Position numbers and translations under genes: made by a program. Positions 1 through 64,000 of a stretch of 64,000 bases of DNA are shown in pieces. A model generated the notes under the pieces. The model saw nothing but the letters and a program-made list of their open reading frames with translations. It ran no database searches and had not been told where the DNA came from. This stretch comes from Halisarca cf. caerulea. Taxonomy: Eukaryota > Porifera > Demospongiae > Chondrillida > Halisarcidae. How positions within the stretch are numbered: the stretch's first letter is position 1; each line of letters begins with the position of its first letter. Location of the stretch: the NCBI GenBank assembly GCA_963170055.1, contig CAUJGJ010000397.1:1875001-1939000 (forward strand). The letters run 5' to 3'.

Positions 1-103
1 ATATGTTCATGTGTGTTTGTGTGTTTACGTGTGCACATGTGCATGTGCATGTTTGTGTCGCTATCGCTAGTATTATAGACCTTTTAACCACAATTTGGTT
101 TTA

Positions 104-106
<3 letters not shown>

Positions 107-147
<41 letters not shown>
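107..147. repeat. (TG)n microsatellite
   Basis: An uninterrupted TG dinucleotide tract. The sequence on to about 470 stays GT-rich but degenerate; reading frames there are artefacts of the repeat. Confidence 0.95.
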
Positions 148-149
<2 letters not shown>

Positions 150-794
150 ATTTTATGTATTAGCTGCATCATATCATAAATGGGCTGCTTGCAAGTGTGT
201 TAATTGTCATGTACGTGCTTTATCCATGTATTGACTTGGTGTCTGTTTTATGTGTGTGTATGGCATTTTGTGTGTATATAATACTATGCATGTGTGTTTA
301 TGTATGTTTGCCAATAGTTTGTGAATTTATGTGTACGTGTGCCATGTATTTGTGTGGGTGATGTGAGTGTACGGTTGTGTTTGTGTGTGTATACCATGTA
401 TCTGTGTGTCTGTGTGTTTGTGTATATGCATGTGTCAGTAAGTGTTAGTGTTTGTGTATATACTGCATGTACAAGATTGTGGAGTTATATGTACAATAGT
501 TCAATAGAAAAGGGACGATTACAGAGAACTTACATTTAATAATATAAATAGTGTGCAATGAAATTGGAAATGTCAATTGTGGAATGTGATAAAACAGAGC
601 TAATGAAGAATTGTACAATGAAGATTACATTTGCATCTTGCTCAAAATGAGTAATAATTGTCTTTCATGGCTAATATATAATACTCAAGCATAGTACATG
701 TATGGACACAAACATGCACATACTATACATATAAATAATTAAAAACATATACATAAAACACGCATTGCACACACATGCTTACACAAGTTACAGT

Positions 795-1060
795 ATATGT
801 ATACACACACACACTGAAACGTACATGTACACATGTACAAAACAAACACTGAGACATTTACTCGCATACAAAACTCACGCACATGTGTACAAAAGACAGA
901 CCGTGTAATACACACACACACTGAGAATGTACATGTGTGCAAAACACGCTGCATGAGACATGGTACACATGCACACACACACACACTGAGACATGTACAC
1001 GCACATGCACACACACACACACACACACAGAAAGATGTACACATGTGCACACACACCCTG
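795..1060. repeat. CA-rich degenerate tandem repeat
   Basis: Short (CA)n blocks alternate with variants of ACTGAGACATGTACAC, giving an irregular tandem array of roughly 30-60 bp units. Open frames on both strands are low-complexity and not credible genes. Confidence 0.8.
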
Positions 1061-1206
1061 AGATGTACTATATGTACAAGAAACACAGTCATGCACTTAT
1101 AACAAATCAGCCTTATAGTCTGTATACGTATATAGAGAATATCAGATGGCAATAGCATACCAACACTCACAATACCATACACTCGCATATGTATAAACAC
1201 ACACAA

Positions 1207-2574
1207 TGTATAGCCATATTACAGTAGCAAGAAATCGGAAATTCGACGGCATGGTATATATTTACATAATCCTTGAAATAATCACAAGTACAAAAGCAAA
1301 AAAAACTTGAATCCTAAAGAAAATAGACCGAAATGTTCAAAAGCAAGAGTTCACAAATAAGTACGTACGCGTATGGCCAGCGAAATACAAAATAGAAAGG
1401 TTATTTACAAAAAGAATAAAAGTATTCATACACAGTGATCACACAGGGTATTGATAACAGACTTACCTTCTTGGAGAATCCACTGTTTGCTTTTAACTCC
1501 TGTAGAAACGAGAAGTACAATACAGTTAACTTTTCGGCGTATTGGCTAGGACGATAGTCCTTCGGTCATCATATGAAGTACCTACACAATGAAGAACGAA
1601 AATGGTAAAGAAAGACGCAGGTATGTTATGTCCCAATCCAGCCAAAAGCGCAGCGTTATCTGGCTTCATCAAATGAATTTCGTTATAGTGGGCAACGCGT
1701 GGGTTTGTCACACGCCTATAGTTTGTTTTGGTGATGATATCATTAGTAAGCGGGACATATACGTGAGTATACGAGAAAGATGTTCATGGAACATGTGACA
1801 ACACATGACTTAGCCTGGAAAGACAGTTCTCTTCGACAAGAAAACTTTATCGAAAAAGGCGGTGGTAGAAATCTCGGCTTTTAGCTTTAAAACTTTGATA
1901 TGTTGTTACCAAAGGACCAAACCCTCAGAATCGAATCTTGGGGTAATGTGCGTTGCTCCGTTCGGTTTATGTCCAACATCTTATAGCTTCGAACCTTGTT
2001 TTTGGGCAAAAACCCCTGGACGTAACAGCCGTGGAGTGGAGGATCATCGCCCAAGATTCGATTTAGTAAGTTTTCAATCTGTGCTTTCTGTTAAACCTAC
2101 TTTCGTGTCCAAAAGCCAAGATCCTAACCACCACCTTTTTGCATTTTGAAATATTTCCGTATGGTGTAAAGAAAACTGACCACACGCAACTCGCAGAAGT
2201 TAGAACTAGCTTTTGTCCCTTACGAAGCCAAGTGTATATATGTCAGATGCCATCTTAGCTATTTAAAAAAAAATCTGCTTACATTTGAACGAAGATTAAA
2301 GTGAAAATTTATAGTACCTCGAAGACGTCCACCATTTTGTTTTATGTCCAGAAATCGGACATAACATACCTGCGGAGCCCAACTAAGCAATTACATGCAG
2401 CAATAGTGAGTGTAATATAACTTACCAAAATACTGACGCAATACAAATTGTTGTGTTAAAAGATGAACATTTAGACCTAGTAACAAATCCAATCTTCAAC
2501 AATGTCCCTCAGACTGAAAATAATAGCGATTCGTAAACACCAATTGTGTATAAGGCGATGAAAACCGTCACCTT
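1207..2574. other. No recognisable gene
   Basis: AT-rich sequence with only short unrelated open frames (for example 1862-2149). I see no domain, terminal inverted repeat or RNA gene here. Confidence 0.5.
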
Positions 2575-2589
2575 TGTGCCGTGAACCTC

Positions 2590-2641
2590 TTCATCGGGTT
2601 ACTTCTTCATATACCAAGTCACGAAATATAATAATATTCAT

Positions 2642-2696
<55 letters not shown>

Positions 2697-3510
2697 CATA
2701 CTATATGTATATGGTCTTTACATTGTCTCTGGTGTCCACAATGTCTCTGGTGTCCACAGTGTTCCTGGTGTCCACAGTGTCTCTGGTGTCTCCAGTGTCT
2801 ACAGTGTCTCTGGTGTCTCTGGTGTCCCTGCTGTCTCTGGTGTCTCTGGTGTCTGTGATGTCCACAGTGTCTGGTGTCCACAGGGTCTCTGGTGTCCGCA
2901 GTGTCTCTGGTGTCTGCAGTGTCTACAGTGACTCTGGTGTCTCTGGTGTCTGTGATGTCCACAGTGTCTGGTGTCCACAGTGTCTCTGGTGTCTGCAGTG
3001 TCTCTAATGTCTATACGGTGTCTCTGGTGTCCGCAGTGTCTCTGATGTCTGCAGTGTCTACAGTGTCTCTGATGTCTCTGGTGTCTCTGGTGTGCCCTGT
3101 CTCTGGTGTCTCTGGTGTCTCTGGTGTCTGTAATGTCCACACTGTCTGGTGTCCACAGTGTCTCTGGTGTCTGCAGTGTCTCTGGTGTCTCTGCATGATG
3201 TCTGTGATGTCCACAGTGTCTGGTGTCTGCAGTGTCCACAGTGTCAACTGTGTCTGCGGTGTCTCAGGTGACTACAGTGTCTCTGCATGGTGTCTCTGAT
3301 GTCTCTGAATGGTGTCTGCAGTGTCCACAGTGTCTCTGGTGTCTTCTGTGTGTACATACAGTGTCTCTGGTGTCTGCATACAGTGCCTCTGGTGTCCATA
3401 GTGTCCACAGTGTCTCTGGTGTCTGCAGTGTCTCTGATGTCCACAGAGTCCACAGTGTCTATATTATATAGTGTCATCAGTGTGACTGTCATGAGTTTAA
3501 CACTTTAATT
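2590..3510 (+). repeat. Minisatellite-containing dispersed repeat, copy 1
   Basis: A unique-looking lead (about 2598-2643), then (TA)n at 2645-2693, then a long GTGTC-based minisatellite (about 2715-3480). The minisatellite is built from 9-bp variants such as GTGTCTCTG, GTGTCCACA and GTGTCTGCA. The lead and TA tract recur in reverse complement at 47631-47700, beside the reverse-complement array at 46441-47040, so the whole unit is dispersed. All six frames stay partly open because the 9-bp unit is a multiple of three; no protein is implied. Confidence 0.85.
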
Positions 3511-4709
3511 TCCTGTCTAAGCCACATGGAATTTGTGTATAGAGAATAGGCATCACTGGTCACTGACAAATTTGAATCTGACTGATCAACTGAAAGAAAG
3601 GGATTCTGTTTGCTTAATTTCCACTCATCATGTTTACCTGTGGATTTTTTTGGTATGGTGTTTCATATTAAGCTTTAATTACAATGTCCAAGCTGGATTC
3701 AATCATTCTCTCAGTGACAGCATTAAGTCACATTTAAAGGAAGTGGAGAAGGCATTTTGTACTCAAGCAGGTGTGCTAAAGTTTGTATTACTAATTAATT
3801 TTGTATTTTTATAAGGTGGTTGATTGCAAGGTTGTATATATGTACATGTCTATAGATGCTCACTTAATATCTGACCCTCAAGTATCTAATCCTTTGGATT
3901 ATTTGACCTACCCTCTAATTTGGTACTCTACAATACAGATGTCTATATAAACTTTTACAAAGTGTATACAAACTATTATGTTCAAACATTGGATTCTTAC
4001 TTGTGAGAGCTTTTAAATTTCCTGTTCTTATGGTTGTCCATTACATGTATTTCACATTGATATGTGCTTATTTCAGCTGATCCCATTGAGTGCAGCTCAT
4101 TGAGGGTCTACTGTACTGTGTATGCATGTAGACATGTAGCATAATTTTGCACCCATGCACCAAAACTTTGCATGTCTAAGAGTAATATGCCTGACTATAG
4201 ACTAAATACGCCCTTCTCACACTAAGACCAATTCTTTGTACTTTGCCGTAGTACATCTTCTACAACCTTATGGGGTACTTATTAGTCTTCAATTTCATTA
4301 ATCTTTTCTGGTCCTAAGGCGTCCGGAATAGGGGGGTTTCACTACATATGTGTTTAAAAACCTATGCCTGTATCTAGCTCAATAATTAAACATCCCTGCA
4401 TTGTTTATGGTTGCATACTATTATGCTTTTGGGGAATTGATACTCAATCACATCCATGCTGATAGTTCTTCAAGTTTATACAAAATTAATATTATATATG
4501 AGCATTGCCAAGTAATATATGCATAACATATATATACATATTTCTAATATCCCAGTTTGTGAAAGATCAAAGGATAAACCGGGCATGTATGGCAGTTATC
4601 ACCTGGATAGTAACTACCAGGTGTTAATGAAGTCAATTTGGTGTTGATTAAGTCAATTATTGCCAATCAAGTCTCCTAATTGAAAATCAATTTGCATGGG
4701 ATAGAAGTC
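3511..4709. other. No recognisable gene
   Basis: AT-rich spacer. The open frame at 3533-3814 has no recognisable domain and no family-like composition. Nothing else supportable seen. Confidence 0.5.
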
Positions 4710-4818
4710 AGTTATATCCCGGTTCACTCTCATGATATCCAGGTCATCACCCACAACCTCGGCTTCGCCTCAGTCTTGGGCGATAACCTGGATATTATGC
4801 TCGTACTGGGATATAACT
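4710..4818. repeat. GC-cored hairpin downstream of Crypton 1
   Basis: Imperfect foldback of 109 bp. The outer arms AGTTATATCCC (4710-4720) and GGGATATAACT (4808-4818) are exact complements. An inner pair around GATATCCAGG also matches, and the apex contains CTCGGCTTCGCCTCAG. It lies about 220 bp beyond the recombinase stop codon. A hairpin with the same CTTCGC apex lies at 6481-6600 on the other side of the gene, so the two probably mark the element's ends. Confidence 0.75.
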
Positions 4819-5036
4819 ATAATTTATCACCTGATTACGTCATACATCAAAGGCGCCGCACCAGTTGGTAAATTTGGTTACTACCCTAGGGCGCTTAGTT
4901 CTATGCAATCTCTATGGCAGCTTAGAGGGCAGTAACTTAATTGCTTAATTGCTTCGTAATTGCCATGTAAACTATGAATATCATCAACACAACAGCCACT
5001 ACAACTACACAAGTTATGTACTAAGTAACGTAAAAC

Positions 5037-6407
5037 CTAAAAGTCGAAAAGCTCTTCTACGCTGATCTGGGAGAAATCTTCGCTGTATCCTGGTAGTGGC
5101 GGTGGTGCTTGTAAAACCTGTGGCGATGGTAGAACCGTTTGAGGCGTGGACATTTGGATAGTACAGTTGGCAAAAGAACAACCTTGAAACATAGAAGGTG
5201 TTACTGCATTCTGCGGCGCTTTCTCAGGTATCACAGTAGCCACTTGTTTATTTTGCAGTGAGTTACACACCTGGTAGTCCTGTTCAACGGTTGTTCGGGC
5301 ATATCCGCGTACTCCTTCTACAGAACGGTGGCCACTTCTGTTCATGATGAGATTCTCTGGGACATTTTCCTTGAACATTTTGCTTACAGCGTAAGCTCTG
5401 AAGCTGTGATTCGTTAGTTTTTTGTCCAGATGTCCTTTTTCTGCCATCTTTCGCATCATTGTAGCTAATGTGTTCTTTCCAAGTGGAACGTTCTGGTACC
5501 AGGGCTCCACGGGATCAGTTGGCCTTTTGGCTTTTGGTTTGAGGTAAAACACATCCCCTTTTCTGGCCTCAGCTGGCATTTTCGAAAAATACTTATCTAA
5601 AATAAGTACGTGGCATCTTTCCATATCCGTACTTTCATACTGGTGGACCTCCTTGTTGTTTTCTCGGAGCTGCTTTATGCCTCCCGAGCGATTCTTGGAC
5701 ACATATTCGGTATATGTGTAGCGAACAAGCTTCTTCCTGCCAACTTCAACATACTCTCGTTTGAGCTGTGCAGGACTCAAATTACGATGCTCTATTCCTC
5801 CACGTAGGCAAAAGTTCTTGCCGTTTAAAAAAAAGACACAGTTCAATAGCCCCTGTGGAGTGTCTGTATCTAGAACTCCACTTCTCCAAAGAATGTCTTC
5901 ATCGTCTTCTGTAACAGCTTGTGTTCGTTGTACTGAGCACCCTACTCCCGCCGAATGTAGTTTCCGATACAGAGTATCGAGCAAATTTTTTAGAGGTAAA
6001 AACGAGCTGTCAGTGAGCAGGTTGAGATTAGACTTCTTTTCAGCACGAATATATCTCTGCAGTCCCATCAAATAGTGATTGATGGTCCTAGGAGGATATG
6101 GTGAGCCGTCCTGTTTGCGTATCTCAGTGCTAAATCGACATAGCCACTGACAAAGCAAACCATTATCGTCAGTCAGCAAAATATCCACAGGGACTTGTTG
6201 ATCGGAAAGAAAGATTTTGTTTCGCTCTTCTGCCCACTGACTGAAAAGTTTGAGACACTTGTTGGTGTCCATTGTGGTGTTTGAGGGCACGAATCCTCGC
6301 TTTAGATCTTCAAAATCTTCGTCCTTCCAATCAAAGTCGAAGCGAGAAGTTGCAGAAGGTCCTCTGCTAGGGGCACGCTTGCTAGGTATCGTTTTTTTGC
6401 TAGCCAT
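5037..6407 (-). CDS. Crypton-type tyrosine recombinase (DUF3504-like)
   Basis: An intact 456-codon frame encoding a probable site-specific recombinase of the Crypton group, the group from which animal ZMYM/QRICH1-type genes derive. I chose the ATG at 6405-6407, reading MASKKTIPSKR; the frame extends upstream only through a non-ATG codon. Visible catalytic features are an Arg in FCLRGGIEHRNL (about residue 195), HxxR in NHSFRAYA (about 337-344), the GH of SGHRS and a candidate nucleophile Tyr in GYARTT. An N-terminal basic stretch may bind DNA or direct nuclear import. Family members cut and rejoin a circular or linear intermediate by a phosphotyrosine bond. The gene sits between hairpins at 4710-4818 and 6481-6600. 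No frameshift is seen, making this the best-preserved transposase-type gene here. A domesticated host gene is the alternative. Confidence 0.85.
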   Translation of the reverse strand: MASKKTIPSKRAPSRGPSATSRFDFDWKDEDFEDLKRGFVPSNTTMDTNKCLKLFSQWAEERNKIFLSDQQVPVDILLTDDNGLLCQWLCRFSTEIRKQDGSPYPPRTINHYLMGLQRYIRAEKKSNLNLLTDSSFLPLKNLLDTLYRKLHSAGVGCSVQRTQAVTEDDEDILWRSGVLDTDTPQGLLNCVFFLNGKNFCLRGGIEHRNLSPAQLKREYVEVGRKKLVRYTYTEYVSKNRSGGIKQLRENNKEVHQYESTDMERCHVLILDKYFSKMPAEARKGDVFYLKPKAKRPTDPVEPWYQNVPLGKNTLATMMRKMAEKGHLDKKLTNHSFRAYAVSKMFKENVPENLIMNRSGHRSVEGVRGYARTTVEQDYQVCNSLQNKQVATVIPEKAPQNAVTPSMFQGCSFANCTIQMSTPQTVLPSPQVLQAPPPLPGYSEDFSQISVEELFDF

Positions 6408-6480
6408 ACTGAACGTTATCAATAAGAAAGCCCGCGCTTTTTCAATTTTTGGTAGGTGGAGCGTCTATTGGCGATAAACC

Positions 6481-6600
6481 AGTTACTATACGCCCTATCC
6501 TCGGGAGTATCGTATTTACTGCTCTCGCCCCTCGGGCGCTTCGCGCCCTCGGGAGCTCGCACAGTAAATACGATACTCCCTCGGCAGGTGTATAGTAACT
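6481..6600. repeat. 120-bp hairpin upstream of Crypton 1
   Basis: Near-perfect foldback: AGTTACTATA at 6481-6490 pairs with TATAGTAACT at 6591-6600, and GGAGTATCGTATTTACTG pairs with CAGTAAATACGATACTCC. The apex is CTCGGGCGCTTCGCGCCCTCGGG in two pieces around CTTCGC. It begins 73 bp upstream of the recombinase ATG, so it could be an element terminus, a recombination site or a promoter element. Confidence 0.85.
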
Positions 6601-6806
6601 AGTAAGTATATTTATATATATACAGTGAAACCTCTTTTAAAGGACACCTCCGAAATCATGAATTAACCTCCTTCAACAGGACACCATGCGCTACTCTGTC
6701 CCATTTGAAATCACTCACATGTGTACTTTTAAAACCTCCGAAATAAGGACACCTCCCTATACAGGACAGCTTGCTGTGGTCCCAGCGGTGTTTCCATTAC
6801 AGAGGG

Positions 6807-6841
<35 letters not shown>
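6807..6841. repeat. (GT)n microsatellite
   Basis: Pure GT repeat in the spacer between the Crypton hairpin and the next gene. Confidence 0.9.
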
Positions 6842-6942
6842 GCATTCTTTTTCATCCAGCATATAACTCAATAGTATATTTATGTACTTATAAATCCCTA
6901 CAAACTTAAGTTTATATACATTCTGAATTATTTTAAATACAG

Positions 6943-7767
6943 GTGAAGTGTTAAGAAGTGTTGTAACTTCCGAATCTATGTGTGATCACAAGCCATCAGT
7001 GATTGTGTGGGACCCACTGAATGCAAGAGATCTAGGAAACCTAACGATAACCTGTCCTGTATGTGAAGGAACATTGATTAGTACTGCTACTTGGACAAAT
7101 GGATCTTCATCTCGACTCAATCCACGATACCTGTATGATATTCAAGGCAAGGCTTTACTATTAAGCCAAATATATAAGTGTGAAAAATGCAAACAGACAT
7201 TACTAGCTCATGATGCTCGAATTCTCACAATGTTTCCTGAGTCCTTATCAGTACCCTTTATTCTATTGCACAAGTGTGGTTTTACAAGAAGTTTAATTGA
7301 TCTTACTAATTGATCTTACATTCTCCTTAGTTCAACATGGCATGGCATTTGCTTCCATTGAAAGTATGATAACGGAACTGTATTGGACTAGAAGAGGTAG
7401 AAACCTTGATAGTGAGAATTTAGAGATATTAAAGAATCAATCATACTGTGGTCCCAGCAATGACCTTTTAAGAAAATGCTTTTTAGCTAGGTTTATGGAA
7501 TTGGAGTCAACTTATTGTGGCATCATGCAAGGTCTTACAACCAGAAATTGGATAGCATACGACCATACCTTTAAAATAGCAGCAAATGTTGGATATCTCA
7601 GAGAAAGTAACTGGGTAAATCAATATAATAGTGCAATATTCATAGTAAGTGACTCAGGTCAGGTTCTAGCCTGGCAATTTACAATGGGAACATCAATGGA
7701 CGAAATTGAGACTCTTCTTACTGGAGTCATGAACACTGCTGTAGTTACCAAAATCCACTTTTGGTAA
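6943..7767 (+). pseudogene. Transposase-like protein, zinc-ribbon and RNase-H-like part
   Basis: The first recognisable part of a larger element gene that continues at 7793-8222 and 11194-12063. A good 3' splice site (AAATACAG, ending 6942) opens the frame GEVLRSVV, so there is an unseen upstream exon. A CPVC...CEKC zinc-ribbon-like pair (about 7051-7188) resembles what I know as DUF6729. The segment reading WIAYDHTFKIAANVGY follows, where the Asp fits the first catalytic position of a DDE/RNase-H fold, then QYNSAIFIVSDSGQVLAWQ. A frame change near 7291-7330 can be explained by a 40-nt intron. The frame ends in the inverted repeat at 7727-7785. Function as a transposase is inferred; the family name is from memory. 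Confidence 0.6.
7291..7330 (+). other. Candidate 40-nt intron
   Basis: Begins GTTTAA, has an ACTAAT branch-point-like motif and a pyrimidine-rich CATTCTCCTTAG end. Removing it joins the two halves of the zinc-ribbon/RNase-H-like frame. A local duplication of TTGATCTTAC inside it is an alternative cause of the frame break. Confidence 0.5.
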
Positions 7768-7785
7768 CTACAGCAGTGTTCATGA
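7727..7785. repeat. Perfect 27-bp inverted repeat with 5-nt loop
   Basis: Left arm 7727-7753 and right arm 7759-7785 are exact reverse complements, separated by TCCAC. It interrupts the transposase-like reading frame (MNTAVVTKIHFW then stop), which resumes beyond it at 7793. The shape suggests one arm was copied from the other by template switching. Confidence 0.95.
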
Positions 7786-7792
7786 ACTTCTA

Positions 7793-8222
7793 TTGGCTGA
7801 GATGGAATCATCAGAGCTCTCAAATGACAATGAGTTTGACAAAGATATATTGCAGAGCTTGGTTCAAAAGGCTCTCTGGAAAGCTGGAGCATTTGTTCAA
7901 TTCAAGGAACTATCAAACAGGAATTTAGCAAAATTAGATGACTGGTTAGATTCTGATAAAGTGAGAATAGCACCGACAGCTGATGATATTGGATTGCAGG
8001 ATGCGATTTCACACATGGAAAATTTAAAGTCTAATATAGTGTCTTGGAATTTTGAAATTATTCCTGTACCCGGAGATGGAAATTGTTTCTTTCATGCTAT
8101 TCGTTGTTCAATAGAAACATTAGTGAAAATACATCCAGGGCTTGCAAGTATTGATCCTTTTAGACAATACCTCAAATCCTCTGACAACAGCAGAATTCAC
8201 TTTCTGAGAAAACTGCTGGTCA
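7793..8222 (+). pseudogene. OTU-type cysteine protease domain, N-terminal half
   Basis: Continues the element gene after the inverted repeat. The key motif is PVPGDGNCFFHAI (about 8066-8104), which has the Asp, Gly-Asn spacing and catalytic Cys of OTU deubiquitinases. The domain is cut at RKLLV by the DDE transposon at 8223-11190. Joining 8222 to 11194 (one TCA target copy kept) restores LLVTEWLSVRRPIY with no frame change, so the domain was whole when the transposon landed. OTU proteases remove ubiquitin; several large transposons carry one, for unknown benefit. Upstream residues 7793-8030 are charged linker. The join upstream across 7727-7785 is not in frame. Confidence 0.8.
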
Positions 8223-11190
8223 TAGTGCATTCAAGCATAATTTTCAACCCACTCTGCTTAATCACATATTTTTGAGTGATTTTAATATCTATGGCTTCAA
8301 TATTTAACAGGACACTGGCCAGATACCTTAATCATTTTTTGGCTATTTTGAAGTTTCCATGGCAACGAGTATGATGTCATTGCGCAAGATCGGGAAAATG
8401 GCTGCCATTGTCCATCTTTTGGTATCTACTCTGCAGATGCAGGACTTTTTTGTTGTTTTAAGTTTGTTTTGCAGTGTACTACAGAAGGCCTTTCGTGAAA
8501 TAGAGTTTTTGTGGATTTTCAGTTTGGATACAGAATTTTACTAACGAAATGTCACGTTTTGAAATCGTATCTACTTTGCAAGAAATCATCTCATGTAAAT
8601 GAAATTCATGTATAGCATTAACAAAGATATGTACTTAAATGAAATAGAGAGAAAAGCTGAATAAAACACATTATGGTCAGAAAACAAATAAAACAAACAA
8701 TCAGTTATTTGCACCTACTCTCCTATGGGAAGTGTAAACCTTATAAATCTTTACATGTTCCTCTAACCTCTGGCCTGCAGTATGTCCTTCCAAATGTGCA
8801 AACATATAATTCCTCGCCTTCCTGAAGAAATTGGCAATGTTGTCCAATGTTACGCTATCCAATCCCTTTGGTATTGTCTTCCTTAGTCCAACAAATGTAT
8901 AATTGCAGTGCGCACGGGTGTACATCTTAGCTTGACACCAGCATCTTTCAATGGGATTCAGTTCACAGTGGAACTTCGGCAGAAAAATGCAGCCTTGATC
9001 TTTGCAATGGAGAAAGTGCTCTATCATTGTTTTTTCAGTCTTAAAATCACTGTGGGAAGCCAATTATTCTTGCATTTCCTGTTTTTTCATCCCTCTTGTC
9101 TGAATGCCTCTTTCTTCAAGGATCCTCTTCAATCCTTTGGGTGTTCCATCATCAAAATTCATCTTTTGTAGCTTGCCCTTGTATATCGTGTCTCGCATCC
9201 TTGGCTGATCCCCTCCTGGTTTCACATTCATTACTGAAACATTCAGTGCATCCGGTGCAAAGGCGGTATGGTACGAACTGTGATCAAATACCCAATATAC
9301 ACGCATATCCTTTCGCACATACTTAAACTCAGCAATTTGAGTAGCCACTTCCATTTGATCAATAAAACGCTCAGCATTCCAATAGCCTTCTTTTCCGCCT
9401 CCATACTCCAAAAATGCTCTTGCCTCTTTCCGAATGTTCGGGAATATACTTTGTGCTTCTTCTATTTCTTCATCTCTCAAACGAAAATAGCCATCCTTTT
9501 CAGTAATGAAATTGGACACCATTATAACTGATTCCTTGCTCTTGGGTCGTACGAAATGGTCACCTTTCAATCCCCACTGCGTCAGCTGATCTTCATTTGA
9601 GCAAAAGATGCTCTCGTCATGAAAAATTATGACACTCTTTTCTGGATTGGCACAGAGGAAGTCCTGGTCCAAGCTGTTAGCAGCAGACTCTGTAGGGGCA
9701 TTTGATGGGGTGAGAAATCCAACAGCTGTCATCTTATTCAAAAAACGCTTCCTGTATGCTACAACATCCTCACGCTCATGGCCATCTATATAAATACCTT
9801 TACTCTTTTCAATAATGCTGAATCCCAATTCATGCATCCAAGTGTTGGCAGTAACCAATCCTATACTTCTTGGTATAGCAGAATCAAGTTCACTGTTGGG
9901 CAAAAGTTCTGTATTGACCCAATCACAAAATTGCTGCGTTGTAAGATTTGGTTTACCAGGAATAGATGCGTTTTCTCGGATGTATTTTGTTGCTTCAGCA
10001 TTTAACTCCTCATTTTGCCACAATGTAGGCCGTGTGTACTTCCCCCTCAGAGTCTCAGTGATAACGCTGTCATTCTCAATGAATTCTCTTCGCCAATTTC
10101 GGATTGTCCTTTCTGTGACATTAAACGTTGAGGCAATATTTGCATCACTCTGGGAAACTGATGCTCCGTACATTGTTGTGAGAATACGGTGAAGAAGTAG
10201 TGAAAGAGAAATTTGATCCCCTCTGTCCATATCTGAAATCCAAAGATGCTCATGACTGTTTAAAAGTGTGTCTTTAGTTTGCTCTTCAAAAGAGAATGAA
10301 TCATCACTATCCTCCAATATCATCTGGCAAACAAAGAGACGAATAGTGAAGGTCTGTATTGGATTCCTGACTATTTACAATGACTTCCTCCTGCTGTGAT
10401 GCTTCATTGTAATTGGCGGTGATGACAGTGTCCTGTGACGTTGGTTGTGGTTGCTCACTGGCAGTTGGTTGTGGTTCATCTGGAAATTGAGGGGGGGGGG
10501 GAATGTAGGTAGTGAAAATATTATTCAAGATCAGAATTAAACCAACATCTCAATCAATCAAGTGTCATGTTCTATATATTATTTGTATCATTGATGAGTT
10601 TCAGTGCTATAACAAATTGATCAATGCTCGCAATGAAACTTCAAGAATTCAAAATAAACTGCATAACTTGTACCAGACAAAGTAATGGGTCTAATATCCT
10701 TTCAAAAGGTAAAAAACAAAGTGCTATGCTGGCGGTATCAAAGAATTAAGCATAAATCAGAAACCTAAAACAGCGCGGTACAGCAATAAAAGCTGACACT
10801 AAAGAAAATATGCACAATTACCTGAAATATCTGTTGAATCTGCTTCCAAAGACCTCTGCTGATCTGTAGGAGTAGTTATCTTGGCCTCTCTCATGGGTTT
10901 ACAGTGTCTTCTTTGTTTCCGAAGCTACGGCATCTTAAAACTAGCGAACATGTGGCGAAGCTGATATTGAGGAAGATTATTGCGCAATCGCGAATTTCAT
11001 TGGTCAGTTGAAGTCTATGCATAGCAACGCGCTCTAAAATTTGAAACTCGCAAATTTCAGGACTAAAACGGTACAAAGGTGTAGAATAACTAACAACAAG
11101 CAGAATTTAGTATTGTTGCCATGGTTTATATTTGTTCATTTGCCAGTTTTCCCATGCTAGGAAAAAGGAAATTTATGCTTGAATGCACTA
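8223..11190 (-). mobile_element. Complete DDE transposon inserted in the OTU domain
   Basis: Ends are exact inverted repeats over 18 bp, TAGTGCATTCAAGCATAA at 8223-8240 and its complement at 11173-11190, with further similarity inward. The trinucleotide TCA flanks both sides (8220-8222 and 11191-11193), a 3-bp target-site duplication. Deleting the element and one TCA restores the host reading frame. It encodes the minus-strand transposase at 8701-10323. Confidence 0.9.
8701..10323 (-). pseudogene. IS630/Tc1-like DDE transposase with one stop codon
   Basis: One long frame of about 540 codons broken only by TAA at 9064-9066; the same frame resumes at once with LASHSDFK. An N-terminal helix-turn-helix is visible in ASTFNVTERTIRNWRREF. 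The catalytic triad fits FHDESIF (D), VFDHSSYH (D) and LNPIERCW (E), the spacing pattern of the IS630-Tc1 superfamily. The ATG at 10321-10323 follows TTTGCCAG, so it may be the start of an internal exon; a Pro/Gln/Thr-rich frame at 10311-10528 could be the exon before it. Excises and reinserts the surrounding element by cut-and-paste. The single nonsense change makes this copy inactive unless the stop is an error. A 3-bp TCA duplication is not the usual TA of Tc1-mariner, so the subfamily is uncertain. Confidence 0.8.
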
Positions 11191-12063
11191 TCACTGAGTG
11201 GTTAAGTGTAAGAAGGCCAATATATGAAACATGCTATTCTGGTCAGAATTATACTGCTGAAGTTGAGGCATTTGAACATGATGTTTTTTTCGACTGTGAA
11301 CTTGGAGATATGATGGCTTCTGGTATGTGTAATGCTCTTGGGATTACAGTCATTTTATTGACTTCATTGAGACATCAGCCTACTATAGTGTTCTCACCAG
11401 AAGTGGTTGTACATGGTGCATTCAATTTTGTTAACATATATTTAGCATACAATGCTTATGGAAAGGGGCATTATGACAGTTTGTCTTATGTAGGGTCATC
11501 AAAGGATCATAAAGCATTTTGTCGGTGCGGAGTTAATTCAAAAGTGGAATCAACATTATCTTGTACTCATGAGGACAAAGGTATCAAAATATCGTAGCAG
11601 ATGTCCATGCTTGCGACAAAATTTGGCTTGTACAGCCAAATGTGGTTGCTTGAGGTGTGGAAATCCAAATGGTAGTAGACCTTTACATTCATCAGAATCT
11701 GATAGACGCCACAGAAAAAGATCATTGTATGATTACCAAGGTTTTGTACCCAGTAGTAAAAAATTTGCCCTTCAAGAAAGAGAAATGCTAAAAACTGGGA
11801 AATGGACAATTGTCAAAAATTTTCTTCTTGCCCTTATCCTCAGAAAAATGAATGTCACTGATCCAGCAGATGCCTTTCTCCCCTTCAACATTGCAGTACA
11901 GGAGGCCAAGTCAATACTTACGGGCAATGAGGACACTCTGTGTCCAAGGAGCATACGTTCTTTATCAGCAAAAATGGCCTGCACAGAATCAACAAGGAGG
12001 CTGTCATTCATTGACCTTTTCATGCGTCTTCAGGATTGTCCCAATGAAAATAGTGATGAATAA
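11191..12063 (+). pseudogene. OTU C-terminal half plus Cys-rich CXC-like domain
   Basis: Resumes the OTU domain after the inserted transposon: TEWLSVRRP, then FDCELGDMMASGMCNALG and NAYGKGHYDSLSY, whose GHYDSL contains the His expected for the OTU triad. A single-base frameshift near 11577 moves to the frame KYRSRCPCLRQNLACTAKCG, a run of Cys like the CXC (tesmin-type) DNA-binding domain, followed by CLRCGN. The rest to 12063 is a moderately conserved-looking tail ending LQDCPNENSDE. With the zinc-ribbon/RNase-H-like part at 6943, the full order is zinc ribbon, nuclease-like, OTU, CXC. That is consistent with a transposase that binds its ends through Cys clusters; this is inference. Confidence 0.7.
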
Positions 12064-12090
12064 GCCAATACAGGCAAATAAAACATGCTA

Positions 12091-12132
12091 TAGATAGATA
12101 GATAGACAGATAGATAGACAGATAGATAGATA
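12091..12132. repeat. (GATA)n tetranucleotide repeat
   Basis: TAGATAGA/CAGATAGA units directly after the gene's stop codon. Confidence 0.9.
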
Positions 12133-12692
12133 TTGATTTAGATGTAATAATTGACGTATCATAGCTAATAGTAGATGAAATTTCATTTTTATTACATGTA
12201 TAATAATAGTATCAATTTTAGTGATTAATTAGAATAAATTATTATATTTTACTATGTATACAAGTAGCCCATGAAGTCTTGTGTTTTATGCTACCATGCA
12301 TTGTGTGATGAATAGCTGTCTTGATTTCATAAACTATGATAATAATTTTTTTATAATTGCAATGGGTTATAATTCTATGACATTGTTTGAAATAATAGTT
12401 CATTGAACATATTACTCGACCAATGAAGAATATACAAAATTTATTGCATGTGTAACAAGATTAAATAGAACCAGTGACACTCCAATTAATGAAGTTCGTT
12501 TGTACTTCATTTCCATGCATGCATGCATCATTATTCATGTACTGTATACCCAATCTATTCGAATGATAAAAGGCACCAGAAATGATTACTAATAGACCAA
12601 GTATAAATTATTGAAAAACCCAAATGCAATATGAAGTTGTTAAATTGAGCTAGTCCCAGCTTTCATAGTTCCTATATATGAATCATTGTCAG
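12133..12692. other. AT-rich spacer, no gene seen
   Basis: No open frame or repeat beyond a CATGCATGCATGCAT run near 12515-12530. Confidence 0.5.
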
Positions 12693-12976
12693 TCATTCCG
12701 CATCTTCAACGGACTCTTGCTGTTTCCTTCTCTTTGGTGAAGGTACAAAATCCAAGTTTGATGCAACACCTTCCTCTGTTTGGTCTAGAGACAGTATGTA
12801 AATAATTATAATACCACAGGTATACATATTATATTCACATATTATGGCAAACTGTATTAAACATGCAAATGTAGTAAGACAGCATGGCTGCATACCTTCT
12901 CTCTCCTGAAGACTGGCAACCTGTACACCTTCTAGAGGTGTGTCAGTGATAGATGTATGGATGTGTTGTTGAGTTG
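12693..12976 (-). CDS. Last two exons of the minus-strand ATPase-like gene
   Basis: Two exons, 12896-12976 and 12693-12784. The first has TATATAG just before it and GTATGC just after; the second has TCTCTAG before it and ends in TGA. Both junctions are phase 1. The translation runs ATQQHIHTSITDTPLEG and then DQTEEGVASNLDFVPSP, with a basic PKRRKQQ stretch near the end that could be a nuclear-localisation signal. The upstream exon of matching phase is 29418-29694, whose last partial codon (G) completes GCA here. I therefore read them as the tail of the ATPase-like gene, separated from it by a 16.4-kb intron filled by transposon A. The alternative is an unrelated small gene; the phase match alone is modest evidence. 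Confidence 0.55.
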
Positions 12977-13092
12977 CTATATATGCAAGAATGATTATAA
13001 TATTAATTATAATTATAATGGACCTGAATTAAATATACAAATGCCATGCATGTATATAGCATCCGTTTACCATGGTATGTATATAAGGGTAC

Positions 13093-13128
13093 AATTGAAG
13101 GGTCCAGTGCAAAAACCTGCTAACTCCA
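13093..13128 (+). repeat. Transposon A left inverted repeat
   Basis: 36 bp starting AATTGAAGGGTCCAGTGC, exactly complementary to 28800-28835. Matching stops at the next base inward and outward. Confidence 0.9.
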
Positions 13129-13479
13129 CTTTTCCTCGATTTCTGGTTTTTTTCAATTTTATATATCTTTAGACTGCTATCCATCTATATGCAGTTGTAT
13201 TTTGAAAGGATCATTAATAATAACGCTATAAGAACCATATATAAGTTCAATACCATGTAAAATACGCAAGTGCATTGTACAAAACGTCCAAGCACGTGCT
13301 ACAAAATGGCGTCAAATCCCACGTCTGCTGCCGCTTCGGTGACATCCAGCCCTATTGTGCCTAAGAAAAGGACTCGAAATCAAATGAACTGGAGGAGGAA
13401 TGTTTCAAAAGCAAAAAAAGCTAGAGGAATGGAACATTATCCCTCAATTTGAGTACTATTGTACCCGCGCGTACACGGG

Positions 13480-14661
13480 CATTATAGTTGGTCTCAGGGA
13501 ATGGGGATTTTAGGTGACAAAGTTCAGAAATCTCAAGAATTTGTCACTTTTCTGCCTACGTCACTTTTGTTCATCTGTAAACGTGGTAATGCGTCATTAC
13601 ATAGCGCTCAGTAGAAATACGTATATTTCGCAAACCAAAAAATAAAAACACAACTTTTTCCTTGTGAAAATACAAGAAATTCAAGTCACATACATAGAAG
13701 TAAGCTTCGCAGATGCGAGATTCGTAAAAAGTCACAATATACAGGAATGTTGTACTTGCGAACAAACTTTAAGCTTATTCTAAAGAATTATCAACACTGA
13801 AGTAACACGTGTGGCACATTTTGGGAAGATTCGGAAGGTACACAAAAGCAATAAACTAACTTAAAGGCCTGGGGCTTTCAAAACAAAAACGATCGAGGTT
13901 TAACTCACCGATTCGTTTTAAGAATCCATTGAAAATCAATCAGAACTGAAGCTTTAAACAGATTTCCTTTGCTGAGAAAATTATAACCGTCCAATACAAG
14001 TTAGAATGGCATCCGATCGAATGTTGGAGGATTTTCAGAAGGACTCCATGCGGCGCGAGAACCAAAAGCAAGTATACAGATGACGTAATTGCTCATAGTT
14101 ACTGACGTCACCATTAAATGGCTGCTTTGAAGCCTCGCTCGTAAAGACTGTGTGATCCGGACGTGTAGATGATACTTATATAATTGAAAGAAGATATGGA
14201 ACGTTTCAAAGTACTATTGTGTACATTCATAGTGTGAGCGGAGAAGATATAACCAGGTAGGCCGATTATATAACCATTTTTAAGCCTAATTTTCACATTT
14301 TTATAGCCAATAAACTACATTTTCCCTTATAATTATCTCATTTCGAGTTATAATGTTTCCGCTCACGAATAACTTATTAAGTAAACTCCACTCTTTCATT
14401 TGATACCAATCTTGTGGCTCTTAGAGACCATCTACACGTCCGGACTTTGCCATTTGCTGCAAAAAGTGTACCTTTTTCAAAGCTAATTTTCCTTTTTGAA
14501 ACATAAAGTATATGCTTAAACTGTACACCGATATTTCGATAAATAACAATAAAACACACAACGATTTTAAAAAGTAAGAAAATGTCTTGTCTTGAGCTAA
14601 AAATGCGCTAATATTTTAGCCACTTCGAAATGGCCGCCATTTTGCGTGACACACTATAATG
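13480..14661. mobile_element. Non-autonomous element C, copy 1
   Basis: 1182 bp with CATTATAG at the left tip and its complement CTATAATG at the right. The first 40 bp are close to those of copy 2 at 51352, sharing GGGGATTTTAGGTGACAAAG. Inside is a long foldback: TCCGGACGTGTAGATG near 14156 and its complement near 14430, and a GTGAGCGGAGAAGATATAACC block shared with copy 2. No coding frame. It sits inside the transposon A reading frame; removing it gives VPARTR-SLCKTG. Confidence 0.8.
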
Positions 14662-14939
14662 AGCCTGTGTAAGACTGGACCTCCTTGTACCTGCAAACGG
14701 CAGTGTTTTCGAAAATAAGTGATACGGAAAAGGAGGAAATACTCCAAAGCTTCAATGAACTTGGACATAAAGAGCTACAAGATGCCTACCTTCATGGCCT
14801 CATTAGTCATCGTGTTGTTAAAAGACACAGGCCAGCCAAGTCGACTCCTGATGTACGGAAGAGGAACAACTCGTTCTTTTATAAGGTAAAATAGCATTCA
14901 GTATGTTAGATAATACATGTCATTTACTATTGTACTATA

Positions 14940-15121
14940 AGGTAGATTGCCCTAATCGAAGTCACTCCCTAATTCTGATCACTGTGTCTCCTAGCCGACA
15001 CATATAAAACTATGCCTTATTCTTCGACAGCTATTTTGCTCTGTGTTAGTACTAAGAGATGTCAGGTTAGTGTTCCCAACCACAGCAGTGATTGGCATTA
15101 GGGAGTGATTGCACTCTACCT
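14940..15121. mobile_element. Small MITE in the transposon A intron
   Basis: 182 bp with inverted ends AGGTAGATTGC / GCACTCTACCT and an inner inverted pair TCACTCCCTAAT / ATTAGGGAGTGA; flanked by TA on both sides, like a mariner-type derivative. Confidence 0.75.
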
Positions 15122-15445
15122 TATATAATATGTATATTAACCGTAAGCCTGTATTTACATTTTGTATGACTTTGTCTTGCATGTAGGTCAAGACTAGATC
15201 CCAGGAATACATTGTTTGCAGAGCAGTTTTTGGTAGCTTAAATGGTGTAGGGAGAGGACGTGTTGCTGGGGTAGCTGAGCGTAGTATAGACTCAATTGTA
15301 TCACCACGAGAACGGCGTGGCAAGCATGCCAATCGACCAAACAAAATTCCTGACAGTATTCGAGAACAAGTAAAGGATCACATAAAGTCCTTCCCTTCAA
15401 AGGAATCACATTATTCAAGAAAGGCTACTACCTGTAAGTACCTTT

Positions 15446-15497
15446 ATGGAACGCCCTGGTGGACAAAAGTAACTATTGAAATAGATTTTTTGAAATC
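15446..15497 (+). repeat. Transposon B left inverted repeat
   Basis: 52 bp starting ATGGAACGCCCTGGTGGACA, identical to the complement of 27353-27404. Confidence 0.95.
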
Positions 15498-15613
15498 AAT
15501 TCTGTTTTCTTGGAATGGCGTTTTTGAATCGATTATAGCTAGTGGAAATCGATTACTGAAATCATAGTTTCTAGATATATCTAGTAGGCCGTAGTTCGGG
15601 CTGGCTGCGTAAA

Positions 15614-17159
15614 ATGGCGGAGTACTCTGTGATAAGCGGCGTGCACGTGGACTTCGACGCATTCGTTGAACGTACTGAGCGTTCTCTGTTGTGCATATCT
15701 GTTACTCTTTCAAAAGAAGACATCAGTGAAGATGAAGTAGATACTTGCGCAATTCGATGTCAGCGAATTTTAGATGACTTGGATGCTGTCCTGGAACAGC
15801 CAGAGTTTGAGGAACTACTTTTGACAGCTGAAGAAGACCTAATAACATTGTCTTCAAGTGTTTCTTATTTGTTGGACGCAATTCTGGGGCTTATTAATGA
15901 ATACAATGACAGTTGCAGCTTTAGATTGGTAAACACTAGGCCTGCTCATCGCCCAAAGCTGCATATTAAACAGAACCAGTTGACCTTTTTAATTCAGTGA
16001 ACCTACCAATAAAGATATTGGTAGGTTGCTGAACTGCTCTAGCAAAACAGTACAATGGAGGATGAAGGAATGGGGATTGACATCTCTGAAAGATTATTAT
16101 GTGATTACTGACAGTGAGCTTGACATGCTCACTGCTGCTTATGTTGATAAATTTCCTTGTTCAGGTGGAAAGTCTTACCATGCTTTTTTGGATTCACAAG
16201 GAATAAAAATACAGCGTCAGCGTGTTAGAGATAGTATGCTACGTGTTGATGAAAATGGAGTTCACTACAGATTTGGAAGGGCCATAAAAAGAAGGTCATA
16301 CAATGTTCAAATGCCAAATAGCTTGTGGCACATTGATGGCTATCATAAACTCATTTGATGGCATATAGTGATCCATGGAGGCATAGATGGCTATTCAAGG
16401 CTGCCTGTTTATTTGTGTGCATCTGACAACAATCGATCATCTACTGTGCTTCAGAGTTTCCTAGGAGGAGTAGACAAGTATGGATTGCCATCACGTGTTT
16501 GATGTGATAAAGGTAGAGAAAATGTCTTAGTTTGTCAATTTATGCTTGGCCATCCTGATCGTGGACCAGGTAGGAGGAGCTGCATCACAGGCAAAAGTGT
16601 TCACAATCAGCGAATAGAGAGATTCTGGCGTGATTTGTACTCAGGTTGCATTTGTTACTTTTATCAGCTTTTCAACCAACTGGAAGATGACAATGTTTTG
16701 GATGTGTGTGACCCTGTGGATTTATTCAGTCTGCATTATGTGTTTTTACCAGTCATCAATCAACAGCTTGATGTTTTTCGTGACCTGTGGAGTTTCCATC
16801 GTTTACGCACATGTGGGCATCAAACACCCCTACAGCTCTTTGTGCTTGGTCACTCTAGCACAGGTAGCCTTGCCCCTACAACCTGCTCACCAGATTTAGC
16901 AGCCATCCAAAGTATTTCTGAAGATGTATCTTCTTGCAGGCACATACATGATGATCTTACGGAGTTTTGTTCAGCTATTCCTGATGAGGGTGTCCATGTA
17001 CCAATGAATAGCATCAGAGTTCATTTGGATGCAATGAATTTAATTGAAGTAATAAGTGAGCAGTTTAAGCCAAGTAATTACACAACAGATGAAGTTGCTG
17101 ACCTGTACATTGCTGTCCGTACATTTGTTAGCGAGGCATTGAAAGGTCAAAGGCAGTAA
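15614..17159 (+). pseudogene. Integrase-like DDE transposase of transposon B
   Basis: Starts MAEYSVISGVHVDFDAF at an ATG about 170 bp inside the element end. A one-base shift in a T-run near 15990 leads into FSEPTNKDIGRLLNCSSKT, a helix-turn-helix-like segment. From 15993 to 17159 a single frame is broken only by TGA at 16356-16358 and 16500-16502. The catalytic core matches WHIDGYHKL (D), CDKGREN (D) and SVHNQRIERFWRDL (E), an rve/integrase-type core often seen in marine invertebrate and fish transposons (the family I know as rva_4). Both TGA codons lie where an Arg is usual (HKLI-R-W and PSRV-R-CDKG), as if CGA had become TGA. It would cut and insert transposon B. Three lesions suggest it is dead. 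Confidence 0.85.
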
Positions 17160-18031
17160 AATTAATTATAGTGCCATTGACAATTTACATGTACAAATGC
17201 AATATATACAATACAATAATACAACAGTTTTCTTTGTTTACATCCAAAATGCATGGTATATATATAATATGACATTGTATAGTTGGTCCCAGGAATTCTA
17301 TATCTGAATTGCATGGGGTTGAACTATTTGTACTAGACTATAAAATGCACAGTTTATAATTTTGTTTTAAGACTACTCAATGTATTGCATGCATGTGAAT
17401 ACAGCACCAAGTCTACTATTACATATATACTATGCAAATGGAATCTTTTCATTCTGAATCATAATTTATGGTTACAATAAGCATGATATATATTATCTCT
17501 ATGTCATCGATTGATCAATGGCATGCAAATTCAGAGCATGCATGGCATTGTACAAAAGATTAATAATAATTATTATATAGAGATAAAATTATAATCTTAT
17601 AAGAATGGCAATGTGCAATACAGTTAGTAGGAAGCATGCATATGCATAGGAGATTGCTGCAAAAGATGCACCCATGCAAGGGGGCTTTGATATACATATA
17701 TGCCGATAATGCAATAATATTGCAACTGTATGGCCATGGCATGCACAAATCTTCTATGGTATGTAGTGCATGCAAGGTTCATATAATGTAGCTAGCCATG
17801 CAGGATTACACAGAAAAAAATGGCGGCCCATATATATATTATGCATAATAATATTATATTGTATATAGTACAGGACTGTACTCATACAAGGTAAACCAGC
17901 AAGGTTGAGTATACTATATATATTATTCAATATAATACTTTCGGTATAATGTCCGGGTATATCACAAATTATACAATTAATAATTTGAATAATATGCATG
18001 ATAAAATGTTTACATAATACTGAAAAAAATT
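17160..18031. other. AT-rich spacer inside transposon B
   Basis: Downstream of the integrase gene; many CATGCA words and TA runs, no coding potential or repeat boundary I can support. Confidence 0.5.
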
Positions 18032-18290
18032 AAAACAAGTAATTCGAGTTAAAAACTCGTGGGGGCTGCCGCCCCACGTACTCGAATCACTTGCAAAGCA
18101 TTGGAGGGTAAGTGCACAGCTGAACATTCATTAAACATACTGTTTATTGTAACTGGACGATTGTTTTGAAAACAATTGCCATATTTGGCAATTGTTTTCA
18201 AAACAATTCCTATAACTCATTTCTGTATAAATTCATACTTCTCTATTACTATTATATAAATTCTCTATTATAAGACTTTTTTTCAAATCC

Positions 18291-18329
<39 letters not shown>

Positions 18330-18394
18330 GACGAGCGTTACACACCGGAAGTCCAAATGAAAACAATATAGGGGCTGCCTGTGGCAGCCCCTAA
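18032..18394 (+). mobile_element. Hairpin-ended short element E, copy 1
   Basis: About 363 bp. The 5' end folds: CAAGTAATTCGAG pairs with CTCGAATCACTTG around a GGGGCTGCCGCCCC stem. The middle has a GAATTGTTTTGAAAACAATTG-type palindrome, then a (TA)n tract, then ATCGGACGAGCGTTACACACC, and the 3' end is a GGGGCTGCC/GGCAGCCCC hairpin followed by TAA. Copies at 24509 and 45998 are nearly identical in the same orientation. The architecture (5' motif, internal microsatellite, 3' hairpin) resembles non-autonomous Helentron relatives; that is inference. Confidence 0.85.
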
Positions 18395-18644
18395 AAACCA
18401 CCTAAACACAATTTGAAATACTGATCTCAATTTAATTATATCTGTCTCTTATTAAAATCAATTTAAAACAATGATGGGATACATAAAAATAAATCAGATC
18501 TGACTCACTTCATTCAAAATCATAATAATAATGGACCATGGAAAGCAATCAGTGAAATGAATTGCAGGTCAGTTTAGATGAACACTATCACTACATATTA
18601 ATATGTAAATCATGAATAGTACATAACTGCATGTATATATGTAA

Positions 18645-18738
18645 GTTAATGCCTGACACCGAGGGATCTTCGCGATTTAGAATCCCGAGCGAAGCGAGGG
18701 ATTCTAATGGCGAAGATCACGAGGGGGAGGGGATTAAC
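18645..18738. repeat. Hairpin upstream of Crypton 2
   Basis: 94-bp imperfect foldback. GTTAAT at the left pairs with ATTAAC at the right; ATCTTCGC pairs with GCGAAGAT, and TAGAATCCC with GGGATTCTA. The apex CCCGAGCGAAGCGAGGG is the complement form of the CTTCGC apex seen beside Crypton 1. It ends 97 bp before the ATG. Confidence 0.8.
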
Positions 18739-18835
18739 TGGTTTAGACCATGAATATTATTAACTATACACAAAAGTGCGCGGATTCACACAAAATTGCG
18801 CGCATTCACATAATGAATATCATTATCGTTGCACG

Positions 18836-20367
18836 ATGAGTGGCACTGACGAGCGTCCTTCTTCTGCGATCTGTTTCCACGTTGATAGGTGCATTGAATC
18901 TGACCCCTTTGCCTTGGGTACTTTGACCAAGCCATACCTAACTGATAATTTCGATTCAGAAGATCTTATCCAGGCTCCTGAGGTGCTCCTACCTAAGGAG
19001 ACCGCTAGCTGGGGTAGGAATCCGAAGAAGATAAACTATTACTTGAAGCATCTATATCTTTCGAAGAGCAGGAGAAGTGCGTATTTTCAGTTGAGTCATC
19101 CCAGCAGGATTCCAAGAGCAGGTTCGGACCTGTGGTGCAACGAGATGACCTCGAGGCGCTGAGAGAGAACGCTGTGCCGCAAAGCACCAGAAAACAAACG
19201 AAATGGGCTGTCCAACGCTGGAAGGATTGGGTCAGCTATAGAAACAGCCAAGAGTCGTGTGTTCTTGAAGATGGGGATGCACCTTCCGACTTGGAAAACC
19301 AAACTGATGCGACCATCGCATACTGGATGGAGCGTTTTGTGTGCGAAGCCCGAAAAAAAGATACGGGTGCAGATTATCCACCTGAAACTCTCTATGCGCT
19401 CGTTGTTTCACTTCAGAGAAACATTCGATCTGTAGGTAAGCGTCCTGAATTGGACTTTTTCAAACAACCACAGTTTGATGACTTGAAGAAAACCCTTGAT
19501 GCAAAAATGAAGGAATTGACCGAGAAAGGAGTTGCTACTGATAAAAGGAAGGCAGAAATTATTACAGAGGACATGGAAGACATTTTGTGGGAGAAGAAAA
19601 TACTTGGCGATCACACACCACAAGCTTTGCTGGATACAGTTGTTTTTTGTGGAAAAGAACACCGACAGCTTCGGGCTCAACCATGTCAAATCACAATTGT
19701 GGAGGAACCTCACCAGTGGCCATATTTGTTATATCGTGAAACCTTATCAAAGAATAAGCCAGCTGGCCTGAAAGGAAGAAACCAACGTAAGAAAGAGGTG
19801 ATTCAACATGCCAACATACAAAACCCTGCTTGGTGTCCAGTTAGGTTATTCAAACTGTACCAGACACTTTGCCCTAAAGATCAGCCCAAAGGAGCATTTT
19901 ATCTCAAGCCATTAGTATCACCAGGGCCTGACTGTTGGTTCTCAAGAGTTCCTGTAGGCTGGAATCAACTTCAGAATACAATTGCCCGGTTATGTAAAGA
20001 AGCAGGTTTTCAGGGTTTCTACACCAATCACTCCCTACGTGCTACCACAGCAACCCGGCTATATGCCAAAGGAGTAGATGAGCAGCTCATAATGGAAAGA
20101 ACCGGGCATTCTTCAACTACAGCAGTTCGCAGCTATAAGCGTACAACTACATCTCAACTGGAACAAGTATCCAATCTTATGTTTACAGCAAAAAATTCAG
20201 AGCTCATAGTGGATGAGAAGGAAAACTCCATGCCTTGTGACGAATATTTGCCTGAAAAAAAGCCTTGCTATGAGCCCGTGCCCATCAAAAGATGGTCCCA
20301 TATGTGTGAACTGGGGGGAAATGTTCAGTTCAGTGGCTGTACAGTCACTTTCAACTTTAAGAACTAA
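18836..20367 (+). pseudogene. Crypton-type tyrosine recombinase, damaged
   Basis: The N-terminal frame starts at ATG 18836 (MSGTDERPSSAIC) and passes by a one-base shift near 19010-19022 into SEEDKLLLEASISFEEQ. From there one frame runs to 20367 through RFGPVVQRDDLEALRENAV, the SAM-like binding domain, and the catalytic half with NHSLRATTATRLY (HxxR), RTGHSSTTAV (H) and RSYKRTT (Tyr). Compared with Crypton 1 (FFLNGKNFCLRGGIEHRNL), this copy reads VVFCGKEHRQL. It therefore lacks about ten residues, including the first catalytic Arg, and should not recombine. It lies in transposon B between the integrase and the HECT 3' end. A CTTCGC hairpin precedes it; only a 7-bp stem (20513-20530) follows it. 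Confidence 0.8.
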
Positions 20368-20655
20368 CAAAACTGCAGTGATAATGTGCATTTATTGTGT
20401 TGTGTTATCATCGTTGGAATCTGCTATATTTTAATTAATGCAAAATTAATGACATACTTCAAACTGCAGAATGCTTGAATACATGTGTATCAAGCAAGGT
20501 GTCTAAATAATTAGACTCCCTGAGGAGTCTATGCTCCAAATAGATACTCAATTCATTTGACATGGGGAAATTAGTGCATTAGATTGCGTGGGAAAGTGTC
20601 AGACATCAAAGGGAATTGCTATTTAAATTATTCATGATGGTCTAAAGTTTGCCAG
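20368..20655. other. Spacer between Crypton 2 and HECT 3' end
   Basis: Contains a short hairpin, AGACTCC/GGAGTCT (20513-20530), perhaps the downstream mark of Crypton 2. No gene. Confidence 0.4.
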
Positions 20656-22034
20656 TCAATAGAGACGAAAGCCAGTGTTGTTTTGAAATGCAATGGTGCA
20701 TTTCTCCTTGAAGGTGTCATAATTGCCATGGTACCGAGTTGGCAAAGTCAAAGCTGCACTACAAGTACTGGCTGTGGGATAAACAGCATCACTTGAAAAG
20801 TTCAAATTTCCAAATATGCTGAATTGGGGTCCTTTTGAGCCAGTAATGAAAACCATGACATCATCAATACACACTGCACTGGATGGATCTATTGGTTAGA
20901 ATTAATTAAATAATTATTTTAATTATCAGTAATAATTACATATTAGTACACAATGTCATGGAATATGCTATTGTGTATAATATAAGTTTTATATTTACAT
21001 TACATTGTGAATTCCCAATTTCGTAGAAGTATGTGACCAAATATTAAAATGTGCAGTTCTGGAAGTCATTAAGCGCGTGTGAGCCATCTTGAACTCCCTT
21101 TTACAACTGAAACAATTAACCTCGCTATACCACTCATTAATTATACAATTTACTATCTTAATACTTTTAAATAAGAATATACTTTAACATGCAAGTTTGA
21201 ACTAATTAAATATTATAGTGTACCATGGATTGCCCGTTATAACCAGTTTTTGAAATGTAATGCTCCCATATACACATACCTTCATATTCCTCCAACAAGT
21301 CTTTGAACATAATGTATGTACCTTCCTCTTTCACACGTTCATTGCTACCTTTGTCACTGAATGTTTTCGTGGCAAATAGTGAAAGCACGCTAGCTGTAGG
21401 GGAACCAATTAAATAATGCTTGCATAGATTTGAACGCTGCAAATAAACTAAAAATTGTACATGAAATATAATATTGAATGTACGTTTCAAATGTTTAATC
21501 TGATGACATGTATACAAGCAACCTTACCTGCTGAAGGGGGCTCTGCAGATACTCCATGAAAAAATGGTACAAAGTGAGCTGAATTTTCTTGCACAAACTT
21601 CATAAGGGAGCCCGAGTTATATTCCAGTCCCTCTTTCAACTGATCGATTACAGGCTTAGCTTTGAGAAAAGTAAAATGGAGACTGACGGCATGCACAATC
21701 TTGCTTTTGTCAGCAAGTGTAACCTTAACAATGGGCACACGGTATCCACATTCGGCAAGATAATCAATATTCTCCATCAACACTTCTTGCAATTCATGTA
21801 CAGAATCTGACTGCTGTACCTATATATGGTAGACAGATTCCATGATCATACATTACCACTGCAACTCCATTATATACCTGCATGGGTCTATTATTATTAT
21901 GATTTGGAATGAACTGAGTCAGATCTGGTTTAGTTTTATGTAATCATGCAGATTATCCCATCATTGTTACGGATTGATACGGATTTTCACATGCCACTGG
22001 TATGCATACATGCAACACCATGTGAAAATCCGAG

Positions 22035-22036
<2 letters not shown>

Positions 22037-22095
<59 letters not shown>

Positions 22096-22121
22096 CGTGC
22101 AGTGTGTGTGTGTGTGTGTGT

Positions 22122-22187
<66 letters not shown>

Positions 22188-22360
22188 GTGTGTGTATATA
22201 CATGTGAGTCTGCCCATGTGTGTGTCCATGTGTGTGTCCGTGTTTGTTTCTGTGTGTGTGTGTGTGTGTGTGTATGTGTTTGACTCTCTCTCTCTCTCCC
22301 TCTTCCTCCCTCCCTTCCTTTCTTTCTTTCTCTCTCTCTGTGTGTGTGTATGTGTGTGTG
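22037..22360. repeat. GT/CT-rich microsatellite in a HECT intron
   Basis: Long (GT)n blocks with a TC/CTTT-rich block at about 22285-22335. Open frames across it on both strands are repeat artefacts. Confidence 0.95.
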
Positions 22361-23359
22361 TAGTTTACCTTTTACAGGAACCCCATAACCTCTGCTTCTG
22401 GGACATCCATAGGACATGGTATCAATTCAGAAACCGGCTTTCCACTGAGGTATTCATACACAACTTTATTGAATAAGGGAAATGTAGCAGCAGACTGAAT
22501 AATACCAGTGGCTATCAACTGTCCCACATAAAAGAACTTCCTTTCCTATATAAAGGCAGATATTGACCAATGAAAAATTACATGCATGCAGGTATATCAA
22601 TGACTTAATACCTGAATAGCCATAGGGTCGTAAACTGGTAGACTATTACCAGCATTTCCCTTACATAAGAAAGTTCGAATCTCATTGCAAAGGAGCATCC
22701 ACAGTTCCCGGGAAGGCCCACCAAAATCATCTGCTTTACCTAAAAATTCAACCTACATGCATATATATACACAAGATGACATCCATTAAGTGCAATGCCA
22801 TGTACATTGACAATGCAAATTAATAAACATAGTATTACACATTCAATTTATCAACAATTAACACAATGTCATGCATGACGTAATGTACCTTCACTTTTGT
22901 CAATGGACTGAACCTTCGGCTCATGGCAGATTTGATGCTGTCTGTCAAAATAAAGTCTCTTCTCACTTCAAGGCTAAAATCTGATGTTATACAAACTTGG
23001 CTTGACAGCTTCAAAAGGAGATCTTCCACATACTGGGTATTTGCACTGGGAGACTTACAGGTGGAGATGTGTTGCTCAAGCAAGGGAGTATTTCCTGTAG
23101 GCATCTCCGAGTCAGTTGTCTTAGTTAGATCAATTATCGGCAAATCGTCATCTGACTCATGGCCAAGATCAATGTCTTTGACCCATTCATCCCATGGGGA
23201 CTGTTGACTACAGCTGCATCAATTAACATGCAAGATACAAACACTAGCTGCATGCATGAGCCCCGCACAATGTATACCAAATAACCATTTAAAATGGAAA
23301 AAAAGGTGTAGGATTTACTCTAGGAATGGCAAAAAGGCTGGTCAAAAAACACTTGGAAC

Positions 23360-24100
23360 AATCATAGGCTAGACGGGTACAGGGCTAGATGGGTACAAGG
23401 CTAAACGGGTACAAGGCTATAGACGAGCATAGGCTGGATCTGCCATAGTCGGATCGAGTGAAATATGCATTCCTCCCAGGGGCGTAACCATGCAGGATTT
23501 TCATAGGAGGGTTTCCAGTCAGTCATTGCAAGAGGTCTTCCCTGTGCCACTTGGTCATTCATGCAAATTTATCATATTAAATACTTTCATAGGTAATCAT
23601 TATATTCAAACCAAGATATTAATCATGATACAACAGTATTGCTTATCCTATCATATCCTATTCTACTGCAGTCATTATATCATTACCTTTCCATATGCCA
23701 GTGGCTATTGTGACACTATATGCCTAACGATTACATCATATTTTGTCACATGATGTCACATAAAATGGTGGTTTTCGTTGCTATTGTCGCTATTTCAGTT
23801 GAAAAGTGGGTATTTAGAGACTTTTATAGGTTGGTTAAACCTTTCAAAACTTGAGAATTATGAATCAGAATAGTTTCAATCTTCACAATTACACTTTTGT
23901 TTCCTGCAGCTAGTTTATTAGAGCAGATTAATCATCTTAATTTGCCTGAACAGTTTTGAAAGGGGTTTCCTGAAACCTCAGAAATCCCCCTGCATACGCT
24001 CCTGCCTCCATCACCAGTGGTTGGTGATGGAGGATTGCATATTTCACTCGATCTGACTATGGCAGATCCAGCCTATCCTTGTCTATAGCCCTGTACCCAT
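23360..24100. mobile_element. Foldback MITE in a HECT intron, AGGGCTAG family
   Basis: Inverted arms of about 70 bp (23405-23475 and 24030-24100), each with GGCTGGATCTGCCATAGTC and CGAGTGAAATATGCA. The left arm is preceded by three units of a GGGCTAGAYGGGTACA type. Related GGGCTAG sequence occurs near 33319-33525 and 43596-43660. No coding frame. Confidence 0.8.
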
Positions 24101-24508
24101 GCAGTGTTTTAGCCAGCAGCCAGAATAGGGGGGGTGGGGACCTACAGTCTATCATGTAAGTGGATCAATATGGAATGGGGATGTGCATTGTAGCTATGGT
24201 GTGGCTCTGTAGCTACTTTGCTGAGCTTGCTAGTCTTTTAACACATTGACAACCGTAAGAACCGGAAGTGGAAATTTACACATTAGGGCAGCCTTATTTT
24301 TGTTAAAGAGGTAAAATTGAATAAAGAACTGAATTCAACACAAATAAGGAACATACAAGGAGAATGTAGTATTTTAAAAACCTAAACAGCTATTCTTCTA
24401 CTTTTTCTGTTCACATATCTACAATCTCTTCAAGGTCAAAGAGTAATTCTGTGCCACAATCAACCTTGAATGGTGTAAAAAGTGAAATTAGCTAATGCTT
24501 TTCCTTTA

Positions 24509-24767
24509 AAAACAAGTAATTCGAGTTAAAAACTCGTGGGGGCTGCCGCCCCACGTACTCGAATCACTTGCAAAGCATTGGAGTGTAAGTGCACAGCTGA
24601 ACATTCATTGAACATATTGTTTATTGTAACTGGACGATTGTTTTGAAAACAATTGCCATATTTGGCAATTGTTTTCAAAACAATTCCTATAACTCATTCC
24701 TGTATAAATTCATACTTCTGTATTACTATTATATAAATTCTCTATTATAAGACTTTTCTTCAAATCC

Positions 24768-24806
<39 letters not shown>

Positions 24807-24871
24807 GACGAGCGTTACACACCGGAAGTCCAAATGAAAACAATATAGGGGCTGCCGCAGGCAGCCCCTAA
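24509..24871 (+). mobile_element. Hairpin-ended short element E, copy 2
   Basis: Nearly identical to copy 1, including the 5' foldback, internal palindrome, (TA)n and 3' GGGGCTGCCGCAGGCAGCCCC hairpin in two halves. It lies in the HECT intron between exons 25049-25155 and 22889-23206. Confidence 0.9.
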
Positions 24872-27352
24872 AAAGGTAATCCTGGAGATAAGAATCAGAA
24901 AACTGGTCATGTCCCCTGATCATCTAGAGCTAGGCACACTATCATGCTCACTCCCTTTGCCCCCCCATTTATTTCGTAAGTATTGTTTTGCCCCCCCCTT
25001 CCCCATTTTTATCCATGAAACCCTGACGATACCTACACATACACATACCTATCTCTTTCAAATGGTGCTGCTGATCTCATCGCACAGTTTTCAGTATGTT
25101 GCCGCAATTTAGCCAGAGGGATACTTTCAGAGCAATGGAGACAATTCTCAGTGATCTGCATCAGTGCATGACATAGGAAGGAAAGAAGTGGGAGGCCAAT
25201 ATGTATCAATAACAAACATTAAAATTTACGACATTGATTCAGAATTGATAATAAAAAATATCAATTTTATCACACAGTACAGTGCTTATGATAACGCCCA
25301 GACACCATACAGTGACTGATCAACTTTGAACTTGGTCATTGTTTCCTGTTTGCCAGGAAACAATCATTATAGAAAGCCCTTTAATCTGAAGCCACCATGC
25401 AGTGTGCCAGTGAATGATGCAATTAAACCCAACACTTTCTTCAAAAATTATTGTCACCTGCATGCACCTGTGTAGTTTGTACAGCTCAGTTAAAGATCTA
25501 AGAAAACCCTGAAGACATGCTGAGACATGGGCCAACATTAGAATACAGACTCATCAGGGGTGGATGTGTGTTTGTGGAGGGGAGGCTACATTGCTAAGGT
25601 TAAAACATAAAATATCATACATGTTAAATTTTATTTTCGCACACCATTGGTTTTAAATCCGTTGTATTAACACAGACTGGAAGCTATCTGCGAAAGTTCA
25701 CATACTATGCGAAAATGTAGATGGGGCTCTTGTGCAATGGTAAAACATGGCCGTCTGCAAATATAAAGCACATAAACCACTATAAAGCCAAAATCTGTGA
25801 AATATTCACCACGTGAAAATTAAAGACTTACTGTATATGGTAGCTGGAGAATTATTCTTACAAAATAATTGTTATACACAGTATATATTCAGAACCATTT
25901 GACCTCTGGGTTCTGTATGGTAAACTGAAACTGTGCAGTAGTTCTAGCCTTCAGATACTAGTGATTCAAGTTCTTTTGCCGATTATGCAATGTTATACTG
26001 CAGCTCAATTGTGTCAATCAGATTGATTGTTGCATGGCCATGATGTACTAATTGCATGGAGTCATGCAGCCATATCAAAGAGCATGAGTGACCCACATAT
26101 ATATTGTCAACAACACAATAGACGGTGAACCCCCATATTTTCTTGATCCAACCATGCTCATTGCCTGTGCCATGCATGCATTTAACCTTGCCATGGCTGA
26201 TACAAATTAGTGCATGACATATATATGGTCTGAACACTTATTACAACCACCAAAACTTTCAAAGTTAGTTATGTTGTACGATTTTTAATTAACCTGTTAT
26301 AATAGAAAGCTTGCTAAGGATTGAAAAAATGAGACAAAATGTCTTTCAAATTGTGAAAAGTGGAACCTTCATTCAAAAAGTGCATGCATGGTGCACTCAA
26401 AATTGTCTGAAGTGCCCCATTAAAGTCAGTAAATCATTTGCTAGGGTATATATGCACTGCATGAGCACACAAAATTGATACTCTATGATACTAACTCACA
26501 GGAGTAGTATCGTCCAAAGGGTTCAATGGCATGTCTGCATCCCATGGCAGATCACGTTGTATAGGCCGAAGGTAAACTCTTCCAGATCCAGCCTTGCCTT
26601 GCAACTGAACAAGAATTGGGGATGCGGCATACATTTGCAGAGGGATTGTGACCAGATCTCTGGAATTGGGGAGGCATTTTAGAAAATCACAACCTCCACC
26701 ATGAGCCAGCTTTGGGAAAGCATCAATTAAGATTTCCATAACTTTCCTGTATCCCAAATCAAGGCTAGGAAATCTTACCACTTTTTCCCCCATCCCATGG
26801 GTCATCAGTAGAGACTTCTCTGTTGGAGTAGGTACCTTTGTTTGGTTTCTATTGGCCAAGCAGACAAATTGAAAAGAAGAACAGACCTCACGCGGCTCTT
26901 TGAAGCTCTTCTTCACAGACGGGTTTGGACCGCTAGTACCGCTTCGTTTTTTCCCCTTCCCTTTTCGGTCCAAGTAGGGTTCGAAACATTTATTTTGCTC
27001 GATTCTACTTGCTGGATTCGTTGTGCTTCTTCCAGATCGTATATCTCGTAGAACTGAAAGCGCTCGATCACAGGCTGAGAGAGGACGACTCGAAGATGAT
27101 ACATTTTGTACAATTGATATGCAACTGCTGTTAGTCGTGGGTACACTATCGTCCACCGTTGGATCTTCACTATTATTCTTTTCTACCAATCCTGCAGCGT
27201 TTTCAAGATATCTTCGAGTTTGGACTGCCTTGAACTGCCAGCCATTTTGCAAAGATTCTCTACGTTGGCGCGCGACAGGTGATGTCACGTGCACTAATAA
27301 TCATAATACATAATAGACCACGATAAATCGATTTCAAAAATGATACCATATC

Positions 27353-27404
27353 GATTTCAAAAAATCTATTTCAATAGTTACTTTTGTCCACCAGGGCGTT
27401 CCAT
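27353..27404 (-). repeat. Transposon B right inverted repeat
   Basis: Exact complement of 15446-15497. Followed by A and then TACCTTT, the target duplication copy. Confidence 0.95.
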
Positions 27405-27412
27405 ATACCTTT

Positions 27413-28619
27413 CATCGGAATTGAGTGTTACAACCATGCATGATCTGTACCTACAGAAGTACGAGCCAGATGTGCATAGCAGACGTTTGGCTGGGGAAGA
27501 TGTAAAGCCACAAGTGAAGTACGATTACTATCGATCTGTATTCAGTACATGCTTTAATTTAGCTTTTGGGAGACCTCGAAGCGACACCTGCTCAAAATGT
27601 GATGAGTTACAAATAAAGATTGATGCGGCAGAAAATGAGGATGAGCAGTCATTGAAATCCAGTCTTGAATTGCACCACAGGAAAGCGGAAAGATTTTATG
27701 ACAAAATTAAGGCGGACACATTACGATCAAAGCAGGATCCAACTTTGAGGTATTAACATTTGACTTTCAGCAGAACCTGCCTATGCCCCACCTACCTGTT
27801 AACGACATCTTCTATCTCAGGCAGCTCTGGCTTTATGTTTTTGGCATACACACGACCAGTCAGGATGATGGCTTCATGTACTGCTGGCCAGAAACTACAT
27901 CTAAGCGTGGCTGCAATGAAGTTGTCTCCTGCCTTGAACACTTTTGAGAACACCACTTACCTGAATCAGTGAAGACTTTGCATGTATACAGTGGTGGCTG
28001 TGCTGGACAGAATAAGAACCGCATTGTAATGGCCTACTTTTATCATCATATTGAGACAGCAAAGTTTGATGAGATTTTGCACACTTTTCCAATACGAGGC
28101 CATAGTTTCTTGCCCAATGACCGCGATTTTGCTTTAATGGAGAAGAAGAAAAGAAGTACCGACACTGTTTACCATCCCCAAGGCTGGTTGGATATCATTG
28201 CATCGGCTCGCAGAATCAATCCGTTTACCGTCACACCTTTATCGCAAGATATGGTCAAGGACTACAAAGGTCACATTAGCAATGGGTAATTGCCCACTTT
28301 CAAGGACTCGATGGGGACTAAAGTGGCCTTCAAGGAAGTAAGAGTTTTCCATTATTCCAAGGACCATAAAGGGCAGGTCTGGGCCAAGTATTCTATGTCA
28401 CCAGTCGAACCGTGGATAAAGTTTAGTATATTCAAGCGTGGCAGGTCATCTTCAATGCTCACACGACAAGCAAATACAAAGCAGCTTCCTATTAAGAAAG
28501 ATAAGGCCACCGACTTGAAGCGAGTGGCAGAGACATATGTACCTGAGGAATTCAGAGGTTTCTACACCAATCTCACAGTGACAAGCAGATCATACGACTC
28601 TGAATGTGAAGAGGATTGA
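27413..28619 (+). pseudogene. Transposon A transposase, 3' part (DUF7869-like)
   Basis: Resumes exactly where transposon B split it: SSELSVTTMHDLYLQKYEPD, a Cys pair in SDTCSKCDELQ, then a one-base shift near 27753 into TFDFQQNLPMPHLPVNDIFY. The frame continues to 28619 but contains TGA at 27945-27947 and TAA at 28287-28289. Catalytic-type motifs include FDFQ (first Asp) and VYSGGCAGQNKN. Relatives I remember have Asp where this copy has the first Gly of SGG, so a catalytic residue may be lost. The C-terminus is acidic (YDSECEED). With two stops, frameshifts and a 12-kb insertion the gene is dead, although much of the amino-acid pattern persists. Confidence 0.75.
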
Positions 28620-28799
28620 TGCTTGTGTTTATTTGTTATGGTGACCGTGTTTACTGTTTACTTTTGTTGACCAAACACTTGTGGTTTTTTGTATCTATGA
28701 ATGCTATTGTTGTTGTGTGGTAATAAACATTCTTGGTAATACTGTGGCTTTTGTTCGCTCTTTGAAGTTTGAATGTCATTTTCTCATTATTATGTTTAT

Positions 28800-28835
28800 T
28801 GGAGTTAGCAGGTTTTTGCACTGGACCCTTCAATT
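28800..28835 (-). repeat. Transposon A right inverted repeat
   Basis: 36 bp ending CTGGACCCTTCAATT, exact complement of 13093-13128. Confidence 0.9.
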
Positions 28836-29273
28836 ATATAGAGCAATTTTATATTATATAAAACACGGGCGTCCAACTTTACTGTGAGTTTATACTTTGA
28901 AATTTGTGATTTCATGTAAATATCTTGAATAGCTTTCCAAAAAATAATCACTGATCTAAACCATAAAGGAGCCTATTTTTTCCACTGTGGGAAGAGAACT
29001 TAGCATCGTAGCAGAGAAAGTCTTCTTTAACGATTCTTACTGTTGGTTCCGTTTTAAACTCAATTTTTTGCAATCAAATTGCTTTGTCAAATTTCTTATA
29101 ATCACGATCACTTGCCACAAGTCCATGAAGGGATGCTATAATGGTCAAGACATAGGCATTTGGGCTGTATGACATATAAAAATGCACTCGCCCTCAGCTA
29201 GGCGCTTCACGGCCTCAGGATTCGGCAGGCCATACAGCCCTCTCACCTATATCTTAACCACTAATGCATACGG

Positions 29274-29340
<67 letters not shown>

Positions 29341-29417
29341 CACAATGCACACATACATACAAACATGCATACATACATACATGTATGTACATACATCCAG
29401 CAGTTTGAGATTATTAC
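28836..29417. other. Intron remainder with (CA)n
   Basis: AT-rich sequence with a (CA)n tract at 29278-29337 followed by CATACATACAAACATG repeats. Lies between transposon A and the next upstream exon of the ATPase-like gene. Confidence 0.7.
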
Positions 29418-31559
29418 CTTCTTTAATCTGTTGTCTCTCTTCATCTGTAAAGCCAACATCAAGAAATATCACAATGCACCTGCGTCGAATATTGTTCCTG
29501 TCTCGTTGGATAAAAGTATCTCGTGATGTCTTTCTAAGAAAGTCCTTAACCTCAACAGTCTTTCCATTCTTTGTTGCTTGTAGAGCAGCAACTAGTGATC
29601 TTGGTGATACACTCAACTAACCTTCTATGTCTGCTGGTACAATGGCTAAAACTTCTTGATTATGAACCTTTGCTGTTCTCATAAACTTTAGAATCTGGAA
29701 ATCCCATACATGTATACAATATATTCAAAACACGCATGCATGCTATATATATATATATATCATATAATTAAGTAAGCAAGTATGATTGTATAAAAATGTA
29801 CCTCATGTTTCTCTTTGGTGGAAGCAATCCTGATAACATCACCAACAAATTTTGACAAAATGGTAAGGTGATCTGTGATTGACACAGGTAGCTGATTTCC
29901 CTGGTCTTGGGAGGAGTACAGATGTCTAGTATTTTCTATGAGTTGTATAATTTGCCCAATGAGTGTGTCCTTAGATGGAGCAAAATCGCAGTCAGAGTCT
30001 GTCACAAAAGTGATTATCTGCAGATATATGTTTCGAAATAATGAAATAAACACTTAGATTGATACAAAGACATTCAGACAATGAAAGTTATTTTACCTGT
30101 TGAGCAATGTAAGCACATACTGCCCAACCTTGGCACATGCGGGGTGGGAAAGGACCTTTCCATCTAGTCTTGTACAAGTCAATCTGCTCTTTGCCTTCAC
30201 GAATACTTCCTCCCAACTGCACAAGCCATCCAATAGATTTGGAAAAAAACACTGGCTGATGAGTTCTTCCATTGTAGTAAAGGCTTCTTCACTTTCTTCA
30301 TCATTTGGTCCAACACTTGGGCTTTCAAATGGAATTAGGATGGTTCGGGTGATGACTCGAAATGGATGACCATACCATATAACATTACTGTACAGAAATT
30401 AGTCTTTAAGTTAGTCAAAAAATTGCAAACTAGTACTTAATAGTTGGTACCAGTTTGGTTATCACCTTGGTGCTTCATTGATCATAAAATTACTGGCAAT
30501 AATGGGGCAAGAGGCAGGACGCTGAATGCCAGTTTTCAAATTTGCAGATGAATTACCATTGTACAAATCAACGATGAGCTCCCCAACATCCAGCTGATTA
30601 GTTTTTGCTTTCCCTTTACCTTTTGGGTCATCTATAGCATAGGGTAGACAACAAGCAGTGGATCTAGCAAGAAATAGTGTGTTAGTTCCTCTAACATAAT
30701 GGTTTGAATCTAGAAGACCAAGAAGTGACAGAGCCATTCGGATTGCAGTGGACTTCCCAGTTTCAGCTGGACCCAATGCGATGGTTATTGAACAACCTCC
30801 ATAAATCTCCTGGATGGTTTTGTAATGAAAAGACATAACCATCCCACAGGCAACAAGAAGCCCTGAAACAAAATTGTGCGCAAGGCAGCCCTTCAATAAA
30901 CGAACAAATTTCACAAGTGCTGAGTCATCCAGTGGTTCAGAGACATGACAGTCAACATCAATACGAGGGATGTCATAATCTCCGATGATTTCCTTTGGTA
31001 GCCATATAAAATCCGATGTACTGAGGTTTGGTACACAACGACCATCCTCAGTAATCTGTATGGCCCCAGAACCCATACCCTAGCTCCACTCTTCTTCACA
31101 TGTACTGAAGGCCAAAAGACTGCTGTTTTGATAGGGAGCGAAGAAGCTGCATTCCTTTTGAGATAATGAAAAAACTCCACTAACTGGTTATTCTCAAAGG
31201 AGCACAGAATTCCACCACAGCTAAATGAGGAATTAATTTGTTGAATAAACTTATATTTGTTGTGGATGGCATCACTAGTAAAGAAACACAACCTGCATTG
31301 TACAAATTCAAAGCAAAACATTTAATTTAATTCAATTTTGCAATAGTTTCCACACAAATTGATTCCGAAATCAATAAAAGTGATACCTTGTGGTCTTATC
31401 AAGTGCCCTTGTTACTTCTGACTGATATCCGGTAGATACGCCAGCCTCGACCAATGTAATCAATTTGATTGCACAGTCCATTTTCACATGATAAGTCTTC
31501 TTCTGAGGCTTTATTATTCCACAAGTAAACTCATCCCAATCAATTACAAATTCAGTGGC
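29418..31559 (-). CDS. P-loop ATPase-like gene of unknown role
   Basis: Exons by splice signals: 31387-31559, 30466-31292, 30097-30387, 29802-30017 and 29418-29694, with the tail probably at 12693-12976. The 5' start was not found. Recognisable pieces are GVSTGYQSEVTRAL, VWVLGP, then ALGPAETGKSTAIRMAL (Walker A GPAETGKST) and YAIDDPKGKGK (Walker-B-like DD), followed by CPIIASNF. I recall similar unnamed proteins in corals and anemones but no assigned function; an SF3-helicase or DUF927-like ATPase is possible. Two lesions: a one-base loss in a GGGG run (31064-31067) between VWVLGP and AIQITEDGRC, and an in-frame TAG at 29617-29619. It may be a host gene with assembly errors, or another transposon gene. 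Its long intron carries transposon A. Confidence 0.65.
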
Positions 31560-33310
31560 CTGAGAAAATTGAATACTCAATCTGATAATATGGTAAAAGG
31601 TGAAACTTTCATACCATTGCAATTAATTTTGTGGTTTAAATTTCATGAATTATGGATTATCTCACTATGATGCCCCAGCGTTTAACTCCTTGGGCAGCCA
31701 CAATCACGGGCACAACACATGTTCACAAGGTTGTTGTTAGGCCCTCCCCTTTAGACATGGACTCTTTGTACAATGAACAGGCCGTTAGTGTTGGTTGAAC
31801 AACTGCCTGGTTAACTCTGAATTGGATTACCGTGCCCAAATAACTATCATAAATTAACATGAAATTCACAAATGCTGCATTGTTATATGCAAAAACTCAT
31901 GAAATTTTAACTGCATGAAGTTAAACTTCTACAATATTATATTTGTTTTTTTCTCCATGCATGTGATGTGCGCAGTGAAAAGGTATACCCTAATCGATTT
32001 CTGGAAATTAACATTCTTGCCACTGTATTAAGGTACATTTCATGAAGTATCTGTCATGTGATCAATTTTAACTTTAATTCATATAAGATTTGAGTGGCTC
32101 TGTGAAAACAGCCCTTTAGCTCTGTTTACATTAAACATGTACCAATACAAAACATGACTCAGTGTGAAAAAATGCAACTTTTTGTTTTTTGGTCCTTTAG
32201 GCTTCTTATCCTTCATAGAATAATCCTTGAAAGTACAAAGTATATATATATATATACAATTTCAGGTTTTTGAGTTATGATAACTTATAAACCATTTAAA
32301 TTTGGTATGCGAATACTGCGCATGGCTCACATACTATGAGAAGGAAACCAACCGCAGGTCTTCAACATCATTTGGATGATGGCGAGGGATATGCTTTGTT
32401 TGAAATTTGGCTGATGACGTTCAAATCATGAAAAGCCTTTGGCAAACAAATAGCAGACAAAAATCACCAGAAAATGCACCGCCATGTTTACACAAATGAT
32501 GTCATAACATTAACTTAAAGGTATACAAAATGTTCTTTCATATCGGAAGTCTACCATTTTCATTATGTAGGATTGACACCGAAAAACATGGCCGCCATAC
32601 ATTAGGCTAAAGTGCATTTTCGCCGGAACGAACGTTTGCAGAACGAAAAGCCTCAAGCGATCTATGAAACGTCCTTTTGTAGGCTTTCGATGGTTTACGA
32701 TATTTAATGCACACCTTACCCCAATGGGAAAACAACAATTCGTTTCTTTCCTAAGAGGCATGAGCCGAGATATGGGCAACGTTTCGTCATCTTATTATTA
32801 TTATTATTATTATTCTCGCTTTTAAACTAAACGGGCTAGCGATCGCTAGGAAGGTTCTGTAACCTTCAAACTTCACATTTCAACTCAAAATGATAGCGCG
32901 GGGTGCCTTTGAGGGGTCTTGAAGCAGCTAGTGTAGTACAGAGTGAGAATTATTTGGATAGGAAAATCCCATATTTAAGAAGAGCCCGCCATAATGAATC
33001 GGACTAACATAGACTAGGTTTGCGGTCGGCATCCGCCCACCTATAATTAGATTCATTGCTTTTTAATTGCATTCATTGCATGTAACTTTAGATTGACGAA
33101 GAAAAACATGTCCGCGAAAGGTGAATCCAATCGCCGATTTTGATGGAAGCAGGTTAAAAACCGAAAGGTGGATGGACTTGCTGATTTTGGTCAAAACAGA
33201 CTAGCAAACGCTGTTCTGAAGTAATGATACAGTATAGTTAGAAGCATTTTGAAGTGATATTGGTGCCTTTTGAGACACTAGGTACAATATAAAGTACTTA
33301 AAATCCTCCG
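31560..33310. other. No gene recognised; (TTA)n at 32792-32814
   Basis: Upstream exons of the ATPase-like gene may lie here but I could not identify them. A trinucleotide TTA tract is present; the open frame at 32510-32779 has no recognisable content. Confidence 0.4.
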
Positions 33311-33318
33311 TGACCCAA

Positions 33319-33525
33319 AAGGCTAGGTGGGCAAAGGACAAGACGAGCATAGGGCTACACATGCATGAAGCTAGACGGGTATAGGGCTAGACAGAGCTTA
33401 GTTGGACCGAGTGCACACTGTGCAAATACCAAAACACGGTGAGGGCTAGGTGGGCAAAGGACAAGACAAGCATAGGGCTAGACAGAGTTTAGTTGGACCG
33501 AGTGGACACTGCGCAAATACCACTT
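33319..33525. repeat. Two direct repeats of the AGGGCTAG family
   Basis: GGCTAGGTGGGCAAAGGACA begins both units (about 33321 and 33444), and both end in ACTGYGCAAATACC. The same motif, complemented, is at 43596-43660. Confidence 0.8.
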
Positions 33526-33970
33526 CACTGGCATATCGAAAAGGGGTTGCAGTTAGTTGTTAATTTGACCGAAATTTGTCTCCCGTGATGGGAGGTTTCC
33601 AAGGTGAATCCGATTCTTCTACGTACAGCCGGTACTACTGATGAAGGGTGGAATTCCCAGAAAAGGCCTTATAACATATTGGCCTCAACAGCGAAGTTCC
33701 ATCTCCGACTATCGTGGTTCGTACATTTTACCACCACTGACACATGTATAATTACTAAATTCGGTCTGCAACTTGGCAAATCTCGATGAAATTTGGTTCG
33801 GTGAAATATGAAAATAATACATCAACAAATACATGTTTAAAATAATCTAAGCCGGTTATAGAGTCTGACATGCAACTAGGTAAGAATAAAAAATACCGAA
33901 TGAGATACATAACTGCAAGTGAATAACTAAAATGTGCACTAGGTTAATGTCTTCAATGATATTATAATAA

Positions 33971-34504
33971 TTAATGTCTAATAGTTATATAAGTAACCCC
34001 CCCTCTGGCCCAACCACCCCTTCCCCGGCCATTCCCACCTCCCCACCCACCCCTTCCCCGCCCATTGCCACCTCCCCACCCGCCCCTGCCCCAGCCATTT
34101 CCACGAACCCAGCTATCCCTGCCCCGCCCATTGCTACCACCACCCCACCCATCCCTGCCCCGACCATTCCCACCTGCCCACCCACCCCTACCCCAACCAT
34201 TCCCACCTGCCCATCTACCCCTGCCCCAACCCCTACCATGATACCTTCCCCCCCTATCCCCAACCCTTCTACTAGTACTCCTGTCCTGTTGAGAATCAAT
34301 TTCACTGATGGCCAGTGCTTCGAATCGATCCTCCTCATTCATCTGATTATTGCTGTCAACCTGTACTAAGTCTTGATGATTATCATGAGGGTGACCATCT
34401 GGTGGTACTGGTGGTCCCTCCATAATGTCGTGCTCTTGGTGGTCAATTTCCTCCAGGAAGGTCGATGCCAGTTCTTGGGTTAGCTGTTTGTCAGACTCTT
34501 CCAT
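33971..34504 (-). CDS. Small Gly/Arg/Trp-rich protein
   Basis: An intact 177-codon frame from a true ATG. The N-terminal 75 residues are acidic and Gln/Asn-rich (MEESDKQLTQELASTF). The rest is about eight imperfect repeats of GRGGWAGGNG type, ending WARGGVTYITIRH. RGG-like repeats usually bind RNA or nucleic acid, but no structured domain is visible. The tandem DNA repeat could also have kept a random frame open; the non-repetitive acidic start argues for a gene. No intron or partner gene is evident. Confidence 0.55.
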   Translation of the reverse strand: MEESDKQLTQELASTFLEEIDHQEHDIMEGPPVPPDGHPHDNHQDLVQVDSNNQMNEEDRFEALAISEIDSQQDRSTSRRVGDRGGRYHGRGWGRGRWAGGNGWGRGGWAGGNGRGRDGWGGGSNGRGRDSWVRGNGWGRGGWGGGNGRGRGGWGGGNGRGRGGWARGGVTYITIRH

Positions 34505-35602
34505 GACGTACCATGCAAGTTTGCAATCAGATAACAGTATAAGACTTGGACAACAGGATTTATATTATATTGCAGCAGACAATATTCTTAATTAACATGG
34601 GAGACCCCAGCGGGATCATTTAATTCTGAATCATGACCTGCATTCTATTATAATAGTAACTGTGACAATTAACCATGCATGTCACTTTATAATCAACTAG
34701 GCAATGAGAATTATGAAGAGGATGAACGAAGTATTATGCTGACAATGACATGATAGCTGTTGATAACAAACGGATCAATCTGGCATGAATGGAACCATTA
34801 CCAAGGATGCAAATTGAATGCATTATAGTCCAGGCAGCAGTAACGTTAACCTTGTATAATGATAATATTATGCATCAACATTCCACAACTTTCACTGTAC
34901 AGAGTACCCCTACTCTGCCTGCTGAACAACCTGCAAGGACACACAACCATTCTTGGAGGACTAGTATAGGTATGTGGCATATAATGTGCCCTATGAGGGG
35001 TATGTGCTGGTTGGCCTGGAAACTTATTAGATACCATAATGAAATTCATTTATGGAGAATTGAGTGTGATCCTGGAAACCTAAAGGTAGGTTTAGATACC
35101 ATTATAATGTAACACTGGCATAAAGAAATTCATTCCTGGAGAATTGAGTGGGATCCTAGAAACATTGCTAACTTTAAATTGACTATTATCCCTAGTATGG
35201 AGGTGAACGCCCCTTCTAGGTCATCGCCCTCAGGTGACCTACTGTACTATCGATATCTAGGTAGGAGGAACACCTTGCATCCTGCGCTGTTTCGACGCTT
35301 GCCAGTGCTTTTCTTGTCTTTACTGGTTTGTTTCTTCTCAACACTTCTCGACCGTATTACTGCTAAGCGTATAGTGTCTCTTTATGGACAGAATTACCCA
35401 TTGGAGAGCGTCCTTCATCGTTTCAGGGAAAGATCACTTTGTTGCATTATACAGCCTGAGGTCGGTTGGGTTGCTATCTTGCTTGACCCATTTGCATAGC
35501 TCCATACTAACTTACATATTATTACCGTCTTTCAGCTCAGCGTTTCTTGGGCCAAGTCTCTGGTGAGTTACTGTCCGTTTTGTACTTGTCTATATTTGTC
35601 CA
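34505..35602. other. Spacer upstream of Helitron 1
   Basis: Contains a 39-bp direct repeat (GAGAATTGAGTGKGATCC core at about 35055 and 35140). An open frame at 35197-35499 has a hydrophobic stretch LPVLFLSLLVCFF but is otherwise unrecognised; it could be a 5' piece of the Helitron. Confidence 0.4.
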
Positions 35603-38282
35603 ATGCCTTCCCGAATACGGAGAAAACGAAGTTACTTTCAGGCATACTCTAGGCAGCATTCTAAAACATCACCGCAAAGTGACAAGACCTTTGTTACTGT
35701 ACAGGCCAAAATAGAACAGGATTGAAATAGAGCAAAAAAGAGATATCATGAAAATCCTGACGTGAAAAAGGATGCTTCTCGTAGATATTACCGGCATAAT
35801 CCTTTACCATACAAACAACGGTCTATTGCTGTATACAAACAAAATCCACAAAAGGGCAAACTCCATTCAGCAATACGATACGCGGCTAATCCAGAAAACA
35901 GAAAGCTGCATTCCAAAGTGCAATATGCGACTAATCCAGAAAAGGGAAAACTGCATTCCAAAAATCAATATGCTGCTGATACGGAATCAGCTAAGTTGTA
36001 TTCAGCAAGGAGATACACAGCAAATGTACAAATAGCAAAGGATTATGGTAAGTTGTCCTATTATCGTGATAGGCATAAGAAAAGAAGACAAATGAGGCTT
36101 TATCACCTCCGCAATGGAAAGTTGTACAAGAGAAATAGGTATGCGTTGAAAGAGCCCGGATTTGCCCTTAGACAACTATTCATTGAACGCTTACATGCCT
36201 CTATTTCCAGTGACAATAGTGCTGTAGTTCAGATAGTCAAATCCTTTCAAAAGAATCTCCCACAAACAAAAATGTCGAAAGTAGTGATGTCTACTGCTAC
36301 CACTATAGCACTAAAAAGGCTAATGAATAGAATTCTACAGCTTCGCCGTTCTGCTGCGGGAAATTTGATGAAAGCAATTCGTAGCATTCTCAATGTCACA
36401 GTGGGTGTTTCGACCAGGGAAGGCTTTGGTGAATGTATACACACTAGCCATTCTGAGCCATACTTTTATGAAGCTGCCACACATGTTAAATGTGGAACTG
36501 ATGTTCAGTCCAGCTCAGAAGATCATGCTAGCTTGTGCTCAGGTCGACCTGTGCATGCAAGCACAAATGCAAGTACACCTCACTGTGAACATCTCCCAGT
36601 AGTGCTCCCTGTGGACAGGAGTGGGAGATGTTACACCACAGAATTTAGCATCGACAAATCTCAACAACAGAAAAACTTTGACGGGGAGCATGTTAAGCAA
36701 TGGCCTTGTACATCTCTGTGCAAGCCCATTGAACAGTGGGAAGCGGATTCTATTTTGGAACTCATAAAGTCCTTTGAGTTACCAGTTGACCAGTTGAGGC
36801 AACAATTAAATGACATTGATAGTGGCTGCCCTTATACTCACTTTGCAAGACCATGCCACAATGAGTGTACTGATGATACAGCACAACAACCACTCAGGGG
36901 CCACGCCTTGCATTGCTATGTCGATAGTGGGTGTAATAGTAAACTTAGAATCCTCAGAACTATATCAGTCCACTTCCCACTGCTACGTAAGGTTCTACGT
37001 CTTGTGTACAATGCCCTGCGTGCTCACAATTCTTTGTTGCTAATTGATTCCTCTTTGCATGAAGGTCACTTTGTTGCCATGATGAGCCTACTAGGCTTCA
37101 ACTCTTTTGATGAGTTGATGAGCAATAATGTTGCAAACACATTTACCACACTTGATTCATCAGACACATACGATTTAATTGATGAAGCGGACCTTTGTTT
37201 GAAGCATACTGAAGTAATTGCGAACTTCAATAAAGAAATCAGCGATTTCCCAGTTAATGTGTGTTGTTGTTGTGAGCGCTTACATCAAAGGAAATCTGTA
37301 TCCAAAATTGCCCTTGATACCAACCTTGACAATCCTGTTTGGCTTGCTTTAATTGCATACATTCAATGCAGAAATCCATCTGCTGAGAATGAAATCCTCT
37401 ACATGTGCAATTACTGCAAGCCACTCGTTTGCAAATGCATCATGCCTCCAAGATGCGTCCTCAATGGACTAGAAGTACTACCGGTGCCAAAAGAGTTAAA
37501 AAAACTTGATTACCTCAGCAGACAAATCATCCAGTTAGCCAAGTGCTACCAGACTGTCGTCAGGCTAGGTACATACACAAAGAAGGTACCTTTGTACAAC
37601 TCCCTCAAGGCTTGCAAGGGCACAATGCTCTTCCTTCCTCTGCCCATCATGAAGACCTTGGCAACTATTGATGACCTCTCCAATACTGACACTCTACATC
37701 TGCCCAACCCAGAACTGTTTATCATTTTGAATGGACAGCCCACTAAGGCAAAATCAATTTGGCGAAGTCTTGTCAACATCTCCAATGTCAGAGCTGCTGT
37801 TGACAAGCTCAAGGAGATCAATATCCTCTACATGAGCCTAGATAGTAGCTCTGTTGATGATGCTGCCAAAGGTTGTGGAGGTGTCTACAACCTCCAAGAC
37901 CACAATGATGGTTAAGGCCACTAGTGAGGACATCCAGGGATTCCAGTCCTATACTATCCGCAACATGGACAACCATGTCTTCACAGAAAATGATACTGAG
38001 CAATACAAGATGCTCAGCATCAAGGATGCTCCATTAGACAACCGGATGAAGTTCCTGGATGTTATGTGTTTTCCAGTGTTGTACCCGATTGGCAAGTTTG
38101 GAGAGCATCATGACCGTCAGGTTAAAATCTCTCATGGCGAGTTTATCAAGTCCCGCCTACTCAACAAGGATTCACGATTCCGTAAAGATCCTCAGTACAT
38201 TTTCTATTTGCTTTGGCAGAAGGATATGCGCGAACTCTCGGCTGGTGTCTACAATATGCTTTTAAGTCAGGTAGGAAGCTTT
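35603..38282 (+). pseudogene. Helitron 1 Rep-helicase, N-terminal part
   Basis: Starts at ATG 35603 (MPSRIRRKRSYFQAYSRQ). In-frame TGA at 35723-35725 breaks it, and the frame then continues to about 37870. Residues near 35850-36040 form 16-17-aa repeats of NPEKGKLHSKxQYA type, basic and probably DNA-binding. A Cys-rich, DUF6570-like segment follows (NVCCCCERLHQ, then CNYCKPLVCKC). A frameshift near 37870 leads to EVSTTSKTTMM, FLDVMCFPVLYPIGKFG and RLLNKDSRF, a part commonly seen ahead of the Helitron_like_N domain. A second frameshift near 38270 passes into the Rep domain. Together with the next entries this is one polyprotein for rolling-circle transposition, damaged by a stop and frameshifts. 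Confidence 0.75.
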
Positions 38283-40158
38283 CCCTATCTGCTGGTAGCC
38301 TGCTTAAGCAGATTGAAGCAGCTGATCCTACGATCGAGGCTTGCCTCAGCACCATGCTGCAGTCTGTCAGAGGTACTAAGCAGTATTGGTTCCTGAGGAA
38401 AAGTGAACTTCAGTGTATGATCAGGGAGTTTGGGTCACCCACATTCTTCCTGACTTTCAGTTGTGCTGAGTATGAGTCTCAGGACATGACAAAGTTCCTG
38501 TTTGAGGTGAATGATGCACCGCCCTCCTATAACATAGGGAAGCTCTGCACAGAAGACCCAGTGTCAGTGTCCAGGAAATTCTCCCTCAAGTTCCACGCTT
38601 TCTTCCAGACTGTAATATCGAAAGGACAGATCCTAGGCAAAGTCAGCCACTTCTACTGGAAGAAGGAATACCAGTCACGTGGAGCCCCTCACTACCATGC
38701 CCTGGTGTGGATAGAGGATGCTCCAGTGATTGGTGTGGACCCACCAGAAAAAGTGCTGGCATGGATTGATGACAGAATCTCCTGTCAGATCCCAGATGAC
38801 CAGCTCAGTCCTGAGCTGCATCAACTGGTCACCAGGTTCCAGTTGCACAAATGCAGCAACTACTGCAAGCGCCGAAGGCGTTGTGGTAAGACCTTCATCA
38901 CACGCTGCAGATTTGGCTTTCCTCGGCCAGCTTGTGAGGCTTCAACTCTCAATGATGTTCAAGATTCTCTAAAGTCACGGCAGAGGATCTACCACCTGAA
39001 GAGGAAGCACTCTGAAGAGAGGGTGAATGACTACAACCCTCTGATCCTCTTGCTATGGAAGGCCAACGTTGACCTTCAGTATGTGGCTGAGAAGTCGCTG
39101 GCTCTTGCTCACTATGTCAGTACATATGTGACAAAAGCTGCAAAGAGCCAGATGCAGGATATCTGGCAGGAAGTTAGTGAAAACCAGAGTGTGTACAGCC
39201 GCTTGTGGAGCTTTGGCATCAGAAGCCTTAGATCTCGGGAATGTGGGATGTATGAGGCTAGTGACCTTCTTCTTGGTGATCATCTCACAGAGAAGTCTGA
39301 TGCAGTGTACTGGGTAGACACCCGTCAGCCACATAAGAGGACACGCAGAATACGCGACTTCAAAGTTCTCAAATCACTAGTTGATAATGATCCCAAATCA
39401 AATGACATCTATGAGCCCAGTCTGCTGAATACTTTCTACCCCGGTCGTCCCAACGAGCTCGAGGATGTCTGTCTGTATGACTTTGTGAGCAAATTTAACT
39501 GGTCAGGCAAAGATAACCAAGGTCTGCGGCAATACAAGAAGCTTAACAAGCTAAGGACCATCAGCCACAAATTGTTTGATCCTGACAATGCTGACCAGAG
39601 GCAGGATTATTTCTATTCACTTCTCCTTCTGTTTGTGCCCTTCAGAGAGGAGTCAGCTCTCCTAAGTGATAATGAAACCCCTGAGGAGGGTTTTAAGCGA
39701 CTTGCTGCCTCCAGTGAGAGTTGCAGTCCGCATCATGAGAGGCTCAAGGTAGCTCTCCATGCTCAGAGCACTGTCCTTGAGCTCAATGAAGCACGCCAGG
39801 CTGACCAAGAGGAGAAATGCATGGAGATTGACGAGCCTCAAGTTCATGGTGAGGCATGTACTGCAATGGTTGACATCCACACCATCAATGAACCTCCTGC
39901 TGACCCACTCAGTGTAGATGAGAGGATTTCAATGCTCAACTCAGACCAGAGGCGCATCTTTACTCGTGTGCGTGACCATCTCTTGCATCAGCAACAACAT
40001 GAGTTGGCGAAATGCCACTGTGACTTCAAACCACTCTGCATGTTTGTAAGTGGTGTGGGTGGGACTGGCAAATCATTCTTGATTGAGACTATAAAAGGTT
40101 TTGTCAACAGCACTTGGTCCAGTGAGGATGTTACGTGTGCTGTAGCAGCTCCCACAGG
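38283..40158 (+). pseudogene. Helitron 1 Rep (HUH nuclease) domain and start of helicase
   Basis: The frame carries the Helitron_like_N/Rep region. REFGSPTFFLTFSCAEY and the HUH motif QSRGAPHYHALVW (two His around a hydrophobic residue) bind the metal; HYVSTYVTKAAK holds the two tyrosines, spaced Y-x3-Y, that attack DNA. Downstream is the PIF1-type helicase start CMFVSGVGGTGKSFLIE (Walker A) and AAPTG. A one-base loss near 40158 (GGACTGCC where GGAACTGCC would give TAAFN) shifts the frame. Rep nicks one strand at the element ends; the helicase peels it off. Confidence 0.85.
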
Positions 40159-41463
40159 ACTGCCGCCTTCAATGTGGAAGGCATCACTTTACATCGCCTG
40201 TTCCAGCTTCCCATTGAGCACGAAGGGAAGATGGCTGGATATTGGACACTCCCAAAGAGTGCACAGAAGGTGATGAAAACAACCCTTCGGAGTATGAAGC
40301 TTATCATCATTGATGAGATATCAATGATCTCTAGCTTAAACCTGGTCTACATGCATTTGCGGCTGGAAGAGCTCTTTGGTAGTGCAGACTGGTTTGGAGC
40401 CCAAAATGTTCTATTTGTTGGGGACCTTCTTCAACTACCCCCAGTCAATGGGAATACCATCTTTGAGAGGGTTGCTAAGAAGGCCCTACTCCACAGACTT
40501 GGATGCACAACTGCTGTGAACATCTGGAAAGAGGCAGTTGCCTATGAGGAGCTAACTATCAATGAGCGTCAGAAGGACACTAAGTTTGTTACCCTCCTTT
40601 ACCATGTTCGAAGGGGTACTCTGTCAAACGATGATGTTTCTATGTTGAATTCACGCATTGTGGACATGCCTGCAGCAGATCTGTTTTCAGGGCTGTCTAA
40701 GTGTGGGAAGACACCAGTCTGCCTCTTCCCTACCCAGAAGCAATGTGACAACTTCAACAACAAGATGCTGAACAATCTGCCAGACAAAGTCCATGACTTG
40801 GCATGTGTTGATAACATTGATGAAACTGCGAGCACACAAAAGTGGACTAAGAAAGCACAGGCACAATTAGATAAAGTCAATGCTGACTGTAATCAAACAG
40901 CAGGCCTCCAGGCATGCCTGCATGTTGCAGTAGGAACTCGTGTCATGCTGCGCAGGAACATGAACACCAAGGCTGGTTTGGTCAATGGAGCACTTGGCAC
41001 TGTTCTCTCCATTGACCCCAATGCAATCCGTGTACAATTTGACCATATTTCAGATCCTTATTGTGTGGAAACTGTCAAAAGCAGATTCTTCCTCATGAAG
41101 AATTTCTGCGTCTACCGATGCCAGTTTCCACTGATTTTGGCCTATGCAGTCACAATTTACAAGTGCCAAGGCCTTTCTCTAGACACAGCTATTCTCGACC
41201 TCTCCGAGCACATCTTCTGCTCAGGTATGGCCTATGTTGCCTTGTCTAGAGTTCGCACTCTGGATGGACTGTACTTGCTGAAATTCAGTCCAAAGGCCAT
41301 CATAGTTAGCACCAAATGTATTGAAGAGGTTAACCGATTGCGTGCTGCATACCGATCAGACCTGCCTCTCTTGGATGTGCCTGCTGGAAGTGCACCTCGT
41401 AAGAGAATGTTCCAAGGCTCAGTGCATGATCTTCCTCCTCTAAAGAAGCAGCCCGTAAATTAA
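40159..41463 (+). pseudogene. Helitron 1 PIF1-like helicase domain
   Basis: Continues from the previous entry in a new frame: AAFNVEGITLHRLF, motif II in LIIIDEISM, GDLLQLPPVNG, then the C-terminal motifs YKCQGLSLDTAILDL and YVALSRVRTLDGLYL (motif VI). All expected SF1B motifs are present once the frameshift is allowed for. It ends at TAA 41461-41463; the same frame goes on, after twelve codons, to the ATG of the OTU part, so the stop may be secondary and the original protein a Rep-helicase-OTU fusion. Confidence 0.85.
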
Positions 41464-41499
41464 AAGGCTCCTGTTAAAAATTGTAAGTCATGGAGGCCT

Positions 41500-42249
41500 A
41501 TGTCTACCCGTCATAGCCATTGTCTTAGTCCTGTTGTGCATGGCATTAATAGTCCATCAGCGTTTTTGAATGTACCAGTTGCCAATCATGTTCAACAAAC
41601 TTCTCAGACTTTGTCCAATATTAAATGTTCTCCCTCTCTCCCCAAGTCCCCAGCTAATCGAGATGAAAGTCACGTGGTCTGTACAGGTTGTGAACAGCAG
41701 CACTTCCACTTCTATCCTGTGGATGAAGACTGGCAACGAGCTGCATGTAGTCAGATGGGACTTCAGTTTATACAGTCCAATGGAATGACCCCTGGTAGTC
41801 CTACCATGCCTCTCACAGCCCCTAACATGCAGAAAATTAAGAGAATACGTGGTGATGGTAACTGCCTTTTCCGTTCATTCTCTTATCTCATTACAGGCAC
41901 TCAGAGACAGCACAGAGCTGTGAGACAGGCCATTGTAGACCACATGATGGAGATTGAAGGTGACTTGACCGCCTTGAGCCTTGATCCTTCCTACAGAAAT
42001 GCCACTCACTACATTGCTATCACCAGGATGGGTGAGAACAACACTTGGGGTACTAGCTTAGAGATTTGGGTATGTGCTCATTTGCTGCAAACCACTATCT
42101 ATGTATATAGTGAGAATGAGCACTGGAATAGATATGGTCCTCAACTGGATGTAAGGGTCTATGATGTTGATTCAGTTGAAAAGGCACTGTATATCTTAAC
42201 CACCCTCCTGGACACTTTGAAGTGGTCACATCAATCTAGATTACAGTAG
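41500..42249 (+). CDS. Helitron 1 OTU cysteine protease domain
   Basis: In the same frame as the helicase after its TAA. The motif IRGDGNCLFRSFSYLI has the Asp and Cys of the OTU active site, and NTWGTSLEIWVCAHLL fits the Trp-Gly segment. The usual C-terminal His (as in SSHFTAL of Helitron 2) is not seen: the tail reads YILTTLLDTLKWSH and then runs into a MITE that supplies the last codons, Gln and stop. It is therefore probably truncated. OTU domains are common in Helentron-type Helitrons. Confidence 0.8.
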   Translation: MSTRHSHCLSPVVHGINSPSAFLNVPVANHVQQTSQTLSNIKCSPSLPKSPANRDESHVVCTGCEQQHFHFYPVDEDWQRAACSQMGLQFIQSNGMTPGSPTMPLTAPNMQKIKRIRGDGNCLFRSFSYLITGTQRQHRAVRQAIVDHMMEIEGDLTALSLDPSYRNATHYIAITRMGENNTWGTSLEIWVCAHLLQTTIYVYSENEHWNRYGPQLDVRVYDVDSVEKALYILTTLLDTLKWSHQSRLQ

Positions 42250-42479
42250 AACCCCTCATATCTGTGGGTAGCTTTGAAATATGAATCGTCCGTTGTCCCC
42301 CCCCCTCCCCCCCTCCCATAACTAGGAAATTTCCCAGACCCATGAAAGTGGTCAATATTCCATCAATGCTACACTACATCCTCATACACCATCTGGGAGG
42401 TTGACCATTGTTACATCCCCTTATAAAAACAGTACCCGTGCCCCTCTGCTATGAGGGCCGGATATGCAAGGTTCTACTG
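42244..42479. mobile_element. 236-bp MITE after the Helitron 1 OTU
   Basis: Inverted ends CAGTAGAACC...GGTTCTACTG, with CATATC/GATATG further in. A TA precedes the left end; TC, not TA, follows the right, so the duplication is decayed. The OTU stop codon TAG is inside its left end. Confidence 0.75.
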
Positions 42480-42758
42480 TCTTCTGGTATCATTGGCACT
42501 GCATGTAACAGTAGTACAATATCACCAATTGCCTTGTCTGCTACAACCAGCCACCTTCAGTTGAAAGAGAACATGTATTCTGACAACTGCACCCATAGAC
42601 TTTGTGTCTATGCATTCATTGAAAAGTGAACACCCGAGCACTGTGCTTTGACACTCTGCCAAAGTGTGTGGTTGCCCTAGATGCCAATAGGTAGGCACTA
42701 GGAGAATCAGTACAAAAGCCTCTTTGGAGACTTATTGTGTATGAAGTACACCACTATG
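42480..42758. other. Spacer between MITEs
   Basis: Short open frames only; nothing recognised. Confidence 0.4.
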
Positions 42759-42760
42759 TA

Positions 42761-42940
42761 GGGTAAAGTGGGGTAAAATGGAACACTAGAGGTAATGCAG
42801 AACAGGGTCTTAACTCTTGTTACATTTATACTATCTAGCCTTTTTAGTGCTGAATCCCCAAGCCCCATAGATGCGATTAACACACCTTTTCATCCACTCT
42901 TCCGAATTGCCCGACTGTCCCAAATTACCCCACTTTACCC
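42761..42940. mobile_element. 180-bp mariner-type MITE
   Basis: Inverted ends GGGTAAAGTGGGGTAA and TTACCCCACTTTACCC with TA on each side (42759-42760 and 42941-42942). Confidence 0.85.
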
Positions 42941-43074
42941 TACTTAGCAGAAGTAATGTTGCGCAACTGCCACAATAGCCGAATGGTGTAGATAATAAGA
43001 AGAACTGTCTTCAAACAGTTTTGGGTGTACACACTGCAGCACCAAACAATCATGTCAATTGACCTTCCACTGAC

Positions 43075-43370
43075 TGTATCCGGGCTACAGCAGTTGAGTA
43101 TTTGTGCTCAACTAAAACAGTGATTGATATTGAAACTGGAAGCAAAAAGACGCAACATTACATTTAGCAGCATGGCACTTTTATTAAAGGTTACAGCACA
43201 AAACATATGAGCTTCCAACACATGCAAGTGCTGCAGTAGTGGAGTGCTTGCACTCAACTAGAATGGCAGTCCTATCAAAGTTGAAAGCAGAAAGTTTAAA
43301 GTTGAAAGCAGAAAGACTCCACAGTACATTATAATAAGCAGCATGATTGGTCAGCTAGAGGCTTTACTTC
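43075..43370. repeat. Diverged tandem duplication
   Basis: Two units of roughly 140-150 bp share GCTCAACTA/CACTCAACTA, GAAAGCAGAAAG and AGCAGCATG blocks. No gene. Confidence 0.5.
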
Positions 43371-43528
43371 AATAGTGCTTTGATCCAATTGGCAATTGAT
43401 TATTGTAAACTACCTATAACATTTGTTATTCAGCTGACCCAAAAGCCAGCAAAAAGCCCAACTTGGGGCCCAAAATTTTTGGGGCACGATTGCATTCCCA
43501 GGTCCTCGTCCTGTGCCCTGGAACCAGA

Positions 43529-43660
43529 CCTGCAAATTCCTACATCCCGCATGTTCAGCACATTGTATTATGGTATATGTGTTGCGGGATGTAGGAATTT
43601 GCACAGTGCTCGTCTAGCCCTATGCTCATCTTGCCCTTTTTCCACCTAGCCCTGCACCGG
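43529..43660. repeat. Hairpin beside an AGGGCTAG-family fragment
   Basis: GCAAATTCCTACATCCCGCA (43531-43550) is complemented at about 43583-43602 around a 30-nt loop. Next to it (43596-43660) is a reverse-complement match to the repeat at 33321-33525. Confidence 0.75.
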
Positions 43661-43674
43661 TTTCGCAAATTACT

Positions 43675-43770
43675 CTTGTTCCATGGGTTTTTGAAGGATC
43701 CTTTTTGCACAGTCCTACACTACCCTTGTTCCATGGGTTTTTGGAGGAGCCTTTTTGCACGGTCCTGTGT
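43675..43770. repeat. 48-bp tandem duplication
   Basis: Two copies of TTGTTCCATGGGTTTTTG followed by AGGAKCCTTTTTGCAC, about 54 bp apart. Confidence 0.8.
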
Positions 43771-44830
43771 CAATCCTACATCCTTTTACCATTTTTAAAA
43801 TGTTTTTTATACACCCTTTAAAAACAGTAGCAGGCAAGGTCTAGGACTTTTTAGTATAACTGACACGGGATGGGCAGCATTGAAATCAACGGGAAAAGTC
43901 CTATCGATTAATATAAGAAAACACAAACACACAAAAGTGCAGTAGAGGGCTGTTTTCGCAAAGCCCCTCATATATATTACTTAGTCTACATGCAGGAATT
44001 GACAAAACTACCAAACTTTAAGGTTATAGTATAATTCTGCAGAATCAGCCATTGTTTATGAAGGTTTTAAAAGTTTTAATACCGTTATTCAGCATATACT
44101 AGCCATGGATGTGACGTTGCATCCTTCACAATGATTTGTGATGCATGTAAATGCATCTTCACAAAGGTAAGCTACAGAATAATTATACTAAATCAATAGC
44201 TAGTGGTTATAACATGCATTCTGTATTTTACATTACAAAATGGCCCAAATCACCGAGCAAAATTTAAAGCCTTTAAAACAAGCTATAGCAAACTACAAGG
44301 CAGATATACTCAATAATCACCAGGGACATTTAATTTACTATACTGATTCAGAAACAAGTGCATGCATATACATCTAATAGTTCATTTCATTTTGGGTCCT
44401 TTCTTGCCATATTTACATTATAGAGGGTTAGGGTTTACCTTTTTGCTGCACACATCATTAAAGATGATTCTGCATCATCTACTTTACATAAAATGATAAA
44501 TTTGTTTGGAAAAATCATTGAAATACCCCCAACCCACTGACAGAGATCTGGATGCAAAAGTTTCTATGTACGCCCAATCCATATTTCAGGAAATTGTCAA
44601 TGTCATACAAATTAGGCCTCACAGACAAAATAACCTGATACTGATAACTTAACCTAAATGGAAGAAAGCTTACCTGGCCATGTGTTTTGCTAGTTGTGCT
44701 CTGCATTGACTCTGGAGACTGCACTGTAAGCTGGCTCGAGTAGCTCTCAAAATCATGATCACTTTCCATAGACTAAGAGTATTGCACGACATCGTATAAA
44801 GCTAAAAATTAAAATTGTATAATTTACTGT

Positions 44831-44836
<6 letters not shown>
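43771..44836. other. No gene recognised
   Basis: AT-rich. The minus-strand frame at 44515-44769 is Ser/Gln-rich without a recognisable domain. Confidence 0.4.

Positions 44837-44898
<62 letters not shown>
44837..44898. repeat. (TA)n microsatellite
   Basis: Pure TA tract. Confidence 0.95.
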
Positions 44899-44903
<5 letters not shown>

Positions 44904-44930
44904 ACAGCCGAAAAATTCAAATGGACTTAA

Positions 44931-45591
44931 AGGGACACTCCAGGCAAAATACAAGTTTGTCCTCAAATAGAGAGTCTTTGATGCTGATTCCAATGCTGTA
45001 AACCATTTATGCATGTGTGCTTTAGTTTAGGAGATATTGTAGAAATTCTCAATTTGACGTCATCACGTGACGTCATTGAGTGACGGGTCCGTTGAGTTCA
45101 CAGTGTACAAATACGCACGAATAGCGAAGATAAAGAGGCACAAATCATCCCTTTTGATACCTTAGGTATTGGAGATAGTAGGACAGAATCGATATGGCTT
45201 TGTTTCATTCTTTTAGGCTGGTCATATTACGCGGAACTGCAGCCCAAGACAGTCAAATTCAGCAATAGCATATAAATCGCGAATCATCTACACTATTTTT
45301 ATTTCTGAGAGGTTAAAATTCCACCGTAGTCGACAAAAATGACTCAAATGCACTTTCTAATACTCGTTCAGGCCCCAAAACCGATCGCGCTAGTACTTCT
45401 TCCTAGGCTTCATCACTCTTTGACGTCACGGTGCGTCATCCAACATGGCGGATTTTAACTCGTAATTTACGGTTTTAACTGCAAATATCTCGTAAACTAA
45501 ACAGTACATGCAGAAAACAGTAGCAATTTTGGGATCAGCATAAAAGAGTCTATTTATTCAACTTAACTTGTATTTTGACTGGAGTGTCCCT
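44931..45591. mobile_element. 661-bp piggyBac-like MITE
   Basis: Inverted ends AGGGACACTCCAG/CTGGAGTGTCCCT, continuing with one mismatch through CAAAATACAAGTT; TTAA on both sides (44927-44930 and 45592-45595), the piggyBac target. No coding frame. Confidence 0.85.
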
Positions 45592-45997
45592 TTAAGTATT
45601 ATATTTATGGAGGAGATATACCAAAATAACAACTAGCTGTATGAGCTAGTTGCATGCATGGGACTTCAGTTCATTAACGCATGCATTGACACAGTTTAAT
45701 GAATTATAATAATATACTTTTGTTGACTATAATTATTAATAGCTGTCATAGAATCAGCCAAAAGTATATCTCTAAAAGCAAAATCTTCATTAATAGGCCC
45801 ATTATATGGTAAAAATAAAACATAAAATAATAGAGCACCCTTGGGCTAGAGAACACCCAGTATACATAGCTTTATATTCCCGAAAAAATAACTTAAAGGC
45901 TCTAATGAAAAACATCATAACCAAAAAAATACTTCTGTTTACATATAAAACATATGCTTCTCTAACCTGCCACAAGGGGATGCCCAAGAACAACAAG
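45592..45997. other. AT-rich spacer
   Basis: Overlapping short frames on both strands near 45802-46018 look like chance. Confidence 0.4.
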
Positions 45998-46253
45998 AAA
46001 ACAAGTAATTCGAGTTAAAAACTCGTGGGGGCTGCCGCCCCACACGCTCGAATTACTTGCAAAGCATTGGAGTGTAAGTGCACAGCTGAACATTCATTGA
46101 ACATACTGTTTATTGTAACTGGACAATTGTTTTGAAAACAATTGCCATATTTGGCAATTGTTTTCAAAACAATTCCTATAACTCATTCCTGTATAAATTC
46201 ATACTTCTCTATTACTATTATATAAATTCTCTATTATAAGACTTTTCTTCAAA

Positions 46254-46287
<34 letters not shown>

Positions 46288-46354
46288 CGGACGAGCGTTA
46301 CACACCGGAAGTCCAAATGAAAACAATATAGGGGCTGCCGCAGGCAGCCCCTAA
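45998..46354 (+). mobile_element. Hairpin-ended short element E, copy 3
   Basis: Same architecture and orientation as the copies at 18032 and 24509, with a few substitutions (for example CACACGCTCGAATTACTTG in the 5' foldback) and a shorter (TA)n. Confidence 0.9.
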
Positions 46355-46440
46355 CAAACAACTCTTGAGACCATGTGCCAGGACAGACAGGAAATTGACA
46401 TAATTATAGGGTTAACCTCACTTCTATACTGCCCCTTTTC

Positions 46441-47040
46441 ATGACACCACTGAGACACAGCAGACACTGCAGACATTGTAGACACAGTGGACACCATGGA
46501 TACTGCAGATACTATACTATGGACATGGTGGACACTGCAGTTACTGTACATTAGAGACGCCATGCAGTCAAGAGATATATATCAGAGACACTGTAGACAC
46601 AAGCGACACTGCAGACACCAGTGACACCAGAAATACTGTGGACACTGCAGTCACTGCAGACACCAGAGACACTGCATGTAGACACAAGAGACGTTGTAAA
46701 CACAAAAGACACTGTAGACACCAGAGACACTGTGTACACTGCAGACACTGTGGACATAAGAGACACTGTAGACACCAGAGACACCATAGACACCGTGGAC
46801 ACTGCAGTCACTGTAGACACAAGAGACACTGTAGACACCAGAGACACTGTGGACACTGCAGTCACCAGGGACACTAGGGACACAAGAGACACTAGAGACA
46901 CTGTGGTCACTGCAGTCACCAGAGACACTAGGGACACAAGAGACACTAGAGACACTGTGGTCACTGCAGTCACTATAGACACAAGAGACACTGTAGACAC
47001 CAGAGACACTGTGGACACAAGAAACATTGTGGACATATAT
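46441..47040 (-). repeat. Minisatellite-containing dispersed repeat, copy 2
   Basis: Reverse-complement counterpart of the array at 2715-3480 (GAGACAC-type units such as CAGAGACACTGTGGACAC). The remainder of the unit, the TA tract and the lead, continues at 47631-47700 beyond an inserted MITE. Confidence 0.85.
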
Positions 47041-47051
47041 AATGAACACTA

Positions 47052-47630
47052 CAGTGCCACCCACTTAATAGTCTGAAAAGTCTTTCCTTTTGTCCTGTCC
47101 ACTATGATAGTATTAGTGATGATGGCCTTCTTCACTTGCAATGTTGAAATCACTCATGCTTCTACAACAGCAAGCTTCACTTCAGCTGATGGGCTTCAAG
47201 GGAGCTCCAAACAGTTTTTTTTTGTCAAAAACATTACCTATTACTAGCTTAGAAATCTGAACTGAGGTCCAACTTGCTTAAAAAGTATTCACAATCGAAT
47301 CCCTTGTTACCCACGGTTAGGTCATTGACAAACACTTTTTAGCGCCACAGTTCAAGTCTTGCTTTGTTCACTAGTCCACCTTTAGCCTCTTGCGCCAAGA
47401 AACACTTTCTAAAGAATCCTCTAAACTCCAAACGTGGACTTGGCCTATTAAGTGTAACCTATCACGTACTAAATGTGTATTTGGCGCACAAAAAACATGG
47501 CGGATGGCGGATTCGGCGGTTGGCCTAATATATGCATACTTCAGCCATACTAATGAATTCGCGCCAGGAAATTGTGGCATATTAAACGGTTTGGCCTAAT
47601 ATCCGGTGGTATAATAAGCGGGTGGCACTG
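47052..47630. mobile_element. 579-bp mariner-type MITE in the minisatellite unit
   Basis: Ends CAGTGCCACCCACTTA and TAAGCGGGTGGCACTG are inverted with one mismatch; TA at 47050-47051 and 47631-47632 is the target duplication. It lies in the TA-rich junction of the repeat unit, splitting it. Confidence 0.9.
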
Positions 47631-47700
47631 TATATATATATATCAATGAATATTATTATATTTCATGACTTGGTATATGAAGAAGTAACCCTTCATCGAT
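47631..47700 (-). repeat. Lead segment of minisatellite unit, copy 2
   Basis: TATATATA followed by ATCAATGAATATTATTATA and ACTTGGTATATGAAGAAGTA, the complement of 2598-2650. Confidence 0.85.
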
Positions 47701-48039
47701 AGACAATACTCAACAAGTGGCAAACGTTAGCCTGCTATTGTCACGTGCTAATTACGTCAGCATAAATTATGCTAAAGAACGTTTGACATTACTCCAACAC
47801 GGAGAAATTGAATCGCTCCCTTTGTTTGAGCTTTCGCTACTTTGGCATGAGCGCTTTTTAGTGTGAACCTTGCACCTCGCTTTTAACATTGTACTAAACA
47901 GTCACACAATGTCATATACATACACGTGCATATGTACATGTAAGGATATATAAAAATGTAACTTTTATACAACACAACCTCTCCACATGTGCTTATATGT
48001 AATACAAATATGCACTGACATACCTTTTCTTTTACACAA

Positions 48040-48090
48040 ATACCCACACACCCACCCACCCACCCACACACACACACACACACACAACAC
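48040..48090. repeat. (CCCA)n/(CA)n simple repeat
   Basis: CACCCACC units passing into (CA)n. Short minus-strand frame over it is an artefact. Confidence 0.9.
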
Positions 48091-48191
48091 ATGAATATGT
48101 AGTTTCTGCGTTGATAGTCTTTTAAGCAGCCAGTTTATCTAGGTAAAATTTGTTCAATTTTAACATATTATCATCATTTTCCTCTTTTCAG

Positions 48192-48977
48192 GGTAGAGTG
48201 TTTAACAAGATTTATGGTGCACGTAATCACCAGTGTATCTTGGTGCAACAACACGTAGCTGAGTTATATTGTATTACTTGTAAATGTGTATGTAGTCAGC
48301 ACAAGTGCACCATTTGCATGGTTCACATTCATCCACATGGCCTGATAGTCAACTTTGCCCACAAAAGCTGTTTATCAGTTACGGGCTGTACATTAAAGTA
48401 TCATAGTTTTCACGGTTTAGTCTATTTCCATTTACTACTTTCTGGGGATGTAGAATTGAATCCTGGTCCCAAAAGGTTTTCTGATGTTCCAAAATTTAAA
48501 GCATGTATTTCTGAATGGAAGTGTTTCATGTTTCTATTTTTTATCATACTTTCAATGTTTATATTCGATCATGTGTTGACCTATCCGTTTCGTACCCTTT
48601 GTATGCGAAATTCGAGTTGTAATTCGACTGAAAGTAACTTTAGGCAACATTTCGAACTGAACTTGCATCATGTCATACGTATTTGTCCAAATCTAATTAA
48701 TATGACACATCAAGTTCTTATTTCAGTGGCAAAAAGATCACGTTGGATGATGTTCAAACAATATTTATCGAAACGTTCATATTTTTACGCAAGACTACTC
48801 CTTTTATTATTACTTTTAGCTGGAGATGTTGAGCGTAATCCTGGACCCATTCAGGATGTAATTAAGGACATTGTCTCCAATCGGAATCTACTACATTTAT
48901 TGGTGATAAGACAAAGGCAATGTTGCAAGGTCAAGACAGTAAAACTTCCAGTAAAGATGATTGTGAAAGGAAAATAA
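48192..48977 (+). CDS. Helitron 2 leader polyprotein with two 2A motifs
   Basis: The frame opens after a strong acceptor (TTTCCTCTTTTCAG, ending about 48191), so an upstream exon is likely. A Cys/His cluster (YCITCKCVCSQHKCTIC, then HIHPHG) is B-box-like. LLLSGDVELNPGP and LLLLAGDVERNPGP fit the 2A consensus D-V/I-E-x-N-P-G-P with Leu-rich lead-ins; the DVE...GP octets are at 48447-48470 and 48825-48848. Such motifs make the ribosome skip the Gly-Pro bond, so one transcript would give three chains. The middle chain is 126 residues with a membrane-like stretch, FMFLFFIILSMFIF. A one-base shift near 48900 joins this frame to the coiled-coil frame at 48920, linking it to the Helitron. Confidence 0.75.
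   Translation, partial: GRVFNKIYGARNHQCILVQQHVAELYCITCKCVCSQHKCTICMVHIHPHGLIVNFAHKSCLSVTGCTLKYHSFHGLVYFHLLLSGDVELNPGPKRFSDVPKFKACISEWKCFMFLFFIILSMFIFDHVLTYPFRTLCMRNSSCNSTESNFRQHFELNLHHVIRICPNLINMTHQVLISVAKRSRWMMFKQYLSKRSYFYARLLLLLLLLAGDVERNPGPIQDVIKDIVSNRNLLHLLVIRQRQCCKVKTVKLPVKMIVKGK
48447..48470 (+). promoter_or_regulatory. 2A-type ribosome-skipping motif 1
   Basis: Codons for DVELNPGP preceded by HLLLSG. All invariant residues (D, E, N, P, G, P) are present. Skipping itself is inferred from the motif. Confidence 0.75.
48825..48848 (+). promoter_or_regulatory. 2A-type ribosome-skipping motif 2
   Basis: Codons for DVERNPGP preceded by eight leucines and AG, the best-known context for active 2A sequences. 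Exactly 378 nt after motif 1 and in the same frame. Confidence 0.8.
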
Positions 48978-49810
48978 GATTGGATCAATTTGCTGAAAGT
49001 CAAAGGAAACATCGGGAGAAGGAGAGTGTAGAACAACGAGATATGCGACTCAAAGCAATGCAGGCTATGCAGAAAAGTCGCCTTAAATTGGAAACTGATA
49101 CTGAACGGGATAAGAGACTTGGAACATTGGCCATAAATCAAAAAAGGAGATTGGAGAAAGAAACACCACAGGAACATGATGAGAGGCTGGCATTACTGGC
49201 TATCAATCAAAAGAGAAGATTTGAGAAAGAAACACCACAGAAACATTATGAGAGGCTGGCATTATTGGCTATAAATCAAAAAAGAAGATTACAGAAAGAA
49301 ACACTGCAAGAACGTGACGAGAGGCTGGCAATATTGGCAGCAAGCCAAAGTAAAAGAATAGAAAAAGAAAGTGATGAAATGTGAGGAAAAAGACTCAGAG
49401 TTAAGCAGGAAAACAGAAAGAGCAATTGGATAATGAATCTGCCGATGAACGTACAGATAGATTGGCAAAGATGGCAGAGCATAGGAAGACTATGTTGGAA
49501 AATGCTACTCCTGAGGAGGAGTTAAGAGGAAAGAAAGCCAGATACAAAGGAAGCGGCGATGGCTGGAAGGCGAGAATGAAGAAGCCAAAAAAGTAAGATT
49601 AGAGAAAGAAAAACTACGGAAGAAGTAAGCCAGGGAACAGCAAACTGGGGATGAGGGGTTAAAGAATAAGAAAAAGCAACAGGAAAGGAAACGACGATGG
49701 CAAGAAGGTGAGACTGCGGAAGCAAAAAAAGCAAGACAGGAGAAAGATAGACTTAGAAAGAAGCAAGCCAGGGAAAAAAACAAACGACATCTCTACAGAT
49801 TAATTCTGAA
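48920..49810 (+). pseudogene. Helitron 2 charged coiled-coil linker
   Basis: Tandem repeats of about 23-24 residues, reading LALLAINQKRRFEKETPQ with variants, then a Lys/Arg/Glu-rich stretch to about 49805 that needs stops and shifts to be skipped (TGA at 49382, others near 49530-49650). Typical of the basic repeat region ahead of DUF6570 in Helitron polyproteins. No enzyme motif; likely nucleic-acid binding or spacing. Confidence 0.6.
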
Positions 49811-51351
49811 GTGCAGATGACACCATTAACAAATTCTATAAAGCAAATTGTCTCAAACAGAGATAGATTCTTCAAGACAATTTGTGATGGACCGTCTCAT
49901 GCATGTTATGCATGTCAAAAGTTCTGTTACAAAGAGAATGCTCAATTTTACTCATGTGATGAGGCTAAGAAACTTATTGCACATCAAAATGTAAATTCTC
50001 AATTGGTTACTTCTGAATGGTTCTGTCATAGGTGCGTATCAGCACTGAATAGAAACAAGGTTCCTAGTACTTCACGATGGAATGGAATGAGTGTTTCTCC
50101 CATACCTCAAGAACTTCAAGGGCTAAACAGTCTTGAAGAGCGACTTATCGCACGTGTGGCTCCATTCATGAAGTTAGTCCTTCTGCCACGTGGTGGACAA
50201 AGAGGAATAACAGGACAGGTGATCAACTTTCCATCACCAATGACTGATGTATTGAATCAACTTCTACGACCAGCTACCAGCAGTGACATTGTGTACATAA
50301 AGGCACCAACTTCGAATTCATTAAAAGAGTCCAAACCATTATACTATCATTGTCGTTATACACGCGTAATGAAAGCATTGAAATGGTTACAGGAAAACAA
50401 TGTCACTTATAAGAGCATCAGCATCACAAACCAATGCGAGGAGAACTTTGATTCAACTGATGATCAGGACGAGACAATGGAGGAATCAGGTGTAGTACAG
50501 AGTGACTTTCTGATGCCAGATGTGCCAATGAATGAATTTTTGATGGAAGGTACCTTTCCAGTGCATCAACTTGAAAAGATAACAAGTGCTCCACTGAGCA
50601 TCTTTAACAAGCAACAACTTGAGGTTTTGGCATTTCCAACACTTTATCCCGATGGAAATAATGGATTTGGTACTCATCGACAATTCTCAATTACACCTTT
50701 GGACTATTTTCAAACCAGAGTAATGAGTAAAGATTCCCGCTGGGCCAAACACCCATCATATACATATCGTTACATTTCTGCCAGAATTCCAGAAGAAGGA
50801 TGTGGTGAGGACAGCTTGCGGTCTGTAGTTCTTCGAGTTCAGAAACATAATCATACATCTACTTGCATCAAGAAGGACAAAAGGAAAAAATCAAAAGAAT
50901 GTCGTTTTGACTTTCTACAACCTTTGTCGTCCATTACTCGTCTCAAGAATAATGAAGATGTAGGTAACAAGTCCCGGTTCTATATTCTCAGGAGAACTGA
51001 TGGTGAAGAAAACATCAACCCATACAATGCTCCACTACTCTTAGTATGGCAGGCCAACATGGATATACAGTTGATTGGATCGGTTTATGGGACAGCATCT
51101 TACATATGTTCATACATGTGCAAAGGTGAGAGCGAAGAGGTGAAGAAGGCTATCAGTGATTCCCTTCAATCACTAGCACCGAATGCTTCACTTCGAAAAC
51201 GATTATCTAAATTGGGAAACACTATGCTTTCGCACAGACAGTTAAGTGGCCAAGAAGCAGCCTATCGGTTGTGCCACTTACCATTAAAGGATTCGTCGCG
51301 TAAAGTTGTCTTTGTCAACACTGTTCCTCCTGAAAAGAGAACACACAGGGC
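49811..51351 (+). pseudogene. Helitron 2 DUF6570 and Rep N-terminal region
   Basis: Intact to the C2 insertion. CYACQKFCYKENAQFYSC and WFCHRCVSALNR are Cys pairs; GLNSLEERLIARVAPFMKL is the DUF6570 signature as I know it. The Rep-associated AFPTLYPDGNNGFG, YFQTRVMSKDSRWAKHPSY and ASYICSYMCKGESEE (Tyr-x3-Tyr) follow. I do not see the HUH motif (HYHxLVW type): between PSYTYRYISARIPEEGC and SLRSVVLRVQKHNHT sequence seems to be missing, so the nuclease may be internally deleted. At 51351 the frame reads EKRTHRA and is cut by element C2; it resumes RARILKNRSELLELDDMD at 52405. Confidence 0.75.
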
Positions 51352-52404
51352 CATTATAGTCGGGCTCAGAAATCGGGGATTTTAGGTGACAAAGTACTGG
51401 AATTTAAGGAATGTATCACCATACGTCACGATGTGCGGATCAGCTGAAGTGAATCGTATTTATACATCATCAAAAGCCGCACGAAAGTCACACTGAACAG
51501 GCAAAACAAGATAATATTAAGACCCAATCCAACTACTACTAGACTAGAGTCAACTTGAATTCAAACATTGCCAGAATCACGATTACCAATACGCTGTGGC
51601 AAGCCAACGGTTACTCTTTCGTTATTACGCTTAGAGGACAACCAGTACACGCCATGAAAAAACATGAAAGTATCAAGAACTTACCGATAAGACTCGAAGA
51701 TTGATTGATCGAACCTCCCGCTAAAGACTCGGCGAAAAGAAGTGTCGACAAAAGACTAAAGTATCCGGCGGATTAGTATCCGCGAGTATCCATGGCATTA
51801 ATCGTGTACGCGCTTGGTGACGACATTCTACGCATGCGCAACGTCACAGTTAAATGGTCGCTTGCAACCAAGTTTATAAAAATCGTGGGATCCGGACGTG
51901 TAGATGGCCATCATACCCTTCAAAGAAGATATTGTTGGTTTCAAAATAGTTGTGTAGACGTATATTTGGTGAGCGGAGAAGATATAACCAGGTACGCTAA
52001 AGTTGTAACCATTTTAAAGTCTAATTTTCACATTTTTTTTAGCCACAAAAGTACATTTTTTCTTATAAGTGTTTCAGGAAGGATTATATTTTTCCCGCTC
52101 ACGAATAGCTTATAGAGTAAATTTTTCTCTTTCATCTCTACCAATCTTGTAGCTGTTTGTAAGCGTCTACACGTCCGGACATCCACGTTTACTGCAAAAC
52201 ATACCACTTTTTCCGAGCTTGTTTTAGATTTTCTGAAAAGAGATACATTTATATCTTGTACACTAACATTTCGATATATAGTCAATGAACATAACAGATT
52301 CAAATAGCTACGAAAATGTTGTTCTAAACTAAGAAATCCGGTATATTTATAACCGCTTCCAAGCGGCAGCCATTTTTTCTGGTTTTGCCAGCCCGACTAT
52401 AATG
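51352..52404. mobile_element. Non-autonomous element C, copy 2
   Basis: 1053 bp. CATTATAGTCGGGCT at the left tip and its complement AGCCCGACTATAATG at the right; shared left-end block and GTGAGCGGAGAAGATATAACC core with copy 1, and the same internal foldback around TCCGGACGTGTAGATG. Flanks GGC and AGC may be a decayed 3-bp duplication. Removing it restores THRA-RARILKNR in Helitron 2. Confidence 0.85.
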
Positions 52405-52900
52405 AGCCCGTGCAAGGATTCTCAAGAATCGGTCCGAGTTACTTGAGCTGGATGACATGGATACCAATCTCTTTTAACCATGACTATTTGACAGATATGC
52501 TGCAAGACCACAGGAAGAAGAATTCGAGAAGATGACGTTGGCTCACTTTTTTGTATGGTATGATAGTGTATATAGGGATGACACACCAAAGGGCGGCAGT
52601 GGGCATCACATTCAGCCTCGATTCCAATTGCAAGGCAATCTGGGATGGATCAAACTTCGTACAAAGCAAGCGTGCCTTCGAACACCCATTATGACACCAC
52701 AAAGTCACGGTGATGAGTATTACTATTCACTGTTGCTGTTGTACATTCCGTGGAGACGTGAGAAGGAGGACTTACTTCTGAAGCACGACAGTGCATTGTC
52801 AGCTTTCATTGCTCGTGAAAAGGAGATGAAAGTGCTGAATTGTGAACACCATACTTTTGCAGAAGAAGTACAAAGAGCTGTGCGCAATTGCAAGCAGTTT
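52405..52900 (+). pseudogene. Helitron 2 region between Rep and helicase
   Basis: Resumes after C2: RARILKNRSELLELDDMD, then after a stop and shift near 52475 RYAARPQEEEFEKMTLAHFF, DEYYYSLLLLYIPWRREKEDL and EEVQRAVRNCKQF. The pattern of a 'PWR' motif ahead of the helicase is usual in Helitrons. A frameshift near 52900 passes to the helicase frame. Confidence 0.7.
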
Positions 52901-54500
52901 CTGATGGCGCATACATGGATTTGGTTGCACCAAATGTTCAACATGGTGAACGGGAAGATGCTACAGATGTACCAGAGGAACTGGACCATGGTTTACACAA
53001 CGCTGAAAATTATGTTCAAGATGAACAGGTGGATGTAGGTGCTCTTCCCACAGTAGCAGACGACAATTGTGCCAATGGAGCCCTCACACACATGCGCCTC
53101 ACTGATAAGGCTTTCACAGAATTGGTATGCAATTTGAATGCAAGACAGAGAGAAGCATTTGACATGGTAGTACAGTACACTAGCTCGTTACACAAATTTC
53201 ATCTCGGACAGGAGGCATCACAACCAAAACCTATCCGCATGTTCATAACTGGTGGTGCAGGGACGGGAAAGTCTTATGTGATTCGTGCCATCAGAGAACA
53301 TATTGAGAGGTCAGTGCAAGGGAGTGATGAAGTGTATGGATGCATGGTCATGGCACCAACGGGTGTAGCTGCATTTAATGTGGATGGCCTAACAATTCAC
53401 AGAGCACTTAATCTTCAAGTTGAGCATAGAAGGTCTGCCTACCATTTAAAGTTAATGGCTGTAGCACTTCGAGAGCTGAGGATGCTGTGGAGAGGCATAC
53501 ATACCATCATTATTGATGAAATTAGCATGGTATCTTACGAAGTTCTCCAGTCTGTCCACTATCGACTGTGTGAGATATTTGCCAATGATGACATCTTTGG
53601 AGGACTGAATGTGATTGCAGTTAGTGACTTTTATCAGCTCTCACCTGTCAATGGACACTTTGTGTTTAGTGTGACAAAACTGCAGTCGAAACGCTTGGCA
53701 TCTCACCTTTGGAAGGACTGCTTTCAAATAGTAGAATTAACTGAAAATGTGAGACAACAAAAGGATTCGTTCTTTTCAGACATGTTGAATCGTGTTCGAG
53801 TAGGAAAGCAAACGGAACAGGATATTAAGTTGCTGGAAAGTCGCATGGTGGTAGGAAACAACATTGATCTTTCAAAGCCACCATTTGAAAAGGCTCTAAG
53901 GTTGTTTCCTCGTGTTGCAGATTGCAATGCATTTAATGAAGGAGAATTGATGAAACTCTCTTCAAATACTCCAATCTTTGAATTTGAAGCCGATCATGTG
54001 CCTTTAGAAAACAGAAGATCGACTTATGGGGCAGTCTTGTATGAGAAAGTGACTGAAGAATTAATTCCAGAGAATGACAAGGAATGTGGAGGACTACCAA
54101 GAAGGCTAAAAATGGCACTAGGAGCTGAAGTCATGTTACGACGTAACATCAAGTGTGGAGATGGGCTAGTGAATGGAGCCCAAGGAGTCATTGTGGGATT
54201 CAAGTGGGGTGGAAAACAGAATACACAGCCCTCACGTGGAGCCTTACCTGAAATTGTACATGTAAAGTTTCACGATCCAAGAGTTGGACAGTTTACCAAA
54301 GTGTGCATCCTCAATGAACAACAAGAGGCAGTGGCCATTGAACCCTTGTCGGTGCGATTCTATGGACAGCAAGGCACTGTTCTACAGCGGACTCAGACAC
54401 CCTTAATTTTGTGTTGGGCCGCCACTTTACACAAAGTGCAAGGTCTGTCACTTGATTCTGCTGTGTTGGACCTTGGAGAGAAAGTGTTTGAGGCCGGAAT
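52901..54500 (+). pseudogene. Helitron 2 PIF1-like helicase lacking motif VI
   Basis: Frame with NLNARQREAFDMVV, Walker A in MFITGGAGTGKSYVI, APTGVAAFNVDGLTIHR, motif II in TIIIDEISMV, VSDFYQLSPVNG, VMLRRNIKCGDGLVNGAQG and HKVQGLSLDSAVLDLGE. After EAGM the expected YVALSRV-type motif VI (with the arginine finger) is absent; the sequence goes to FRGAAGGFITVSEG and a stop. A deletion here would abolish ATP hydrolysis. The following OTU frame overlaps at 54452. Confidence 0.85.
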
Positions 54501-55468
54501 GTTCAGAGGTGCTGCCGGTGGATTTATCACAGTCTCAGAAGGATGAACCACCCACTTCTCTTCAAGATATAAGCATGATGGAAACAGATTTGGATGACTT
54601 TTTGTTGAGGGACGTCTTGGAGGAAATGAAGAGAGACGTACCAGTAGTTCAATTATCAAGTCAAGAAATTCACACAACATGTACTAAGGAGGTGAGAGAA
54701 TTTATGCAGAACATTGAGGACATTCTCAAAAGTAAAAAGAAAGAGTCAATGGAAGAATTAAAAGAATTGATGGAAGATAACAAGATTGCTATGAAAACTT
54801 TAATAAATGAGGTTAACAAACAGGAAGATGACATTTTCAATGTGGAAACTCATGTGGTGGACATGTCTGTACAAGAGGACATTTTGCCCTCATTTACATC
54901 ACAATATGTTCCAGTGAGGACCACGGGTGATGGGAACTGTATGTACAATACCATCTCCATTGCACTGCATGGCACGGAAGAATATACAGCACATCTGAGA
55001 GCAATCACTGTGTACAGCTTATTAGAAAATAAGGAGCATATGTTTGAGGTGATGAAGCCTAGTACACAACTATTATTACGTAATGTGGATCGAAATGAAG
55101 AAAATATTACAGCAATTACAGAAAGGGAATGGAGCAAACTTTTGCAAGAAGCAGCTCAAGACCAATGCTGGGGAAATCATTTCCACTTGCATACCTTGTG
55201 TCTTATGTTAAAGAGGCCAATATACATGTATGGCTATATGCGACACAGAAGTGTAGGAGAACTTGACAGAGTGGATGTAAACAGTTCATCTGTGGAGATT
55301 GAACGATTGTTTCAACAGAAAGACAGGAGAATGAACAATCACATCAAGTACTTGCCTTCAGTTGAAGACTACCCCGCCATCAGAGGCTTTTTCGACTCTT
55401 CTCATTTCACAGCATTATTGCCAACAACATCCACATCTCACTTTTTTCAAACCCTTTGTATCATTTAG
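54501..55468 (+). CDS. Helitron 2 OTU cysteine protease domain
   Basis: Read from the frame after the helicase break, DLSQSQKDEPPTSLQDISMM. An acidic, coiled-coil-like linker (EELKELMEDNKIAMKTLI) comes first. VRTTGDGNCMYNTISIAL gives Asp and Cys, DQCWGNHFHLHTLCLML the Trp segment, and DSSHFTALLP the His, so the full OTU triad is present. It ends at TAG 55466-55468 without lesions. It probably was the C-terminus of the Helitron polyprotein; as a free ORF it might still be folded, but expression is unknown. Confidence 0.8.
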
Positions 55469-57418
55469 GTCTCACTGGGGGTGTGAAATGTAATAATTAT
55501 TGTATTGAGGACTGTGTTTATGCACATGTAATTATATTTTGTAATTATTTACAACTTTTACTTTCGCCTCATGTTTCCAAAGGATATCAAAATTTGATTC
55601 GTTCCTCATATGATGCTTCATAACTGCAATCATATAGGGGCCAGAATGTGCATGCTCCCTATATTATTTCATTTATGAAGGCAATCAATAAAATCTTTTT
55701 GTAGTTAGAAATGTCAAAATTGCTGTTGAAGTGTATATGCGGGATAACTAACATGCCCAAATAAAAACTTGGATAGTAAATACTAAATAAAAAAATCAAC
55801 CATAGGCCAAACTAGAATAATTCTTAGATTCTTAGATACATACATAGGTTCTCCCCACGATGACAAAATTGTCATCATATATCACCCGGTGTGAAAGGTT
55901 ATGCATAAGTTTTATGCTACTTTGAATGTAGGAGCATGTATCGCTGCTACACACGACACCATCCATTCAAAAATTATAAAATAATCTGTGATGGTAATGA
56001 CAGCTTCCTTGTCAGTGAAGCACTATTGACAACAACATTAACTATTGTTGAATTGAATCAAAAGCATAAGATTAGCATTTAAATGCGTTTTGTCTAAAAA
56101 GAAATTAAAACTATTAAATATTAGGAAACCACTAATCTTATGCTACTATTAAAATAACAGCATGTTGCTGTTATGCACGAAGCCATCCATGAATGAATAC
56201 CTCTTGATGGCATTCTTTAGCTTTCATGTTTTGTGAAGCACCTCTTGGTCAACAATGTAATATCGTTGAATGTGATAGTCTAACTTGAATGAATTAGATA
56301 GAAACCAAAACTGAATTTTTATGCAATTAGACTACATTTCCATGCAGACTCCAAGTCTGTACAGCTTTTGCAACGCCCCTGCTCAGAGTCCAGTTATTTG
56401 GGGCATCTTGCAAATGCATCTAGAGTAGTTATTGTCCATATAGATAAGGTGGTTGAAATTTAGAGTTCATGTTTGAGCAAACATTTGTAATGAGCCATTT
56501 GCATTTAATTAGCAATCCTATAGCCTATAAGGGAAGAATATATGTCATTGGGGAGTATATATTAGTCATGTCTATACATCCATAGAACAAAGGCAAATGG
56601 CTAATCATTACACATTGAACCCCATATACAGGTAGTCAGTGCCACCTCAACCTTAAGTTTACACCACTCTGCAAATTGAGTACAACTATAAAAGGTTGGG
56701 AATTATGGCACAGTATATCACCCTTTACATCCTGTACCTGCATATATTGGTACGCAGTATACATTTCTTCTGGTATTTGCTACCTTCATCGGTATGCAGT
56801 ACCTTTCCCCATAGTACCTTCCTTTGGTACACAACTTCCAGTGCCTTTGATGGTAAACAGTACATTAATATATAGTCTCACATATTGGGCTATGCACATT
56901 GCACTGCCCAATGGAGACTTGCATAGATCACAATGATCATACTATTGACTACTTGTGGCCAATTTTGGATACCTTGTGCACCTTAGCACGGAAAAAATAT
57001 TATTATAACATGCTGACTACATTGATCTGCTGAAAGATCACATTGTATATTCTGTTCTTTATTCTATAGCTACACATTTAAGTGATTCTGGTGGATTACA
57101 CAACGGTACACCTGTACCATTATATGTATAGCATTTTATTGCACCATTTTTATTTTGGATTGGAGGAGTTTTACAGACTATTGCAGACCCTAGTTGAAAT
57201 GAATCCAATCCTCTGGGATGCAAAGCATGCCTACTTCCTCGTGGTGTATCCTGGGACTACTATTATTAAAAAAACTGACTAGATCATGATCCCAATATAT
57301 TGTTTGGATTATTGAATGCTTAGACTTGACACACACACACACACACACATTTTACTACACCACTACTCAAAACCATGCATTTCTTACAGTGATCTTTTGA
57401 GTCCATTAGAAAGATTTC
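55469..57418. other. Long non-coding stretch after Helitron 2
   Basis: AT-rich. GGTAYGCAGTA-like words recur at 56740-56870. (CA)n at 57328-57349. I cannot place a Helitron 3' hairpin and CTRR end with confidence. Confidence 0.4.
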
Positions 57419-57480
57419 CAAGTGATTCAAGTTTCCAGGGCCGTAGGCGGCCCACGTGTTTTTTAAACTCGAATCACTTG
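57419..57480 (-). repeat. E-type 5' hairpin, isolated
   Basis: CAAGTGATTCAAG (57419-57431) and CTCGAATCACTTG (57468-57480) pair around GGGCC/GGCCC. Read on the minus strand it starts ACAAGTGATTCGAGTTTAAAA, close to the start of family E. No E-like 3' hairpin was found nearby, so it may belong to a larger relative. Confidence 0.7.
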
Positions 57481-59079
57481 TTTGGCATTTCTTTCAGCAT
57501 TAAGAATGATTTGATTGAGGATAGGAGTCAAAGCATACTTCTCTGACACAGGATTTTCTTCATCACCAATTTGAAACTGCTTTAACAGTAGTGAAAGTTG
57601 TTCATTACGTTGTGCTAGTTTCTCAATGTTATCCAAAACTTTAAAGTAGTCTGTGATTCTGGTCTATGCATCATCTGAAATGGCCTTTTCCAGCTTTCTT
57701 TTCATCCTGGCACTTCTTGACCAGACAAATGAAGAAATCTTACTAATCACCCCCCCCCCCCTTCACCACTATGAGGAAGGGCTTGGGTAAAATCCTGATT
57801 GTGAGTGTTGTCCAAGCTAGGAGAGGAGACTTGGACTTCTAATGATGATCCCAGATTGACTTCTAGTGATGATTCCAGATAGGGAGACACAATATTTGAG
57901 GTTCCACTTGATGTTTCAGTTGACTGAGTGGTTGCAGTCGAGGTTCCAGTTGAGGTTCCAGATGTTGTAAGCAAGCTTCCAGGCAGAATTTCTGTTTGGA
58001 GATTGCTGGCAGTCTTATTTGCAAACAGGAAATTACTGATGGGTGACTGTTGCATGGGCGCAGCATGCTAATCTGATTCAGTGTAGCATTTCTTGACGTG
58101 TTTAGTCCAATTGGAAATCAAGAATGGAGCACATATGTCAGATCTGTCTTTCTGCTGTAAGGAAATATTAGTTTTGCACATTGAACATCTGATTGTTACT
58201 TTGAATGATCCATGGTTGCTTGCAGACCGGGTTACTGATAATGAGTATTGTGAGTTCTCCTGAAGATTCCTCAGCCTTCTATCAGTCTGTTGGCTGATCC
58301 ATTTCTGTACTCCTCCTGATTTGTTGAGCTATACTGCTAATGCTTAACGTGCTTTCTTCACTAACATTAGCATGAGTCATGGATGATGAAGCCATTGCAG
58401 TTGCATTGGAAGCCTTTTTAGCTTGTATGGTACCATGGGTGGTAATTGATGGCTGCTTTCTTTTCCTAGAGGCTGACAATGGTGCAAGTGTTAATGATGA
58501 TCTTGTGGTTTGACCCTTGTGTAACATTTTACTTCACGAACGAAATTACGTATCTGTACTCTGGGTCCTTGTGGGAATTCAAAAGGTAAGTCTGATTCAG
58601 AAGTGGTTGGGCAGCTGCAATATTCAGAATTGCCAGAAAATCGCTTTGAGATATAGTTTTCAATGAAGCAATGGAGTTTCCTGGATTGTCACTGATATCC
58701 ATGGTATATAGAAATCACCTCAGGAACATCAAAGCCTGCTGCAACGAAGCACTTCACAATGTAGTCAGGTAGTCGTTCTCTCATCAATGACTGTATATCA
58801 AATGATTCCTTTTTATTATCATGAGTACCCTCAAGGGTTGGCCAAGTTTGGGACTCATTATGGGTTGATCTCGAGGTTGATTGCATCTTTGTCACACACT
58901 CAGTTACACTATAATAAAAGAATAATAGTTCAATTAATTATCATAACAATAATATATGTATTTAATGGTGTGAAGATCATTTGCAAGACCCAAGCTATGC
59001 ATGTATTATTCTAATCTTATTAGTTTTGTCAATTCACAAATAAAACTGTTTATATTTACCTTTGTTGACTCTGAGCCAT
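57460..59079 (-). pseudogene. Ser/Thr-rich zinc-finger protein, decayed
   Basis: The first exon, 59060-59079, is just 20 nt (MAQSQQ); a 151-nt intron (58909-59059) joins in phase to SVTECVTKMQSTSRSTHNES. The sequence continues through MRERLPDYIVKCFVAAGFDV, then, with frameshifts near 58705, 58530 and 58280, through a basic Ser-rich part to TIRCSMCKTNISLQQ...NWTKHVKKC, a C2HC zinc finger. An in-frame TAG (before HAAPMQQSP) precedes a Ser/Thr-rich stretch. The C-terminus has another TAG just before TRITDYF, where Gln would make a PIP-box-like QxxIxxYF, then a coiled-coil-like tail ending NAKQVIRV inside the E-type hairpin. Function unknown; probably transposon-related. Confidence 0.5.
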
Positions 59080-59837
59080 CTTGAAATCAAACTGCATATA
59101 GCATGTATACAAGATTATGAATCACGAACTGTATGATAGAAACAGTATATATTTATAGGTTATTGAGTGATGCCTTTGTACAAAATGCAATGTATAATAT
59201 ATGTATAATATTAGCCTGCATAACTTAAAGTTAAATCAATTGGCCCTAGCTCGGCCCTAGCTGTTATCATGCATGGATACTCCATGCAAATGTTATATGT
59301 GCATATCATAGTGTATCATGCCATGCACAATAGTCATGCGAGTACTGTTGTGAACTCGGTCGTGCAGCAAGTTGGACAATAGACTGAGCCATAGACACTC
59401 TAAAGTCTATGATATGGTTGCACTTACCCTTGGAAGAATCCTTGGCTGTGGAGCCCGAATCTCAGGCAGCAAACGGTAGAGCCCGAGGGTTTCAACTTGA
59501 ACACTCCAAGAGACAAGGCTGAAGCCAAAATCCGGCAACTATCAAATTTTATCAAACATGCACTCGAACGAACGAGCAGGAAATCCAGACAGCTATATAA
59601 CGGTGCGAGGTCTATCGACTGTTACACGAAATAGCGTGCAGCTGCAGCGACGAAGGAGAGAGCATTTACAGCTGGTTCAGTTCTATAACACACAAATGTT
59701 GATCGAGGTGGTGCAAAGCGGCAAATGATGACAAGCAATATCAATTTTTATTGCAGCAAAAAATACATCAACAACACTATATTGTATAACCTCACTGGGT
59801 AAGTTTACGCTAGTATACTAATGCAGTGCTGAGCTTT
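59080..59837. other. Upstream of the zinc-finger gene; no other gene seen
   Basis: May hold the promoter; no motif stands out. Confidence 0.4.
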
Positions 59838-60085
59838 CAAGATTTCACGAGATTTCAAGATTTCACAAAAGATCTCAAGATTTCGTAAGGGATTTCAAGA
59901 TTTTGCAAGTGATTTCAAGATTTCAAGATTTCATTAGAGATTTCGTCGAAGATTCCATTCAAAAAAGAGAGATTTCAGATTTCTGGATTTCAAATTTCAG
60001 TGTGGGATTTCAAGATTTCATCTAAGATTTCTAGAGATTTCAGGATTTCATTAAAGATTTCAGACAAACTGTACGAGATTTCACT
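59838..60085. repeat. Degenerate GATTTCAAGATTTCA tandem repeat
   Basis: Many imperfect copies of AGATTTCA spaced 8-20 bp. Not a CRISPR: spacing is irregular and the unit drifts. Confidence 0.85.
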
Positions 60086-60167
60086 GCGTTACGGACCCCT
60101 CGGCAAACACACATACACAAGATTACACACATGTACATGAACATATCCACAAAAACACATTAAGAAG

Positions 60168-60640
60168 CTATTTTATTAAAAACCTGCTCATACTAAATGT
60201 CGCTAAAACACTTTTACATGCGTGTTCAAGCACTCCATAATGGTTAACTAAAGACAAAAGGCTTTCCACAGTCATCTTACCTGTTTCCAAAGCTTTATTT
60301 AGCCTTTTCTTCATTTCCATGGACTTCCGCGGTAGTGTAGGGTACAATTTCTTAATAAAATCATCCATCCAAGAACATTTCCATGTCCTAAATGCTTTGT
60401 CAAAGTTCTCTTCCTTGTTAGATGAGGCAGCTTAACAGCTTTGTTAGTTTTCAAGTCCTTCCACAACTTCTTAAACGAAAACAACAACTTTAAACCAGTC
60501 GCTCTACCTCTAAAACTTAAAGGCCCACAGAAATTTTCAGAGCAAGTTGCAACAATCTTCGTGATTAACTCTAAATCCAAACCTTTAGGTCTTAAAGATT
60601 CTTCGTTGACGAAAACGGAAGCAAAGACACAAAATCCACT
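60168..60640 (-). pseudogene. Unrecognised minus-strand coding remnant
   Basis: Reads EESLRPKGLDLELITKIV, GPLSFRGRATGLKLLF, and after a one-base shift near 60375 WMDDFIKKLYPTLPRK and VESLLSLVNHYGVLEHACK. It has a protein-like composition (mixed, basic, helical) across both frames, but I do not recognise a family. The upstream side is bounded by (TA)n at 60689-60735; the 5' end is not seen. Confidence 0.4.
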
Positions 60641-60686
60641 GAATAATACCAGTGACTTCGACTACTGCCTAAATGTCCGCCATGTT

Positions 60687-60688
<2 letters not shown>

Positions 60689-60735
<47 letters not shown>
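60689..60735. repeat. (TA)n microsatellite
   Basis: Pure TA tract. A (CA)n tract follows at about 60880-60897. Confidence 0.95.
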
Positions 60736-60739
<4 letters not shown>

Positions 60740-62468
60740 ATCGTTCCGGACGTTCCGGACAATTCCAGTGAAAGTAAAAATAATATAGGAACAGCTAAGA
60801 CAACAGGGATTATACAAATTAATACATAAGTTTGCTTCCAGTGTATTGAATGATGATGTGAGAGAAAATAGGCATTCAACACACACACACACACACATTC
60901 TAGTTTTCTACACCATCATTTCCACAAGTTAAAGGGAAACTGACACCAAAACAAGTATGTTCAAAATTTGTCTTGGGTTTATTCTAGCCTAAAGAGTCAG
61001 AAAACCCTGTGACGTCAAATACCACAATTGCATGGTAACATCCTACCATTCATGAAGTACCTACGTATGGTGCTCACTGTAGAATTCAACCAAAACTATG
61101 CTGAATCTGACTGAGAGCAGCAGTGGTGGATTTCATACAGTAGAACTTTCGGTTAGCTCTAGTATTTGAAGCAAATGAAAAAATTATACTTTGTCTAACA
61201 CCACTTACAAGTGGCCTCTGATCGTCTCCTGTGTACTTCCCTGTTTAACTACCCAAAAGGAATTCTTTAAGATATTTGTATGTCGCCAAATAGTTGAAGT
61301 AGCTATTCCTATGATACTTTTATTCCTTTTGTTGTGTAACCAGTGAACAACATCCAGGAAGAAAACTGCCACTAAATATAAGGTAAACAGTAATTACGGT
61401 CAACATAGATTTGTCACTTTTTGTGGAAATGTCACAGATTTCCACAATAGTTCTAAAGGCAATTTGTACCACTTCTTTTCTGATTTAGTGGAACACAACA
61501 ATTTTAAGAACTGAGCTTTCGTATCTTATGCAACGTATATAAAAAGTAGGACAGTACAAGCAGGCATAATTGCTTTCTATAAGGCTTGAGCGAGTGCTCC
61601 AAGTATACTATCTGCATTACTGGACAGTCTGGTCTATAAGCTGTGCAATGAGCATTAAACGGGAGGCAGCAGTATGACTATGCATTGAACTAGGTGATGT
61701 GGACTCAAAACCTACTTTGACCATACCTACCAAAGCTTTGGGCAGTACTGTCACCAAAAAGACTGCTTGAAGCGATGTACATATGTCTAATCAATAATGC
61801 AAAAATCCTCCTTGTGAAAATGTTTAAATATTATTGTGTTTATGATCACAAAGATTCAGAACAGTACTTTAAGGTTGATTTCTGGCACAAACACAAGGTA
61901 CGCTCAAATCGCTTCTTTTAATGTGTGTCATACATTAATTAATGCGCTGTTTGTCACTAAAGCAAGAAAAATTGTATTCACACCAATCTCTATGGTTAAA
62001 AATTGCTTCCAAGTGGAGTATATACCCGTATCCCTTTCATCAAACAACCAGCAAAATGCTACCAATGATGTATTCTGATGTCACAACTGCAATAAAACTT
62101 GGTGCTCCAGAGGCAGAAGTTTGAGGTCGCTGCCTAACTTATAGGATGATCATAATCAAGTTAAATTACTTGCTCTAAGCTTCTTGAAGTATATTCCATT
62201 GTTTAGTAATGTTAAAAGCAAATCAAAGATTTTGATGTCAGTCTTTAAACAATTGGTGTAAAATATTGGGAGATTGGAATATTATAGTCTGTGTTAAACT
62301 TATAAATTATGGCATACTCTGTGTCATTGCAATTGTAGGACTGAGAGAAAGGAGTATTACTCCAAGAGTTGGCTTGATCTGAGCCATCAAAGTATCTCAC
62401 TATAATAATAGATGATATGTGGAGGCAACACCCCCTAGGGGGTCATAGGGGTCGATGGTGAATGATGC
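60736..62468. other. No gene recognised
   Basis: AT-rich; overlapping short plus-strand frames at 61836-62124 have no recognisable domain. Confidence 0.4.
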
Positions 62469-64000
62469 ATGCACGTATGTATTGCGGGTATAGAAGATGG
62501 CGCATTCGCTCGCGGTAACGATCCACAGTTCACAGCACCAAACTCCTGGAAAACTGAAACCCTTTGCAAATATCTCCGAAAGCATGGTCTACCATTGGGA
62601 GGCAATATATCTGACTTAGTGATAAAAGTCGAAGATTTATGAAAACCAAAGAGTTGGAACACGAACTTGACGTGGTAGCAATTGAGCAGCTGGATGTAGA
62701 ATCGCAAAGCTTCAGCGAACTACTGTACTCTAACTGGGTGGATTCAAGCTTTCCACCTGTTACTGAAGAAGCCGTTGGAATGTATTTGAAGCGTCTAGGA
62801 GCATATACGAAGAATTACCGTACTGGCATTTGCCTTTATCAATGCAGCCATGTTTACGATGTCCAATGTTCTACAAAGGGCGGAGAGCAGTTTGTCAAAT
62901 GCAAGTGCAGGCCCACAATGCGGAAAAATCCACCTTTTTATAAGTGCTTTGTGATATTTGTCCCACATGACATTCGTTCTGCCAACTGTCAATGTCCAGC
63001 AGGAGAAACACAGAGCTGTGTTCATGTGTCGGCACTGCTACTAACTTTAGCTCAAGTTGCACAGGCATCTTGCACCAGCCTACCATGTGCATGGTCAAGA
63101 CCTAAAGTGATGGGCAGATCTACCATTACAAGAGACGTTAACTTTGAGTGGGCTTTAGTGGAGGGATACGTGGAGGAGCAATCTTTGCAACAACCAAGTT
63201 TGGATGTAGGCAATCTATTGAAGCCATGCGACAAAGCAGGAGTGGTGACAGGAGTTAGCATCTTCTTTGCACAAGAAGAGGACAGGAAGAGAGCAGGACA
63301 GACACAGCCCTTACAGCAACCACAAAGACATCTTCTCATAGACACCCTGGACAGACTCAGATCAACCACAGAAGGACATGACCTCATGAAGGCCTTGGAA
63401 GTAACATCAGAAGAACTTAGCTTGCTTCAAACCATGACATTAAATTTTGAGACACAACCCTCTTTGGATGGATGCCAGACAGTGGAGAGTGACAACCAGC
63501 AACTTTGGGCGAGTTTGCAATTGGACGAAAGCAGCAGGACTTTATCCACCATCACTCATCAAGCTGCTACTTGGGGATTATGGACACCCATCATTGGTGG
63601 CATTGCAGTGGGGTGTTGACAATGAGGACCCAGCTCTTTGGGCTTATGAACAGGCTACTGGTAGAACAGTGTTTCCATGTGGGTTTTGTCTGCCCTGAAC
63701 ATCCTATTCTTGGTGCTTTACCAGATGGAGTAGTGTTTGGGGAAGGTGGGGTGATGAGGGTCATTGAAATCAAGTGTCCCTCCATAGAGGATGCCATACA
63801 GCAGGACAACAAATTTCATCTGGAATGTAGCCACACCAACAAGTGCACACAACTGAAGAGGAGTCATGATTACTACTACCAAGGCATTGGACAGTTAGCC
63901 ATCACTCAAGCAGCATTTTGCGACTCTGTCACTTGGACTAATGGAGACTTTTATATTGAGAGAATTTACTTGGACATCAGTCTCTGGTCAGCTATGGTTG
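62469..64000 (+). pseudogene. SAP-SWIM-YqaJ exonuclease-type gene, cut by window end
   Basis: Starts at ATG 62469. A SAP-like DNA-binding helix pair is visible (TETLCKYLRKHGLPLGG, then SDLVIKV). A shift near 62636 leads to the long frame MKTKELEHELDVVAIEQ with a SWIM zinc finger, CQCPAGETQSCVHVSALL (CxC...CxH). A shift near 63450 enters MDARQWRVTTSNFGRVCNW and WGVDNEDPALWAYEQATG, and another near 63665 enters GALPDGVVFGEGG and RVIEIKCPS. The Asp and Glu-x-Lys of these fit the metal site of YqaJ/lambda-exonuclease-type nucleases. Such SAP-SWIM-YqaJ proteins are numerous in cnidarians and sponges and probably mobile. Three frameshifts in 1.5 kb point to a pseudogene or indel errors. The C-terminus is outside the window. 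Confidence 0.75.

Follow-up and report, generated by a model that had tools for sequence, protein, structure and literature searches.

The replication protein of a Helitron family in the sponge Halisarca cf. caerulea appears to be expressed as a 2A (StopGo) polyprotein, a reading to which we give a probability of roughly 0.8. Its starting point is a pair of 2A cores in the window, i.e. the entire 64-kb stretch of DNA that was analysed. The core starts of 2A-1 and 2A-2 lie 378 nt apart, which corresponds to 126 codons in one reading frame, and besides these two sites the window has no NPGP in any of its six frames. Both sites conform to the core (D/G/C/N)(V/I)ExNPGP given in the available part of PMC12846837. 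By reading, the lead-ins before the D at p12, LLLSG in 2A-1 and LLLAG in 2A-2, are Leu-rich and end in (A/S/C)G; the same ending before the D is given for the Leu-rich lead-in motifs 2 and 6 in the available part of that source, where motif 6 is among those tested and was active in reticulocyte lysate. The original prediction had described two full DVExNPGP motifs with Leu-rich lead-ins, in frame and 126 codons apart, and this was borne out when window coordinates and frame were checked. Simulated windows (first-order Markov, n = 60) contained NPGP 22 times in total and DxExNPGP not once. A strict DNA pattern for DVExNPGP gave 154 matches (84 + 70) in the sponge's own genome (194 Mb) and none in the reversed control. 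A chance origin of the motifs is ruled out by the simulations, by this reversed-pattern control and by a reversed-core control in Helitron proteins (see below).

The two sites belong to a Helitron copy with the following parts:

47687..57482 (+): family-A Helitron copy, defective and apparently 5′-truncated; homology to most family-A copies begins at 47687
48176..48191 (+): putative 3′ end of an intron, pyrimidine tract and AG, TTTTCCTCTTTTCAG then GGTAGAG, as judged from the sequence
48192..48467 (+): coding part of the predicted product 1, Cys/His-rich, ending ...NPG; from the reading frame and comparison with sister copy L033
48417..48470 (+): 2A-1, LVYFHLLLSG-DVELNPGP; core 48447-48470, core context ...LVYFHLLLSGDVELNPGP
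48468..48845 (+): predicted product 2, a membrane-like chain of 126 aa; 19-residue window CFMFLFFIILSMFIFDHVL with a mean hydropathy of 2.35
48795..48848 (+): 2A-2, LLLLLLLLAG-DVERNPGP; core 48825-48848, core context ...LLLLLLLLAGDVERNPGP
48965..49186 (+): STPR block (PF21107), the first domain after 2A-2, E 2.4e-16
50051..50434 (+): DUF6570 (PF20209), E 2.3e-23
50765..50766 (+): junction of a ~625-bp deletion in Rep; L033 5221-5846 (codons 964-1172 of its translation, P0001) is absent from the window copy
51343..52412 (+): insertion of 1,070 bp, a separate repeat that is also present in L047
53215..53820 (+): Pif1-type helicase, E 1.6e-27
54926..55255 (+): OTU-like cysteine protease domain, E 7.3e-11
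57419..57480 (+): 3′-terminal palindrome (hairpin), fold z -4.93; none of 200 shuffles was as stable

The window copy is dead, a fossil, because upstream family-A sequence is missing, about 625 bp of Rep are lost and a 1.07-kb insertion is present. The deletion takes most of Rep (Helitron_like_N) including the HUH histidines, as the motif PHIHS at P0001 residue 1144 falls within the lost codons 964-1172. Seven other family-A copies have 0.2-0.8 kb of common sequence upstream of the point that corresponds to 47687, different from the sequence of the window, and L006 alone among the A copies matches window sequence further upstream, to 47140. The leader frame of the window copy stops at 48977, with the STPR block lying in another frame. 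This frame break, the Rep deletion, the insertion and the missing upstream sequence exclude the window copy as an active unit. At its 3′ end, AAACTCGAATCACTTGTT at 57465-57482 equals the terminal sequence of family-B copies. The block after the leader, originally taken for a 'Helitron 2 coiled-coil', is indeed present but is an STPR block, and it matches the solved domain of fibroin-modulator-binding protein-1. A second, different Helitron lies in the window at ~35726-42249 (+), with DUF6570, Rep, Pif1 and then OTU, and holds no NPGP.

With 48147-48977 as the query, at least 41 DNA matches were obtained in the own genome (194 Mb), 40 of 72 candidates being scored. At least 12 form family A (92-100% identity, window included) and at least 27 form family B (72-73% identity); a further two are pieces from one other place. 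Cores were examined in the 30 copies for which loci were cut, 12 of family A and 18 of family B. Both cores are present in seven family-A copies, one core in four and none in one, and the respective numbers for family B are 16, one and one. The two cores share one frame, stop-free from 80 codons before 2A-1 to 2A-2, in 5/12 copies of family A and 15/18 of family B. Among the ten loci fetched at 15 kb (eight family B, two family A), two have uninterrupted frames, L033 with 2,442 codons and L043 with 2,324, and both of these hold both 2As; the other eight are interrupted. The L033 frame, P0001, has the order Cys/His-rich segment, 2A, membrane-like segment, 2A, STPR, DUF6570, HUH Rep, Pif1 helicase and OTU, with the 2A cores at residues 151 and 287. 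Its domains include Helitron_like_N (PF14214, E 2.1e-31) and PIF1 (PF05970, E 1.7e-28), and its sequence matches solved structures of Pif1 helicases, Helraiser (7lcc, E 2e-16), an OTU enzyme and fibroin-modulator-binding protein-1. The central claim of the original prediction, that 2As precede a Helitron replication protein in its own frame, therefore holds at the level of the genome, given the single frames of L033 and L043 and the 16 of 18 family-B copies with both cores. The arrangement proposed for the window, 2As ahead of coiled-coil, DUF6570 and Rep-helicase, is in frame in these sister copies but not in the window itself, where the leader frame closes early. Since PF03372 (APE-type endonuclease) was not found in P0001 at E ≤ 1, the element would by this criterion be Helitron2-like and not a Helentron; some 2A-bearing relatives do carry a C-terminal APE-type endonuclease.

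The borders of the repeated unit place the leader. On the 3′ side, six of nine other loci match L033 up to position 11745, where similarity ends, and the last bases are ...CACTTGTT in six of the seven loci shown, L033 departing after CACT. On the upstream side, the match of five loci to L033 begins at 908-917, which is 1.6 kb before the leader exon. L033 may be without the true 5′ end of the element, because four of these five loci resemble one another still further upstream. As the match of the other loci to L033 extends far upstream and downstream of the leader, the leader lies deep within a repeated unit that measures at least 10.8 kb in family B. It belongs to the Helitron and not to a stray piece of a retrotransposon. 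A third Helitron family in the own genome (L051) carries GGDVEQNPGP ahead of STPR and DUF6570, as well as an earlier GGDVE in another frame that is not continued by NPGP.

When the window and L033 were compared codon by codon, i.e. for one pair of copies from families A and B and with a simple method, all 18 residues of 2A-2 proved identical despite 11 synonymous differences in the 18 codons. This shows that at 2A-2 the peptide was kept rather than the DNA. The middle segment has 45% amino-acid identity over 106 codons. Conservation of 2A-1 (17/18 residues identical, pS 0.14) says little, because there are few synonymous differences in the entire first segment (75% identity over 75 codons, pS 0.20), a scarcity that suggests a different history of this segment. 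Families A and B (window 47754-57268 against L033) are 69-76% identical in the 5′ half, which comprises leader, STPR and DUF6570, and 95-96% identical over 50766-57268. As the 5′ half is far less alike, Helitron families appear to have exchanged a 5′ module.

The position of the start codon is uncertain, which counts against the main explanation. The sequence CAGGGTAGAGT at the putative splice acceptor is common to the window and L033 (CAG/GGTAGAG). Splicing probably has to supply a first exon, since in seven of the eight family-B 15-kb loci the stretch from the putative acceptor (in L041, from 92 codons back) to 2A-1 holds no Met; in the main exon of the eighth family-B locus and of both family-A loci, a Met does precede 2A-1. 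A candidate exon 1 with ATG and a GTAAGT donor, in phase and beginning MSLLTVK, MRILTVN or MRFLTVK, occurs in 6/8 family-B loci and in 0/2 family-A loci. The family-A upstream stretches among the matches listed contain other exon-1 candidates in L003, L009 and L012; five further stretches among these matches have no candidate, and an exon 1 common to family A was not found there.

Helitron proteins from other organisms were collected by searching a 5.8-billion-protein collection with two Rep-containing queries, P0001 residues 690-1190 and P0054 residues 440-1240. The best 120 of 228 and the best 120 of 151 matches gave 232 different proteins, eight rows of the second search being already in the first. 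RepHel proteins with an upstream NPGP, for which the original prediction had proposed to look, do exist: the core (D/G/C/N)(V/I)ExNPGP is found in 55 of these 232 among the matches listed (10/120 from the first search and 45/112 new ones from the second), a share that is not an unbiased frequency, as the second query bore a 2A inside its region. With P0001 added there are 56 proteins with 62 cores, and among the matches listed each of the 62 precedes DUF6570 and Rep. Every NPGP in the 489,973 residues is part of a full core; the reversed core does not occur, and other permutations of NPGP have at most 12 occurrences each. The last 2A is followed by PRxKK in 28/56 proteins. Six proteins among the matches listed have two 2As, namely P0001 and P0004, P0005, P0006, P0013 and P0021, of which the latter five have one common leader type and are not all independent. 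Named hosts of 2A Helitron proteins are Saccostrea cucullata (P0026) and Branchiostoma lanceolatum (P0202). As to whether related Helitrons lack this leader, the answer is divided: the core recurs as described, yet among the matches listed it is absent from 177 of 233 proteins (P0001 included), 17 of which have fewer than 100 residues ahead of DUF6570/Rep, and a homologue of the leader alone (P0001 residues 60-420) was not found among 2,971 candidates in the protein collection. P0008, which is not among these 17 but has a longer N-terminal part, is nearly identical to a stretch of L051 of the own genome that is preceded by a 2A, with the start of the core 29 codons upstream; it looks like a truncated gene model starting after the 2A position.

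The proteins encoded ahead of the 2A are diverse. First products of at least 70 residues (n = 42), compared without their last 30 residues by BLASTP at E 1e-3, form 13 clusters, and a further 14 of the 56 are shorter than 70 residues. A GDSL/SGNH esterase domain occurs in the largest cluster, which has 12 proteins. In P0127 and P0131 (residues 44-170) this esterase exceeds the Pfam cut-off and precedes the 2A, in P0054 it is below the cut-off, and it also appears in the precomputed domain lists of P0040, P0128, P0129, P0130 and P0133. An esterase is likewise part of ORF1 in CR1 retrotransposons. PF13472 is listed for three fish Helitron proteins without a 2A (P0086, P0095 and P0106). In the P0147 and P0140 clusters the first products consist mostly of short tandem peptide repeats (DTYCWEAGFLLNNSQ-like and RGRQPHKKMVKSYQ-like), and in P0196 a 2A stands upstream of a herpes tegument N-like domain (PF04843, 23.7 bits against a cut-off of 25). 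For the Cys/His-rich chain of the sponge element no Pfam family was found, at E ≤ 0.1 for the window leader and at E ≤ 1 for its L033 counterpart; its Cys/His pattern may be B-box-like. The middle chain gave solely a sub-threshold match to PIG-P. Because the first products fall into 13 clusters while the 2A and the replication protein persist, the 2A with the downstream replication protein looks like the constant feature and the upstream chain like an exchangeable one.

A tree of the Rep domain was built from the 231/233 proteins with a match of at least 150 residues, dereplicated to 129 (23 with a 2A, 92 without one and 14 whose N-terminus is too short). The 2A label changes 19 times on this tree, at least 13 times on well supported branches, compared with 21.3 for shuffled labels, a number of changes that is inflated by truncated gene models. 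Values as low as that observed were reached by 39 and 45 of 500 shuffles, and under midpoint rooting 2As stand on both sides of the deepest drawn split. From the Rep tree we cannot tell a single origin with losses from many gains. On balance, we lean towards the view that 2A polyprotein expression is old and widespread in animal Helitron2/Helentron elements, the 2A being constant and the cargo (membrane peptides, repeat proteins, GDSL esterase) exchangeable. Capture of the 2A module from a non-LTR element is possible, because the same genome holds a 2A-bearing one, L052 (G000:C40:3450000-3452500), in which GDVEKNPGP directly precedes the endonuclease domain and a reverse transcriptase lies downstream in another frame.

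According to the StopGo reading, one mRNA would run from an upstream exon across the leader into Rep-helicase, and a ribosome on the single long frame would fail to form the Gly-Pro bond at each NPG/P. Two chains would be released, first a small Cys/His-rich one and second a membrane-like one, which has 126 residues in family A, after which the ribosome would continue to make an STPR-DUF6570-Rep-helicase-OTU protein beginning with proline. We infer skipping at both sites from sequence, and functions for the two leading chains are likewise presumptive. The likeliest general role would be to provide an extra protein for the element and to separate Rep, a nuclear enzyme, from a hydrophobic leader by which it would be mis-targeted. 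The available part of PMC2978324 reports that certain N-terminal signal sequences inhibit 2A 'cleavage', which counts against the StopGo reading.

It is unlikely, though the strongest of the alternatives, that the motifs are a signal or anchor that happens to keep NPGP and that mainly delivers a fraction of the product to membranes instead of making separate proteins. The poly-Leu lead-ins are signal-like, 14/56 proteins have fewer than 70 residues before the first 2A, and a dual function has a precedent in a 2A-like N-terminus that is both signal sequence and recoding element (PMC4981915, available part). However, this does not fit well with two 2As per ORF, one of them ~290 codons in, nor with other relatives in which 300-600 residues, in some cases including an esterase, stand upstream. 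Moreover, a signal sequence needs no strict NPGP core. We consider it quite improbable that a separate transcript encodes Rep-helicase from an ATG of its own close behind 2A-2, and that the leader is a vestige. A Met does stand few residues after 2A-2 in L033 (PVDSMEDK), and the public gene model P0008 begins after the 2A position; against this, the leader frame is open in 15/18 family-B copies, and the 2A-2 peptide was kept despite synonymous change. Least credible, with hardly any weight, is a leader that belongs to a piece of non-LTR retrotransposon, bearing 2As and adjoining the Helitron. Such elements are present in the own genome (L052), but in intact copies the leader shares its frame with Rep-helicase, it lies within the repeated unit, P0001 has no RT or APE domain at E ≤ 1, and the same arrangement recurs in other Helitron proteins. 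For the current linkage, a neighbouring retrotransposon fragment is refuted by the L033 and L043 frames together with the family-B repeated unit.

Polyprotein expression by StopGo would connect the element to several known systems. APE-type non-LTR retrotransposons bearing 2As are said to have been described by Odon et al. in 2013. Like the Helitron, they are transposons whose ORF has a 2A ahead of catalytic domains (L052 is an example), but there the 2A precedes endonuclease and RT, whereas in the Helitron it precedes STPR-DUF6570-HUH Rep-Pif1, and no RT was found. 2A-like N-termini reportedly belong to sea-urchin NLR genes as well; these, too, are 2As of a cellular genome with a signal-like sequence, but they differ in being a single N-terminal signal of a host gene. 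In the available parts of the literature, non-LTR retrotransposons and NLRs are the non-viral 2A carriers named (PMC11512398), and cellular genes are said to use StopGo rarely (PMC12846837). The 2As of picornaviruses and other RNA viruses have the same core, a Leu-rich lead-in and an upstream product split from replication proteins, and multiple 2As per genome occur in picornaviruses (PMC11512398, available part). The host here is, in contrast, a rolling-circle DNA transposon, with a predicted 2A activity. Helitron2/Helentron elements (PMC4067079, available text) have HUH Rep and Pif1 helicase, OTU and a 3′ palindrome in common with the present element, in which the endonuclease domain was not found; that text is without the words 'skipping' or 'esterase'. 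In the available part of the Helraiser paper (PMC4778049), T2A is merely a reporter tool. No report of a 2A in Helitrons was found in the literature searched, outside the scope of which lay the eukaryotic 2A survey of Rao et al. 2025, which may list Helitron proteins.

If the StopGo reading is true, rolling-circle DNA transposons join viruses, retrotransposons and a few NLR genes as users of this type of recoding, and do so in numbers. Helitrons would then be DNA transposons that routinely use ribosome skipping, an expression strategy like that of picornaviruses, which would explain how they make extra proteins without extra promoters and would supply many natural candidate 2A sequences. Some gene models that begin after a 2A are probably truncated, P0008 being one case. 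The variable N-termini of Helitron proteins would become interpretable, as the part before the 2A would be a separate cargo and not Rep.
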